The notes below the pieces were generated by a model. It was not told the origin of the DNA. It was given only the letters and a program-made list of their open reading frames with translations, and searched no databases. The translations under genes and the position numbers were made by a program. From positions 1 to 64,000 of the forward strand of contig JAAYJU010000180.1 of assembly GCA_012522735.1 (NCBI GenBank): 64,000 nt of DNA, read 5' to 3'. Source of the stretch: Clostridiales bacterium (lineage in GTDB: Bacteria > Bacillota > Clostridia > Lachnospirales > Lachnospiraceae). Position 1 is the stretch's first letter. Each line of letters opens with the position of its first letter. Below, in pieces: positions 1-64,000 of the stretch.

Positions 1-831
1 ATGAATTACTACTGCTTTATTTGTCTTATTTGCGGTCTTCAAAGCTGAAAGCATATCCTCGATATTATGTCCGTCGATAGGACCTATATAGGTAAGACCT
101 ATGTCCTCAAAGAACATACTTGGTAGCATAAAATACTTAACAGCATCCTTAGAACGCTTTAGGATATTTACTACTTCCTTGCCGCCTGGCAATTTTGATG
201 TTAAGGTATTTTCCATGTTCTCTTTAAATTCTGTATATTTAGTGTTAGTCCTAAGCTTGGCAAGATAATTAGCCATACCACCTACATTCTTTGATATGGA
301 CATATTATTGTCATTTAGAATAATTATCATATTGGATTTTAATCTACCAGCATTGTTTAAGGCTTCAAAGGCCATGCCCCCCGTAAGCGCACCGTCTCCC
401 AGTACCGCCACTACTTTATTATCCTCACCCTTAAGATCTCTGGCATGTACCATCCCCAGTGCAGCAGATACAGCTGTAGAGCTGTGTCCCGTATCAAAGG
501 CATCGCAATCGCTTTCTGATCTCTTAGGAAATCCACTAATTCCATCCATCTGACGAAGACTGGAAAACTGATCCTTTCTTCCTGTTAACAGCTTATGGGT
601 ATAGGATTGATGTCCCACATCCCATATTAGCTTGTCCTTGGGAAAATCCAAAAAAAGATGTAATGCCATAGTAAGCTCAACCACACCAAGGTTTGAAGCC
701 AAATGACCTCCTGTCTCACTGACCTTTGACACTAAAAATGTACGTATCTCCTTTGCAAGTCTTCTATAGTCCTGGGGATTAATTTTTTTGATATCATTGG
801 CAATATTTATATTATCCAGTACACCTGGCAT
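1..831 (-). CDS. dxs: 1-deoxy-D-xylulose-5-phosphate synthase (N-terminal part, runs off the window start)
   Basis: Minus-strand frame from ATG at 831 reads [58 protein letters not shown]...[15 protein letters not shown]...[16 protein letters not shown]; open to base 1. Confidence 0.95.
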
Positions 832-855
832 AAGAATCACCTCGTTTTTCATCAC

Positions 856-1788
856 TTATTTCTCTCTGGTTATTAGCTTTATAATTAATTCTTTTAGAAA
901 TTCATTCTCATAGGGAAGTGACTCATAGGCTTTCTTTGCCCTATCTGTAACATTAGCCACCTCTTCTTTTGCCTGCTCTAAATCCATTATAGCTACATAT
1001 GTTGGCTTGTCATTCTTTTCATCGGAACGGACCGGCTTTCCAAGTATTATATCACTAGAGGTTATATCTAGGATATCATCCTTTATCTGAAATGCCAAGC
1101 CGATGTCCCCTGCAATACTCCGGGTTATATCAACCTCTTCAGCACTAGCTCCGGCCAGAATCGCTCCTATCATCATAGATGCTTCGAATAAACCACCCGT
1201 CTTTAGAAGGTACATCATATCAAGTCTTTCCTTTGTCACTGATTTGCCGACAAACTCAATATCTATAACCTGTCCACCAATCATACCATGAATTCCGGCT
1301 TTCATTGACAGAACCTTGTATGCTCTCATAATCCGTCTGTATATATTTAGTGCATCTAAAGCTTTCTCATCAATCTTCTCATATGCACCGGCCGCAGTCT
1401 CAAATGCAAGCGTAAGAAGACCATCCCCGGCAAGAATAGCCATAGCTTCCCCGTATTCTATATGGGTGGTCTTTCTTCCTCTTCGATACTCATCATTATC
1501 CAAGGCAGGAAGATCATCATGTACCAAGGAATAGGTATGAATCATTTCAATTGCGGCCATGAAGGGATGTAGAATATCAGTATATTCACCCCTAAAGAGA
1601 CGGAAGGTCTCAAGCATAAGCATAGGACGAATTCGTTTGCCTCCTGCGCTTATACTGTAGTTCATAGCTTCTATTACAGATTTGTAATAGCCTTCCTCCT
1701 TAGGTAAATAGCTTTTAATTATCTCATTAATCTCAGACTGTCGTTTTGTTTGCTCTAAATCAAAGCTCATTTGCTTCTCCATTTTCAC
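856..1788 (-). CDS. ispA: Polyprenyl (farnesyl) diphosphate synthase
   Basis: ORF with GGKRIRPML, DDLPALDND and DDILD motifs; adjacent to xseB and dxs. Confidence 0.93.
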   Translation of the reverse strand: MKMEKQMSFDLEQTKRQSEINEIIKSYLPKEEGYYKSVIEAMNYSISAGGKRIRPMLMLETFRLFRGEYTDILHPFMAAIEMIHTYSLVHDDLPALDNDEYRRGRKTTHIEYGEAMAILAGDGLLTLAFETAAGAYEKIDEKALDALNIYRRIMRAYKVLSMKAGIHGMIGGQVIDIEFVGKSVTKERLDMMYLLKTGGLFEASMMIGAILAGASAEEVDITRSIAGDIGLAFQIKDDILDITSSDIILGKPVRSDEKNDKPTYVAIMDLEQAKEEVANVTDRAKKAYESLPYENEFLKELIIKLITREK

Positions 1789-1969
1789 TAAGTATTATCA
1801 GCTCTTTTTCCACCTTATCAATGGAATCACTGCTTGCCTTTAACAGCTTCATTCCCTCCTGATATAAGGAAAATGAATTTTCCAGACTAATATCAGGCTT
1901 TTCTAATTCTTCAATAATTATATTTAGCTTATCAAAAGCTTCCTCTAATTTAAATTCCTTGTCAGACAT
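1760..1969 (-). CDS. xseB: Exodeoxyribonuclease VII small subunit (ORF trimmed to internal ATG, MSDKEFKLEEAF...)
   Basis: Small XseB-like ORF between xseA and ispA; start trimmed because the longer ORF runs into xseA. Confidence 0.88.
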   Translation of the reverse strand: MSDKEFKLEEAFDKLNIIIEELEKPDISLENSFSLYQEGMKLLKASSDSIDKVEKELIILSENGEANEL

Positions 1970-3191
1970 GGCTATCACCTCCATATTCCCTGATTTGCTC
2001 CTTTGTATCCTCAACCCTGGATACAAGTTCTCCATCTATAAGAGATATCATCAGCTTATCATGTATCTTAACATTCTTTATACTTTGAATAGGCTTTCCA
2101 TCCTCTCCTCTTACTAGTGCATATCCCTTCTTAAGCTTTGTAAGTGGAGATAATCCCTCCATTTTTGTAATGTATAACTCTAATCTATGGTGTGCATCCT
2201 TTAGCTTATAGTCCATATGATAAGTCAGCTTCTGCTCAATATCCATCAGCTGTTGCCTTTTTTGCTTAATCTGATATGATGGACTCGCATAAAAAAGCCT
2301 TAGCTTCAATTCTCTAATCATTGATTGATGATATGTAACATTATGCATGGCAGCCTTAAAAATTCGTCTTTTGTATTCCTGAAGTAAACTGTTAAATGAT
2401 ATGTAATCATTAACAGCAAGCTCAGCCGCCGCTGAAGGAGTCGGCGCCCTTAGATCCGCCACATAATCCGCTATAGTAACATCGGTTTCATGGCCAACGG
2501 CTGATATTATGGGAGTAGAGGATGAATATATGGCTCTCGCCACAATCTCCTCATTAAATGCCCATAAATCCTCGATGGAGCCACCACCTCTTCCAATAAT
2601 CATGACATCACAATTTAACATGTCCAAAGCCTTAATGCCCCTTACTATGCTTTCAGCAGCTCCCGCTCCCTGTACAAGAGCAGGATACAATATCAGTTGA
2701 ACATAAGGATTCCTGCGCTTTGATATATTTACAATATCCTGGATCGCCGCACCAGTGGAGGCTGTCACAATACCTACACGCTTAGGATATGGCGGTATGG
2801 ATTTCTTATGGGTTCTTTCAAATAAGCCCTCTGTCTCCAAATCCTTCTTTAGCTTTTCAAAACGCTCATATAATACCCCCAGACCGTCCAGAACAATTTG
2901 ATTCGCATATAATTGGTACTTTCCATCTCTTTCATATACACTTATGTTCCCAAGTACGATAACACTCTGACCTTCCTCCATGCGAAATGTTAAGCTCCTT
3001 CTTTGTCCGGCGAACATCACGCATGTCAATTGCCCCTGGGTATCCTTTAGTGTAAAATAAATATGCCCAGAGGTATGGTATTTGCAGTTTGAGACCTCTC
3101 CCTTAACATAAATATAATTCAGGTAGGGGTCCTTTATAAACATATTCTTAATATATTGATTAATCTCTGTAACAGTATATGCCTGTCCCAT
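1962..3191 (-). CDS. xseA: Exodeoxyribonuclease VII large subunit
   Basis: YTVTEINQYIK...GRGGGSIEDLWAFNEE...GHETDVTIADYVADLRAPTPSAAAE motifs. Confidence 0.95.
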   Translation of the reverse strand: MGQAYTVTEINQYIKNMFIKDPYLNYIYVKGEVSNCKYHTSGHIYFTLKDTQGQLTCVMFAGQRRSLTFRMEEGQSVIVLGNISVYERDGKYQLYANQIVLDGLGVLYERFEKLKKDLETEGLFERTHKKSIPPYPKRVGIVTASTGAAIQDIVNISKRRNPYVQLILYPALVQGAGAAESIVRGIKALDMLNCDVMIIGRGGGSIEDLWAFNEEIVARAIYSSSTPIISAVGHETDVTIADYVADLRAPTPSAAAELAVNDYISFNSLLQEYKRRIFKAAMHNVTYHQSMIRELKLRLFYASPSYQIKQKRQQLMDIEQKLTYHMDYKLKDAHHRLELYITKMEGLSPLTKLKKGYALVRGEDGKPIQSIKNVKIHDKLMISLIDGELVSRVEDTKEQIREYGGDSHV

Positions 3192-3212
3192 TTATAACCT
3201 CATTTCTAAAGC

Positions 3213-3608
3213 TTATGTCAGTTTAGCCAACACTCCATTGACAAAACCGGGCGTATCATCTCCCCCGAATTCCTTGGCAAGCTCCACCGCTTCATTAATT
3301 GCAACCTTGACGGGAATGTCATCGTCAAAGCTCATTTCAAATACAGCAAGCCTAAGAATAGTCAGCTCTACCTTACCCATACGACTCAGTGTCCAGCCAC
3401 TGGCAGCTCCAGAAAGCATATTATCAATTTCATCAACTTTCTCTAGTATAGCAAAAAGCCGATTATTCAGATACTGCTTGTCCTTAGTAGATGGGTCTTC
3501 TAGCTGTGCCAGATATATATCAATCTGCTCGGGCAAATCCTCTCTCTCGTAAAACTCCTTACGAAAGAGCATAAGAAAAATATGCTCTCTAATTTCTCTT
3601 CTAGTCAC
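3213..3608 (-). CDS. nusB: Transcription antitermination factor NusB (start proposed at GTG 3608, after GGAGG at 3620-3624)
   Basis: VTRREIREHIFLMLF...VAINEAVELAKEFGGDDTPGFVNGVLAKL; the 3626 start in the track would place the RBS inside the ORF. Confidence 0.9.
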   Translation of the reverse strand: MTRREIREHIFLMLFRKEFYEREDLPEQIDIYLAQLEDPSTKDKQYLNNRLFAILEKVDEIDNMLSGAASGWTLSRMGKVELTILRLAVFEMSFDDDIPVKVAINEAVELAKEFGGDDTPGFVNGVLAKLT

Positions 3609-3619
3609 CTTTTTATATT

Positions 3620-3719
3620 CCTCCAATATAAATTATTAATCATAACAACATTTAACGGAGGAATTCTCCTCCAATACAAAAAATAAATCATAAGAACATA
3701 TAACGGAGGAAGATCCTCC
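3620..3719 (-). repeat. SD/anti-SD tandem repeat array, about 2 units (CCTCC at 3620, 3668 and 3715; period 48/47 bp)
   Basis: taacggaggaattctcctccaataca... and taacggaggaagatcctcct; the gene-proximal GGAGG is the nusB RBS. Confidence 0.8.
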
Positions 3720-3738
3720 TAAAATCATATACGATAAA

Positions 3739-3791
3739 AAAGGGGTTGCTACACACGGTAGTATCCATGACCACGCTGCAACATCCCCTTA
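3739..3791 (-). terminator. Stem-loop downstream of the Asp23 gene
   Basis: aaggggttgc ... gcaacatcccctt imperfect inverted repeat between Asp23 and nusB. Confidence 0.5.
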
Positions 3792-3801
3792 ATTGGTACA
3801 A

Positions 3802-4188
3802 TTACTCTTTAACAATATTTACTCCTGCGATCCTAATATTAACTTCCTTAACAAGAAGTCCTGTCATATTCTCAATGGCTAGCTTAACCTTTTCCTGCAC
3901 TTGCTTTGCTGTATCTGGAATGCCATATCCATAATCTAAGGTAAGAGCCATATCCACCGATACCGAATCCGGACTTACTAATACTTTAATTCCCTTAGAT
4001 AAATTCTTCTTTCCAAATTTGCCTGCTATTTCATTTGTAACAGTACCACTAGTATCAGCAACGCCTTTTACCTCCGTAGCCGCAAGCCCTGCTATAACTG
4101 CTACAACCTCATCAGCAATTTGAACCTCGCCTATCTTTCCATTTTCATGTATTTTATATGTGTTCCTGATTTCCGGTTCTTTATTCAC
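3802..4188 (-). CDS. Asp23/Gls24 family envelope stress response protein
   Basis: GEVQIADEVVAVIAGLAATEVKGVADTSG...GYGIPDTAKQVQEKVKLAIENMTGL. Confidence 0.93.
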   Translation of the reverse strand: MNKEPEIRNTYKIHENGKIGEVQIADEVVAVIAGLAATEVKGVADTSGTVTNEIAGKFGKKNLSKGIKVLVSPDSVSVDMALTLDYGYGIPDTAKQVQEKVKLAIENMTGLLVKEVNIRIAGVNIVKE

Positions 4189-4313
4189 TCTAAATACCTC
4201 CTATGTTACCTAACTTAAGTCTTCCCATATAACTTATAGTTTTATTTGTTGTTTCTTTAATAGTATTATACCAAACTTCTCATCTTTTGCAATTATTTAT
4301 AATATTTTTTCCT

Positions 4314-5138
4314 TTATTCTGATACTACAACCGGATTAATTGTAATCTTATCAATTGTGGCATTTGTCTCATTCAAGACTACATCCTCTACAATTGCCAG
4401 CTGCTGATCTGAAAGAGATGGAGTGTTTATAACTACATTGACATCTCCGTCTGCATTCATGGTAACCATTGCATCGGCAAATCCCTTGGTTTCCAGCATT
4501 ACCTCGGTATTATTTTCAATCTCAGCTATGTTCGTAAGCTCAATCATTCTTTGAATGATTGGTTGTTTGGATTCCTCCGATATGTTTGCACTTTCAATCA
4601 AGGCTTTAAGATCTGCTCTGCTTCTTGCTCTATCCTGTTCTCTTTCAATCTTCTTGCTGATAAAGAAACTACCGTCCAAGGTAGTACTGGCAAGAACAGC
4701 CTCTCCAGGAATATCCTCTACCTCCAATTCACCAGTATCAGTTACCTTGTTTGCTGCTGCCAATAAATCGTCATCAGAAAGTTCTCCCAGTTCTTGGTTG
4801 TCATCATCGTCATCAATATTTACAGGTGTTACCTCATCATTTTCATCATCCGCCGCATCCAAGGTCTCTGCATCTGTTATATCACCAGTGGTCTCATCGT
4901 TAGTGTCATCGGTAATATCAGCTGTATCATCGGTGGTTGTATCCCCTATGTCGGTAGTATTCTGGACAAGCTCTAGTCCATCTGTACCGGTAACTACATC
5001 TAAGTCCGGATTAGTTGTAACCACCGAATCTGCTTCATCCGGTTTATCGTTATTGGTAAAACTCAAATAACCGGCAATCACAATCATAATTGCTAATGCA
5101 GTAATTATGATCTGATTCTTTTTGAATATATTTTTCAT
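4314..5138 (-). CDS. spoIIIAH: Stage III sporulation protein AH, with long acidic low-complexity linker
   Basis: N-terminal TM (KNQIIITALAIMIVIAGYLSF), C-terminal ring-forming domain; end of spoIIIA operon. Confidence 0.88.
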   Translation of the reverse strand: MKNIFKKNQIIITALAIMIVIAGYLSFTNNDKPDEADSVVTTNPDLDVVTGTDGLELVQNTTDIGDTTTDDTADITDDTNDETTGDITDAETLDAADDENDEVTPVNIDDDDDNQELGELSDDDLLAAANKVTDTGELEVEDIPGEAVLASTTLDGSFFISKKIEREQDRARSRADLKALIESANISEESKQPIIQRMIELTNIAEIENNTEVMLETKGFADAMVTMNADGDVNVVINTPSLSDQQLAIVEDVVLNETNATIDKITINPVVVSE

Positions 5139-5153
5139 TTATAAACCTCCTGA

Positions 5154-5756
5154 TCATTTAATACCATCACTCATCTTCATTACCTTAACTTTATGCGCAG
5201 GAATATCAAATAATACCTCTGCCGCCTCCATAATATCCTTAATTACTAGGACATTATCCCCGCCTTCGGCAATGATAAGAATACCTTCTACCTCAGGCTC
5301 CCGTTCCTGTAAAATGTATGGCTGGGTGTTCCCATCCTCGTTTGTAATCAGAACGGTGCTTTCCTCCTTCTGAATACTATTGTTTGTTCTGCTTCCACCC
5401 TCCCCGTCAATTTCGTTTAAGCCTTCCTGAGTATAAGGTACATCCTTGAGTGGGATTTTCTGCTTTGAGGACTTTAAGGTTATCATTACCTCTACCTCAC
5501 CAATGCCATTCACTTTACGAAGGATGTTCTCAAGCCTGCCTTCTAATTCTGATATATAGGTATTCGAATCATAGCTTGTCGTATTCGTACCAATTTGCCC
5601 ATCTGATGATTCTGAGACAAATTTCCTTTCCTTTTCCTTCTTTTCACCACCTAATAAGCCCGGAAATGTAAGAAGTATAAGTAAGACCCCTGCCGCAAAC
5701 ATCATGATCAGCTTAGGAACTCCAATATCTTTCAGAGATATTTTCTTTTTTTCCAT
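5154..5756 (-). CDS. spoIIIAG: Stage III sporulation protein AG
   Basis: LEGRLENILRKVNGIGEVEVMITLKSS...PEVEGILIIAEGGDN; operon position. Confidence 0.93.
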   Translation of the reverse strand: MEKKKISLKDIGVPKLIMMFAAGVLLILLTFPGLLGGEKKEKERKFVSESSDGQIGTNTTSYDSNTYISELEGRLENILRKVNGIGEVEVMITLKSSKQKIPLKDVPYTQEGLNEIDGEGGSRTNNSIQKEESTVLITNEDGNTQPYILQEREPEVEGILIIAEGGDNVLVIKDIMEAAEVLFDIPAHKVKVMKMSDGIK

Positions 5757-5758
5757 CT

Positions 5759-6403
5759 TTATCTCTTGCCTTCCTTTATACTAATATTTATATTATCTTG
5801 TTTCATATTATAGAAGTCTGATAGTCTTTTTTTTATTTGTATTTCCGTGGGTGAGAGCAGATTTTCTATATTCTCTTTTAAACTCTTATCCTTTTTATTA
5901 ATATCTGAAATTACTATTCTTTCAATATCAATCATATTTACCGGAATTCCCACATCTTCTAAGTATCCAGCACTTATTGATAGTGACTTTATTTCCCCGA
6001 AGCTATCAGTCTCACCACTGTCTTGATTAATTACAACTTCCACCTCATACAGATAGAGGCCCTCATCCTCTAGCATATCAGCCAGCTGCGCCCTTATCTT
6101 ATCCTCAAACCCTGCAAATACCACATCCTTTTGCTTGTCTTCCATAAGCTTTAATTCATTTTGAAAGTCTGACACATCAGCCTGATATATATTGGAGTTT
6201 AAATAATAATCAAGAATTTCATCCATATTGAGTAGCTTTAAAAATGGAGACACAACAATTAATAGCAGAATCATTCCCGATACAATGCTTATATATTTTT
6301 TGTAGCTAGAATTTCCTAATAGGTTCATAATTATAGTGTTAAGGATTAGATATATAACTATATTTCTGATCCATTCATATATTTCATTCATGTTAATATC
6401 CAT
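5759..6403 (-). CDS. spoIIIAF: Stage III sporulation protein AF (start trimmed to MDINMNEIYEWIRN)
   Basis: Long-form ORF overlaps spoIIIAE; trimmed ORF starts IYEWIRNIVIYLILNTIIMNLL. Confidence 0.88.
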   Translation of the reverse strand: MDINMNEIYEWIRNIVIYLILNTIIMNLLGNSSYKKYISIVSGMILLLIVVSPFLKLLNMDEILDYYLNSNIYQADVSDFQNELKLMEDKQKDVVFAGFEDKIRAQLADMLEDEGLYLYEVEVVINQDSGETDSFGEIKSLSISAGYLEDVGIPVNMIDIERIVISDINKKDKSLKENIENLLSPTEIQIKKRLSDFYNMKQDNINISIKEGKR

Positions 6404-6456
6404 GCCTTTCCTGCCGTACATATCTTTCACATCAACTCCTATGGAGTAATTAGATA

Positions 6457-7626
6457 TCAGATAACTTTTCCTGTTGATATTGCGACGATTGTGATGGATA
6501 CAAGAAAAAGAATCGCTCCGACTACAACACATTGAAGAAGCATTTGTGCTGACTTTGCCGTTGCACTTATACATTCAATAATCCTTTTATCTGAGATAGG
6601 CTGTAAGGCTGCACCAGAAAACTTATATATCAGTGTAACTACAACCAGCTGAATTATCGGTATTGAGCATATGATAATGATTACAATCAATCCTGCTACA
6701 CCTATGGCATTCTTTAATAGCATTCCCGATCCTATTACGGTTTCCGCTACACTTCCTATGGTATTACCTACTCCCGGAAGTGCGGATGAGGCCTTGAAAA
6801 CCACAGATCGTTTTACCTGATCGGCCACCGGCACAATTAATCCTTGAATTGCCTGAAAGCCTATAACTGCTGCCAACAGACTTCTAAGAGTCCACTTAAT
6901 AACTGTTTCTATTAGACCCGCCAGCTTTGAGAGCATGTCCTCCTTTGAAAGGTTATTGGCTAGAATAATAATGAGATAAAAGTTAACTAGTGGTATCACT
7001 GCTTTAATAATTATGACATCAACTAAAGTTATTAGCATCAGTGCTACTTTATAAAAAGCAAATGAGGACATGCTTCCTGAGCTTAAGGCAACCGACATAA
7101 AATATGCCGGAACCAAAGCCTTCATAAAATCAAGCACCTCGCCGATAACAGTAGAAGCTATATTTGAGGCACTTATAAAGGAGCTAATCAAAAGGCCGAA
7201 CAAAAGCAGATATGTAACATAGTATCCAGTTTCCGAAACCTGATGATATTTAAAGGCCATGGATAAATTCGTAAATATAGCGGCTATAAGTGCAATGGAT
7301 ATGAGACGTCCAAAGGTAGTAGCATGAGACTTAATCTCTCCTTTAACGGATTCTATCAGCTTTTTACCCACACCTGATAAGGAAAATGCTTCTTCTCCGG
7401 ATATTAGCTTATCTACATAATCACCGAAATCCATGGTATCCTCCCGCTCCATGATATTATCTATGACTTCTTGAATTTCCGTATAATTAATGTCATCGTA
7501 TAAATTATCTGATGCATATACTGTACTTGTACCATTTATATAAAAAAGCATAAATATTAAAACTGGAGAGAGCATTAATATACGTCTTATATATCTATAC
7601 CTTAATCTGTCATGCAATATATTCAC
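6457..7626 (-). CDS. spoIIIAE: Stage III sporulation protein AE
   Basis: Multi-TM protein with LPGVGNTIGSVAETVIGSGMLLKNAIGVAG; operon position. Confidence 0.95.
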   Translation of the reverse strand: MNILHDRLRYRYIRRILMLSPVLIFMLFYINGTSTVYASDNLYDDINYTEIQEVIDNIMEREDTMDFGDYVDKLISGEEAFSLSGVGKKLIESVKGEIKSHATTFGRLISIALIAAIFTNLSMAFKYHQVSETGYYVTYLLLFGLLISSFISASNIASTVIGEVLDFMKALVPAYFMSVALSSGSMSSFAFYKVALMLITLVDVIIIKAVIPLVNFYLIIILANNLSKEDMLSKLAGLIETVIKWTLRSLLAAVIGFQAIQGLIVPVADQVKRSVVFKASSALPGVGNTIGSVAETVIGSGMLLKNAIGVAGLIVIIIICSIPIIQLVVVTLIYKFSGAALQPISDKRIIECISATAKSAQMLLQCVVVGAILFLVSITIVAISTGKVI

Positions 7627-7695
7627 CTTTCCTTATGTTCCTCACCTGAGTTATCCATCTACTACTGATAAGCTTAATGCTAGACTAGTGGATAA

Positions 7696-8082
7696 CTATC
7701 TGACAGTCAAAAAGTTGTTAATTGTATCAAGTAAAGCTAATAGTATGGGCATACTGATGGCTAAGATCGAAAGCTTCCCTACCAGTTCTACCTGCTCCCC
7801 TATGGCCTGGTACCCAGAATCCTTGCATAAGGATGCTGCAAACTCTGTAACATAGGTAATTCCTATTATTTTAAATAATATATCAATGTATGCCTTATTG
7901 ATTTTTATATATCCTTGAAGCCTACTTATAGTATCTAAGATGATCTCTAGCTTACCGATACCAAGAAGTAAAACAATAAAGCAGGCTGCGATACTGATAT
8001 ATAAGGAATACTCTTCTCTTCCCTTTTTAAATGTTATAGCCATTAATACCGCGATGATGCCTATAACAGCCACATTAATCAT
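7696..8082 (-). CDS. spoIIIAD: Stage III sporulation protein AD
   Basis: Small integral membrane ORF ITYVTEFAASLCKDSGYQAIGEQVELVGKL. Confidence 0.93.
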   Translation of the reverse strand: MINVAVIGIIAVLMAITFKKGREEYSLYISIAACFIVLLLGIGKLEIILDTISRLQGYIKINKAYIDILFKIIGITYVTEFAASLCKDSGYQAIGEQVELVGKLSILAISMPILLALLDTINNFLTVR

Positions 8083-8100
8083 TATTTGTCCTCCTACATA

Positions 8101-8298
8101 CTAGAGCATAGAAAAAAGGTCCTTTATAGTAGCAAACAACTCCGTAATATATGGAAGAATCCAAAACAGAACCAATATCAGACCTGCAAGGCTTGTCATA
8201 AATGCAAGCTCCTCCCGATTCGATTGCTTCAATATTTGATTCAGTATGGAAACCAATATTCCCACAACAGCAATTCTAAGTATTAAATAGATGTCCAT
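8101..8298 (-). CDS. spoIIIAC: Stage III sporulation protein AC
   Basis: MDIYLILRIAVVGILVSILNQILKQSNREELAFMTSLAGLI; 65 aa TM protein. Confidence 0.93.
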   Translation of the reverse strand: MDIYLILRIAVVGILVSILNQILKQSNREELAFMTSLAGLILVLFWILPYITELFATIKDLFSML

Positions 8299-8341
8299 TC
8301 TTACCCCCATACTCTTCTGATGTAATACTCCGTTACCTTTT

Positions 8342-8878
8342 CTATATTAAGATTATTGATATAAAAATTCCTGCCATTATCCCCAGAGTGTTATATAAAT
8401 AAGATTTCTCCTTTGCAGTCTTCGAAAGCTCAGTTATTTCGTCCTCTAGCTGTGTAAGAAACAATTCCAGAGTATTCATCTGCATCTCCTTATCGAGATA
8501 GCCAAGACTGTCGCCAAACTGGATTAATGAAGACTTGTCCTTTTTATTTAATGAGGTCTGGTGAAGGTCTGTCTCCACAGCCTCCTTCCATACCTGTGAA
8601 AATGTATTACCAGAATGCTCGCTCAGTCTATCAGATACCTTTGTTAAAAAGCTTTTAAAGCTGCCTTCATGCCTTCTGGCTATAGAGCAGATTGCTTCTG
8701 GAAGCGGCGTATTACCATACCTTATATCTCCGCGAAGAAGAACAATAAGCTTTCTTAACTCCTTGATATCATTTATTCTGGATTTAAGCTCATTAGAGCA
8801 ATAAAAGCCCATTAAGGTCGAAGACAGAATAATTAATATGCACCCAACAACCTTTGTAATTTGCATCCTAACCTCCAT
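8342..8878 (-). CDS. spoIIIAB: Stage III sporulation protein AB
   Basis: GFYCSNELKSRINDIKELRKLIVLLRGDIRYGNTPLPEA; operon position. Confidence 0.93.
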   Translation of the reverse strand: MEVRMQITKVVGCILIILSSTLMGFYCSNELKSRINDIKELRKLIVLLRGDIRYGNTPLPEAICSIARRHEGSFKSFLTKVSDRLSEHSGNTFSQVWKEAVETDLHQTSLNKKDKSSLIQFGDSLGYLDKEMQMNTLELFLTQLEDEITELSKTAKEKSYLYNTLGIMAGIFISIILI

Positions 8879-8889
8879 TTCTTCAGGCT

Positions 8890-9876
8890 CTAGCCCTGAT
8901 AGAATATTCTATTTCCCGAGGCATCATAGATTTCCTCAAGATGTCCGATTTGCTTGATGTTGTTCAAAATCACATATCTTTCGAATAGCCTTTTTTTTAG
9001 TAGCTCACCAAGAATGGGCTTGCTCTTTACATCCTCGATTGAGCTTCCATGGACTGTTGCTATCAGCTTACAGCCGCAGCTTATCACGTGATCGATAGCC
9101 TCCAAATCCTCTGCTGAGCCTATTTCATCCACCGCTATTACCTGTGGGGACATGGATCTGATAAGCATCATCATTCCCTTTGCCTTTGGACAGCAGTCCA
9201 GAATATCGGTCCGGATACCCAGATCATTTTGAGGAGTACCCATATAGCAGGCTCCTAACTCTGACCGCTCGTCCACTACTCCTACATTCATTCCCTGCAG
9301 ATAGGAGCAACCGTCAGAAATCTGCCTGATTATATCCCGAAGAAGGGTTGTCTTACCGCATTTGGGTGGTGATATTATGAGGGTATGATATATTCCGGAT
9401 GCTTTATCATTTACAAGGTAGGGCATAACTTTGTCCGCACAACCCTTTACCTGATGGGCAAGCCTCACATTGATATATGAAATATGCTTCATTCCCTTAA
9501 TGGAGTCCTCTTGGATTATGGTTTTTCCTGTAATCCCTATCCGGTGGCCCCCATTAATGGTAATAAAGCCTTGACGTATCTCCTCTTCAAAGGCATACAA
9601 GGAATAATTGCTTATGTATTCCATGGTCTCCTTAATCTCATTTTTTGTTATAAAAACTCCATGAGATGGGTCATTAACTAAGCTTGCATTCTCCGATATG
9701 AAGTATTCCTTATTGGCATAATTAACCACAAGCGGACAGTCGATTCTCAAACGTATCTCCTGTAGCGCATCAAAATCAATCTTTAGCTTACCAAGGATTG
9801 TCCTTAGTTTTAAAGAGAATATCTTAAGAAGCTCGTCTTTAATTTTCATTGCTTGTAGCTTGTCAACACCAGGCAT
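8890..9876 (-). CDS. spoIIIAA: Stage III sporulation protein AA (ATPase)
   Basis: Walker-like ISPPKCGKTTLLRDIIRQIS, VVDERSELGACYMG. Confidence 0.95.
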   Translation of the reverse strand: MPGVDKLQAMKIKDELLKIFSLKLRTILGKLKIDFDALQEIRLRIDCPLVVNYANKEYFISENASLVNDPSHGVFITKNEIKETMEYISNYSLYAFEEEIRQGFITINGGHRIGITGKTIIQEDSIKGMKHISYINVRLAHQVKGCADKVMPYLVNDKASGIYHTLIISPPKCGKTTLLRDIIRQISDGCSYLQGMNVGVVDERSELGACYMGTPQNDLGIRTDILDCCPKAKGMMMLIRSMSPQVIAVDEIGSAEDLEAIDHVISCGCKLIATVHGSSIEDVKSKPILGELLKKRLFERYVILNNIKQIGHLEEIYDASGNRIFYQG

Positions 9877-10116
9877 GAAGAAAACTCCTCTTATAACAGC
9901 TTATCCACATCTTCTAAAACAATATATTCCTGCTATATAAAAATATGACGGGGATTTAGGAGATTCTTTCAGATATTAATTAAAAAGTATTCTATGATAC
10001 AAAAGAGCGGCTCATGATTGATATTTATATTTTCCTTGCATTTACTACTGTTTCCTCTATAATAAAAGCAAATAAAAGGTAGAAAACACGATACTTAGTA
10101 TAGAACGGAGATATGT

Positions 10117-10881
10117 ATGAGATACGGATTAATCGGAGGAAAGCTTAGTCACAGCTATTCAAAATATATACATGAAAGAATGGTAGAATGTGAATATGAT
10201 CTTATCCCCTTAAATGAGGATGAGTTCGACGTGTTCATGAAAGAGAAAGTCTTTACTGGCATTAACGTAACTATACCCTATAAAGAAAAGGTACTACCTT
10301 ATCTGGATGAGATTGACTTTCTGGCAGAGAAAATTGGTGCAGTAAACACTATAGTAAATAAAAATGGTAGACTTAAAGGCTATAATACCGATTTCTATGG
10401 CTTACTTTATCTGTTCAATAGTAATAACATTAAAGTAGAGCATAAAAAATGCCTGATCCTTGGAGCAGGCGGTACCGCAAAAACTGCGCAGGCAGTAATA
10501 GAGGAGCTTAAGGCAGAAGAAATCATTACTGTAAGCAGAAATCCTATGGGAGAAAAGGAAATATCCTATGACGAATGCTATGACAGACATAATGATGCCC
10601 AAGTGATAGTAAATACTACACCTGTTGGCATGTATCCCAATATGGATGCATCTCCTTTGGACTTAACTACATTTACACAGTGCATGGCTGTTATAGATGT
10701 AATCTTTAATCCTATAGAGACTAGGCTTACAAAGCAAGCAAAAAATCTTGGCATCACAGCGGTTACTGGTCTTCCTATGCTAGTTGCACAAGCAAAGCAG
10801 GCTGAGGAATATTTTAGAGATATTAAGCTTGATGAAGCTATTATTGATAGGATAACTAAGGAATTGTTAAAAAGGATTTAA
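10117..10881 (+). CDS. aroE: Shikimate dehydrogenase
   Basis: YGLIGGKLSHSYSKYIHE, GINVTIPYKEKV, GAVNTIV, NTTPVGMYPN. Confidence 0.93.
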   Translation: MRYGLIGGKLSHSYSKYIHERMVECEYDLIPLNEDEFDVFMKEKVFTGINVTIPYKEKVLPYLDEIDFLAEKIGAVNTIVNKNGRLKGYNTDFYGLLYLFNSNNIKVEHKKCLILGAGGTAKTAQAVIEELKAEEIITVSRNPMGEKEISYDECYDRHNDAQVIVNTTPVGMYPNMDASPLDLTTFTQCMAVIDVIFNPIETRLTKQAKNLGITAVTGLPMLVAQAKQAEEYFRDIKLDEAIIDRITKELLKRI

Positions 10882-11738
10882 CGCTTTTCTCTTCCACTAA
10901 CAAATGCTCCACCAAGTATAAGTAGCCCTCCAAGCAGTTGCAAACCAGTAATCCTCTCACCAATAAATATAGCTGACATCACAAGAGCTGATATAGGATC
11001 TATATAGCTCAATATGGCAACAGTCTGACTCCCCAGCTTCTGTACTGATGAAAAATACAAGAGATATGCTAGGCCGGTATTAATAAGTCCAACCAAGGCT
11101 AGTTTTACAATTGCACTAGTGTCTAGTAAATTAAAGGGGACAGCTCCTTGCAAGAGCACATAAGGTATTAGTATCAATGAAGCTATTGTGAGCTGAATTA
11201 TGGTTGTATCAAGACCTCCCATATTCTTAATAAGCTTATTAAGAATAACTACTAAAGCATAAAGAAAAGCAGCACTTAGACCAAATCCAATACCAACCAA
11301 TTCATTACTAGCAAGACTTCCATCTCCTCCAGTCCAGGCAACCAGGAACATACCAATTATTGCGGCTAGTATAGATAGTAATTTTCTAAAAGTAAGCTTT
11401 TCCTTTAATATTAAAGGTGAAAGAAATACTACAATGACCGGGGCAAAGTAATAGCTTAAGGTGGCATTAGTAATAGTTGTGTTTTTATATGCCTCAAATA
11501 AAAGTATCCAATTAAATCCCAAAGCAGCACCTGAAGCTATAAGGAATATAAGATTCTTCTTTATTTCCTTAAAGCTCGGCTTCTTCTTCATCACAAGAGC
11601 GGCTATAATTAGGAATATGCTTCCTATTACGCCTCTTATCATTGCAATCTGTGCTGAAGATAATGGAATTCCTTTAATTATTAATCCTATACTTCCAAAG
11701 ATGATCATGGAAATTATAAAATATATTTTCTCAGTCAT
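10878..11738 (-). CDS. EamA/DMT family transporter
   Basis: Ten-TM-like hydrophobic pattern, two EamA repeats. Confidence 0.88.
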   Translation of the reverse strand: MTEKIYFIISMIIFGSIGLIIKGIPLSSAQIAMIRGVIGSIFLIIAALVMKKKPSFKEIKKNLIFLIASGAALGFNWILLFEAYKNTTITNATLSYYFAPVIVVFLSPLILKEKLTFRKLLSILAAIIGMFLVAWTGGDGSLASNELVGIGFGLSAAFLYALVVILNKLIKNMGGLDTTIIQLTIASLILIPYVLLQGAVPFNLLDTSAIVKLALVGLINTGLAYLLYFSSVQKLGSQTVAILSYIDPISALVMSAIFIGERITGLQLLGGLLILGGAFVSGREKR

Positions 11739-11760
11739 ATGTACACCTGCTTTTCAAAAA

Positions 11761-11796
11761 AGCGTAATCTATAGATACATTTCTACAGATTACGCT
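11761..11796 (-). terminator. Stem-loop downstream of efp
   Basis: agcgtaatct...agattacgct inverted repeat between efp and the EamA gene. Confidence 0.6.
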
Positions 11797-11817
11797 ATAT
11801 GTTTTTCTTATATCTAC

Positions 11818-12375
11818 TTATACCCTCTTCATATATTCCCCAGTTCTGGTATCGATGCTGATTTTGTCTCCCTGATTGACGAATAAAGGAACATATACTG
11901 TAGCACCTGTCTCAACAACTGCGGGCTTTGTAGCACCTTGTGCTGTATCTCCCTTAAAGCCTGGCTCTGTATCGGTAATCTCTAACTCAACAAATAGCGG
12001 AGGCTCAATAGCAAATATGGCACCATTATGAGAAAGCATTTTAACCATCTCATTTTCCTTAACGAATTTAAGGGCATCGCCAACAGCTTCCTTATTCATA
12101 GCTATCTGATCATATGTTTCAACGTTCATGAAGTTAAACAATTCTCCATCGCTATATAAATACTGCATATCACTTCTGTCTATATGTGCCGTCGGAAATT
12201 TCTCCGTAGGGCGGAATGTTCTCTCCGTAACACCACCATTTTTTATGTCTCTTAATTTTGTTCTAACAAAGGCTGCACCTTTTCCAGGCTTAACATGTTG
12301 AAAATCAATTATTTGATATACTATACCCTCTATTTCGACTGTCAACCCATTCCTGAATTCGCCTGCTGATACCAT
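11818..12375 (-). CDS. efp: Translation elongation factor P
   Basis: [49 protein letters not shown]. Confidence 0.97.
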
Positions 12376-12453
12376 ACTAATTCCTCCTTAATTTTAACTA
12401 CACCTAAGTGTATAATAAACTACTATTATTTGCAACATTTTTTTAACTATATC

Positions 12454-13521
12454 CTACAGTTCTATAAGTGATTTGTCGGAATGAGTATAATTTTCATACC
12501 CATTCTCAGTTACTTCTACAAGATCCTCAATCCGTACTCCACCAAAACCTCTGACATAGATACCAGGTTCTACTGTCTCTATCATCCCAGCCTCTATGAT
12601 GCCTTCCTCACTTGGTGAAAGTCTAGGGTCTTCATGAATGAATAATCCCACACTATGTCCCAGTCCATGACCAAAGCATCCCTCATAGCCTGCCTTGTAT
12701 ATGATGTCTCTTGCCACTTTATCAATGTCCTTGCCCTTAAGACCGGCTTTAATAACGTCCAATGCCGCAAGCTGCGCTTCAAGAACTATATTGTAAATCT
12801 CCTTCTGCTTATCTGATGCCTTACCAACTACTATGGTCCTTGTCATATCAGAGCAATAGCCCTCATATACGCAGCCATAATCCATAGTAAGAAAATCTCC
12901 ATTCTCTATCTTCTTTTTTGTGGGAACCGCATGAGGCATTGACGAATTCACACCGGAAGCCACTATAGCGGAAAAGCTTGATCTTTCTCCTCCATGAAGC
13001 TTTAATAGATATTCAATTCTTGCTGCAACTTCAAGCTCAGTCATTCCAGGCTTTATAAATGTTAATATCTCTGTAAACACCTTGTCGCCAATAGCTTCAG
13101 CCTGTTTAATATACTCTAACTCCTTTGGCGTCTTTATTCTTCTAAGTCTTGTGATATCATCATTAATAGGAACGAGTTCATCCACATTAAGCTTATTCAC
13201 TAAATCCTGATATCTTGAGAACAGCATATCCTTAGATTCAAAACCAAGGCTTTTAACATTATCTGTTTTTAGTATATCATTAATTGCTTCCTCATATCCT
13301 CCGCCACCGATTGTGACAATTTCATAGCCCTTCGCCTCAGCCTCAGCCTGATAGGTATAACGAAAATCAGTTATAACCATATGATGATTCTTTGAGATAT
13401 ATAAATATCCTGTTTCACCTGCAAAGCCACTGACATAACGCATATTATTGCCGTTTGATATCAGAACTGCGTCAATATTCAAATTTTCATTTATTTCCTG
13501 AACTCTTTTAAAATTATCCAT
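12454..13521 (-). CDS. pepP: M24 family Xaa-Pro aminopeptidase
   Basis: SGVNSSMPHAVPTKK, TMDYGCVYEGYCSDMTRT, GHGLGHSVGLFIHEDPRLS, MIETVEPGIY. Confidence 0.92.
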   Translation of the reverse strand: MDNFKRVQEINENLNIDAVLISNGNNMRYVSGFAGETGYLYISKNHHMVITDFRYTYQAEAEAKGYEIVTIGGGGYEEAINDILKTDNVKSLGFESKDMLFSRYQDLVNKLNVDELVPINDDITRLRRIKTPKELEYIKQAEAIGDKVFTEILTFIKPGMTELEVAARIEYLLKLHGGERSSFSAIVASGVNSSMPHAVPTKKKIENGDFLTMDYGCVYEGYCSDMTRTIVVGKASDKQKEIYNIVLEAQLAALDVIKAGLKGKDIDKVARDIIYKAGYEGCFGHGLGHSVGLFIHEDPRLSPSEEGIIEAGMIETVEPGIYVRGFGGVRIEDLVEVTENGYENYTHSDKSLIEL

Positions 13522-13563
13522 GCTTGTCCTTCCATTTCTTATATATTTAATGTATGTCTCATA

Positions 13564-14004
13564 TTAATTCTTAGTGCAAAGCTTAATCAAAGCCTCCATA
13601 GCCATAAGATAACCTTCAAAACCATGACCGGAAATCTGACCATCACATACCGGTTCAGTAACTGAGGTATGTCTAAATTCTTCCCTTTGATGAATGTTAG
13701 AAATATGAACCTCAATCTTAGGAATACTTATACTTGCCAGAGCATCCCTAATGGCATAGCTATAGTGAGTATAAGCCGCTGGATTAATAACGATTCCATC
13801 CACCTTCTCATTATAAGCCCTTTGAAGTCTATCAATAATTTCTCCCTCCCCGTTACTTTGAAATGTCTCGACTTCAATATTAAGCTCATCAGCCTTTTTC
13901 TCTATTAGGTCTATTAAATCAGAATAGCTTCTGTCACCGTATACACCCTTCTCCCGAATACCCAAGAAATTCAAATTAGGACCGTTAATTATTAGAAATT
14001 TCAT
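13564..14004 (-). CDS. aroQ: Type II 3-dehydroquinate dehydratase
   Basis: INGPNLNFLGIREKGVYG, INPAAYTHYSYAIRDAL, EVHISNIHQREEFRHTSV. Confidence 0.96.
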   Translation of the reverse strand: MKFLIINGPNLNFLGIREKGVYGDRSYSDLIDLIEKKADELNIEVETFQSNGEGEIIDRLQRAYNEKVDGIVINPAAYTHYSYAIRDALASISIPKIEVHISNIHQREEFRHTSVTEPVCDGQISGHGFEGYLMAMEALIKLCTKN

Positions 14005-14010
14005 ACTATT

Positions 14011-14162
14011 CCTCCTCTATAGATTTAATTATTATCACTACATTTAACGGAGGAATTAGCCTCCTCTATAGATTTAATTATTATCACTACATTTAACGGA
14101 GGAATTAGCCTCCTCTATAGATTTAATCATTATCACTACATTTATCGGAGGTTATATCCTCC
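14011..14162 (-). repeat. SD/anti-SD tandem repeat array, 3 units of 49 bp, overlapping the 3' end of aroK
   Basis: cctcctctatagatttaattattatcactacatttaacggaggaattag at 14011 and 14060; diverged third unit at 14109; next CCTCC at 14158. Confidence 0.92.
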
Positions 14163-14660
14163 AAGTATTTCTCTTACAATATCATCGATAGTCTTACCAT
14201 CTGTATCAATAATAGTATCCGCAGATCTCTTATAAATAGGGGTTCTCTCTGCAAGAAGCTTCTCAACCTTATCGCGAGGATTTTCTCCTTTAAGAAGAGG
14301 TCTTGTATTATCACCTGATAATCTATCAATTATCGTTTCCATAGAAGCCTGTAGATATATAACTCGTCCCATAAGGCGCAATAGATTAACATTTTGCCCC
14401 CTTAAAGGCATTCCTCCACCAGTAGAAAGTACAGTAGTTTTTAAGGTTCCCACAATTGACAATAACAGTGTTGACTCCAGATTACGAAAGAGTTCTTCTC
14501 CATACTTAAGGAAAATCTCATCTATCTCAACGCCTTCACTTTCTACAATCATTTCATCGGTATCCTTAAAATCATACCCTAACTTCTCGGCTAGCTTTTT
14601 ACCTACACTACTCTTCCCCGAGCCCATAAAGCCTATTAAAATATAATTATCTGCTAACAT
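14142..14660 (-). CDS. aroK: Shikimate kinase
   Basis: ILIGFMGSGKSSVGKKLAEKLGYDFKDTDE; STGGGMPLR; C-terminal GGYNLR* lies in the repeat. Confidence 0.95.
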   Translation of the reverse strand: MLADNYILIGFMGSGKSSVGKKLAEKLGYDFKDTDEMIVESEGVEIDEIFLKYGEELFRNLESTLLLSIVGTLKTTVLSTGGGMPLRGQNVNLLRLMGRVIYLQASMETIIDRLSGDNTRPLLKGENPRDKVEKLLAERTPIYKRSADTIIDTDGKTIDDIVREILGGYNLR

Positions 14661-14721
14661 CCCTTGCCCCTTTATATTACTATCATCTGTGCCTGCTTAT
14701 TCATAACTTTTTTCATTCTGC

Positions 14722-15240
14722 CTATACCTTTTTGATTTTCCCTCTTCTTAAATCTCTTCTATAATACTTAAGGACTATCCTTTCTAACTTTCGTTTAAAA
14801 ACAATCTGTATCTCCTCCTTAGGACCGACAGGCTTTACAAAATAAGACATCATTCCTATCCTATTAGTACCAAAAATATCAGTAAATAGTTGGTCGCCTA
14901 CAAATACAGTGTTATCGATATTTGTTCCCATCTGTTTCATTGCTCTAAAGAAGCTCTTCTTTGCAGGCTTGTTTGCCTTATAAATATACTTTACATTTAT
15001 GTCTTTGTTAAACCTGGTAACACGTTCTTCGCTGTTATTAGATATCAGGCACAATTTGAACCCTATCACTTTTAGCCTAGCCATAAGCTCTATAGCTCTC
15101 GGACTAGCATCTGCTCCGTGCTCTACCAAGGTATTATCTATATCAAAGATAATTCCTCTATATCCTTCTTTATATAGTTTTTCATAATCAATTACATATG
15201 GTGAGTCAGCGATTCTTTTGGGGTAAAAAATTTTAAGCAT
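14722..15240 (-). CDS. YqeG family HAD-IIIA phosphatase
   Basis: FDIDNTLVEHG, FVGDQLFTDIFGTNRIGM. Confidence 0.93.
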   Translation of the reverse strand: MLKIFYPKRIADSPYVIDYEKLYKEGYRGIIFDIDNTLVEHGADASPRAIELMARLKVIGFKLCLISNNSEERVTRFNKDINVKYIYKANKPAKKSFFRAMKQMGTNIDNTVFVGDQLFTDIFGTNRIGMMSYFVKPVGPKEEIQIVFKRKLERIVLKYYRRDLRRGKIKKV

Positions 15241-15262
15241 AATATCTCTCCAATTCTATGTT

Positions 15263-15374
15263 GATAAGCAGATTAGTGGCTCCGCATTATGATAAGCAGA
15301 TTAGTGGCTCCGCATTATGATAAGCAGATTAGTGGCTCCGCATTATGATAAGCAGATTAGTGGCTCCGATGCTT
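15263..15374. repeat. Four tandem copies of the 28 bp left end of the TAAGCAGATTAG element
   Basis: gataagcagattagtggctccgcattat at 15263, 15291, 15319; fourth copy at 15347 continues into the full element. Confidence 0.95.
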
Positions 15375-15483
15375 CGCATCGTAGCACATGTTGCACTTAT
15401 CCAAGAGAAACATTATGTTTTATTATAACGCAAAAATCGCGTCACATAAAACATACTATTTCTCTTGGACTAATCTGCTTATC
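15347..15483. repeat. MITE-like/structured element copy A
   Basis: GATAAGCAGATTAG ... CTAATCTGCTTATC termini; GTTGCACTTATCC core; hairpin ccaagagaaa...ttctcttgg. Confidence 0.85.
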
Positions 15484-15576
15484 ATGATTATATCAATTCA
15501 TGGTTAAGCATACAACAATAAAGATTATCTTATTTTATGTAGCAAAATTAGTCTTGTTACATAAAGAAAAAACCAA

Positions 15577-15604
15577 GCCACAAACAAAAGTATTTGCTTG
15601 TGGC
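15577..15604 (-). terminator. Rho-independent terminator of the GH5 gene
   Basis: Minus strand gccacaagcaaatacttttgtttgtggc followed by ttggttttttc. Confidence 0.75.
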
Positions 15605-15656
15605 ATAAGATTATGTATGGTAAAACAAGAAATTGTAATAGTAGTTTTAATTGACT

Positions 15657-16715
15657 TTAGCTCTGCTTTTTACTAACTATATCAATCAACTCTTTGTTAA
15701 TGATGACAGAATCCTTATTCACCATCGGAAAGCTCAAAAGCTTGTAGGTCCAGACTGCTCTGCCTATTCCATATTCAATAAGTAATTCACTAAGATCCTT
15801 GTGCCATCTAAGGCTGCTTTCTATTGGAGCATGTTCAATTACACCGTACTCTCCACAATAAAGAATACAATTCCGCTCTTTAGAAAAGTTAATAGCAGGC
15901 TGTAGATATCTACGAAGATATTCCTTATCCATATTTTTGGCAAATGAATAACGCTGTCTGAGATCCTCCGCTCTCGATGTAGCTTTCTCATATATATCTT
16001 CTCCTGAGGGATAAGGAATTTTAAATTCCAAGTTCTTAAGCAAGGGTTCCCATCCGGCCTTTTGATGTGTAAAGATGTGGGGCTCGTAAAAATGAAAGGT
16101 ATATACCAAATTGTCATCCTCTATCTTATCGAGCTCATTAAGTGTATTTACACTATTATAATGATTTCCGCCTATAATGATAATTCGGTCTCTGTCAATC
16201 TCACGAATCCCTGCTACAGCTTTCTTACTAAGCTGATTCCACCTGTCGCTGTTAGGCTCCACTATTTCATTAAGAAGCTCAAATACCAGATTGCTTCCAT
16301 AACCTAAATAGCGCTTAGTAAATTCCTGCCACAGCTTTATATACCTCTCTTGCATGTGCTCACTCTCGAACAGCTTGTTCTCACTCAGTGAATGAAAAGC
16401 ATATCCCGGAGCTCTATGAAGATCCATTATTATATTCAGATTATATTTTTCGCACCATTTGACACAGCTGTCTATATAGGAGAATCCCTCCTCCTTATAA
16501 TCAAAGGGTTTATCATCATCCTCAAGCACCATATAATCAATAGGTAGCCTTACATGATCCATTCCCCAAGAGGCAATCTGGGCTATATCTGCTTCGGTTA
16601 TAAAGGAATCAAAATGTTCTTTTCTTGCTTCTCGGTATTGCGATATCCAACCACCTAAATTCACGCCTGCCTTAAAACCATCAAAATTGTTCATATAAAA
16701 ATCCTTTCTGTTCAT
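15657..16715 (-). CDS. Glycoside hydrolase family 5 (cellulase-type)
   Basis: GVNLGGWISQY, DLHRAPGYAF, LVFELLNEIVEP, YTFHFYEPHIFTHQ, ILYCGEYGVIEHAP. Confidence 0.9.
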   Translation of the reverse strand: MNRKDFYMNNFDGFKAGVNLGGWISQYREARKEHFDSFITEADIAQIASWGMDHVRLPIDYMVLEDDDKPFDYKEEGFSYIDSCVKWCEKYNLNIIMDLHRAPGYAFHSLSENKLFESEHMQERYIKLWQEFTKRYLGYGSNLVFELLNEIVEPNSDRWNQLSKKAVAGIREIDRDRIIIIGGNHYNSVNTLNELDKIEDDNLVYTFHFYEPHIFTHQKAGWEPLLKNLEFKIPYPSGEDIYEKATSRAEDLRQRYSFAKNMDKEYLRRYLQPAINFSKERNCILYCGEYGVIEHAPIESSLRWHKDLSELLIEYGIGRAVWTYKLLSFPMVNKDSVIINKELIDIVSKKQS

Positions 16716-16872
16716 AATATCTCTAACAAGACAGATTGAAATGCTTTATCAATAGCAATATCAGCTTACATTATTATACAGAAATTATCCTTATTAAAAC
16801 AATGGTTAAAGCGCCTAAAAAAATGCAATATCTTATAAAAATATTCATAAAAGATAATCTCAAAAGAAGATA

Positions 16873-17307
16873 TTATTTTTCAACATCAGCTGTACAATGT
16901 GAGCACTTGGTTGCATCAAGATGAATATCAGAATAGCAATAAGGGCATTTCTTTGTTGTAGGAGCTGCAGGCGCCTCGGGCTTCTGTAGCTTGTTAATCC
17001 ATTTGACGATCAAAAATACAACAAATGCCATGATAATGAAATTAATAATGTTTGAGATAAACATGCCATACTTTACTACTGCTGCTTCAGCTTCTTGGGC
17101 GGCAAGTAATGTGTCATAGCTCTCCCCATCAAGTGCTATAAATAAATTACTAAAATCGATTTTCTTAGTAAATACTCCAAGGAGTGGCATAACAATGTCA
17201 TTAACCAGAGAATTTACGATGGAGTTAAAAGCACCTCCAATAATTATACCTACTGCTAAATCAATCATGTTACCTCGAAGTGCAAACTTCTTAAATTCCT
17301 TTAGCAT
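16873..17307 (-). CDS. mscL: Large-conductance mechanosensitive channel MscL with C-terminal zinc ribbon
   Basis: [45 protein letters not shown]-terminal CPYC..CSHC. Confidence 0.93.
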
Positions 17308-17421
17308 TTTAATCCCTTCTTTCTTATTAATTTGATGTACTGTACTTAATTTCTTTAGTTTCCTTGAATTATTATGTTTCATTTTTTCATCATCCATACC
17401 TTAATAATATTCTTTAGCGAG

Positions 17422-17460
17422 TAAGCAGATTAGTAGCTCCGATGCTTATCATGATTATAC
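17422..17460. repeat. Deletion derivative of the TAAGCAGATTAG element
   Basis: taagcagattagtagctccgatgcttatcatgattata: left end fused to the sequence found to the right of copy A. Confidence 0.7.
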
Positions 17461-17532
17461 CATGGTGATTTATAGATTTCAAAACAAATAATGTAATATA
17501 TGTGTGCTGAAAATATCTGTGTAGTGGAAATC

Positions 17533-17560
17533 TTGACATTTTTTTCTACCTGTTTATAAT
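17533..17560 (+). promoter_or_regulatory. Sigma-A type promoter upstream of the thrS T-box
   Basis: TTGACA-16 nt-TATAAT. Confidence 0.7.
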
Positions 17561-17574
17561 GGACTTAATAACAT

Positions 17575-17825
17575 AAGAAAAGCAATGATGGAAAAGAGTA
17601 AATCAATAGGAAGCAAACAGAGAGAGGAGCATATGGTGGGAGTTCCTTATGTGAAATTTGATTGAAAACCATTCCTGAGCTGTAGCACAGAAAATAGTAT
17701 GTGTTATCGTATACCTGCGTTAAAGGTTAGGGTTTGTTGGAATCCGAAGTGAAAAGTTAAGGTGGAACCGTGCGTGATATATGCACCCTTAGGCAGAAAC
17801 ATTCTGCTTAGGGGTGTTTTTTACC
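17575..17825 (+). promoter_or_regulatory. T-box leader of thrS
   Basis: T-box motif AAGGTGGAACCGTG; stem I AGAGAG...GGTGGGAG; candidate specifier ACC in gaaaACCattcc; terminator cacccttaggcagaaacattctgcttaggggtgtttttt. Confidence 0.9.
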
Positions 17826-17886
17826 TGTTCGCATGGCAATTTCTTTTCTTATGTTATCAATTTTATTACCGAAAGGAGACATAGTG

Positions 17887-19626
17887 ATGAAAGTGATAAT
17901 GAAGAATGGAGAAATTGTTGAGAGCTCATTTGGAGAGGAGCTGGGGCGAAATGCGCTGCGCCATACCGCCGCACATATTCTGGCTCAAGCGGTAAAGCGA
18001 ATTTACCCAGAGACAAAATGTGCCATAGGACCCGCCATAGAAAATGGGTTCTATTATGATTTCGAATTTGGCTTTGATTTTACTGCAGAAAATCTATCTG
18101 AGATTGAAGCCGAGATAAAGCGCATAGTTAAAGAGGCTTTGCCGATTGAACGCCTTGTAGTAAGCCGAGAGGATGCTATAAGTGAAATGAAAAAGCGGAA
18201 GGAGGACTATAAGCTAGAATTACTTGCAGATATACCGCTGGATTCAACAATAAGTTTCTTTAGGCAAGGTGAATATTTAGAGATGTGCGCGGGCCCGCAT
18301 GTAGTAAACACAAGCCTTGTAAAAGCTATTAAGTTGACAGCTCTTGCAGGAGCTTATTGGAAGGGCAATGAAAATAATCAGATGCTAACTAGAATATATG
18401 GCACGGCTTTTTTAAAGCAGAGTGAACTCGATGAGTATATTGAAAAGCTTGAAGAAGCTAAGGCTAGAGACCACCGAAGGATTGGTAAGGAGCTTGGTTT
18501 ATTTGTCTTAATGGAGGAAGGACCTGGCTTTCCATTTTTTCTTCCCAAGGGGATAGTGCTAAAGAATTTATTACTGGATTATTGGAGAAAAGTTCATGAG
18601 CGTGAGGGTTATGTGGAAATATCATCACCGATTATGCTAAGACAAGAGCTATGGGAGGTCTCCGGACATTGGGATAATTACCGTGAAAGAATGTATACAT
18701 CAGAAATTGACGATATGGAATATGCTATAAAGCCAATGAACTGTCCCGGGGGAATGCTTGTATATAAAATGCAGCCACATTCCTATAAGGAGCTACCCAT
18801 TCGAATGGGTGAGCTCGGTCTTATTCATCGACATGAAAAATCAGGGACCCTTCATGGGCTTTTTAGAGTTCGCAGTTTTATACAGGATGACGCTCATATA
18901 TTTATGATGCGTGAACAGGTAATTGATGAAATCAAAGGTGTAGTTAGATTAATTGATGAGGTCTATCAGCAGTTCGGGTTCAAGTATCATGTAGAGCTAT
19001 CTACTAGACCCGAGAAAAGTATCGGAAGTGATGACGATTGGGAAGAGGCTATTGGAGCATTAAAGCTGGCTCTTGAGGAGATGAATCTATCTTATATAAT
19101 TAATGAAGGCGATGGGGCCTTTTATGGACCAAAGATAGACTTCCACTTGGAGGATTCTATAGGTAGAACATGGCAATGCGGAACAATACAATTGGATTTT
19201 CAGTTGCCACAAAGATTTAATGCTGAATATGTTGGTGCTGATGGCGAGAAGCATCAACCAATAATGATTCATCGTGTTATTCTTGGTTCAGTCGAACGAT
19301 TTATCGGAATCCTTATTGAGCATTATGCGGGAAAGTTTCCTGTTTGGCTGGCACCTGTTCAAGTCAAAATACTTCCAATATCAAATGCTTTTTTGGATTA
19401 TGCTTTAATAATATTTAATAAGCTAAAGGAAGCAGGTATCCGCTGCGAGCTTGATGAGCGAGACGAGAAGCTTGGTTATAAAATTAGAGAAGCCAGATTA
19501 GACAAGGTTCCATATATGGTTGTTGTCGGAAAGAATGAGCAAGAAGCCAATACAATTTCAGTTCGTGGAAGAGATGATGGCGACCTAGGAAACATGTCAG
19601 TTGATGAATTTATAAGGAGGATATAA
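17887..19626 (+). CDS. thrS: Threonyl-tRNA synthetase (start trimmed to MKVIMKNGEIV)
   Basis: HTAAHILAQAVKRIYP, AIKPMNCPGGMLVYK, class II motifs; T-box upstream. Confidence 0.96.
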   Translation: MKVIMKNGEIVESSFGEELGRNALRHTAAHILAQAVKRIYPETKCAIGPAIENGFYYDFEFGFDFTAENLSEIEAEIKRIVKEALPIERLVVSREDAISEMKKRKEDYKLELLADIPLDSTISFFRQGEYLEMCAGPHVVNTSLVKAIKLTALAGAYWKGNENNQMLTRIYGTAFLKQSELDEYIEKLEEAKARDHRRIGKELGLFVLMEEGPGFPFFLPKGIVLKNLLLDYWRKVHEREGYVEISSPIMLRQELWEVSGHWDNYRERMYTSEIDDMEYAIKPMNCPGGMLVYKMQPHSYKELPIRMGELGLIHRHEKSGTLHGLFRVRSFIQDDAHIFMMREQVIDEIKGVVRLIDEVYQQFGFKYHVELSTRPEKSIGSDDDWEEAIGALKLALEEMNLSYIINEGDGAFYGPKIDFHLEDSIGRTWQCGTIQLDFQLPQRFNAEYVGADGEKHQPIMIHRVILGSVERFIGILIEHYAGKFPVWLAPVQVKILPISNAFLDYALIIFNKLKEAGIRCELDERDEKLGYKIREARLDKVPYMVVVGKNEQEANTISVRGRDDGDLGNMSVDEFIRRI

Positions 19627-20190
19627 ATGAAAGCTACCATTGTATTAATTGCTGATACTACTACCGAAAACTATGGACGAAAGTGCATACTAGAAGCAAA
19701 CCGTATAGGTAATATAGGATTTGAAATGGTAAGATTACCACATCACATTTCGCTAAAGCAACCTTTTAAAGTTCCAAATTTGGAAGCTGTAGAAAGTATC
19801 TTTGATGAATATGCTAAGACCGTAAATGCTCTTACTGTTCCAATGCTTCAACTTGATTGCTTTAGAAGTAATGTCTTTGGTTATGAGTCCGGCTGTATGT
19901 CAATAAGAGCAGAAAGTACCTCGCAACTAATTACAATGCAGCAAAATTTAAATGCTCTCATAGAAGCAAAGCTTGGTTCATGCCCGGCTGAGTATGATTC
20001 GGATTATGTCTTCCATATGACAATTGCAATAGGTGGTGCACCCTATAAGAATTACGAAAAAGCCTATCAGGTTATGAAAAAACATGATTATCATTATGAT
20101 TTCCATTTTAATAGGTTAGGGTTATTGTATTATGATGATGATAAGATAAGACCAGGTACTTACTTTTGTTACAAAATAGCTGATTTATAG
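19627..20190 (+). CDS. 2'-5' RNA ligase-like (2H phosphoesterase superfamily) protein
   Basis: RLPHHISLKQPF and DYVFHMTIAIGG, two HxS/T-like motifs. Confidence 0.7.
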   Translation: MKATIVLIADTTTENYGRKCILEANRIGNIGFEMVRLPHHISLKQPFKVPNLEAVESIFDEYAKTVNALTVPMLQLDCFRSNVFGYESGCMSIRAESTSQLITMQQNLNALIEAKLGSCPAEYDSDYVFHMTIAIGGAPYKNYEKAYQVMKKHDYHYDFHFNRLGLLYYDDDKIRPGTYFCYKIADL

Positions 20191-20200
20191 ATATATTTAG

Positions 20201-20250
20201 AAAAAGACCAGCTACATTAAAGCACTATTTGCTTGAATGGCTGGTCTTTT
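20201..20250 (+). terminator. Stem-loop terminator
   Basis: aaaaagaccagc...gctggtctttt between convergent genes. Confidence 0.7.
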
Positions 20251-20274
20251 CATGCATATCAACTACTTACTACT

Positions 20275-20598
20275 TCAAAATGTTCCTTCATGTATAATTC
20301 GTATAATTTTATCCATATCATCTGGCATATTGCAATCAGTAGCAATTCGATTCACTTTTTCCGATCCACATAACTCACAACGATGCATAATTTGATATCC
20401 CTTCTTGCTATGCCAGCATATACTTACTGGTCTCATCAATCCTAGGCAATCACTTGAACGGTCACCAGGAATGTAATCCACATGAAGTGAATACAAGCAA
20501 TGTGGACAATGATTACGATAACTGCCGTTTGTCAACGCCGTTACGGGTTTGCCGCAGTTGACGCAAATAAATCCTGTATTTTCAATTTTTCTGCTCAC
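20275..20598 (-). CDS. RNHCP domain-containing protein
   Basis: FICVNCGKPVT...YRNHCPHCLYSLHVD..PGDRSSDC, CELCG; GTG start with GGAGG upstream. Confidence 0.9.
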   Translation of the reverse strand: MSRKIENTGFICVNCGKPVTALTNGSYRNHCPHCLYSLHVDYIPGDRSSDCLGLMRPVSICWHSKKGYQIMHRCELCGSEKVNRIATDCNMPDDMDKIIRIIHEGTF

Positions 20599-20611
20599 AC
20601 CGAGCCCTCCT

Positions 20612-20632
20612 AATATTTGAATTTCAAATATT
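20612..20632. repeat. Short perfect inverted repeat immediately upstream of the RNHCP RBS
   Basis: aatatttgaa t ttcaaatatt. Confidence 0.85.
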
Positions 20633-20652
20633 GGAAGGCGGGGTTCTGTTAA

Positions 20653-20910
20653 TTCTTAGGAATAATCCTTTCGGGCTTGAATCTGAGAGTGGCCGATTCT
20701 CCGCTGTCCTTTAGAGAAGCGAATACTTCTACTTCCTGCTTCAAAGAGGCTTGTTTCATCCCCTTATCCGAACTATTACTGGTTTTGCGTAATTGTATCA
20801 GTCAATGTATGGCGGTCTTACCACCATCCAGCAGTAGGCGTCACCAAATCTCACCGACGATGGCTTCATCCCCCGTTAGTATGCGAGCTTCACTATGAAT
20901 GTAACTAGCA
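20653..20910 (-). pseudogene. Probable decayed IS200/IS605-type TnpB 3' end / right-end RNA region
   Basis: Minus frame reads QLRKTSNSSDKGMKQASLKQEVEVFASLKDSGESATLRFKPERIIPKN*, with stops upstream; MKQ/KQE tail resembles TnpB C-termini from memory. Confidence 0.35.
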
Positions 20911-21065
20911 CCTCAAACCTCCTTTATACTGTTTTAGTCGAAAAACACCTCAATATCTATTTTCATAAAGCAACAACTCCTTTCGTTCTCTGCGAAGTAA
21001 GAATGAATTATCGCAGAATAAAGATTTAATTCAGCATACCATAATTCTCCATATAAAGCAATTAT

Positions 21066-21614
21066 TTACTCATTATACTTTACATACATTGCGACATCAT
21101 ACAGGCTTCCATCACGTCTTCGCCCTACATTACGAATCGTCTTTTCATAATGCATACCTACCTTTTGCATAACTCTACCTGAAGCAATATTTTTTACATC
21201 ATGCTTTGCAATAATCTTCTTATAACCCACTTCGAAAAAAAGATAATGCATAACTGCCCTCAGTGCCTCAGCTACAATCTCTCTTCCCCAAAAACTCTTT
21301 CCTATACAATATCCCACTTCACAGCTCTTGTCCTTATCATTGGACATCTCCACACTTATAGAGCCTATAACCTGATTATCGGATTTTAAGTATATAGCCC
21401 AGTTATACACATTTGGGTTCTTATAATTCTCTACCCAGCTTAATATTCGCCTATGAGTCACATTTACATCACTATGAGGTCCCCAGGACAAATACTTTAA
21501 GGTCTCCATATCACTTGCCCAGTTCTTATACATATCAAAGGTATCCTCAGGCCTGAATCTACGAAGTATCAACCTTATGGTTTCAATAGAATTGGTCCCT
21601 ATATGCTTAATCAT
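21066..21614 (-). CDS. GNAT family N-acetyltransferase (RimJ/RimL type)
   Basis: ETIRLILRRFRPEDTFDMYKNWASD, GYCIGKSFWGREIVAEALRAVMHYLF. Confidence 0.92.
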   Translation of the reverse strand: MIKHIGTNSIETIRLILRRFRPEDTFDMYKNWASDMETLKYLSWGPHSDVNVTHRRILSWVENYKNPNVYNWAIYLKSDNQVIGSISVEMSNDKDKSCEVGYCIGKSFWGREIVAEALRAVMHYLFFEVGYKKIIAKHDVKNIASGRVMQKVGMHYEKTIRNVGRRRDGSLYDVAMYVKYNE

Positions 21615-21679
21615 TTTCCTCCAACTTAAACCCTTTCAGAAAATGAATATACAGGGACCAGCTCAAATATTCCCGTAAT

Positions 21680-21714
21680 AATTTCTTAATGGTGTCAGGC
21701 ACCATTAAGAAATT
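21680..21714. repeat. Perfect 15 bp inverted repeat carrying the GGTGTCAGGCACC motif, with degenerate copies to about 21770
   Basis: aatttcttaatggtg tcagg caccattaagaaatt; then ggtgcctggcacc and ggcaccaattacc. Confidence 0.85.
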
Positions 21715-21768
21715 GTTACATACTTTAATAAATTTGTAATGGTGCCTGGCACCAATTACCGGCACCAA

Positions 21769-24150
21769 TTACCTCAGTACGATGTTTTTATTCCTTAATA
21801 CACCTAGCAATCCGTCCACCATACTTTGAATTTCGTTGCTTTCTAAGGTCCGTTCCATAGATACGAATTCGAAACGTACTGTTACACTCTTCTTACCCGG
21901 AAGGAGCTTCTCATCCTCGAATATATCTACAAGGTAGTATCTGTCAAGGTACTGACATGGATACATGTCGATATACTTAGTTAGTGTTTCGTAAGGAAGA
22001 TCCTTGTCTACAAGTAGACTTAGATCTACGGTTACACCAGGGTACTTAGATACCTCCTTGTAATCAAGAGCAACCCCATCAACAGTCTCCATATCGTCAA
22101 TATCTATCTCTGCAAATGCAACATTAAGCTTCTTATCTATGTTGTTTCTGATTTTAGGATTGAGTACCGATATATATCCGATTTCCTGATCCTTTAAGTG
22201 TATACCTGCAGAATTAAGAGGATGCACATAGTTGTATTTGTTAATTGCATTATTCTCTACAAACATCGGAGTGATGTTCTTTATATCTAATAGTGCCTGT
22301 TCTATAGCTTCCTTCAGCTTAAAGAATACTTCCTTCTCGCTAAGTATTTTACTAGCTATTACTATGCCAAGACGCTTCTTCTCATTACACAAGCCGTCTT
22401 TCTTTAACCCATCTGCCACACGGCCGATTTCATACATTCCCATCTCAGGACTTCCATCTACGTTCTTATAAACAAAGCCTAACAAGCTTGGAATTATTGT
22501 GGATCTTATTGTATCGTTCTCGGCAGTCATAGAGTTTACAATACGAATATTTGGCTCTGTATCAATACCCAACTCCTTATTCATCTTGGATTCATACCAG
22601 ATATAGGAGTGAACCTCATTCATATCATACTTATCAGATAAGAGAACCTTAATCCTATATTCATTGTCTCTATCCAGGCTATGCTTAATCGGTGTAAGAA
22701 GGCTCTTAGTGGAGTAGGTATCAAAGTTGTCATATCCATAGATACGGGTGATCTCCTCGACTATATCTGCCTTCATGGTAACATCCTTGGTAGCACGCCA
22801 TGAGGGTACTCCCACGCTGAACTTATCCCCGCTTCTTTTTACCTCAAAGCCTAAGGCATTTAAGGTCTCCTCTATCCTATCTGAGGAAATATCTATACCT
22901 GTATATTTATCTACGTAAGCCTTATCAAAGTCAACAGTGATGCTGTCATAATGCTGTACATATGAATCGGTAAGGCTTGATGTCACCTTAACACCGGGGT
23001 CTATATCCAATAAAAGCTTCATGAAACGCTTAATAGCTATCACTGTCGTTTCAGGATCTAGTGTCTTCTCGTATCTGGAGCTAGCATCTGTTCTTAGTCC
23101 CATCCTAGTTGCAGATTTGCGGACACCTGTACCGTCAAAATTAGCAGATTCAAGTAGCACTGAGCTGGTATCATCAGATATGGATGAAAGCTCTCCACCC
23201 ATAACACCTGCTATACCTATAGGCTCCTTTGAGTCACAAATCATCAAGGTATCTGCATCAATCTTTCTTGTTATTCCGTCTAGGGTTAAGAAGTCGAAAG
23301 GCTCTGAAAATGTCTTTACTCTTATATCCTTTACCTTTCTGTTGTCGTAGGCATGCATGGGCTGCCCTACCTCCATCATAAGGTAATTAGTTAGGTCAGC
23401 AAGGAGATTGATTGGACGCATACCACAATAGGTAAGGCGAATCCTCATATTAATGGGAGATTTCTTAATCTGAATATTGTCCATGGTGATACAGCTGAAG
23501 CGATATATCCTTTGATTATCAAGCACCTTAAGATCGATTGGTGTTAAATCCTTATAGACACTCGTATCTACCAATTCCAAAGGCTTTAAGGGACGTTTAT
23601 TAAGTGCCGCTATTTCTCTGGCTATTCCATAATGACCCCACAGATCAGGACGATTAGTAAGTGATTTATTATCCACTTCAAATACAATATCCTCCAGCTG
23701 CATGAAGTCTTTAATGTCGGTACCTAAAGGATAGTCTCCTTCAATAATCATAAGACCTGAATGGTCGTCACTTATTCCCAGCTCCTTCTCGGAACAGCAC
23801 ATACCACGGCTAACTACACCGGCTATGGGAATCTCTTTAATCTCTAAGTCACCAACGCGTCCACCAAGCCTTGCAAATGGCACCACTGCTCCAACAAATA
23901 CATTGGGAGCACCGCAAACCACTTCTACTACTTCTGTACCTATATCCACCTTCACAAGATGTAATTTTTGTGAGTTGGGATGATCATTAACCTCGATAAT
24001 CTTTCCTACAACTACGTCCTTGATGTTTTTACCCATTTCAAATATTTCTTCAACCTCGGCGGTAGATAAGGTAAAGCGATTAATAAGCTCCTTCATATCC
24101 ACTCCGCTAAGATCTGTAAATTCCGAAATCCAATTCATTGATATTAACAT
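21769..24150 (-). CDS. pheT: Phenylalanyl-tRNA synthetase beta subunit
   Basis: MLISMNWISEFTDLSG, tRNA-binding domain, GIAGVMGGELSS; next to pheS. Confidence 0.97.
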   Translation of the reverse strand: MLISMNWISEFTDLSGVDMKELINRFTLSTAEVEEIFEMGKNIKDVVVGKIIEVNDHPNSQKLHLVKVDIGTEVVEVVCGAPNVFVGAVVPFARLGGRVGDLEIKEIPIAGVVSRGMCCSEKELGISDDHSGLMIIEGDYPLGTDIKDFMQLEDIVFEVDNKSLTNRPDLWGHYGIAREIAALNKRPLKPLELVDTSVYKDLTPIDLKVLDNQRIYRFSCITMDNIQIKKSPINMRIRLTYCGMRPINLLADLTNYLMMEVGQPMHAYDNRKVKDIRVKTFSEPFDFLTLDGITRKIDADTLMICDSKEPIGIAGVMGGELSSISDDTSSVLLESANFDGTGVRKSATRMGLRTDASSRYEKTLDPETTVIAIKRFMKLLLDIDPGVKVTSSLTDSYVQHYDSITVDFDKAYVDKYTGIDISSDRIEETLNALGFEVKRSGDKFSVGVPSWRATKDVTMKADIVEEITRIYGYDNFDTYSTKSLLTPIKHSLDRDNEYRIKVLLSDKYDMNEVHSYIWYESKMNKELGIDTEPNIRIVNSMTAENDTIRSTIIPSLLGFVYKNVDGSPEMGMYEIGRVADGLKKDGLCNEKKRLGIVIASKILSEKEVFFKLKEAIEQALLDIKNITPMFVENNAINKYNYVHPLNSAGIHLKDQEIGYISVLNPKIRNNIDKKLNVAFAEIDIDDMETVDGVALDYKEVSKYPGVTVDLSLLVDKDLPYETLTKYIDMYPCQYLDRYYLVDIFEDEKLLPGKKSVTVRFEFVSMERTLESNEIQSMVDGLLGVLRNKNIVLR

Positions 24151-24157
24151 GTTTCTC

Positions 24158-24272
24158 CTCCATTCTATTGAATATGTGCGAAAAGCACACTCTGTGCTTT
24201 TTGCTGTGTGAAATTCTTCTACTTTTTATTCGCAGTACTTTTGCGAATTAGAAGTTCTTTTCACACTTCTAT
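24158..24272 (-). repeat. Intra-operon multi-hairpin spacer pheS-pheT
   Basis: Nested stems gtgtgaaa/tttcacac, cttcta/tagaag, attcgca/tgcgaat, plus aaaagcaca/tgtgctttt. Confidence 0.7.
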
Positions 24273-25309
24273 CTGGTAAACTGTCTAAGCTGCTTTAAGT
24301 TACCGCTATTGAACATACGAATGTCTTTGATATTGTATTTCATCATAGCAAGTCTTGTTAAGCCAAGGCCAAAGGCAAAGCCTGTGTATTTTTCAGGATC
24401 AATTCCTCCCATAGAAAGTACATTGGGATGAATCATACCACAGGGCAATAATTCAAGCCATCCGGATTGCTTACAGGTAGGACATCCGCTACCGCCACAT
24501 ATAGCACAGTTTATATCTAGTTCAAAACCGGGTTCTACGAATGGGAAAAATCCTGGTCTAAGCCTTACCTTTATATCTCTTTCAAATACCTCGGATAATA
24601 AAACCTTCATGAAATAGATAAGGTTTGATATGGATATATCATCTCCTATCATCATACCCTCTAGTTGGAAGAATGTATTTTCATGACTGGCATCTAAATT
24701 CTCATTTCTAAAGCATCTACCTGGAAACAAGACTCTTAATGGCTCACCTTTCTTTGGAGCGCCGTACTTCTTCATAATAGTATTCTGAGCAGCTGATGTA
24801 TGTGTCTTTAAGAGCTGGCCATTTTCCAGATAGTAAGTATCCTGCATATCTCTGGCAGGATGATTCTTAGGAATATTGACAGCCTCAAAATTGTTGTATT
24901 CAGTCTGAATCTCAAGACCATCCTCTATAATAAAACCCATAGTCTTGAAGATATCCTCAATGCGCTTCTGAATAATAGATATGGGATGGAGAGTTCCTGT
25001 ATTTCTACTCCCGGGTATAGTGTAGTCATAGCGCTCTGAATTCTCAATTTCCTGAAGATATTCCTTCTCCTCCAGGGTTTTTTGATACTCAACGATTGCA
25101 TGCTCAATCTCATTCTTTAGCTTGTTCACCTGCATACCGGCTGTCTTTTTCTCTTCGGGGGCCAAATCACTAAGATTTTTTAACTGCTCCGTTACCAATC
25201 CTTTCTTACCAAGGAAGGATACCCTTATCTTCTCAAGCTCTGCATTCGAATTAACTGCATTAAGCTCTTCATTAAACTGCTCTTGAATCTTCTTCAGATT
25301 TTCTAACAT
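24269..25309 (-). CDS. pheS: Phenylalanyl-tRNA synthetase alpha subunit (start trimmed to MLENLKKIQEQ)
   Basis: HTSAAQNTIMKKYG, FEPGFELDINCAICGG; AGGAGG upstream of ATG 25309. Confidence 0.96.
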   Translation of the reverse strand: MLENLKKIQEQFNEELNAVNSNAELEKIRVSFLGKKGLVTEQLKNLSDLAPEEKKTAGMQVNKLKNEIEHAIVEYQKTLEEKEYLQEIENSERYDYTIPGSRNTGTLHPISIIQKRIEDIFKTMGFIIEDGLEIQTEYNNFEAVNIPKNHPARDMQDTYYLENGQLLKTHTSAAQNTIMKKYGAPKKGEPLRVLFPGRCFRNENLDASHENTFFQLEGMMIGDDISISNLIYFMKVLLSEVFERDIKVRLRPGFFPFVEPGFELDINCAICGGSGCPTCKQSGWLELLPCGMIHPNVLSMGGIDPEKYTGFAFGLGLTRLAMMKYNIKDIRMFNSGNLKQLRQFTR

Positions 25310-25318
25310 TTTTAAAAA

Positions 25319-25419
25319 CCTCCTATATGATATAAAATATTTTACTGCTAACAACGGAGGTTTTATCCTCCTAAACGAATTTTAAATTTTCATTGCCTAC
25401 AACGGAGGAATTAACCTCC
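25319..25419 (-). repeat. SD/anti-SD repeat array, 2 units of 48 bp, between the T-box and pheS
   Basis: CCTCC at 25319, 25367 and 25415; aacggaggttttatcctcc and aacggaggaattaacctcc. Confidence 0.85.
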
Positions 25420-25447
25420 CTAGATTATTTTAAATTCTCATTATTAA

Positions 25448-25710
25448 CAACAAAAAAGCTTCCATCCGCAAGGGACGAAAGCATCGTGGTACCACCCAAA
25501 TTCAAGCCTTTATTAATCACTAAAGACTCCTCAAATGTGCTAACGGAAACATTTCCGGCCTCTCTTTATCAGCAGTCTCTCCTGATGATTCTTAGAGGCA
25601 ACTCCGGTGCCGAATTTCGTTATAAGTCTGAACCCTGAATGCGCTTTCAGCCAATGACACACCCTCTCTGTGGGGAAGAAATACACTACTAATTCACCTT
25701 CATAGTTATT
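25448..25710 (-). promoter_or_regulatory. T-box leader of pheST
   Basis: Minus strand GGGTGGTACCACGATGCTTTCGTCCCTTGCGGATGGAAGCTTTTTTG (T-box plus terminator). Confidence 0.92.
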
Positions 25711-25892
25711 ATCTTATCTATAATTATTTAACATATCTTAACTGACTAAAGTATAAAAGTCAATACTATTTTAGCAAAGGCCTAAGTTTTTATGAAAAAA
25801 GTCTTTTCATTGATACTACTATATGGTAGTATATATATATTGTATACAATGTAGTTTGCAACTGTCTCTTTCAAATGAAAGGAGTTATATAT

Positions 25893-26411
25893 ATGAGTAT
25901 TACTTTTAAAGCAGATATATCTACAATTAATTCATATAAGATAATTAGGCTTCCAGTAAGTTCTAGTGAATATCTTCCGTCCCGTGGAATGGTAATGATA
26001 AAGGGAACTATCAATGGTATTTACTTTGAGGTCCCATTAGAGCCCGATGGAAAGGGAAGCCATTGGTTTGAAGTAGATGATAAACTAAGCTCTCAAATCG
26101 GGGAAACAATCGGTAAGCCGCTATCACTCCAGATAGAGCCCCTAAGTGAATGGACTGAGCCTGTAATTCCAGACGATATCATGAATCCAATAATGAAAGA
26201 AGGATTACTTGACCAGTGGAATTCTCTTACTATAAAGGCAAGGTGGGAATGGCTTAGATGGATAAGATCCACCTCTAATGCTAGCACTCGTCAAAAAAGA
26301 ATAAATGTGGCTATCTCCAAACTTCAAAAAGGTGATCGAAGGCCTTGCTGCTTTAATTCAAGTCTCTGCACCATAACTGAGGTATCGAAATCAGGTGTCC
26401 TGTTGGACTAA
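25893..26411 (+). CDS. YdeI/OmpD-associated family protein with DUF1905-like N-terminus
   Basis: FKADISTINSYKIIRLP...GMVMIKGTINGIYFEVPLEPDGKGSHWFEV; C-terminal WEWLRWIRSTSNASTRQKRINVAISKLQKGDRRPCCF. Confidence 0.8.
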   Translation: MSITFKADISTINSYKIIRLPVSSSEYLPSRGMVMIKGTINGIYFEVPLEPDGKGSHWFEVDDKLSSQIGETIGKPLSLQIEPLSEWTEPVIPDDIMNPIMKEGLLDQWNSLTIKARWEWLRWIRSTSNASTRQKRINVAISKLQKGDRRPCCFNSSLCTITEVSKSGVLLD

Positions 26412-26432
26412 CATCTATATTGGATTAAGCAT

Positions 26433-27491
26433 CTATATGATAAGCATGGCATCACCAAAGCTAAAGAAACGGTAACGCTCTTTCACTGCCTCATTATAAA
26501 CCTTTAATATGTTTTCTCTTCCTGCAAATGCCGATACAAGCATGAGTAAGGTTGATTCAGGCAGATGAAAATTAGTTATCAAACCATCCATAACTTTAAA
26601 TTGGTAACCGGGATATATGAATATTGATGTATCCCCCTTACCTGCTTTTATATAACCATCCTCATCGGAGGAGGATTCAAGTGTTCTGCAGCTTGTAGTT
26701 CCCACACAGATAATTCTGCCTCCCTTTTTCTTTGCATTATTTATCTTGTCGGCTTCCTCTTGTAATATTTGATAGTACTCAGAATGCATATGGTGCTCTA
26801 AGACATTTTCTACCTTAACCGGACGAAATGTACCTAGTCCCACATGTAAAGTTACATATGCAACATCTACACCTATAGCTTTAATCTCTTCTAGTAGCTC
26901 CTGGGTAAAATGAAGTCCAGCAGTGGGAGCAGCGGCAGAGCCATCGTATTTGGCATAGACTGTCTGATATCGGTTCTTGTCAGCCAGCTCATGGGTTATA
27001 TAAGGGGGTAGAGGCATCTGACCAAGCTTATCTAATATCTCCTCAAATATTCCCTTATAAGTAAACTGCACCAAACGGTTGCCTTCATCTACAACATCAA
27101 GAATTCGGCCTGTAAGAATACCATTTCCAAATGATATTATAGTACCGGGTTTAGCCTTCTTTCCGGGCTTAACCAAGGTCTCCCATATATCATTCTCTTT
27201 TCTTTTTAGCAGTAAGAGCTCAATTTTGGCACCATGAATATCCTGATCCGCTTTAACTTCTGATGAATTGCTTACCTTTTCTCCAATTAGTCGTGCAGGA
27301 ATAACCTTAGTGTTATTTAGCACCAAGCAGTCACCTTTATTTAGGTAAGATTTAATCTCATAAAATATTCTATGCTCGAATGCACCCGAAGTCCTATTAA
27401 GTACTAATAGTCTTGAGCCTGACCTATCCTCCAGAGGATCCTGTGCAATAAGCTCCTCTGGTAAATCATAATAAAAATCATGTGTTTTCAT
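26433..27491 (-). CDS. queA: S-adenosylmethionine:tRNA ribosyltransferase-isomerase
   Basis: [45 protein letters not shown]. Confidence 0.96.
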
Positions 27492-27530
27492 TATCTTCCT
27501 CATGTCTCTAGTTGTCACTCAAGAATATCG

Positions 27531-27683
27531 TTAGAATAAAAGATCCGACTTTTTCTTTAGTAGCTTTGCACCGTTTACAATAAGAAATACACCTGCAGCT
27601 AATCCGGACAGAATTAGTACAATACCTAGTACCAAATTCCAAACACCTACGGATTTCATTGTGTTATAGATTTTTTCCATCAT
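27531..27683 (-). CDS. Small membrane protein, 50 aa, not in the supplied ORF track
   Basis: MMEKIYNTMKSVGVWNLVLGIVLILSGLAAGVFLIVNGAKLLKKKSDLLF*; RBS AAGGAGGAAATAATT upstream of ATG. Confidence 0.7.
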   Translation of the reverse strand: MMEKIYNTMKSVGVWNLVLGIVLILSGLAAGVFLIVNGAKLLKKKSDLLF

Positions 27684-27701
27684 AATTATTTCCTCCTTAA
27701 T

Positions 27702-28433
27702 TTATGATTTCACTGGGCCATATTGCTGATAATATGCATCTATTGAATTCTTTAATTTATTGTCAATAATTATATTTCCCTTATAAGGCTTATTGTAAAG
27801 ATGCTCCACCACTTCATCCATAGTAACTATGGCTGTGGTAGCAAAATTATAGGTGTCTTCCATCTCTTTTAGAGCGCTTTTAGTGCCCTGTCCTCGTTCC
27901 ATTCTATCAACTGAAACAACCAACCCCAATACTTTTACATCACCCTCTACTTGATTATGCTCAACCTGAGTATGCTCAACTTGAGCATGAGCTGCTTGAG
28001 TATGCAATATAGGCATAGTTTCTTGTATGGATGTACCGGCTGTTGTAACATCCTCTATAATTATAATCCTGTCACCATTATTAATTGGAGAGCCGAGAAG
28101 AATTCCTTTGTCTCCATGATCCTTTATCTCCTTACGGTTGGAACAATACCTTATTTCTTTATCATAATGCTCGCTTATGGCCATAGAAGTGGCAACTCCC
28201 AAAGGAATTCCCTTATATGCAGGTCCAAAGAGAATATCAAAATCCAGTCCGAATTTTTCATTAATTGCCTCTGCATAGTATTTTCCTAGCTTACGAAGCT
28301 GCGAGCCGGTTCTATAGAATCCGGTATTTATAAAAAACGGGGTCCTTCTTCCGCTCTTTGTCACAAAATCCCCGAACTTAAGTACGCCACAATCAACCAT
28401 AAACTCAATAAATTCTTTTTTATACTGTTCCAT
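27702..28433 (-). CDS. pyrE: Orotate phosphoribosyltransferase (with small repetitive insertion)
   Basis: FGPAYKGIPLGVATSMAI, IIIEDVTTAGTSIQE. Confidence 0.93.
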   Translation of the reverse strand: MEQYKKEFIEFMVDCGVLKFGDFVTKSGRRTPFFINTGFYRTGSQLRKLGKYYAEAINEKFGLDFDILFGPAYKGIPLGVATSMAISEHYDKEIRYCSNRKEIKDHGDKGILLGSPINNGDRIIIIEDVTTAGTSIQETMPILHTQAAHAQVEHTQVEHNQVEGDVKVLGLVVSVDRMERGQGTKSALKEMEDTYNFATTAIVTMDEVVEHLYNKPYKGNIIIDNKLKNSIDAYYQQYGPVKS

Positions 28434-28439
28434 ACTAAT

Positions 28440-28566
28440 AACCTTTCCTTTCTAATCTACAAACTTTCTACATGAAAATCTTTGATTTTCATGTTTTATA
28501 GGCTCAATATTTGCAAAGCGAATAAATTCGCTTGGTGAAAGATTTATCTTTCACACTTTCCTATCT
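28440..28566 (-). repeat. Intra-operon multi-hairpin spacer pyrD-pyrE
   Basis: Stems catgaaaatc/gattttcatg, gcgaa/ttcgc, gtgaaagat/atctttcac. Confidence 0.75.
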
Positions 28567-29457
28567 AACACAACCGATTAATTCCTTTATATCCTTTATC
28601 TTATTCCTTATCATATAGGCCTCTATTCCATCGATTACTTCCTCAGTTGCCCTAGGATTTATGAAATTCGCTGTACCTACTGCCACCATAGTAGCCCCTG
28701 CCATAATAAATTCCAATGCATCGCTAGCATCCATTATTCCGCCCATCCCTATGACAGGAATTTTCACAGCATTTGCCGCCTGATAGACCATTCTCACTGC
28801 TATAGGTTTTATGGCGGGACCTGATAATCCTCCAATTTTATTAGCGAGAAGAAATGTTCTTCTTTCTACATCTATCCTCATACCTGTCAGCGTATTAATA
28901 AGAGAAATCCCATCCGCTCCTCCCGCTTCTGCTGCCTTTGCTATAGCTGCTATATCTGTAACATTAGGACTTAGCTTAATTATAATAGGCTTCTTGGAGT
29001 ATGCCTTCACCTGTGATGTGATTTCCTCAACACGACAAGGGTCTTGCCCAAATGCAATCCCACCCTCCTTAATATTGGGACAGGATATGTTAATCTCCAG
29101 CATGTCCACATCACAATCGGAGAGTCTTTCTGCCACCTCGCAGTATTCCTCAGCCGTCTTGCCGATTACATTTACTATGATCTTAGTGTCATATGATCTA
29201 AGAAATGGCAGGTCACGGTTAATGAATACATCTGCGCCTGGATTTTGAAGTCCGATTGCATTTAACATTCCACCATAGGTTTCCGCAATTCTTGGTGTAG
29301 GATTTCCGGGCCAGGCAGTAGTAGATACCCCTTTAGTAGTTACAGCACCAAGCCTTGACAAGTCTACATAGTCACAGTATTCCATGCCCGAGCCAAATGT
29401 ACCCGAAGCTGTAGTAACCGGATTCTTAAATGTGATTCCTGCTATATTAACCTTCAT
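28561..29457 (-). CDS. pyrD: Dihydroorotate dehydrogenase catalytic subunit (start trimmed to MKVNIAGITFKNP)
   Basis: FKNPVTTASGTFG, EINISCPN, KLSPNVTDI, GMGGIMDASDALEFIMAGA. Confidence 0.94.
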   Translation of the reverse strand: MKVNIAGITFKNPVTTASGTFGSGMEYCDYVDLSRLGAVTTKGVSTTAWPGNPTPRIAETYGGMLNAIGLQNPGADVFINRDLPFLRSYDTKIIVNVIGKTAEEYCEVAERLSDCDVDMLEINISCPNIKEGGIAFGQDPCRVEEITSQVKAYSKKPIIIKLSPNVTDIAAIAKAAEAGGADGISLINTLTGMRIDVERRTFLLANKIGGLSGPAIKPIAVRMVYQAANAVKIPVIGMGGIMDASDALEFIMAGATMVAVGTANFINPRATEEVIDGIEAYMIRNKIKDIKELIGCVR

Positions 29458-29642
29458 ATTTATATCTTTATTAACTTCTATGTTATTATCTTTCATGCTT
29501 TTCTTTCCTGTATCCTTCTCGTTTACGTCTATTATTATCCTATCTTCAATGTTCCTATACGTTATAATGATACCTGCACAGCCTTATACTCTTATTCATT
29601 TTGAACCTCTCATGACTAAAACCAGGAGTGTTCTTCTTGTGT

Positions 29643-30410
29643 TTATAAAATTATCTCATCCGCATAAAACACGGGACCTTCCTTACATATTCTCTTGTTA
29701 TTCACATTGGAATGATGGTCCACATCGGTTGACTGGCACACACATGAAAGACAGGCACCGATACCACAAGCCATTCTCTCCTCTAAGGATAGCTGTGCCT
29801 TTATCTTATTCGATGTAGCATATTCCTTTATACCCTTAAGCATGGGAGTGGGACCACATGCATATATGATATCCGCCTCAAGGTTATTGGCTTTAATAGC
29901 ATCTATGACATTTCCCTTAGTCCCTATACTTCCATCCTCAGTGGATATATATACCTTACCATAGTTTTCAAAATCCTTATTAAGAAATGTTACATCCCTA
30001 TACCCAAGTACAATACTTTTCTCACAGTCAAGCTGCTTTGCAAGCTCAAGTAAGGGAGGGATACCGATACCTCCTCCTACAACAAGAGCCTTCTTTCCTT
30101 CCAAAGTAAATCCTTTTCCTAAAGGACCGATACAATCTATTATTTCTCCTGGTTTAAGTCTTGCAAATTCTTCTGTACCCTTTCCCACAACACGGTAAAC
30201 CAGACGGATGTTTCCACTCTCTTTATGGATTTCGCATATGCTAATTGGTCTTGGAAGTAGCCTTCCACCATCTTGGCAATACAAGGATATGAACTGTCCC
30301 GGCTCGGCATCTGCAGCCATATTCCCTGCCTCTAGCCACATATCATATACGCCCTCTTCAAGTCTATTATTTTCTAATACTTTGATGCCCTTCTTTATAG
30401 CAACTGACAT
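29643..30410 (-). CDS. pyrK: Dihydroorotate dehydrogenase electron transfer subunit
   Basis: PGQFISLYCQDGGRLLPRPISI, VVGGGIGIPPLLELAK, ERMACGIGACLSCVC. Confidence 0.94.
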   Translation of the reverse strand: MSVAIKKGIKVLENNRLEEGVYDMWLEAGNMAADAEPGQFISLYCQDGGRLLPRPISICEIHKESGNIRLVYRVVGKGTEEFARLKPGEIIDCIGPLGKGFTLEGKKALVVGGGIGIPPLLELAKQLDCEKSIVLGYRDVTFLNKDFENYGKVYISTEDGSIGTKGNVIDAIKANNLEADIIYACGPTPMLKGIKEYATSNKIKAQLSLEERMACGIGACLSCVCQSTDVDHHSNVNNKRICKEGPVFYADEIIL

Positions 30411-30453
30411 TATATTCTCCTTCTAATCTATGTCTACTAATCTATTTAAATAT

Positions 30454-30858
30454 TTATCCTTCTAATATCTTAACATGAACCTTTCTAACCCTGGGACCGT
30501 CATACTCAGTCAAATATATACCCTGCCAGGTTCCAAGTAGTAATCTGCCATCCTCTATGATTATGGTCTCGGAAAATCCCATCAAGCTAGATTTAATATG
30601 TGCTGCGGAATTTCCCTCCATATGTTGATAGCCATCAGAAAATGGTATCACCTTATTTATTTCCATGAGAAAGTCTCTAACAACATCGGGGTCTGCATTT
30701 TCATTGATTGTAACCGCTGCTGTTGTATGAGGAATAAATACGATGCAAATTCCATTCATTACCCTACTATTTATAAGAGCTTCCTGGACCTGCCTTGTAA
30801 TATCAATCATAGCTGTGGTTTGAGGTGTCTTTACGCTAAAGGTATATACTTTACTCAC
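30454..30858 (-). CDS. YjbQ family (secondary thiamine-phosphate synthase-like)
   Basis: NGICIVFIPHTTAAVTINENADPDV, EGNSAAHIKSSLMG. Confidence 0.9.
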   Translation of the reverse strand: MSKVYTFSVKTPQTTAMIDITRQVQEALINSRVMNGICIVFIPHTTAAVTINENADPDVVRDFLMEINKVIPFSDGYQHMEGNSAAHIKSSLMGFSETIIIEDGRLLLGTWQGIYLTEYDGPRVRKVHVKILEG

Positions 30859-30949
30859 TTAATCTATCCCTTCCAATCTAATAACATTTGCCAACATATT
30901 TCTATATCATTATAAACAAGCGGTATTTAAAATACAAGTATGGTTTAGC

Positions 30950-31909
30950 TTACCTGTCCCTAACATTTTTCTTATTCATCATTACCACCGATAATATCAT
31001 GAACAAGACTCCGCTTCCAAACATAATGGTAAACTGCATCCATGGTGTAAACACCGTATCTCCAAACTTTATCTCAATACCGGTTATTTCGTAGTACTCA
31101 TTAATTGCCTCCTTAGGTAAGCCTGCAAATGCAGCATTTACCGCATCCATAGTAAATACCTTACGCATCCATACACTTCCCTGAGTCATAGGGACGAATG
31201 CAAGCACCTTTCTTACAATAGCAGGCAAAACTCCTAAGGGAACATACATCCCAGTGACAAAGCCTGACAGGGTATAGACAAATGTAGATATACCGCTATA
31301 AGCACTTCTGGTTCGTGCCAGACTCGTAAGAAAGAAGAGGAAGGCCGTGGTCGAAAAGGAATTTAGCACTATCAAGCCCAGTACCTTCAAGGCTAAGGTT
31401 ATAGACATAAGTGTTCCACCTGTAATTACCAGTATTATCTCTGATACAAGTACAGTTATAAGGCTAAAAAATACACTTAGGATAATAGCTGATATTACAT
31501 AGCCAGATACTAAGACAGCCCGAGATATGGGTGCTACATAGTAGCTAGCCAGCTTTCCACTTTCCTCATCCCAGCTCATCATGCTAAGCATGCCCATAGA
31601 AGCAGATATTCCGTTTACAATGGTTATACCTGCTATTATCAAGGAAAGCACTAGGGTTCGTGCATTAGCATCATCAAGTGAGGGGTTTCTGCTACCAGTT
31701 ACCAAATACTCTGTTGGTATGGTGGATCCTTGCATAATTTCATCCATATGACGCAAGGCATCCTTTACAATGCCTACATTCATATCTCCAAGAAAAATAA
31801 GCATCAGCGCGATAATGATTAGCATGGACAATAATGTATAAAAGACATTCTCTTTATCCTTGAGATATACCAAAAAATTTCTTCTTATTATAGCATTTAA
31901 GGCCTTCAT
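30950..31909 (-). CDS. ABC transporter permease (ABC-2 type)
   Basis: Multi-TM ORF downstream of ATPase gene. Confidence 0.85.
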   Translation of the reverse strand: MKALNAIIRRNFLVYLKDKENVFYTLLSMLIIIALMLIFLGDMNVGIVKDALRHMDEIMQGSTIPTEYLVTGSRNPSLDDANARTLVLSLIIAGITIVNGISASMGMLSMMSWDEESGKLASYYVAPISRAVLVSGYVISAIILSVFFSLITVLVSEIILVITGGTLMSITLALKVLGLIVLNSFSTTAFLFFLTSLARTRSAYSGISTFVYTLSGFVTGMYVPLGVLPAIVRKVLAFVPMTQGSVWMRKVFTMDAVNAAFAGLPKEAINEYYEITGIEIKFGDTVFTPWMQFTIMFGSGVLFMILSVVMMNKKNVRDR

Positions 31910-31922
31910 ATTCTTTACCCCC

Positions 31923-32843
31923 TTATATAACTTCCTGGAGTTGTTTTCCGGTTATATTAAGGAAAACATCATCCATTGTTCCCTGGACCACCTCGAATGA
32001 GCTCATATAAGGCGAAAGCTCACTAAGTAATGGTATGGCAGACATAGTGTCAGGAATAGTAATAGTGATATGATTGCTTTTTTCTTTATAGGTCATCTGA
32101 AATTTTTCAGCTATTTCTATTACCTTATCATAACTATCTGAAAATACGCGAATTCGATCTGAAGCATGGATTTCCTTAAGCTTGGTTGGGGTTCCATAGG
32201 CGACAATCTTACCGCTATCAATTATAGCTATATGATGAGCTCTAGCGGCCTCTTCCATATAATGAGTCGTTAGAAATATGGTCATATTATGCTCCTTACG
32301 AAGTCTTTCCACACTTCTCCAGACCATTCGCCTTGTCTGAGGGTCTAGGCCTGTGGTAGGCTCATCAAGAAACAGTATCTCAGGCTGATTCATAATTGCT
32401 CTTGCTATCTCACAGCGTCTTTTTTGACCGCCGGATAATTTGCGATACTGTCTGTCCAGTAAAGAGCCTATATCAAGGGTATCGCATACAATGTCAAGAT
32501 TCTTTTGAATGATATTAGCATCCTTTTCATAAAGATATGCTCTGCTTAGTAAATTCTGCTTTACACTTAGTAATGAGTCCATAGTATTATGCTGAAATAC
32601 AACTCCGAGCTTGGAACGAATCCCATTATTGTTCTTACCAAGCTCATATCCGCATATCTCTACATTTCCTGTATCCGGTGTATACAGGGTACAAAGCATA
32701 TTAATAGTGGTGGATTTACCAGCTCCGTTAACACCAAGATATCCGAACAGCTCTCCCTTATTAACCGTAAAGCTTATATCATCCACAGCCTTTACATCAC
32801 CAAAATGCTTAGTGAGCTTATTGACTTTAATTATCTCCTCCAT
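31923..32843 (-). CDS. ABC transporter ATP-binding protein
   Basis: GVNGAGKSTTINML, LSGGQKRRCEIARA, LFLDEPTTGLDP. Confidence 0.95.
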   Translation of the reverse strand: MEEIIKVNKLTKHFGDVKAVDDISFTVNKGELFGYLGVNGAGKSTTINMLCTLYTPDTGNVEICGYELGKNNNGIRSKLGVVFQHNTMDSLLSVKQNLLSRAYLYEKDANIIQKNLDIVCDTLDIGSLLDRQYRKLSGGQKRRCEIARAIMNQPEILFLDEPTTGLDPQTRRMVWRSVERLRKEHNMTIFLTTHYMEEAARAHHIAIIDSGKIVAYGTPTKLKEIHASDRIRVFSDSYDKVIEIAEKFQMTYKEKSNHITITIPDTMSAIPLLSELSPYMSSFEVVQGTMDDVFLNITGKQLQEVI

Positions 32844-33016
32844 ATGTAGAATCCCCTCCAAATTACCAGATTTATCATAATAACTATATAAGAAGTTCAA
32901 TGAAAAATCAAACTGTTTTTACAATAATTAAATCGTTTTTATATATTTGTTTTCATTGAAAATTTTTCTGTTATAATTAAAGAAATAAAGACCATAAAAG
33001 AGAGGTAATTATAGAT

Positions 33017-33673
33017 ATGTTCTGTACAAATTGTGGTAATAAGCTAGAAGAAACAGATAAGTTCTGCATTCATTGTGGAAGCCCTACTTCTAATCATCAG
33101 CCTGATGCGCCAAGATTAGGTGATAGCCATAGCCTTACAGAAGAAAAAATAGATCAAGCTATAATTCCTATGAAAAGAAAAAAACGAATTATACCGATTA
33201 TAGCTGGTATTCTTACATTAGTTGTACTAGTAGGAGGAATGAGCAGCTTCCTTCTCTACCGTAAGCACTTCGATAAGCAGGCAGATATAGTTATGGCATA
33301 TATCGATGACAGAGAATATGACCAGGCAGTAGCTCTTTATAGAAAATATAGCGGTAAGAAGGAATCCTTTGATGAAAAGATATTCATTGAAATCAAGAAT
33401 GTAACAGAACAGATAAAGAATGACTATTTGTCAGAGGATATTGACTATAATTTTGCAAAGGGTCAATTGGGTAGTCTAAATGACTTTGATATTACTGGTT
33501 TGGATTTAATTATTTATGATTGTGCCCGGTGGATTGATAAGATTAATACTTCCAGAGAGAATTATCAGGATGGTAAGACTTATTATGAGCTGGGAGATTA
33601 CGATAGGGCTCTTGAAAAATATGGATTAGTACTTGAGGAAGATAGTAGGTATTATGACCGAGCTGGTGTTTAG
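33017..33673 (+). CDS. Zinc-ribbon domain membrane protein with TPR-like C-terminus
   Basis: MFCTNCGNKLEETDKFCIHCGSP, TM IIPIIAGILTLVVLVGGMSSFLL, YYELGDYDRALEKY. Confidence 0.8.
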   Translation: MFCTNCGNKLEETDKFCIHCGSPTSNHQPDAPRLGDSHSLTEEKIDQAIIPMKRKKRIIPIIAGILTLVVLVGGMSSFLLYRKHFDKQADIVMAYIDDREYDQAVALYRKYSGKKESFDEKIFIEIKNVTEQIKNDYLSEDIDYNFAKGQLGSLNDFDITGLDLIIYDCARWIDKINTSRENYQDGKTYYELGDYDRALEKYGLVLEEDSRYYDRAGV

Positions 33674-33837
33674 TTTTAATATTGTACAATAAATACGTAA
33701 TATAATGTTTTTCTTTATAAGATATTTATCAATATTTATAGCTACCTTGACAAAAAACTTTATCTTATGTTATATTTACCACCGATAGCATACAGGACGG
33801 ACATAAACATACAAATAGAAAGGACTTATATAACAAG

Positions 33838-34353
33838 ATGAATCCTATCGTTACGATTGAAATGCAAAACGGAGATATTATGAAACTGGAGTTATATCCA
33901 GAGATTGCACCAGCTACAGTCAATAATTTTATCTCTCTTATTAACAAAGGCTTCTATAATGGATTGATATTCCATAGGGTCATTCGTGGATTTATGATTC
34001 AGGGTGGAGATCCTGATGGAAACGGCACTGGTGGACCCGGCTACTCAATTAAGGGTGAATTTACCTACAATAATTTTGAAAACACTCTTAAGCATAGTGC
34101 AGGAGTTATCTCAATGGCAAGATCGCAGAGGCCTGATTCAGCTGGCTCACAATTTTTTATTATGCATAAGGATTCCTCGCATCTAGACGGTTCCTATGCA
34201 GCATTCGGAAAGATAACCGAGGGAATTGATGTGGTCAATAAAATTGCTGAGACTAAGACAGATTATTCTGATATGCCTCTCGAACCTCAGGTCATGAAAA
34301 GTGTGACTGTGGAAACTTTCGGCACAGAATATCCTGAACCCGAGAAGCTATAA
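33838..34353 (+). CDS. Peptidyl-prolyl cis-trans isomerase (cyclophilin type)
   Basis: FHRVIRGFMIQGGDPDGNGTGGPGYSIKGEF, ISMARSQRPDSAGSQFFI. Confidence 0.95.
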   Translation: MNPIVTIEMQNGDIMKLELYPEIAPATVNNFISLINKGFYNGLIFHRVIRGFMIQGGDPDGNGTGGPGYSIKGEFTYNNFENTLKHSAGVISMARSQRPDSAGSQFFIMHKDSSHLDGSYAAFGKITEGIDVVNKIAETKTDYSDMPLEPQVMKSVTVETFGTEYPEPEKL

Positions 34354-34387
34354 AGCAAAAGCCTCAAGCTGTTTCATAAGATTATTT

Positions 34388-34426
34388 AAGGGTTGCTTAA
34401 TTCCTTATAGGAATTTCGCAACCCTT
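34388..34426 (+). terminator. Rho-independent terminator of the cyclophilin gene
   Basis: aagggttgc...gcaaccctttt. Confidence 0.8.
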
Positions 34427-34440
34427 TTAATTTTCTTACT

Positions 34441-35364
34441 TTAATTTCTGCAAGCCTTCTTAAGGTCTTCTCTCATATCAAGTACCGCCTGTCTTGAGGC
34501 AGCTGCATAGGCTTCCTCTCCAAAGCTTTCATACTGAGGTAGTTTATAAGCAGCTATAATACCCCTTGAGGAATTCACGATTGCTCCCAATCCATCCTTA
34601 TTGAAGAAGTGCTTTAGATCCTCTGCCTTACCCCCTTGTGCACCATAACCGGGGACTAGAATAAATGTCTTAGGCATAATCCTTCTAAGCTTCTTACCCA
34701 TCTCTGGATAAGTAGCACCTACCACAGCTCCTATATAGCTATACTCGGATCCCATGAAGAGTTCTCCCCATTCAGCAACCTTTTCACCTACTAGCTCATA
34801 CAAGGGACGACCATCAATAAGCTTATCCTGAAACTCTCCGCTGGATGGATTTGATGTCTTTACAAGAATAAATAATCCTTTGTTCTCCTGCTTACACACC
34901 TCTATAAAGGGTAGAATTCCATCGGAGCCAAGATAAGGATTAACTGTAATAAAGTCCTCATCAAATCCCCTAAATTCTACGCCTCCTATACTTATCTTGC
35001 CAAGATGGCCCATTGCATAAGCAGTAGATGTTGAGCCAATATCTCCTCGCTTCACATCGCCTATTACAATCAAGCCCTTATCCTTTGCATAGTCAATTGT
35101 TCTTACATAAGACCTCATTCCTTCTATGCCAAACTGCTCATACATGGCCACCTGCGGCTTTACTGCCGGAACCAAATCATAGACAGCATCAATAATACCT
35201 TTATTAAATAGCCATATTGCCTCTGCAGCCCCTTCAAGATTCTCACCCTTTTCCTTATATGCCTTCTTTATAATATGCTCGGGTACATATGATAGCATGG
35301 GATCAAGTCCAACCACTATAGGTGCTTCCAACTCTTGAATTCTCTTCGCCAACTTATTAATCAT
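34441..35364 (-). CDS. pyrF: Orotidine 5'-phosphate decarboxylase (start trimmed to MINKLAKRIQE)
   Basis: PIVVGLDPML, VIGDVKRGDIGSTS, VPGYGAQGG; GGAGGATTGGC-ATG. Confidence 0.93.
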   Translation of the reverse strand: MINKLAKRIQELEAPIVVGLDPMLSYVPEHIIKKAYKEKGENLEGAAEAIWLFNKGIIDAVYDLVPAVKPQVAMYEQFGIEGMRSYVRTIDYAKDKGLIVIGDVKRGDIGSTSTAYAMGHLGKISIGGVEFRGFDEDFITVNPYLGSDGILPFIEVCKQENKGLFILVKTSNPSSGEFQDKLIDGRPLYELVGEKVAEWGELFMGSEYSYIGAVVGATYPEMGKKLRRIMPKTFILVPGYGAQGGKAEDLKHFFNKDGLGAIVNSSRGIIAAYKLPQYESFGEEAYAAASRQAVLDMREDLKKACRN

Positions 35365-35370
35365 GCCAAT

Positions 35371-35519
35371 CCTCCATAACAAATTATTGTATCTCACTAA
35401 TATTAACGGAGGATTTATCCTCCATAACAAATTATTGTATCTCACTAATATTAACGGAGGATTTATCCTCCTTAATATCTATAAACATTTCATTACTAAG
35501 AACGGAGGTTTTAACCTCC
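35371..35519 (-). repeat. SD/anti-SD tandem repeat array, 3 units of 48 bp, overlapping the pyrC stop
   Basis: cctccataacaaattattgtatctcactaatattaacggaggatttat at 35371 and 35419 (identical); diverged third at 35467; next CCTCC at 35515. Confidence 0.93.
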
Positions 35520-36821
35520 AAATTCGTATTTTATTTCCCCAGATACTATTGTATATTTTACTCTTCCATACACCCTTCTTCCATGAAAAGGCGTATTGCT
35601 TGCTTTTGAATAAAATTTGCTTTTATCTATGATATACTCCTCATCGGGATCTATAATCACAATATCCGCTACCTTGCCCTCACCTATACAACCCCTATCT
35701 ATTCCAAGGATATTGGCAGGATTTAGGCTCATTTTCTCAACCATCTGCCTATATGTCAGAATACCCGTCCTTACTAATTCGCTATAAGTAATGGAAAATG
35801 CTGTTTCAAGTCCAACTATACCAAAGGGTGCTTCTGCCATGGACTTTTTCTTCTCCTCTTCAGAATGTGGTGCATGATCGGTTGAAATAACATCTAGCAC
35901 ATCATTTTTTAAAGCATCTATAATCGCTTCCACATCACTTGGACTTCTAAGCGGAGGATTCATCTTATAGTTAGAATCATCCCCTAGTATATCTTGATCA
36001 GATAAGGTGAAATAGTGGGGACAGGTTTCTCCTGTTACCCTAAGCTCCTCACCTTTTGCAATCTTAAGTATCTTAGTACTGCCCTTTGTGGAGCAATGAC
36101 ATAGATGAAGCCGGGCACCAGTATCCTTAGCAAGTATAATGTCTCTAGCTACAATAATATCCTCCACAGCGTTACTGATACCGGCAAGGCCCAGTTCTTT
36201 TGCCTTTTGGCCTGCATTAATAACACCATTTCCAGCAAGAGCCTTGTCCTCACAATGAGCAAACACTATGGTATCAAGCTTGGCTGCCTCCTTCATTGCT
36301 TTGGCATAAAGTGATGTGTCAATAACAGTTTTTCCATCCTCACTTAATCCTATTGCCCCGGCATTTATAAGTGCAGGTATATCAGTTAGCTCATTTCCTT
36401 CCTGTTCAAAGGTAATCGCAGCGATGGGATGAATATTAACCGGTGCTTTCTCAGCTTGCTTAAGGACGAACTTTATTGTCTCTGGTCTGTCAAGTGCAGG
36501 TCTGGTATTTGGCATAGCACAGATAGTAGTAAATCCACCGGCTGCTGCGGCCATGGATCCAGTCAGTATAGTCTCCTTATGCTCATATCCGGGTTCCCTT
36601 AGATGAACGTGAAGATCAATTAATCCAGGCATAACAAGCATTCCGGAAGCATCTATTACCTTATCGGCCATGATATTCTCTATATCAGCACCAGAATGAT
36701 CTACTATCTTTTGCACAAGATTATCTCTTATAAGAATGTTATAATTTCCTTCGATACCCGTGCCCGGATCAATTACATAGCCGTTCTTAATATATAAAAG
36801 CAAAGATTTTGCCCTCCTCAT
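35511..36821 (-). CDS. pyrC: Dihydroorotase
   Basis: GLIDLHVHLREPGYEHKETI, ISTDHAPHSEEEK. Confidence 0.95.
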   Translation of the reverse strand: MRRAKSLLLYIKNGYVIDPGTGIEGNYNILIRDNLVQKIVDHSGADIENIMADKVIDASGMLVMPGLIDLHVHLREPGYEHKETILTGSMAAAAGGFTTICAMPNTRPALDRPETIKFVLKQAEKAPVNIHPIAAITFEQEGNELTDIPALINAGAIGLSEDGKTVIDTSLYAKAMKEAAKLDTIVFAHCEDKALAGNGVINAGQKAKELGLAGISNAVEDIIVARDIILAKDTGARLHLCHCSTKGSTKILKIAKGEELRVTGETCPHYFTLSDQDILGDDSNYKMNPPLRSPSDVEAIIDALKNDVLDVISTDHAPHSEEEKKKSMAEAPFGIVGLETAFSITYSELVRTGILTYRQMVEKMSLNPANILGIDRGCIGEGKVADIVIIDPDEEYIIDKSKFYSKASNTPFHGRRVYGRVKYTIVSGEIKYEFGG

Positions 36822-36874
36822 ACTTCTATCATAAACTGTGAACTATATTAACGTATAATCTATCATTATCTGAA

Positions 36875-38212
36875 TCAGTCTTTTCCCGCAAGATAGTTAA
36901 TAAACTGCTGGGCTGTCCTACCAGATAATCCCCCATGGTGTAGCTCCCATTTTCTTGCCTCAGCAAAAAGCTCCTCCTCCGATGAGATCCTTATGGACTG
37001 CCTAATTGCCAGCTGCTTTACAATCTCCAGATACTCTTTTTGGGAAGGTGATGAGAAGTTGATTGTGATACCAAAGCGATCAACCAAGGAAAGTTTTTCT
37101 TCCATAGTATCTGAACGATGGATATCGCCATCAATCTCCATGTCCGATCTGTCCTTCCAAGTCTCTCTTATTAGGTGTCTGCGATTGGATGTAGCATATA
37201 TAAGCACATTATCCGGCTTGTTCTCCAAACCTCCCTCAATCACTGCCTTAAGATACTTATATTCAATCTCAAAATCCTCAAAAGACAAATCATCCATATA
37301 TATTATAAACTTATAATTTCTGTTCTTTATAATTGAAATAAGAGTCGAAAGATCCTCGAATTGATGCTTATAAATCTCAATCATACGAAGTCCTTTATCA
37401 TAGTATTCATTTAAAATTGCCTTTACAGATGTGGATTTACCAGTACCGGAATCACCAAAGAGCAGAACATTATTAGCCTTTTTTCCTTCTACAAATGCCC
37501 TGGTATTATCTATAAGCTTCTGTTTCTGAAGCTCATAACCTACCAGATTCGAAAGCCTTACATCTACTGTATTGGTAATGGGAACAAGCTCTAGCTTTCC
37601 ATCCTCTCTAGATAAACGAAATGCCTTATTCAATCCTAATTTGCCTACACCATAGTCCTTATAAAAATTAGTTACAACTTGAAATACCTCATCCTCATCC
37701 TTAGCAGAAGCAATATTCGCACTTAGGATCCTGACCTTCTCGCTAACACTCTTATTATATCTTCCACTGCTCTTTTCAATCGCTTTATAGTCTGTGATTA
37801 TGGAGAAACAGTTAATGCCAAGCTCCTCTTCAATGCCACTAAAATCATAGTGGAACAACTCTAAGAATATCTTAAAGTCTGCTTTTGCAAATCTGTTGAC
37901 AGTGCCCTGTCTTGCTCCAGCTTTCTCACAGGTAATAGTAAAGGGATTTTCCGTGCTCGCTAGCGTGTAAGCCAGATAATTTTGCCATAGGTTCTGATCG
38001 AAGCCGTATATGGTAGATACATCCAGAAGCTCATTGATAAGTGTATATATTCTGGATGTAAACATATCTTTATCGATTCCATTTAATCTTTCTTCTTGTC
38101 TATTATCCTTTTTATGATAATCTATCTCAAAAAGGATACCAGACAGCTTAACAAGTATGTTGTCTTCTTCCAGATTCTTATATACTGATAATTTTGAAAT
38201 CAAGCGATACAT
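36875..38212 (-). CDS. DUF815-family AAA ATPase
   Basis: [70 protein letters not shown]. Confidence 0.88.
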
Positions 38213-38223
38213 TCTATAACCTC

Positions 38224-39996
38224 CTACATGCGATCAGGCGCTTCAAATGCCAGTAAGTCTATACAGGTCAATAATATATCCTGTACCAGTGTAATCATTA
38301 GGATTAATGACGCTTGCCTTTCTTCACTGTTTTCTTCGGATATTATCTTAGTATCATGATAAAAGCTAGAGAATTTGTCGGCCAAATCATAGATATATTG
38401 GCATATCCTATGAGGTGCCTGCTCCTCATAAGCCAAGTGTATCATATCACTAAACCTTGTAATCTGTAGCATCAATTCTCTCTCAACCCCAGATGCAGCA
38501 GGAAGTATATCACTATCATTACTGATTGCTTTTCCTGTGTCATAGAATTTATCTAAAATCGATTTAATTCGTACAATTGTATAAAGAATATATGGTCCTG
38601 TATTACCTTCAAATGATGTAAAGCGTTCCAGGTCAAATACATAATCCTTAGCGGCCTGATTTGATAGATCTCCGTACTTTAATGCTGCAAGACCAACCTT
38701 AGAGGCTACTTGTCTTGCTTCCTCTTCATCCATACTACGGTTTTCCATGACTTTACGATATACTTCATCTGTAACCATCTTAATCAGATGCTCCAGACGA
38801 AGAACGCCTCCATCCCTTGTCTTAAAGGGTTTGCCATCCTTACCGTTCATTGTACCAAAACCAATAAACTGAAGGTTTGTATCCTCTTTTACTAGCTTGG
38901 TCTTCTTTGCACAACGGAATAATCTCTCAAAATGCAACTCCTGTCTCTTATCTGTTATATAAATCATATGGTCGGGATCGAAGAGCTTAACCCTCTCTAC
39001 AATAGTTGCCAAGTCGGTTGTGCTGTATAGTGTAGCACCATCTGATTTTAATATCATAAATGGTGGTATTTCTTTTGTATCGGTTTCTTCCTTTACATCC
39101 ACCACCAAGGCCCCGTCACTAATCCTTGCATAATTATTCGATTTCAAATACTCTACCATATCAGTAACATAGGGTTGTGCATCGCTTTCCATCTTCCACA
39201 GCTCGAAGGACACATTCAGGTTATCATAAATCTTCTTAAGATCTGTTACAGACACCTCCTGCATATGCTTCCAAAGAGCCATATAGCCTCTATGCCCGTT
39301 TTGCATAAGGTAAGTAATCCTCTTTGCTTCCTCGAGAAAAGCAGGATTTTCTTTGGAATATGCACTAGCTGTAGGATAGATGTCCTCAAGCTCTGATATG
39401 GTAAATGGAGCCTCAGTCGGGTATTCTCCCGAAAAGCTCTCATCAAAATATATCATGTCTGGCTTTCTTCTCTTTAATTCAGCTATAACCAAACCCATCG
39501 GTGTGCCCCAGTCACCCAGATGCACATCACCGATTGCATCATTTCCCATAAACTTTAATATGCGTTTCAGGCTCTCCCCTATAATGGCGGAGCGCATGTG
39601 GCCTACATGAAGGGGCTTGGCAATATTGGGACCGCCATAATCAATGATTACCTTTTTAGGTGCAGCCTCCTTCTCACAGCCAAAATCCTTTTCCTCTCGC
39701 ATACTATTTATATAGGTAGCTAAGAACTCATCACTCAAGTTAATATTTATAAACCCGGGCATAATAGCAACAATATTTTTTATTTTGCTATTTTCCTGTA
39801 ATGCACTAACAACTTCCTGCGCAATCATAATAGGTGCCTTTTTGTATACTTTTGCTGCAGCCATGGCACCATTGCACTGGTATTGACATAGATCCGGTCT
39901 ATTTGAAACTGTTACTGCTCCATATTTTTCGTCATACCCTTTTAATGCAAATGCTTGCTTAAGATCCTCTGATATTAATTCGACTATTTTCTTCAT
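38224..39996 (-). CDS. argS: Arginyl-tRNA synthetase (start trimmed to [11 protein letters not shown])
   Basis: [43 protein letters not shown]. Confidence 0.95.
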
Positions 39997-40361
39997 GATA
40001 ACCTCCAACTTCTCTTAACTTATTCAATACTTTAACATAGGTGGGCATAAATGTCATCAAGATTTTATGAAAGGTTTACTTCACATAAGTATGCATTTTG
40101 TTTTAATTTGCATTATATTCAGCATTAATAAGGCATAAAATTATATTTACTCTAAAAATATTTTGAAATATTACATTTATTGTCATCAATATAAGGTGAT
40201 TTTTTTGTTTTTATAATAAATTATGAATATTTTTAAATAAAGGCTGTCCTTTTTCTTTGTTTTGTTGTATATTATACATATGAGGTTGTTTTTGGATACT
40301 TATAATATCAAGAATTAAAATGCGTTGTAGGGAGAATTACGGTAATGAAAGGAGAAACATC

Positions 40362-41249
40362 ATGTTCGGACTTTATTTTGGGGATTACTTATTAGAAAAG
40401 AACAAAATATCTCATTCGCAATTAGAAGATGTTATAACAGCACAACACACTTCTCGCCCAAAATTAGGGTTAATTGCTGTGGCCGAGAAATTACTTACCT
40501 CTAAGCAGGCTGACGAGCTAAATGAACTTCAAAAGCTTAAAGATTGCCGTTTTGGAGATATAGCAATTGAGAAGGGATATTTGCTTAAGGAAGAGGTTAA
40601 CTATTTGCTTAATCTTCAAGGTAACTCTTATCTTCAATTTGTCCAAGCTCTAACTGATAGAAATTTAATGACAATGGACCAAATCGAGTTGACCCTTGAG
40701 GAATTTAAAAGAGAATATGGCTTTTCCGATACTGAACTGGATGCGCTAAAATCAGGAGATATTGATCGAATTATACCGGTATTTATGGATATAAATATTC
40801 CATTCGTAGGCGAATGTATTACACTAGCTATTCGTAATATTATACGCTTCGTTAATAACAATATAAAGCTTAAAAAAGCATACACAGTAAAGAAATACAC
40901 CTTTCATTCAATTGCATTTCAACAATTAGTCGGAAACCATGAACTATTCGTTAGTTTCGCTGGTGAGGATGAAGCTTTGTTAGAGATAGCAAGTCCTTTT
41001 GCTAAAGAAAATTTTGAGAGTATGGATGAAGATGCCTTTGACTCCATATGTGAATTCATTAACTGTAGCAACGGATTATATGCTTCAAAACTAAGTAGAG
41101 AGGATATACATATTGATATGACACCTCCAGGTTTTGATCAGAATAAGTCTCTAACATCTGATGGTGATATATATGTTGTACCTATTGTTATTGGTGGAAA
41201 ACAATCTGACTTATTGGTCGTTGTAGATCATAAGGTTGAAATAAATTAG
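40362..41249 (+). CDS. CheX-like chemotaxis phosphatase with N-terminal MshEN-like repeats
   Basis: GDYLLEKNKISHSQLEDVITAQ, GDIAIEKGYLLKEEVNYLLNLQ; C-terminal CheX-like FVGECITLAIRNI...FDSICEFINCSNGLYA. Confidence 0.7.
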   Translation: MFGLYFGDYLLEKNKISHSQLEDVITAQHTSRPKLGLIAVAEKLLTSKQADELNELQKLKDCRFGDIAIEKGYLLKEEVNYLLNLQGNSYLQFVQALTDRNLMTMDQIELTLEEFKREYGFSDTELDALKSGDIDRIIPVFMDINIPFVGECITLAIRNIIRFVNNNIKLKKAYTVKKYTFHSIAFQQLVGNHELFVSFAGEDEALLEIASPFAKENFESMDEDAFDSICEFINCSNGLYASKLSREDIHIDMTPPGFDQNKSLTSDGDIYVVPIVIGGKQSDLLVVVDHKVEIN

Positions 41250-41261
41250 GAGGGAATAGAT

Positions 41262-41621
41262 ATGGCAAAGATCCTTATAGTAGATGATTCCAAGACTTCA
41301 AGAAAAATTCTCAGAAACATTCTTGAGGATAATGGCCATGAGGTGATTGGAGAAGCAATAAACGGCGAAGAATCCGTTCGTAAATATAAAGAACTTCAAC
41401 CGGATATTACTACAATGGACATAACTATGCCGGTAATGGACGGACTGGAAGCACTGAAGGAAATCATGGATATAGATAAGAATGCTAAGGTTGTTATGGT
41501 AACAGCAGCAGGTCAGAAAACAAAGATGGTAGATGCTGTCAAGTTTGGTGCTGTTGAATTCTTAACTAAACCCTTCGAAGCAGAGCAAATTATTGAGATT
41601 ATCGAAAGAGTTTATAGATAG
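41262..41621 (+). CDS. cheY: CheY-like response regulator
   Basis: ILIVDDSKTSRKILRNIL, TMDITMPVMDGLEAL, VMVTAAGQKTK, FLTKPFEAEQI. Confidence 0.93.
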   Translation: MAKILIVDDSKTSRKILRNILEDNGHEVIGEAINGEESVRKYKELQPDITTMDITMPVMDGLEALKEIMDIDKNAKVVMVTAAGQKTKMVDAVKFGAVEFLTKPFEAEQIIEIIERVYR

Positions 41622-41640
41622 ACCGTAAGGCATACATATT

Positions 41641-41691
41641 TATGAGGCTGTATGATATTTAGAATCTTACTAAATACCATACAACCTCATA
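41641..41691. terminator. Bidirectional stem-loop terminator
   Basis: tatgaggctgtatgatattt...taaataccatacaacctcata followed by ttctttttt. Confidence 0.75.
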
Positions 41692-41710
41692 TTCTTTTTT
41701 CAAAATAAAA

Positions 41711-41905
41711 TTAGATATTCTCTTCTTTAATAGGCATAATAATCGCTGCCACAATATATACAAGTATGCCCACACCAAATATACTGAATAATACCCATAG
41801 CAAACGAACTACTGTAGGGTCAATATTAATATACTCAGCAATCCCCTGGCAGACTCCGCAAACCATCTTATTTGCATTTGAACGATATAATTTCTTGGGT
41901 TCCAT
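41711..41905 (-). CDS. PspC domain protein
   Basis: KKLYRSNANKMVCGVCQGIAEYINIDPTVVRLLWVLFSIFGVGILVYIVAAIIMP. Confidence 0.93.
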   Translation of the reverse strand: MEPKKLYRSNANKMVCGVCQGIAEYINIDPTVVRLLWVLFSIFGVGILVYIVAAIIMPIKEENI

Positions 41906-41943
41906 TAGAACACTCCTTTCTGTTTCTCTTAACGACATTACTT

Positions 41944-42789
41944 TTAATATTCACTAAAATCCATAGTTATATTTCCAACATCAACGTTTAATCGAAAGTT
42001 GCCCTTGAAATCATTTCTATCTTTTGTATTTATAAAATTACGATATCTCTTATTATTAATTATAACATTTCCAATATCAGAATCAATATCAAAGGAATAA
42101 TAATCCATATTATCATCTATATCTAATTCTATTGAACCGACATTGCATTGGATTTCATTATCTCCGCTTACAAGACCCTCCATAATTACTGCTCCAACAT
42201 CGCATTCAACCTTTATGTTCTTGATATCGACTTGCTTTAGATTGATATGTCCTGCGCTCACAAAATAACTTGACTCCTCTTCTACAATAAGGCCATCAAT
42301 TTCAAGTGATCCTGCATCTACTGTTAAGTGTGCTATATCTGCATGCAGATTTTCAGCCTTGAGCCTTCCGGCATCCATAGATATTTTAATATCCTTAGCC
42401 TTAAATCCTTCAGGTATAGTAATTCTTATACTTGGTGTCTTAAAATTTCTTATACCTATCGATATCGGTATATCAATCCCAAAAAAATTAAATCTCTCAT
42501 TGGCATCATGGCTGATTTCCCACACACCGTTCGATACATGGGATTTTAAGTCATTATCATTGTATAGATTATCTGCCTGGATACTAAACTCATCCCCTGG
42601 TCTTATGAATACCTCACCTACATCTATACGAATATCCAGCCCCTCAACATCTCTTACAGTATCCTCCATAGAGAAGGTAGGAGTATTTCGTAAAGAGAAG
42701 CCTCTTCCTGCGGCTATAAATAATAATCCTATTCCCAAGCCTATTGATATCAAAGCAATGCTCAAACATATCTTTGTAGTTGTCTTCAT
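41944..42789 (-). CDS. DUF4097 family beta-solenoid-like protein
   Basis: TM anchor followed by repeated ISMDAGRL...LTVDAGSLEIDG...VSAGHINLKQ...CDVGAVIMEG. Confidence 0.87.
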   Translation of the reverse strand: MKTTTKICLSIALISIGLGIGLLFIAAGRGFSLRNTPTFSMEDTVRDVEGLDIRIDVGEVFIRPGDEFSIQADNLYNDNDLKSHVSNGVWEISHDANERFNFFGIDIPISIGIRNFKTPSIRITIPEGFKAKDIKISMDAGRLKAENLHADIAHLTVDAGSLEIDGLIVEEESSYFVSAGHINLKQVDIKNIKVECDVGAVIMEGLVSGDNEIQCNVGSIELDIDDNMDYYSFDIDSDIGNVIINNKRYRNFINTKDRNDFKGNFRLNVDVGNITMDFSEY

Positions 42790-43535
42790 GCGCTCACACT
42801 CCTATTCTGAAAAGGACGTCTGAAAATGTATACTGTTCCTTTTATAATTGCGGGGATTAAGATCTTACTAAGCCATACGCAAAACATAACAAATAAAATT
42901 CCCAATCCTAACATAAGTAAACCGACTCCGCAAAGTACAAGTCCCATAAAGGGAATGCCAATATTTATAAGACCAATAAATACCGTGGCTATTCCAACAG
43001 GTACCATCACAATACCCGCTATACCAAAACCAAATAATAATGCAAACACCGTTATAACAAGAGAGAAAATAACTGAAATAAATGCAATAAGTAGAGGTAT
43101 TCCAACTGGTATAGCAAATATACATAATAAAATGATAAGAGCTAATTTGTTATTACTGCTACCTGAGCTACCGGTATTAGTACTAGTGTTACTACTGGTT
43201 GTATTGCCTGTAGTTGCCGATTTATTACTCTCCTCTTGCTTTACTTCATCGGGCTTAACAACCTCGTATTTGGTCTCCTCATATACTGTATCTTTATATC
43301 CTTTTTCCGTAAAGAATCCCCTATTCTGACTATTATCACCCTCCGCATGAAGGTCCGCTTTAATGATACCGGCAATTCTTTCGGGAGATCCAAGCTCGCT
43401 GATAATATTATCCTCATTGTCTACTCCCGCATCATCAAAATAATCATTATAATATTTCAAAGCTTCACTGCGTTCTTCTATAGGAATATCTAACAGCAAG
43501 TCTTCTAGCTTTCTCATAAAATCAAACCTTGACAT
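42786..43535 (-). CDS. DUF1700 family membrane protein
   Basis: FMRKLEDLLLDIPIEERSEALKYYNDYFDDAG; multi-TM C-terminus. Confidence 0.9.
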   Translation of the reverse strand: MSRFDFMRKLEDLLLDIPIEERSEALKYYNDYFDDAGVDNEDNIISELGSPERIAGIIKADLHAEGDNSQNRGFFTEKGYKDTVYEETKYEVVKPDEVKQEESNKSATTGNTTSSNTSTNTGSSGSSNNKLALIILLCIFAIPVGIPLLIAFISVIFSLVITVFALLFGFGIAGIVMVPVGIATVFIGLINIGIPFMGLVLCGVGLLMLGLGILFVMFCVWLSKILIPAIIKGTVYIFRRPFQNRSVSA

Positions 43536-43853
43536 CTATTTCACTCCTTCAAATATATTATTTATTCTCTTATAATAGATAATCCATTCATCCATATATA
43601 ATCTTAGCTGTGCCATACCCGTGTCTGTGATTTTATAGTATCTTCTGTTACGTCCCGCAAATTCCATATCATATGTTTCCAGGCACCCATCCTTTTGTAG
43701 CCTTCGTAGTACCGGGTATAAGGTTGATTCTGAAACTTCGATTGCCTTTCGGACCTCCTGTGTCAGGTTGTATCCATAAGTACCTTCCGGTTCCTTAGAA
43801 ACTGTAGCCAGCACAATCGCGTCCAGCAGTGCCGAACCGGTATTAAATACCAT
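43536..43853 (-). CDS. PadR family transcriptional regulator
   Basis: LDAIVLATVSKEPEGTYGYNLTQEVRKAIEVSESTLYPVLRRLQKDGCLETY. Confidence 0.93.
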   Translation of the reverse strand: MVFNTGSALLDAIVLATVSKEPEGTYGYNLTQEVRKAIEVSESTLYPVLRRLQKDGCLETYDMEFAGRNRRYYKITDTGMAQLRLYMDEWIIYYKRINNIFEGVK

Positions 43854-43893
43854 CCCATCCACTCCCTTCAATTTGTTGTTGTGTTATTCATAT

Positions 43894-44024
43894 TAAGCAG
43901 ATTAGAGCTCGGAAGCTACACTTCCTCGCTCGCGTTGCACTTATCCATGCCAATCATCTCGCTTTATTATGACATAAAACATGTCACAATAAAACGTGCT
44001 GATTATCATGGACTAATCTGCTTA
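43894..44024. repeat. MITE-like/structured element copy B
   Basis: TAAGCAGATTAG...GTTGCACTTATCC...CTTTATTATGACATAAAACATGTCACAATAAAAC...GGACTAATCTGCTTA. Confidence 0.85.
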
Positions 44025-44100
44025 TTCGCGCATAGTATTATTTTAGCAATACTATACATCATATAATATTATATGTCAATAGGGTATTATATTATTATAT

Positions 44101-44130
44101 AAAAAACCAGGATGTTTCTATCCTGGTTTT
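44101..44130. terminator. Stem-loop terminator
   Basis: aaaaccaggatgtttctatcctggtttt. Confidence 0.65.
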
Positions 44131-44199
44131 AAAAACTTTTTATTTGTACATAAACTAGTTTGCTAATTATACATATATTACATAATAGAGGTGATTATT

Positions 44200-44424
44200 A
44201 TGGATGAATGTGAACTTGTCGTTTTTGTTTCTTCTATTGCATGCTCTCTTTCAAAATGTTGTTCAACTGACGATTTAGCCATTTTATCCGCAGTTTTTAC
44301 TCAACTTGGAGATTCATTAGCAACTATTCTCACCAAAAGAGAGTTATGTGATAAGATTGTTACTAATAATAAAATAATCAATAATGATATGAATATTGAC
44401 AATAAGAAAGATGAAAACGATTAG
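44200..44424 (+). CDS. Small DUF6774-like protein
   Basis: MDECELVVFVSSIACSLSKCCSTDDLAILSAVFTQLGDSLATILTKRELCD; AGAGGTG upstream. Confidence 0.7.
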   Translation: MDECELVVFVSSIACSLSKCCSTDDLAILSAVFTQLGDSLATILTKRELCDKIVTNNKIINNDMNIDNKKDEND

Positions 44425-44433
44425 GTTTTCATC
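44410..44433 (+). terminator. Stem-loop at the end of the DUF6774-like gene
   Basis: gatgaaaac gattag gttttcatc then tctcttt. Confidence 0.6.
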
Positions 44434-44475
44434 TCTCTTTATCGACTTTATATGGTAGCAGATACGGTACCGAAA

Positions 44476-45558
44476 CTATCTGTTTATGTAACTTACTACT
44501 CTATAGGGAGTTCTATAGTTGTAATTCTTTATATTGATGCCTTCTTTTCTGCTGGCGGCTCCTATTACTTTACCGTTACCTATGTACATGGCCACGTGAT
44601 TAACTACTCCGTTCTTTCTATAGAAGATCAAATCACCGGGTTGCATATTATTTATAGATACTCTTCTGCCACCATTTGCTTGTTGTCTGGAGGTTCTGGG
44701 AATATATATACCGAAGTTCTTTAGTACGGATTGTGTAAAGCCTGAACAGTCAGCACCTCTAGTTAAGCTGGTTCCGCCCCATACATAGGGATTTCCTTTA
44801 AATCTTAAGGCATAGTTTACTATTTGCTGTCTAAGGGATGAGACCTTCTTGCTCTCCTGCATCCCTTGTCTTTCTTTTTCAAGCTTTATTATCGCTTGCT
44901 CTTCCTCTATGGATATAGCTTGCTTCAAATCTATCTTAATATCTACGTAGTCTGCAGATACATATCCTGTTTTATCTCCTACTGATATCTTTACCCAATC
45001 ATTATTTTCCTCCAGAACTTCAAATATTTGTCCCTTGGGAATCTGAGTTACTACTGATGAATTGGTACCAGCCTTTGATCTGACATTTAGTATATTTGCC
45101 TTAACAATAGCCAGGCTGGTTTTAGCTTTGTCAACCAACGGATATACATCAATACCGGTTATTAAATAATCCGACATTATGTACCCTGTTACATTTCCTG
45201 ATTTAATCTTAAGCCATTCCCCTTCTGTCTCAAGAACTGTAGCTGCCGCCTTATTATATAGCTTTCCTAACACCTTACTGTTAGTATTTGCTTCACTTCT
45301 TATGTTTACATAATTAGCAACATTTGCTATTGCTAAATCCTGATATTCTATGATAGGATCAAGAATATTACTTATTTCCCTTGCTCCTATTTCAGGATTT
45401 ATACTTATATCATTTAACAAAACCGTAATACCTGCAATCGGCTGTCCTGCAGAAGCATATGCGGTTTTAGTCCCTCCCATTAATGCCAATGAACCTATCA
45501 TACAATATGTAGCAATCTTTCGTGCCCTTCTAGTCATAAAATCCTCCAGTTGTTTCAA
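44476..45558 (-). CDS. NlpC/P60 (C40) peptidase with SH3b domains
   Basis: Signal peptide; VNIRSEANTNSKVLGKLY, LNVRSKAGTNSSVVTQIPKG; GNPYVWGGTSLTRGADCSGFTQSVLKNFGI. Confidence 0.95.
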   Translation of the reverse strand: MKQLEDFMTRRARKIATYCMIGSLALMGGTKTAYASAGQPIAGITVLLNDISINPEIGAREISNILDPIIEYQDLAIANVANYVNIRSEANTNSKVLGKLYNKAAATVLETEGEWLKIKSGNVTGYIMSDYLITGIDVYPLVDKAKTSLAIVKANILNVRSKAGTNSSVVTQIPKGQIFEVLEENNDWVKISVGDKTGYVSADYVDIKIDLKQAISIEEEQAIIKLEKERQGMQESKKVSSLRQQIVNYALRFKGNPYVWGGTSLTRGADCSGFTQSVLKNFGIYIPRTSRQQANGGRRVSINNMQPGDLIFYRKNGVVNHVAMYIGNGKVIGAASRKEGINIKNYNYRTPYRVVSYINR

Positions 45559-45664
45559 TTTTAATTATTACATAAATGTTAAATATGTTACAAAAGTATT
45601 ATACTATATGTTATTAAAAAATGCATGTGGAAACTTTTACATATTATGATATAATGTCCACGCA

Positions 45665-45819
45665 TAAGCAGATTAGGCCAAGATAAAAAATACATTTTAT
45701 ATAACATTCTCTTTATGTTATAATAAAATGTATTATTTATCTTGGATAAGTGCAACGTGAATCGGTTTAGCAAGCTAAACCTTTAAAAATGCGAAGCATT
45801 CGAGCTCCTAATCTGCTTA
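45665..45819. repeat. MITE-like/structured element copy C (inverted relative to A and B)
   Basis: TAAGCAGATTAGG, hairpin ccaagataaa...tttatcttgg, ataagtgcaac core, CCTAATCTGCTTA. Confidence 0.85.
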
Positions 45820-45854
45820 CTCACGATATAACACTTACACTCTTGGAGGTCCTT

Positions 45855-47624
45855 ATGGCATTAGACGGAATTGTAATTGCAAATATTGTAGATGAATTAA
45901 GAAGCACCCTGCTTGGGGGTAGAATTAATAAGATTGCTCAGCCCGAGAAGGACGAGCTTTTGATAACTATAAAAGGACAGGATAGAAAAGCTTACAAATT
46001 ATTCCTTAGCGCCAGTGCAGGTATGCCTTTGGTTTACCTGACAGAGAATACAAAGACCAGCCCCATAACAGCCCCGAATTTTTGTATGCTTCTTCGCAAA
46101 CATCTTAACAACGGTAAAATACTTGATATTACACAGCCTAGGCTAGAGCGAATTATATCTTTTAAGCTAGAGCATATGGATGAGCTGGGTGATTTGGGAA
46201 TCAAGCATCTCATCATCGAGCTTATGGGTAAGCATAGCAATATAATATTCTGTGATGAAGCTATGACCATTATCGATAGCATTAAGCGAGTTAACCAATT
46301 TATGAGCTCGGTTCGTGAGGTCCTTCCCGGAAGGAAGTACTTTATTCCAGAGACCACTAATAAGCTTGACCCTCTAACTATTGATTACACTGCCTTTAGT
46401 GATAATATATTAAGTAAGGCACAACCTATCGGAAAAGCAATATATACAGGGCTTACGGGTATCAGCCCCCTAATTGCAAATGAAATATGCCATAGGTCTT
46501 CTATCGATGCAAACCTATCGACCTCAGCACTTAATGAGGATACGGGACTCCATCTTTATCGTAATTTTGAGAGAGTCATACAGCTTGTTAAGGATAATGA
46601 ATTTTCACCTAATATCGTTATGGGGGAGCGAGGGCCAATAGAATTCTCCAGTATTCCTCTGACCTGTTATTCTGGTCATGAAATATATAGCCTATCATCT
46701 GCATCCTCCATGCTTGAGACTTATTATGCAAGCAAAAATGCTACATCTAGGATGCATCAAAAGTCATCAGACCTTCGCAAGCTTGTCGCAAATGCTATTG
46801 AACGTTCCACTAAAAAATACGATTTACAGCTAAAACAGCTGAAGGATACAGAAAAAAGAGATAAGTATAAGGTATACGGCGAGCTTATAACAGCCTTTGG
46901 TTACGGATTGGAGCAGGGTGCAAAGGAGCTAATAGCAGAGGATTACTATAATAACAATGAGGAAATTAAGATTCCTCTTGATCCCCTACTTTCACCAATA
47001 GAAAATGCCAGAAAATATTTTGAAAGGTATAATAAGCTTAAGAGGACCTTTGAAGCATTAACCTCTTTAATTAAAGAAACTAAGGACGAAATAGAACACT
47101 TAGAATCCATTAGAACATCCTTGGAAATGGCCACTGATGAGCATGATTTGGCCCAGCTTCGGCATGAGCTTATGGAATATGGATATATCAAGAGGAGGTT
47201 TAACCTTAAGAAAGGTGAGCTTAAAAGTGCAGGCGGTAAAAATTCCAAAAGCAAGCCCTTCCACTATATCTCTTCTGATGGATATCATATCTATGTAGGG
47301 AAAAACAATTATCAGAATGAAGAGCTTACCTTTAAGCTGGCTGATGGTAATGACTGGTGGTTCCATGCTAAGAACCTACCCGGCTCCCATGTAATTGTAA
47401 AATCCGGGGGAAATGAGCTACCTGATAGAACATTTGAAGAAGCAGCAAGACTTGCAGCCTATTACAGCGGGGCTAAGGAAGCAGATAAGGTTGAAATAGA
47501 CTATACAGAAAGAAAGAATATAAAAAAGCCAGCCGGTAAAGCACCGGGCTTTGTCATATATAGCACTAACTATTCCATGGTAGCAGGTACAGATATCTCG
47601 GATATTAGGAAGGCTGAGGATTAG
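45855..47624 (+). CDS. rqcH: NFACT family Rqc2 homolog RqcH (start trimmed to MALDGIVIANIVDEL)
   Basis: ALDGIVIANIVDELRSTLLGGRINKI; C-terminal GKNNYQNEELTFKLADGNDWWFHAKNLPGSHVIVK. Confidence 0.93.
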   Translation: MALDGIVIANIVDELRSTLLGGRINKIAQPEKDELLITIKGQDRKAYKLFLSASAGMPLVYLTENTKTSPITAPNFCMLLRKHLNNGKILDITQPRLERIISFKLEHMDELGDLGIKHLIIELMGKHSNIIFCDEAMTIIDSIKRVNQFMSSVREVLPGRKYFIPETTNKLDPLTIDYTAFSDNILSKAQPIGKAIYTGLTGISPLIANEICHRSSIDANLSTSALNEDTGLHLYRNFERVIQLVKDNEFSPNIVMGERGPIEFSSIPLTCYSGHEIYSLSSASSMLETYYASKNATSRMHQKSSDLRKLVANAIERSTKKYDLQLKQLKDTEKRDKYKVYGELITAFGYGLEQGAKELIAEDYYNNNEEIKIPLDPLLSPIENARKYFERYNKLKRTFEALTSLIKETKDEIEHLESIRTSLEMATDEHDLAQLRHELMEYGYIKRRFNLKKGELKSAGGKNSKSKPFHYISSDGYHIYVGKNNYQNEELTFKLADGNDWWFHAKNLPGSHVIVKSGGNELPDRTFEEAARLAAYYSGAKEADKVEIDYTERKNIKKPAGKAPGFVIYSTNYSMVAGTDISDIRKAED

Positions 47625-47694
47625 TTGATTCTAACAATGGTATTGTCCTAATAAAAAAATTATTAATAGGGTTAATAAGAGGAGGTAGATAAAT

Positions 47695-48510
47695 ATGATA
47701 AAAGCAGACTTTCATGTACATTCTGAATTCTCCAGTGATGGTAAGTCTACTATGGAGGAGATGATTAATCAGGGAATTAAGCTAGGCTTAGAAACCATAT
47801 GCTTTACTGATCATATGGATTATGACTATCCTAGTATATATAAATATTCCTTTCAATTAGAGATAGATGATTATCTAGAGAAGCTTAAGATTATGAAGGA
47901 TAAATACAAATCAAAGATTGAGATTCTTACCGGAATAGAGCTTGGAATACAGCCCCATGTAATTGATCGCATGAATGAGCTTGTAAGCAAATATTCTTTT
48001 GATTTCATTATAGGCTCTGTCCACGTTGTAGACCAGATTGATCCATATTACCCGGAGTACTGGGAGAACAGGTCTGAAGAGGAAGGAATACTAAGATGCT
48101 TTAAAGCTATAAAGGAAGGCTGTGAAAGCTTTCAAGGATTTAATGTATGTGGGCATATCGACTACATTATCAGATACACACCTAGTACTAAGGTAGAGTA
48201 TAATGAATACTCCTATCCATATTATGCAGATGTCATAGATGAGATCCTAGAGACTCTAATAAAACACGGAAAAGGAATTGAACTCAATACCTCTGGATAC
48301 AAATACGGCCTTGGGCATCCTCATCCCAAGACCGAGATTTTAAAAAGATATAAAGAGCTGGGTGGTGAAATAATCACCATAGGTTCCGATGCCCACTTAC
48401 CCGAGCATCTATGCTTCGACTTTGAACGGGCCGCAAACCTACTAAAATCAATCGGCTATGACTATTACACCACCTTCAAAGAGGGCAAACCCATCATGAA
48501 AAAAATATAG
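47695..48510 (+). CDS. hisJ: Histidinol-phosphatase (PHP family)
   Basis: DFHVHSEFSSDGKSTMEEMINQGIKLGLETICFTDHMD, GSVHVVDQID, ITIGSDAHLPEHL. Confidence 0.85.
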   Translation: MIKADFHVHSEFSSDGKSTMEEMINQGIKLGLETICFTDHMDYDYPSIYKYSFQLEIDDYLEKLKIMKDKYKSKIEILTGIELGIQPHVIDRMNELVSKYSFDFIIGSVHVVDQIDPYYPEYWENRSEEEGILRCFKAIKEGCESFQGFNVCGHIDYIIRYTPSTKVEYNEYSYPYYADVIDEILETLIKHGKGIELNTSGYKYGLGHPHPKTEILKRYKELGGEIITIGSDAHLPEHLCFDFERAANLLKSIGYDYYTTFKEGKPIMKKI

Positions 48511-48573
48511 AGCCCCTTACCAATAAGTGTGTGAGGGAACCCTATATACGAACTCGCTTTTTCTTTTTATTAA

Positions 48574-49713
48574 TTACTTGATTGTCCCTCCACCGATAAC
48601 GTAGTCGTCCTGATAGAAGACTGCTGCCTGTCCGGGAGTTACCGCCCTCTGGGGCTCATCAAATACACATAGGATTTCATCCGCTGCCGTTCTTTTAATG
48701 GTGCAACTTGCACCATTATGACTGTAGCGGATTTTTGCATTTACCACCATTTCATCTTCCAGGTTCTCAATTGCCATGAAATTCAAGTCACCTACATAAA
48801 AACGATCTGTAAATACATCTCCTGCATCACCGAGTATCACCTCATTGGTCTGTGGGTCTAGCTTCATAACAAAGACCGGCCTTCCAAGAGCAATGTTTAA
48901 GCCCTTTCTTTGCCCTATAGTATAATGGGCTAAGCCCTGATGCTTTCCGAGGATGTTTCCGGAGCTGTCAACAAAATTACCTGGAGTAAATCCATAGCCA
49001 GCACTCTCCATGTTCCTCATATATAGTGCTCTCTTCTCCTCTATAATCCTCTTATTATCCTCATCTTCTAGATATTCCTTAATAAATCCTGCGTAGTCAT
49101 TACCTGCAACAAAGCAAATTTCTTGACTGTCTGGCTTATTTGCCACAGGAAGCTTTAGCTCATTTGCAATAGCTCTAATCTCATCCTTAGAGTAGGCCCC
49201 GACTGGCATCAGTGTATGCTCAAGCTGATATTGAGTAAGATTATATAAAGCATAGGTTTGGTCCTTTGCCTTAGTTACTGAATTCTTAATTGCATATCTT
49301 CCGTTAGGAAGCCTATCTATGGAAGCATAATGTCCAGTGGCTATATAATCAGCACCTATGGATAAGGATCTTGCTAGAAGTGCTTCCCATTTTACAAATC
49401 TATTACATGCAATACAAGGATTCGGGGTTCGTGCCATAACATATTCGGATACGAAATAATCTATGACAGACTCCTTGAATTCCTTTCTAAAATTCATAAC
49501 ATAGTGTGGAATATCTAAAACAGAAGCAACTCTTCTGGAATCTTCAACTGCTCCAAGTCCACAGCAGCCACCACTTTCAGATATTGAGCATACGTCCTCA
49601 TCCTGCCAAATCTGCATAGTAACACCTATGACATCATGTCCTTGCTTTTTTAAAAGGTATGCCGCTACAGAGGAATCAACTCCTCCTGACATTCCAACTA
49701 CAACCTTCTGCAT
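48574..49713 (-). CDS. mnmA: tRNA 2-thiouridine(34) synthase
   Basis: VVVGMSGGVDSSVAAYLLKKQGHDVIGVTMQIW, TPNPCIACNRFVKW, YTIGQRKGLNI. Confidence 0.96.
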   Translation of the reverse strand: MQKVVVGMSGGVDSSVAAYLLKKQGHDVIGVTMQIWQDEDVCSISESGGCCGLGAVEDSRRVASVLDIPHYVMNFRKEFKESVIDYFVSEYVMARTPNPCIACNRFVKWEALLARSLSIGADYIATGHYASIDRLPNGRYAIKNSVTKAKDQTYALYNLTQYQLEHTLMPVGAYSKDEIRAIANELKLPVANKPDSQEICFVAGNDYAGFIKEYLEDEDNKRIIEEKRALYMRNMESAGYGFTPGNFVDSSGNILGKHQGLAHYTIGQRKGLNIALGRPVFVMKLDPQTNEVILGDAGDVFTDRFYVGDLNFMAIENLEDEMVVNAKIRYSHNGASCTIKRTAADEILCVFDEPQRAVTPGQAAVFYQDDYVIGGGTIK

Positions 49714-49734
49714 TCTATCTCCAATCTTCAAGTC

Positions 49735-50178
49735 TTAATAGACTATTTCTTCCTTTTCCTCTTCCTCATGAATATCGGACTTAGGCTTTTCTAAACCCTC
49801 TATCTTAATGCCCTTTCTCTCTGCATAATCCCATAAAGCCGCGTGAATTGCTTCTTCTGCAAGAAGTGAGCAATGAACCTTTACTGGGGGCAAACCATCA
49901 AGAGCTTCAACAACTGCTTTATTTGTAACCTTAAGAGCATCCTCTACGGTCTTTCCCTTAACCAGTTCTGTTGCAATACTACTTGTAGCAACCGCAGCTC
50001 CGCATCCAAAGGTCTTAAATTTTACATCATTAATAATACCCTTATCATCTATATCCAGATACATTCTCATGATATCTCCACATTTGGCATTTCCTACGGT
50101 TCCAACGCCGCTAGGATTTTCGATTTCTCCCATGTTTCTTGGATTTGAAAAATGATCCATAACTTTTTTTGTATACAT
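49735..50178 (-). CDS. iscU: Fe-S cluster assembly scaffold (IscU/NifU type)
   Basis: VMDHFSNPRNMGEIENPSGVGTVGNAKCGD, FKTFGCGAAVATSS, KVHCSLLAEEAIHAAL. Confidence 0.95.
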   Translation of the reverse strand: MYTKKVMDHFSNPRNMGEIENPSGVGTVGNAKCGDIMRMYLDIDDKGIINDVKFKTFGCGAAVATSSIATELVKGKTVEDALKVTNKAVVEALDGLPPVKVHCSLLAEEAIHAALWDYAERKGIKIEGLEKPKSDIHEEEEKEEIVY

Positions 50179-50223
50179 AATATTTCCTCCATTTATCTGA
50201 TTGTATTGGTTCTACCAATATTC

Positions 50224-51402
50224 TTATCTTCTACGAACAAAGTCCTCATACAAGGGTGACATTTTCCTAAGCTTATCTACTATCTCCTTGATTTTATCAA
50301 CCGTATAATCTAGCTCCTCTATTGTATTCGCCTCACTTAAGGTAAGCCTTAGAGAACCATGAGCTATCTCATGGGGTAGACCTATTGATAAAAGGACATG
50401 GGAAGGGTCTAAAGAACCCGACGTACATGCTGAACCGCTGGATGCACAGATATTGTTCATATCCAGCATTATAAGCAAAGATTCTCCTTCTATAAATTGA
50501 AAGCTAAAGTTAGCATTGTTAGGAAGTCTCTTGCTTCTATGGCCGTTAAGCCTGGTATATGGAACTTCCGCAAGAACCCGTTTTATCAAATATTCCCGAA
50601 GCTCTGTCTCCTTCTTGGTTCTTTCCTTCATGGTAGTCATGGCAAGCTCCACAGCTTTTCCAAAGCCTACTGCAAATGGAACATTTTCAGTTCCTGCCCG
50701 TCTACCTCTTTCCTGAGCACCTCCATGGATAAAGGAACGAATTTTTATACCTTTTCTTATATATAAGCAACCTATGCCTTTTGGCCCGTTTAACTTATGA
50801 GCGCTGGCACTAAGCATGTCTATTCCAAGATCATCTACATCTATATCCAGCTGACCAAATGCCTGTACTGCATCTGTATGAAATAATATTTTATTCCTTT
50901 TTGCGATTTCTCCTATTTCCTTAATGGGTTGGATTGTACCTATTTCATTATTAGCAAACATTATAGAGATTAGTATTGTTGTAGGGCGAATGGCTTTCTC
51001 TAATTGATCTAATTTGACTATTCCGTACTCATCCACATCTATATAGCTTATCTCAAAACCTCTCTTCTGCAAATATTCACAGGTATGAAGAACTGCATGA
51101 TGCTCAATCTTTGATGTTATTATATGCTTTCCTTTGTCTTGGTAAGCCTCTGCAGTTGCTATAAGAGCCCAATTATCTGCTTCTGTTCCTCCTCCAGTAA
51201 AATAAATCTCTGCACTCTCGGTACCTAAAGCATTAGCTATGGTTAGTCTGGCTTCATCGAGAGCCTTTTTGTTCTGAGTGGCAAATTCATATACACTGGA
51301 TGGATTACCATACAGCTCACTAAAGTAAGGTAGCATAGCGTCTACGACCTCTGGCTTTGTCTTTGTAGTAGCCGCATTGTCAAGGTATATCTTCTTTTCC
51401 AT
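50224..51402 (-). CDS. iscS: Cysteine desulfurase
   Basis: YLDNAATTKTKPEVV, FTGGGTEADNWAL, SASAHKLNGPKGIGCLYIRKG, CASSGSACTSGSLDPSHVL. Confidence 0.96.
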   Translation of the reverse strand: MEKKIYLDNAATTKTKPEVVDAMLPYFSELYGNPSSVYEFATQNKKALDEARLTIANALGTESAEIYFTGGGTEADNWALIATAEAYQDKGKHIITSKIEHHAVLHTCEYLQKRGFEISYIDVDEYGIVKLDQLEKAIRPTTILISIMFANNEIGTIQPIKEIGEIAKRNKILFHTDAVQAFGQLDIDVDDLGIDMLSASAHKLNGPKGIGCLYIRKGIKIRSFIHGGAQERGRRAGTENVPFAVGFGKAVELAMTTMKERTKKETELREYLIKRVLAEVPYTRLNGHRSKRLPNNANFSFQFIEGESLLIMLDMNNICASSGSACTSGSLDPSHVLLSIGLPHEIAHGSLRLTLSEANTIEELDYTVDKIKEIVDKLRKMSPLYEDFVRRR

Positions 51403-51437
51403 GTGGTCATCTCCTAAATTATTAATCAATATGTCTT

Positions 51438-51464
51438 CCATGGACTAATCAGCTTATTCGTGTA
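51438..51464. repeat. Solo right end of the TAAGCAGATTAG element (copy B type)
   Basis: ccatggactaatcagcttattcgtgtat versus tcatggactaatctgcttattcgcgcat at copy B. Confidence 0.65.
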
Positions 51465-51466
51465 TA

Positions 51467-51937
51467 TTAGCATGTCTGATTAGCCTGACTTTCTTGCGTA
51501 ATACCTGCCTCTGCATTAACTCTCCTACTTTCAGCTACAAGGTCAGAAAGCATAATTCCATCCACCGCGTCATTTATACTATCACTTATACGCTTCCACA
51601 CATATTTTGTTACACATATATCTGAGTTGTCGCATGGTGTATCATTACTATTTATCTCATAGCAATCCACAGGACTTAAGTCTCCCTCCAAGGCACGCAA
51701 AATATCACCTACAGATATTTCCTCTGCAGGCATAGCCAATACATATCCACCCTGCGCTCCACGGATTCCATTGACAATACCTGCTTTCTTCAGCCTAGCC
51801 ACAAGCTGCTCAAGATAGTTCAAGGATATGCCCTGTCTTTCTGCAATCTGACTTAAGGCAACCGCCTCATCATCAGTATTAACCGCCAGGTCAACTACCG
51901 CTCTAAGTCCATATCTTCCTTTTGTAGTCAATTTCAT
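51467..51937 (-). CDS. iscR: Rrf2 family transcriptional regulator (IscR-like)
   Basis: MKLTTKGRYGLRAVVDLAVN...ISLNYLEQLVARLKKAGIVNGIRGAQGGYVLAMPAEEISVGDILRALEG. Confidence 0.94.
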   Translation of the reverse strand: MKLTTKGRYGLRAVVDLAVNTDDEAVALSQIAERQGISLNYLEQLVARLKKAGIVNGIRGAQGGYVLAMPAEEISVGDILRALEGDLSPVDCYEINSNDTPCDNSDICVTKYVWKRISDSINDAVDGIMLSDLVAESRRVNAEAGITQESQANQTC

Positions 51938-52083
51938 GCTTACTCTCCATTCTACCAGTAAAGAGGAATTTTATTGGCTATTTATATCCCACCAATTTAA
52001 TTCCTATTAAATTACTCGGTATTAAATATATCATCACATGATAAAATTGTCAACAATAAAATGACTTATACATAAGTTTTTAT

Positions 52084-53706
52084 TTGTTCAAATATATTAA
52101 TAAAGAAGAGACTGACGGGGTAAGAAATTTGAAGGTTAAACAAGCAGCTATATCTGGAAGTAAGCATATAGGCAGAAGTAATATACTTAAAGGAACACTA
52201 ATACTTACTCTGGCGGGATTCATCACCAGAGTTATTGGTTTTTTGTATAAAATATTTTTATCTAAGGTTATGGGTACCGAATGGTTGGGGATATATCAGC
52301 TAGTATTTCCTGTCTATGGTATAGCCTTCACTATCTATGCGACAGGAATACAGACAGCATTATCTAGGCTTATTGCTGCTGAAATGGGAAAGAAAAATCA
52401 TAAAAATATAGGAAGGATATTAAGAGTGGGCTTACTTCTTTCTGTTTCCTTAGCCTTGATACTCTCTTTTCTTTTATATAGATTCTCAGATTATGTTGCA
52501 CTTCGTTTTCTTTTGGAACCAAGAAGCTCGTCCTCTCTTAGGATACTTGCTGTCGTATTTCCATTCTGTGCTATAACCTCATGCATTAACGGTTATTATT
52601 ATGGATTAAAAAAAGCCGGTGTACCGGCGGAAAGTCAGCTGCTTGAACAAATGATTCGTGTAATCGTAGTATATATCGCAGCTTATACAGTTGGCAAAGG
52701 TAATTTTCAGGTGACATGTGAAATGGCTGTTCTGGGGTTGGTTATCGGAGAAATAGCCTCTAGTTTGTTTAATTTTTTATCTCTATTTATAAGTAAACCT
52801 CCAAAAGCAATGCTATACCCAGGGCCGGATCCTAATACCAAAACCTTAAGAAGAAAAACTATATTAGGGAATATTCTGCACTTAAGCGTCCCCCTATCGA
52901 CCAATCGTTTACTGATAAATATTCTTCATAGTATCGAAGCCGTGCTAATACCGACCATGCTTAGAAAATCCGGTCTTAGCACAAGTGATGCATTAAGTAC
53001 ATATGGAACATTAGTTGGAATGTCCATACCTTTTATAATGTTTCCGACCGCAGTTATAAACTCTTTAGCTGTATTACTTCTTCCTACAGTATCAGAGGCA
53101 CAAGCCATGGAAAACAATGATATGATTGGAAGGACAACTGCTGTTTCAATTAAATACAGCTTAATAATCGGTATTATGTCTACCGGCATTTTCCTTTTGT
53201 TTGGTAATGAGCTTGGAATTAGCATATTTAATAGTGAAGAGGCCGGGTCTTATCTTATAGTACTGGCCTGGATTTGTCCTCTCATCTATATGGCGACCAC
53301 TATGGGAAGTATAATAAATGGTCTAGGTAAGGCTCATATTACCTTTATAAATTCTATCGTTGGTACCCTTGTCAAAATCCTTATTATTATATTCCTGATC
53401 CCAAGAGAAGGAATCGGTGGATACCTTATAGCCTTACTTATAGGACAGTTGATTTTAACAATCATGGATTCTATCTATATAATACGTAATATTTATTTTC
53501 AATTTGATGCCATTAACAGCTTACTAAAACCTGGTATAATAGTAGCTATGTCTGGTTTCATATTAAAGAGGATTTATGAATATCTACATAAAATAACGCA
53601 GATACATCAGGCGGTTTTTCTATTATCTTTCTGCTTGATCTTCTGCGTTGTATGCTTGATTTTATTTATTATTACCGATATGATTTCAAAATCGGATTTT
53701 AAGTAA
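52084..53706 (+). CDS. spoVB: Stage V sporulation protein B / MATE-like polysaccharide flippase (start uncertain)
   Basis: LILTLAGFITRVIGFLYKIFLSKVMGTEWLGIYQLVFPVYGIAFTI. Confidence 0.92.
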   Translation: MFKYINKEETDGVRNLKVKQAAISGSKHIGRSNILKGTLILTLAGFITRVIGFLYKIFLSKVMGTEWLGIYQLVFPVYGIAFTIYATGIQTALSRLIAAEMGKKNHKNIGRILRVGLLLSVSLALILSFLLYRFSDYVALRFLLEPRSSSSLRILAVVFPFCAITSCINGYYYGLKKAGVPAESQLLEQMIRVIVVYIAAYTVGKGNFQVTCEMAVLGLVIGEIASSLFNFLSLFISKPPKAMLYPGPDPNTKTLRRKTILGNILHLSVPLSTNRLLINILHSIEAVLIPTMLRKSGLSTSDALSTYGTLVGMSIPFIMFPTAVINSLAVLLLPTVSEAQAMENNDMIGRTTAVSIKYSLIIGIMSTGIFLLFGNELGISIFNSEEAGSYLIVLAWICPLIYMATTMGSIINGLGKAHITFINSIVGTLVKILIIIFLIPREGIGGYLIALLIGQLILTIMDSIYIIRNIYFQFDAINSLLKPGIIVAMSGFILKRIYEYLHKITQIHQAVFLLSFCLIFCVVCLILFIITDMISKSDFK

Positions 53707-55105
53707 CTGATTCATAAATCATGTAGCTATTCTTTCCCTTGTTCTTCACTTGATATAATGCCCTGTCAGCGCATTGAATAAGCTGTTCATAGTGAATTCC
53801 ATCCTCTGGATATATGGCTATACCTACACTGCCTGATATTGAAATTTCACAGCTTTCATCGACATAGGTTGTATTTAAGGCTTTAATAAGTGAATCTGCT
53901 TTTCTCCTAATGGCTTTATCGTTATCAATATAGCCTATAAATACTGCGAATTCATCTCCACCAATTCTACCGATTATTTCACCCTCTGTAAATACATCTC
54001 GAATACTTCCAATTACATGGGTAAGAACTCTATCACCAAGAAGATGGCCATGATTGTCATTTACCTTTTTAAAGTCATCAAAGTCAATGAACATAAGTAC
54101 ATGTCTTCCGTTTTTATTCCCATTTATATATTTTTCGATTTTTTTAATAGTAACCTCTCTATTATAGACTCCGGTTAAAGGATCCCTGGTTGCTTTATAT
54201 TCAAGTGAGTCTAATTCTCGTTTCTGGTAATCAACATTAACCATCTTACCTATTACCCGGCTTGGCCTCTTATCCTCTGTGTATATAGACTTCCCCATCA
54301 TCTGACACCAGATATAATTATTATGGCGATCCTTAATACGACACTCTGTTGTTATAAACTCCTTACCCTTAGCTAGCGAGCTACAATACTCCAAAAAGAC
54401 ACCATAATCATCAGGATGCACTAAATCCTTGCGAGCAAAGAATTCCTTTACATAATCTGATATAACCGGATATCTTCCAAAAAGCTCTGAGTATTTTTCT
54501 GTATAGACCATTTTGTCTGTATCTACATAATACTCAAACAATACATCATGAGAAAGCTCAGAGGCTATCCTGTAACGCTCCCTATCCATTCTAAGCATCT
54601 CCTGCATCCTCTTTTGCTCTGTAATATCAACTATAACAGCCGAAACAGACTGGTACCCATCCTTAGCATAAGAGTAGTTTCCATTTATAAGTCCATATAA
54701 AATGCTACCGTCCTTTTTAACAAGACGAACCTCAGCATTAATAGAATTTGCTTCGATATTTTGAATTGCTCTTAAAAACGCTTCCTTATTCTCTGGGCAG
54801 ACAAAATCTAAAAGTTTATTTTTATTATTATCTCTTGCCTCTTTCCTATTATATCCCAATAAATCATAAAATCCTTTACTTGCATAATCGATTCTATAAG
54901 CATCATCGGGTACAAAACGAACAAGCCCAGCCTGAATACTGTTAGTAAGCTTATTCAACTCAAGTGCCGATTTTGCTACCTTCTTTTCATTTTCCAATTT
55001 AATATACAATAAAGTAAAAATAGCCATTACTAATAAGCATCCCGCTATTATAACGGACACCAATAATAGATTAGAATTATTTTGTAGAAAATTTAAAACT
55101 ATCAT
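53699..55105 (-). CDS. PAS-GGDEF diguanylate cyclase
   Basis: TRDPLTGVYNREVTIKKI, GRIGGDEFAVFI, N-terminal TM and PAS segments. Confidence 0.95.
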   Translation of the reverse strand: MIVLNFLQNNSNLLLVSVIIAGCLLVMAIFTLLYIKLENEKKVAKSALELNKLTNSIQAGLVRFVPDDAYRIDYASKGFYDLLGYNRKEARDNNKNKLLDFVCPENKEAFLRAIQNIEANSINAEVRLVKKDGSILYGLINGNYSYAKDGYQSVSAVIVDITEQKRMQEMLRMDRERYRIASELSHDVLFEYYVDTDKMVYTEKYSELFGRYPVISDYVKEFFARKDLVHPDDYGVFLEYCSSLAKGKEFITTECRIKDRHNNYIWCQMMGKSIYTEDKRPSRVIGKMVNVDYQKRELDSLEYKATRDPLTGVYNREVTIKKIEKYINGNKNGRHVLMFIDFDDFKKVNDNHGHLLGDRVLTHVIGSIRDVFTEGEIIGRIGGDEFAVFIGYIDNDKAIRRKADSLIKALNTTYVDESCEISISGSVGIAIYPEDGIHYEQLIQCADRALYQVKNKGKNSYMIYESVT

Positions 55106-55214
55106 ATACTATCTCCCCCACAGTATATCTGAAACACATTTGATAACTCGAAACATTAAATAATAACTCTAAAGACTGTTTTTCAACATTTTATTCTATT
55201 TTTTTCAAAATAAT

Positions 55215-55258
55215 GATATAAAACTTCTTATATAATATCATATAAGAGGTTTTATATC
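55215..55258. terminator. AT-rich stem-loop, possible bidirectional terminator
   Basis: gatataaaacttcttata...tataagaggttttatatc. Confidence 0.5.
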
Positions 55259-55327
55259 AATCAGTTAAAAGTTTTAAAAATTCTTAAAGTTCATAAGGTG
55301 TTACTTTGATAAATATGAAGTAGCAGC

Positions 55328-56233
55328 TTAAAGCTCATAAGGTGTAACTTGATATACATAATAATTAAGCCAGTTTGTATACATGGTATTGGCATGAGCT
55401 CTCCATGTCAGATTCGGTCGTTGCTCTATACCATCTGAATGATAGTAATTAACAGGAGGCTCGGTATCTAACCCCTTACCAATATCTCTTTTATATTCCT
55501 GATCTAATGATACTCTGTCATACTCAGGATGTCCCATAATAAAGAACTGCTTTCCTTCTCCAGCCATTACAATAAAGATGCCTGCCTCATCGGATTCTGC
55601 AAGAATAGTTAAGTCTTCATTCTCTAGTATGTCCTCTTTCAGTACTGTTGTATGTCTAGAATGAGGTGCATAAAAAACATCATCAAATCCACGGACAAAT
55701 GGTATCCTACGTCTAAGAACTCTATGCTCAAATATACCAAACATCTTCTTATCAAGCTGCCTTTTTTGAATTCCATAATGATAATACAATCCGGCTTGGG
55801 CTCCCCAACAAAGATGCAATGTTGAGGTTACATGGGTTTTAGACCATTCCATTATTTCTTTCAGCTCGTCCCAATATGTTACCTCCTCAAATCCCATTAG
55901 CTCAACAGGTGCCCCGGTAATTATAAGTCCGTCAAACTTACGGTTATATACGTCCTTACATGTAAGATAGAATTGATCCAGATGACTGGTGGGGGTGTTT
56001 TTACCAACATAAGTACCCGTAGTCAAAAATGTTATGTCAACCTGTAGGGGTGTATTAGAAAGGCTGCGAAGTATCTGCACCTCTGTATCTTCTTTATTAG
56101 GCATCAGATTTAAAATAGCAATCTGAAGCGGACGAATATCCTGATGCATAGCCCTGCTTTCATCCATTATGAATATATTCTCATCTTCTAATACCCTTTT
56201 AGCAGGTAAATTACTCTGTACTTTAATAGGCAT
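55328..56233 (-). CDS. metA: Homoserine O-acyltransferase
   Basis: MPIKVQSNLPAKRVLEDENIFIMDE, LHLCWGAQAGLYYHYGI, GHPEYDRVSLDQEYKRD. Confidence 0.96.
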   Translation of the reverse strand: MPIKVQSNLPAKRVLEDENIFIMDESRAMHQDIRPLQIAILNLMPNKEDTEVQILRSLSNTPLQVDITFLTTGTYVGKNTPTSHLDQFYLTCKDVYNRKFDGLIITGAPVELMGFEEVTYWDELKEIMEWSKTHVTSTLHLCWGAQAGLYYHYGIQKRQLDKKMFGIFEHRVLRRRIPFVRGFDDVFYAPHSRHTTVLKEDILENEDLTILAESDEAGIFIVMAGEGKQFFIMGHPEYDRVSLDQEYKRDIGKGLDTEPPVNYYHSDGIEQRPNLTWRAHANTMYTNWLNYYVYQVTPYEL

Positions 56234-56260
56234 TAATCATCACCAACCTTATTTAAAATA

Positions 56261-56917
56261 TTATAGTACTTTCTGATTATTTATTATTAGTTCGAATTCT
56301 AGCTCAAGCTTATTAGCGGCTCTTTTACATAGGAGCATGCGGCCTAGAAATATTTCAAAATAATCCATAACAGGACTTATAGTGGTATCTATAGTCAGAT
56401 TCAGCTGAAATATTTTACTATCAATTATCTCTACCTTGGATTCCTCTACAGCGTAATTCACTCTATCATGGATATCAAAGCTGGGAAGATCAAGATTACG
56501 GACCCGGCTTCGCCTTACATCTGTCTTATCGGCAAGAATAAGTGCAGCGGCAATAGCACTTACGGGTACCGCAGTTCCTTCATCATGATTACCTATGGCT
56601 GCTATTACCTTAGCATTTTCCTCCGGCGTTGCCCCCAGCTTATCAAGTATACGAAAGGCCATGACAGCCCCGCTTTGTGCATGCTCCTCACGATTAACGA
56701 TATTGCCTATGTCATGCAAATAGCATGCAATTTGTGCCAGCTCCACATCCTGCCGAGGATAATTAAGAGTCTCCAATATATATTTTGCTACATTGGCAAC
56801 CTTAGCTACATGGGCAAGACTGTGTTCAGTATACCCCAGTGATGAAAGTGTATTATCGGCCTGTATAATATATGTTTTTATTGCTTCATTCTCTTTTATA
56901 TCTTTAAATATAATCAT
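56261..56917 (-). CDS. HD domain phosphohydrolase
   Basis: LGYTEHSLAHVAKVA, IACYLHDIGNIVNREEHAQSGA, NHDEGTAV. Confidence 0.9.
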   Translation of the reverse strand: MIIFKDIKENEAIKTYIIQADNTLSSLGYTEHSLAHVAKVANVAKYILETLNYPRQDVELAQIACYLHDIGNIVNREEHAQSGAVMAFRILDKLGATPEENAKVIAAIGNHDEGTAVPVSAIAAALILADKTDVRRSRVRNLDLPSFDIHDRVNYAVEESKVEIIDSKIFQLNLTIDTTISPVMDYFEIFLGRMLLCKRAANKLELEFELIINNQKVL

Positions 56918-56929
56918 ATTGTTCCCTTC

Positions 56930-58930
56930 CTAGTCCTCAAGCATATTCAAAAGCTCTTCCTCAGACAGTACTTTTACTCCCAGCTGCTCTGCCTTAGTAA
57001 GCTTACTACCGGCATTCTCACCCGCAATTACATAATCCGTATTCTTAGAAACACTTCCCGATACCTTACCTCCATGCTTCTTCACTAATTCCTCCATCTG
57101 TGTCCTACCCATGAAAGGTAGAGTTCCTGTAATAACCAGTGTAAGCCCTGTTAGACTTCCATTTGCGTTCGAAGCCTCTTCGCTTGATGTGAAGTTCACA
57201 CCTGCCTGCTCAAGTCTTGACAATATATCAAGATTTTCAGGATTTGAGAAGAATTCTAGGATGGCTCTAGCGCTTATATCACCCATATCCTTAACTGTAA
57301 TAAGCTCCTCATATGAAGCCTCCCTAAGGCGGTTAATCGATTTGAAATGACTCATAAGCTCATAAGCTGCTTGGCGGCCTATATTACGGATACCAAACCC
57401 TGTAATAAGACGATCTATATTGTTGTCCTTACTATTTTCTATGGTTGCTAGTAGCTTATCGGTATTCTTTTCTTTACCGATTAAGCCCTTTTCAATCATT
57501 TCATCCCTATATTTGTCTAGATAGTATATATCGGCTATATCCTTTACATAGCCTTCCTTAACAAGAGCTTCTATATAAGCTTCTCCAAAGCCTTTAATAT
57601 CCATGGCATTTCTTCCGACAAAATTCAATATATGCTGGGTAAGCTGGGCAGGACAATTAAGATTGATACACCTTATATCTACTAAGCTATCGTCTCTTAC
57701 AGCCGTACTACCACAGGAAGGACATTCTAAAGGAATACTATAGGGCTTGGCATCATGTGGCCGCTTCTCCTTCACTACCGATAGAACCTCTGGAATAATT
57801 TCACCGGCCTTTCTGACAACTATGGTATCTCCGATTCTTACATCCAGCTGATCTATTCTATCCTGATTGTGAAGTGTTGCTCTCTCCACATTGGTTCCAC
57901 AAAGGCGTATAGAATCAAAAATAGCAGTCGGAGTAATTCTTCCCGTCCTTCCCACCGAAAGTCTAATATCCCTTATAACGGTCTCCTTTTCTTCAGGAGG
58001 ATATTTGTATGCTACCGCCCATCTTGGCACCTTAGATGTTGCTCCAAAATGCTCTCTATCTGATAGACTATCAACCTTAACCACCGCTCCATCTATATCA
58101 TAAGCGAAGCTTCCTCTAGACTCTCCGATATCGGTTATAGCCTCCCATACCTCATCGGCAGTTCTACATATTCTAAAGTCTTCTATAACCTTCATCCCTT
58201 GTCTTCTTAGCCACTCTAGGCTTTCAGAATGCCTGCCAAAGTCAATGCCCCTGCTATCTTGAACATTAAAGACGAAGAGAGAAAGCTTTCTCTCCTTCAC
58301 CACCTTGGGGTCTAGCTGTCTAAGAGTTCCTGCTGCACAGTTTCTTGGATTGGCAAATAACTTTTTGCCCTCTGCTTCAAGCCTTTCATTGACCGCATCA
58401 AAGTCCTCGGACTTCATGTATACCTCACCTCTAACCTCAAGGTAGGGCACAGGCTCCTTTAATGTGCTTATATAATCCTTAATCATTCTAATATTCTCAG
58501 TGACATCCTCACCATAATTTATACCGTCACCTCTGGTAACACCCATAGCAAATTGCCCATTCTCATATCGCAGGGAGACAGACAGCCCATCAATCTTTCT
58601 TTCGACTACAAATACTGTATCTTCTTTTTCTCTAAGTATCTTATCTACGAAGCTATATACATCTTCCTTAGAAAAGACGTCCTGTAAACTAAGCATCGGT
58701 ACATTATGCTTAACTAGGACACCCGCTTCTCTTTTTGCCTTTCCTCCTACCTTCTGGCTTGGGGAATCAATACTTTGAAGCTCAGGATGCTCTTCCTCAA
58801 GCTTTCTAAGCTTAACCGTAAGCTTATCATATTCATAATCAGAAATTTCAGGATCATCCTGGTTATGATACCTATCATTATGATATCTTATCAACTCTCG
58901 TAAGTCCTCTATCTCCTGTCTTATATCCAT
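56930..58930 (-). CDS. ligA: NAD-dependent DNA ligase
   Basis: VVERKIDGLSVSLRYENG, CPSCGS...CINLNCPAQ zinc finger, HhH and BRCT regions. Confidence 0.97.
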   Translation of the reverse strand: MDIRQEIEDLRELIRYHNDRYHNQDDPEISDYEYDKLTVKLRKLEEEHPELQSIDSPSQKVGGKAKREAGVLVKHNVPMLSLQDVFSKEDVYSFVDKILREKEDTVFVVERKIDGLSVSLRYENGQFAMGVTRGDGINYGEDVTENIRMIKDYISTLKEPVPYLEVRGEVYMKSEDFDAVNERLEAEGKKLFANPRNCAAGTLRQLDPKVVKERKLSLFVFNVQDSRGIDFGRHSESLEWLRRQGMKVIEDFRICRTADEVWEAITDIGESRGSFAYDIDGAVVKVDSLSDREHFGATSKVPRWAVAYKYPPEEKETVIRDIRLSVGRTGRITPTAIFDSIRLCGTNVERATLHNQDRIDQLDVRIGDTIVVRKAGEIIPEVLSVVKEKRPHDAKPYSIPLECPSCGSTAVRDDSLVDIRCINLNCPAQLTQHILNFVGRNAMDIKGFGEAYIEALVKEGYVKDIADIYYLDKYRDEMIEKGLIGKEKNTDKLLATIENSKDNNIDRLITGFGIRNIGRQAAYELMSHFKSINRLREASYEELITVKDMGDISARAILEFFSNPENLDILSRLEQAGVNFTSSEEASNANGSLTGLTLVITGTLPFMGRTQMEELVKKHGGKVSGSVSKNTDYVIAGENAGSKLTKAEQLGVKVLSEEELLNMLED

Positions 58931-59030
58931 ATCTTATCACCTGAGCCCTTCTTCTATATATCCTAAATAATTACTTTCATAATAATCATTATACTATATT
59001 GCCAGCATATTTTATGGGTATCTCTGAAAA

Positions 59031-59792
59031 TTAATCCTCATTATTTTCTAGCAATCTGTTTAGCTCTTCCATTTCCCTAGGTGTAATATTCCTCCAGGTC
59101 CCGCTCTTTAGTCTTCCAAGTGTAATGTTCATGATGCGAACTCGTACAAGCCTAACTACTCTGTATCCTAGATATTCGCACATTCGTCTAATCTGCCTAT
59201 TAAGACCTTGGGTTAAGATAATCCTAAAGGTATTCTTATCAATTACAGTAATCTCACAGTGCTTAGTCACAGTATCAAGTATGGGGACACCCTCAGACAT
59301 TTGCTTAACAAATTCCTTGCTTATCTCCTTGTTCACAGTCACTATATATTCCTTATCATGGCCGTATCTTTCCCTAAGGATACTGTTAACTATATCTCCG
59401 TCATTGGTCAGTAGTATTAAGCCCTCTGATTCCTTATCGAGTCTCCCGATAGGAAATATCCTTGTAGGATAATTAATAAAATCCACGATATTATCAGGTT
59501 CCTTTGAAGATGTAGTACTTACAACTCCTATAGGTTTATTAAAGGCAATCAATACTCTTTTCTCTTTATTACTGACTGGCTTACCATTAAAGGTTACACG
59601 ATTTTCTGGATTCACCCTAGAGCCTATCTGAGCTTTAACACCGTCAATCTTTACTTTGCCCTCTTCAATATACTTGTCCGCTTCTCTTCTGGAACATAAT
59701 CCAGCATCACTTAGAAATTTATTAATTCTAATACCATTGCCAGCCATAGATTTATTGGATTTATTTGAATTATCATTATTATTTGTATTCAT
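59031..59792 (-). CDS. rluF: 23S rRNA pseudouridine synthase (RluF-like)
   Basis: GIRINKFLSDAGLCSRREADKYIEEGKVKIDG, FPIGRLDKESEGLILLTNDGDIVN, TQGLNRQIRRMCEYLGY. Confidence 0.88.
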   Translation of the reverse strand: MNTNNNDNSNKSNKSMAGNGIRINKFLSDAGLCSRREADKYIEEGKVKIDGVKAQIGSRVNPENRVTFNGKPVSNKEKRVLIAFNKPIGVVSTTSSKEPDNIVDFINYPTRIFPIGRLDKESEGLILLTNDGDIVNSILRERYGHDKEYIVTVNKEISKEFVKQMSEGVPILDTVTKHCEITVIDKNTFRIILTQGLNRQIRRMCEYLGYRVVRLVRVRIMNITLGRLKSGTWRNITPREMEELNRLLENNED

Positions 59793-59888
59793 ATTACTCC
59801 TACTCTCTTGGTTATTGCCTTAATGATTTGAATGTTATTATATATTATTTTAATTCTTTAGTCTACTAAAAATAGGATAAGCTGAAGC

Positions 59889-59940
59889 TGTTGCAGTATA
59901 AAAGGGACATATATATATATGTCCCTTTTATACTGCAACA
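59889..59940. terminator. 52 bp perfect palindrome between rluF and the upstream lipoprotein-like gene
   Basis: tgttgcagtataaaagggacatatat|atatatgtcccttttatactgcaaca, no loop. Confidence 0.9.
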
Positions 59941-59953
59941 ACTTAAAGTTTGT

Positions 59954-60769
59954 CTATTCGCCTGGATTGGCTTGGTTATTTCCTCCATTCTGGGTAGATT
60001 GTTCTTCATTGCTTTTTGCAAGCTCATCTAGTCCATTCCAGAATATCAATAAATCTTCATCCCTAGCCTTGGCTTCCTCGCCTTTAGCATTTGTATTATT
60101 AATTAATTCAATAACATCCTCGTCCTCGTTTCTTGCATTAAAATATTCCTCTACTTCAGGTGTTTTATCACTAACAATCTTAAAATTGCCATTCTCATCT
60201 GTAATTACATAGAATTTAGATAATCCCGGAGCTAGAGTGTTGATGCTTGAGAACTTAATTTCATGATATGCATATACAATATATGCTCCCTCTTCAAAGC
60301 TCTTCTTCGAATAGGTCTTTATATTATTATATTCCTCGATATATTGAACTAATTTTTGTAGTTGTTCTCTGGTCTCCACCTTGCTTGGATCAAGGTAAAT
60401 AGATTTAAGCTTATCCACATCGCTTGATGCCTTAGCATTAAAAAACACCTCAATAAATGCGTCCATACCCTCCATCTCTTCTAAGGGGTACACCGGAATA
60501 GGTGTCGGTGTGGGAATCGGTGTTGGAGATAAGGTGGGCATAGATTTCACTTCTGCCCCTTCTGTATTATCCAAGGCTGCATCCATAGCGGCCATAGTTG
60601 ATATATCATCGCCATCGTCGCTTACTTGTGCTTCAGCCACAATGCCGCTGGCAGTACTAGTCTGTTCCTCCGCTTTAGGCTTGCCCTGGCTTATCGATAA
60701 TGTTAACAGCCCGATACCCATGGTGCTCAAAGACGTTAACAGTATTATTTTCTTATATTTTAGTTTCAT
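59954..60769 (-). CDS. Secreted/membrane-anchored hypothetical protein with Pro-Thr linker
   Basis: N-terminal TM, PTLSPTPIPTPTPIPVYPLEEMEGMDAFIEVFFNAKASSDVDKL. Confidence 0.75.
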   Translation of the reverse strand: MKLKYKKIILLTSLSTMGIGLLTLSISQGKPKAEEQTSTASGIVAEAQVSDDGDDISTMAAMDAALDNTEGAEVKSMPTLSPTPIPTPTPIPVYPLEEMEGMDAFIEVFFNAKASSDVDKLKSIYLDPSKVETREQLQKLVQYIEEYNNIKTYSKKSFEEGAYIVYAYHEIKFSSINTLAPGLSKFYVITDENGNFKIVSDKTPEVEEYFNARNEDEDVIELINNTNAKGEEAKARDEDLLIFWNGLDELAKSNEEQSTQNGGNNQANPGE

Positions 60770-60958
60770 CGTGGGGATATGCTCCTTTTCAGCTAAATAA
60801 ATGTCAGTAATGATATAGGTATTTTAACAAACTGTTAATCATAAGTCAAGACTATACTTAACTCTTTTGTAACACATTTAACAATTTTGTAACATTTTAG
60901 CTTAAATCAAATCTTTACTTTGCTTTGCAGATAGTTTATACTGTTCAAGATAAGCTCT

Positions 60959-61031
60959 GCACCTGTAGCTCAGTGGATAGAGCGTTCGCCTCCGGAGCGA
61001 AAGGCCGCTAGTTCGAATCTAGTCAGGTGCG
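60959..61031 (+). tRNA. tRNA-Arg (anticodon CCG)
   Basis: GCACCTG-TA-GCTC..GAGC-G-TTCGC-CTCCGGA-GCGAA-AGGCC-GCTAG TTCGAAT CTAGT-CAGGTGC-G. Confidence 0.95.
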
Positions 61032-61041
61032 TTATCTAGTG

Positions 61042-63027
61042 TTATCTCCTTCTAAGTTTGCGTCTCTTTCTACGCCTTAAGATAAGTCTAACTACTAATA
61101 CAATTATAGCCAGTAGCAGCAGTATAATTCCATAAAACATTAAAGCTATATGGTTGGGGTTAGATACGAAGGCTGTAATGCTACGTATGTTCTCTACATT
61201 CTTCCTTCCTTGAACCTCCTTATAATACTCAGATATCTCAGGAACACCATCTACCTTATCAAAGGATTTTAGGTAGGATACCAGCGCATACCATTCCTTT
61301 ACTTCGCTCTTTGTATCACCCTTAGTCTCATATATTATCTCATTCTCATAATCTGTTACCGGTAATCCATCTCTTGTTTTAGGTTCTATTTTAAGAAGTC
61401 CGAAGGACTTCTCACCGACTACAGATAGCATCTGTGCAGAATATAATCCAGCCACAACCCGGTATAATTTATCGTCTTGGATTTGCTCCAGATAATCCTC
61501 TGTGATTTCATCTGTCAGATTTTGAGTCTTAACCAAGGAGCTATCTATTACCTTATTAAATATCAATCTATTAGGGTTAAAGGTATATTGCATACCGGAT
61601 ATAAATAGCTGAGCTTGCTTCATTAGGGGTCTTACTGAGGCATCCACCTCACTGACAGCTTTTAGTTCTTTCCCCGTTAGATATATTGAGATCAGCGGGT
61701 ATCCTGGCATCTTATCGGCTCCAATGCCTAGAGAGCTGACACGAAAGGCATCTGCTACTCTAATGTCCCCTTGAAAAAAGGAATCTCGTACAGTTCCGAC
61801 GGGAACAATGGCTACATCCACCGGGATATAATCTTCACCCTCTGCCTGCCTTACTGCATATATATATGCATCACTTATAAGGTTCCCCAGGGTGGATTCA
61901 TTATGGCAGTCTTCCATTTCATTTGCAGAGGGAAAAGAAAATGGTGTATAAGCCACAAGCTCATCAAAGGATAGATCAAACTTACTGAAATACTCCTCCT
62001 CAACCGCTGTCTTATACTCCTCCACTAGCTGAGAAATGGTTTCATCTTCCGGTATGGCTTCACTAACATTAACCAGCTCATAACGGTCCAGTTTCCAATC
62101 AGGTCTCCCATTACGTGAAAGTTCCATGACTCCCAAATTCCTGCCATATTCCTCTGAAGAAGCTATAATTGTATTTCCTATTATAATCGGTTCTTCCAGC
62201 TTGGTATGGCTATGTCCACTGATAATGACATCAATTTCGGGGACATTCTTAGCCAAAATCTCATCCTCGGATTCGGATTTATTAGCCTTTGTACCTGAAT
62301 GAGACAGGCATATGATTAGATCCACCTGCTCCTGCTCCGATAAAATCTTCACAAGGCGCTTGGCATGTGTGGTAGCATCTTCAAATACAACCTCAGACAT
62401 GGGAGCCATTGAGGCAGATTCCTCTCCCATAAGGCCGAACATTCCGATTCTAATACCATTTCTCTCTAGAACCAGATAATCATTAACTCCATAGGTATCT
62501 ATAGCTTCTTTAAGAGCCTGTAGGGATGAGGTTATATTTCCTTCCTCATCTATAGGAAATGTAAGATTAGATTGAACCATCTTAGGTAGCTTATCTCCAC
62601 TATCTACAGCTGCATTAAGACTAAGAGCCAGACCTTCTGCTCGATAATCAAATTCATGATTACCAAGGGTTAGGACATCATATCCCATACTTCCCATTAT
62701 ACGAAGTTCTGGAGAATGGTTTGTAAAAATGGTCTGAAAGGGAGTGCCCATGGAATAATCTCCGGCATCAAGAAGTAAAGCTTCAGGATTACTTTCCCTC
62801 TCACTATCTATAATACTCATTAATCTTGCATAGCCTCCGGTTTCCACTACCATACCGTCCTTTTCAGTCATAAAAGGCAGAAGATTGCTATGCATGTCAT
62901 GTGTAAACATTATCGTAACCCTGTCAGCATCTTCTGTGGCAAAGCTCCTTGGTATTATGATTACCTGGAATAATAATATAGCTATCATAATCCAAATAAT
63001 CTTGACTCTTGGACACTTTCTTATCAT
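61042..63027 (-). CDS. Bifunctional metallophosphatase/5'-nucleotidase, membrane anchored
   Basis: FTHDMHSNLLPF, LDAGDYSMGTPFQT, TLGNHEFDYRAEGL, ISGHSHTKLEEP; C-terminal TM plus RRRKRRKLRRR. Confidence 0.93.
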   Translation of the reverse strand: MIRKCPRVKIIWIMIAILLFQVIIIPRSFATEDADRVTIMFTHDMHSNLLPFMTEKDGMVVETGGYARLMSIIDSERESNPEALLLDAGDYSMGTPFQTIFTNHSPELRIMGSMGYDVLTLGNHEFDYRAEGLALSLNAAVDSGDKLPKMVQSNLTFPIDEEGNITSSLQALKEAIDTYGVNDYLVLERNGIRIGMFGLMGEESASMAPMSEVVFEDATTHAKRLVKILSEQEQVDLIICLSHSGTKANKSESEDEILAKNVPEIDVIISGHSHTKLEEPIIIGNTIIASSEEYGRNLGVMELSRNGRPDWKLDRYELVNVSEAIPEDETISQLVEEYKTAVEEEYFSKFDLSFDELVAYTPFSFPSANEMEDCHNESTLGNLISDAYIYAVRQAEGEDYIPVDVAIVPVGTVRDSFFQGDIRVADAFRVSSLGIGADKMPGYPLISIYLTGKELKAVSEVDASVRPLMKQAQLFISGMQYTFNPNRLIFNKVIDSSLVKTQNLTDEITEDYLEQIQDDKLYRVVAGLYSAQMLSVVGEKSFGLLKIEPKTRDGLPVTDYENEIIYETKGDTKSEVKEWYALVSYLKSFDKVDGVPEISEYYKEVQGRKNVENIRSITAFVSNPNHIALMFYGIILLLLAIIVLVVRLILRRRKRRKLRRR

Positions 63028-63066
63028 ACAGTCTTTAGTCCTTTCTAGTGAAATTAAGTTTCTCTA

Positions 63067-64000
63067 TTAATCAGCCCACTCCCACTCTACATCAATATGT
63101 TCAATAGTAACATTGTTTTCCATGGATTTGAATCTATTAACCCAATTAGGTTGTTCTGGAAGATCTTCTGAGGGCTCTGTATATTCAGGATAAGTAATAT
63201 ACTCCTCCCTCTTTACTACTATACCATTAAGTGCCCACCAGTCTTCATCTGTTAGTCGTTTATCACTAACAAATTCATAGGTGCTATAGACCGCGCCTCT
63301 AGATAGGTATAGCTTACCCTCCACCGGTATAACGACATAGATTTGATCAAAGTAGCCTGTGGCTAGGGTTAGATAGGCTCCCGGATTAGTAGCGACATCC
63401 GTTACCAGCATATCTGTAATATCAATTGCTCCTCCATCATTTGCTGCTGCATATATAAAATAATTTATGATATTCTCCATAGATGCACCATAATATAATA
63501 GCCGATTATATTCCTTTTCTGTTAGCTTCTCGTTTCGCAATTCCTTGATGCTACATTCGATTAAAAACTTAAGGAGCTCTTGATAAGAGGTAGCCCCATG
63601 CTCAAGGCTGGATTCTAGCATGTCTCTCTCTCTTAATACTGACATGGTATATTCAGTCAGGTAAAGTAGCTTGCTATAGAGATACACATTAGGCTCCACG
63701 TAGTGATAATGCTCCTTGTATATTACACCATTTCCGCCCTCGGCGGCTGCCTGCTTTCCATATAGGACTGTATCATGCTTAAGCTCGGTATAGCTTCCGA
63801 CAGAAGCATTTAATGACTTAGCCCTCCAGGCCTCATTAGTCATAAATATCGGCATTCCAGAATCCTCATCATATTCAGTCAGATTCTCTTTTATTGTCCA
63901 AAGCCATCCATTATAGAGATTCTCACCCCAGGTATCCACGTCATATTCGGAAACCTCTTCTTTTAATTCATAAAATGTCTCTACATAATCAGGCCATTTA
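63067..64000 (-). CDS. DUF3160 domain protein (partial; frame open to window end)
   Basis: WPDYVETFYELKEEVSEYDVDTWGENLYNGWLWTIKENL...MTNEAWRAKSLNASVGSYTELKHDTVLYGKQ. Confidence 0.85.
   Translation of the reverse strand, partial: KWPDYVETFYELKEEVSEYDVDTWGENLYNGWLWTIKENLTEYDEDSGMPIFMTNEAWRAKSLNASVGSYTELKHDTVLYGKQAAAEGGNGVIYKEHYHYVEPNVYLYSKLLYLTEYTMSVLRERDMLESSLEHGATSYQELLKFLIECSIKELRNEKLTEKEYNRLLYYGASMENIINYFIYAAANDGGAIDITDMLVTDVATNPGAYLTLATGYFDQIYVVIPVEGKLYLSRGAVYSTYEFVSDKRLTDEDWWALNGIVVKREEYITYPEYTEPSEDLPEQPNWVNRFKSMENNVTIEHIDVEWEWAD

Follow-up and report, generated by a model that had tools for sequence, protein, structure and literature searches.

A dispersed pseudoknotted RNA element, probably a cis-acting leader and a divergent relative of Clostridiales-1, at the starts of unrelated genes in Lachnospiraceae

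The window analysed here, a 64,000-nucleotide stretch of contig JAAYJU010000180.1 from a Clostridiales bacterium of the Lachnospiraceae, carries at positions 15347-15483 a short palindromic segment (copy A) that raises the question of whether it is a mobile DNA repeat or the trace of a structured RNA. The initial annotation proposed a MITE or a structured intergenic element, and the parts from which it was built are all present, namely the inverted termini TAAGCAGATTAG...CTAATCTGCTTA, the small hairpin, the core GTTGCACTTATCC at 15390-15402, the long hairpin, and an architecture shared with two further copies, B and C, the latter on the opposite strand. The -10 box, the pseudoknot and the start codon were absent from that description and can be interpreted only on the opposite strand. 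The element is very probably a cis-acting RNA leader and, jointly, a divergent branch of the Clostridiales-1 lineage. The features of copy A, read on its functional strand, are the following.

15347..15483, minus strand: copy A (functional strand, reverse of that first annotated)
15487..15492, minus strand: -10 box TATAAT of the promoter reading into copy A, at a spacing fixed across copies
15483..15486, minus strand: 5' strand of the pseudoknot, CATG
15470-15481 and 15349-15360, minus strand: 5' and 3' strands of helix P1 of the RNA
15401..15469, minus strand: long hairpin P2, pairing kept and sequence free
15391..15401, minus strand: conserved joining strand GATAAGTGCAA, the 'core' first annotated
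15387..15390, minus strand: 3' strand of the pseudoknot, CATG, immediately 3' of GATAAGTGCAA
15361..15386, minus strand: hairpin P3
15263..15346, minus strand: three tandem 28-bp repeats of the P3'-P1' (3') end of the element, not annotated before
14722..15240, minus strand: downstream gene for a HAD-family hydrolase
17422..17450, minus strand: internally deleted short copy, likewise not annotated before, with TATAAT at 17454-17459, upstream of the ORF at 16873-17397

The tandem repeats at 15263-15346 leave copy A with one P1 5' strand and four possible 3' strands. A T-box leader is also present in this region, at 17576-17793, upstream of the ORF at 17833-19626.

On the functional strand, the order of elements is -10 box, CACGA, TAAGCAGATTAG, long hairpin, GGATAAGTGCAA, CGTG, small hairpin, CTAATCTGCTTA, ribosome-binding site and start codon. 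The element spans ~135-155 nt and its predicted fold is a three-way junction in the order 5'-PK-P1-P2-J-PK'-P3-P1', in which the supposed 'terminal inverted repeats' are the two strands of helix P1. Conservation is centred on the junction, and the sequences of P2 and P3 vary freely. In an alignment of 17 copies, 23 of the 43 pairs show double changes, and in one of 90 copies from many genomes double changes affect 44 of 48 pairs, with 93.9% pairing and a covariation score of 0.529, compared with 0.165 after shuffling and at most 0.086 for slid controls. Because the 90-copy alignment was fitted to the structure, P2 was also folded with a strand-symmetric score in which G-U and A-C are equally penalised; across 112 copies, the residual non-Watson-Crick pairs in P2 comprise 124 G-U versus 13 A-C (p ~7e-24), so that it is on the sense strand that the fold operates. 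An RNA is the natural reading of this asymmetry, with the qualifications that a single-stranded DNA fold of the same strand would likewise favour G-T over A-C and that transcription-linked C-to-T mutation could contribute to the bias. An RNA in the orientation first annotated, which offers good-looking UUCG and CUUG loops, was considered and rejected, given that the sense strand prevails on the G-U/A-C balance, on the promoter and on gene orientation.

The four bases 5' of P1 pair with the four bases that follow the conserved GAUAAGUGCAA, forming a pseudoknot that draws on bases outside the inverted termini. All four pairs form in 84 of 122 copies, compared with 61.8 +/- 2.6 when partners are shuffled (maximum 72 in 2000 shuffles), and the combinations observed are CACG/CGTG, CGCG/CGCG, CATG/CATG, CGTG/CACG and CAAG/CTTG. 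The three copies of the window use three of them (CATG/CATG, CGCG/CGCG and CACG/CGTG in A, B and C, respectively). Moreover, both strands changed together at orthologous sites: CACG/CGTG in one genome (G009, L137) corresponds to CATG/CATG in another (G014, L078), and CACG/CGTG in the genome of the window (G000, L051) to CGCG/CGCG in G014 (L146). Cousins of the element in other genera keep the pseudoknot as CGTG/CACG or CGCG/CGCG; some of these cousins could alternatively use those bases to extend P1. The joining strand has to pass along the 12-bp P1. Position J7 is C only where the P1 pair A6-U is G6-C (97:0 versus 9:11, Fisher p ~2e-10), which is the pattern expected for U.A-U and C.G-C triples and may rest on few independent changes; the joining strand probably docks in the P1 groove through base triples. 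The remaining features of the window concern copies B and C.

43894..44024, minus strand: copy B, in the 5' UTR of a PadR-family regulator gene (ORF 43536-43871)
44027-44030 and 43931-43934, minus strand: pseudoknot strands of copy B, CGCG/CGCG
44074-44079 (TTGACA) and 44051-44056 (TATAGT), minus strand: conserved promoter of copy B
45665..45819, plus strand: copy C
45650-45655, plus strand: -10 box TATAAT of copy C
45659-45662 with 45756-45759, plus strand: pseudoknot of copy C, CACG/CGTG
45745-45755, plus strand: joining strand of copy C
from ~45763, plus strand: optional extra hairpin of copy C
45855..47624, plus strand: downstream gene of the RqcH/EfbA (NFACT) family

The optional hairpin is palindromic (GGTTCAGCAAGCTGAACC) and occurs in the joining region of several copies (45763-45790; L054, L061, L062, L063); in some of them its insertion places the pseudoknot partner behind the hairpin.

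The position of the element relative to promoters and genes is equally one-sided. Of 123 copies, 54 have an exact TATAAT at an identical spacing from the element and none has it at the mirrored position; the reversed box occupies the former position in four. In the flanks, information is limited to the -10 region and CACGA, apart from a trace of a -35 box. A crude ORF caller places the nearest right-hand gene in sense orientation in 97 cases and antisense in 18, and the start codon follows the element at a median of 59 nt, across a short and unconserved stretch. Copy B probably does not lie exactly at +1, because its conserved promoter sits further upstream. The G-U/A-C asymmetry, a covarying pseudoknot beyond the apparent inverted repeats, the fixed -10 box and the single gene orientation together point away from a DNA repeat and towards a transcribed RNA leader; the fold, the pseudoknot, the promoter-proximal sense position and the dispersal are all legible in the DNA itself, and the element is presumably transcribed. 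The downstream genes belong to unrelated housekeeping functions, including alaS, rqcH, mutS2, guaA, gyrA, pcrA, coaX, truA, apt, tig, obg, parA, topB and ilvH, among others.

The element is also found between cistrons. P1 of several intercistronic copies opens with a TAA that is also the stop codon of the upstream ORF (L047, L051, L061, L080, L081, L157, L171, L180, L195), which would leave a terminating ribosome positioned over the pseudoknot. This arrangement could be taken as a sign of a processing element, in which RNase III, RNase Y or self-cleavage would cut the leader or intercistronic RNA and so define where the downstream message begins. The 28-bp P2 duplex would suit RNase III, and the strand order 5'-PK-P1-P2-PK'-P3-P1' is that of HDV-like ribozymes. 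However, no Rfam ribozyme family was matched, and a transcript initiated from the -10 box would carry hardly any RNA ahead of the element for cleavage to remove, which makes processing a quite improbable explanation. An HDV-like or other self-cleaving ribozyme was rejected in particular, since the strand order is alike but Rfam scans match no ribozyme covariance model.

The recurrence of the element extends well beyond the window, as a genome-wide search and a covariance model, both suggested at the outset, make clear. The genome of origin (G000; 2.82 Mb in 259 contigs) contains TAAGCAGATTAG within one mismatch 114 times, versus 16 for the reversed control and thus far more often than expected by chance, and the covariance model finds ~28 full copies plus many partial ones. 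Within the genus, which appears to include Mobilitalea sibirica and MAGs named Herbinix, 25 of 34 genomes have at least one match and several are without the element, with matches per genome ranging from 0 to ~50. Sampling 392 genomes across the order yielded 10 with a match, in six genera and three families. G384, from another genus, holds eight or more copies similar to this genus's 134-nt subfamily (L292, L299, L301, L303-L307), most with the -10 box in the same place, and both recent transfer and common descent are possible. Four cousins (L293 in G095, L294 in G050, L297 and L302) come immediately after a hairpin that resembles a terminator and is accompanied by a T run; L293 and L294 additionally have a TPP riboswitch upstream of that hairpin and a membrane-transporter-like gene behind the element. 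One contig with a copy (L126) is labelled Anaerolineaceae, a label that is probably wrong, the contig being equal in length to contig C103 of the genus member G014. A phage or plasmid origin was discarded, with no match among plasmids, phages and viral contigs.

How the copies reached so many sites is best read from near-identical pairs. In each of three genomes (G010, G014, G021), copies with 91-97% identity stand in unrelated flanks, which on sequence grounds show copy-and-paste spread; the dispersal implied by the MITE proposal is thus real. Copies that are otherwise 93-95% identical differ in their 5' flank, and the identity spans ~CACGA to CTGC. These observations, together with common internal deletion derivatives, would also suit a non-autonomous selfish DNA element, either a MITE or one of IS200/IS605 type. 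Its single-stranded DNA fold, specific to one strand, would be the transposase substrate, and it would insert at melted promoters with CACG/CGTG as target recognition by an internal guide. A few copies are flanked by direct repeats of 10-17 bp that include the -10 box (6 versus 1.5 expected), as such an element might leave, but most copies lack them. Neither an autonomous transposon with the same ends nor a mobilising enzyme was seen in the loci read, and Y1 transposase genes were not found in the copy-rich genomes G015 and G018 (both ~85% complete). Moreover, ten orthologous pairs contain 61 double changes that keep pairing, 20 single changes that keep it and 30 that break it, whereas slid controls give 2-7 double-kept and at least 100 single-broken changes. 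Pairing kept through double changes at orthologous sites indicates that copies are held in shape in place, which is unexpected for resident selfish copies, and a selfish DNA element is rather unlikely. Target-site duplication as a general rule was set aside, the excess of flanking repeats being small, as was IS200/IS605 mobilisation, since Y1 genes do not track copy number. In one copy (L181, G010), a perfect 17-bp direct repeat, GGTTCATGATATAATAT, resembles a target-site duplication and includes the -10 box.

Maintenance in place coexists with frequent loss. At the rqcH locus, one relative has a deleted copy (G009), another has two tandem copies (G015) and three have no full copy (G001, G005, G007); the gene behind copy A is preceded by deletion derivatives in G009 and G001. 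Empty sites of the kind sought at the outset exist at the copy B gene, where most relatives keep the same conserved promoter without the element. Loss and internal deletion at orthologous sites are frequent enough to indicate that no single copy is indispensable.

In the proposed mechanism, the RNA would form the start of the mRNA or lie close to it; the few bases ahead of P1 fold back and pair just behind GAUAAGUGCAA, which knots the 5' end into the three-way junction; and this knotted end would act as a mechanical block or stabiliser that slows 5'-to-3' decay by RNase J. Copies have spread by copy and paste to the starts of many unrelated genes and, once landed, either decay through internal deletion or are kept. 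Tying the 5' end into a junction is suggestive of an obstacle to RNase J, an enzyme encoded in the genome, and the feature that characterises exoribonuclease-resistant RNAs, a 5' end knotted into a multi-way junction, is found here in the covarying pseudoknot and the three-way junction. One such RNA, a flaviviral xrRNA whose three-way junction is threaded, stops RNase J1 in vitro (PMC5760640), and in B. subtilis 5' leaders can stabilise whole messages (PMC3997798). The block against RNase J is the best guess for the function, offered tentatively. The broader picture, in which a triple-helix pseudoknot RNA copies itself to transcription starts as a mobile mRNA 5'-end cap, shields any message on which it lands from 5'-to-3' decay, and would thereby be both a bacterial equivalent of viral exonuclease-resistant RNA and the explanation of what Clostridiales-1 does, is unlikely as a whole.

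The main rival is a riboswitch or protein-binding leader, in which P1, the joining strand and the pseudoknot would form a pocket for a metabolite or an RNA-binding protein that sets the expression of many genes. A pseudoknot with a docked strand resembles the build of small riboswitches, and both the junction-centred conservation with freely varying P2 and P3 and the existence of tandem copies would agree with a sensor. Against it, a survey of the genes behind the copies yields no one-pathway set, the copy number varies from 0 to ~50 within one genus, and no terminator, anti-SD or other expression platform was noticed between the element and the start codon. Unrelated housekeeping genes and the missing platform favour a general effect on the message over sensing, so that the sensor is a doubtful, if serious, possibility.

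Lastly, the element can be set against known systems. MITEs, ERIC and Correia-type palindromic repeats are likewise short, palindromic, dispersed and non-coding; unlike them, the element is not strand-symmetric, is promoter-linked and pseudoknotted, and has its structure kept by co-variation on one strand. Similar in being dispersed, modular and short are the BOX elements of Streptococcus pneumoniae (PMC3049150), which have a predicted RNA fold and occur in transcribed intergenic regions; they show only a slight excess between divergent genes and an excess between convergent ones (PMC3049150), whereas the present element is pseudoknotted and lies in sense at the 5' ends of mRNAs, behind a -10 box at constant spacing. 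With xrRNAs it shares a three-way junction with 5' nucleotides paired into the fold, and tandem copies. It differs from them in having no sequence or family relation, other helix lengths and another knot topology: its 5' end pairs after P2 and the knot would stack on the outer end of the 12-bp P1.

The closest relative is Clostridiales-1 (RF01699, gathering score 48 bits), and this bears on the novelty first claimed. An Rfam scan of the window copies gave no known family and nothing convincing, and RF01699 matches no copy in G000 or G014; a named family does match cousin copies, so that the element has some kinship with what is already named. In G384, RF01699 scores one copy at 52.9 bits, above the gathering score and coinciding with a 121-bit match of model R2, and two others at 37-38 bits; it gives 36.1 and 26.8 bits on copies of G175 and 31.2 bits on one copy of G021. 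The cousins align full length to model positions 1-166, and several genomes with a remote cousin also carry canonical Clostridiales-1 copies. Both groups are multi-copy in Clostridiales and share the order P1, long P2, joining region with an optional extra hairpin, P3 and P1', and several canonical copies read sit, in sense, straight after a stop codon and straight before a start codon. The canonical core is instead ACAUGAG-AAGUAGC...GCGGAUU-CGAAUG, versus GAUAAGUGCAA-CGUG-AGCGA here, the 5' pseudoknot is not evident on inspection of the canonical copies read, and R2 finds none of the canonical copies tested. Given the differing cores and these missed copies, the most fitting description of the element is a divergent branch, or a sister family, of Clostridiales-1. 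The table of Weinberg et al. 2010 (PMC2864571) marks Clostridiales-1 as y, n, n for Clostridiales and the human gut, which appears to mean a likely RNA that is neither cis-regulatory nor a switch; in the present branch, by contrast, the element clearly occupies a cis position. Clostridiales-1 has remained an orphan since 2010, and the many copies, visible promoter, pseudoknot and constant place at the starts of unrelated messages turn this branch of it into a testable cis-acting leader and an example of a short structured RNA that spreads through a genome and is placed at dozens of promoters.
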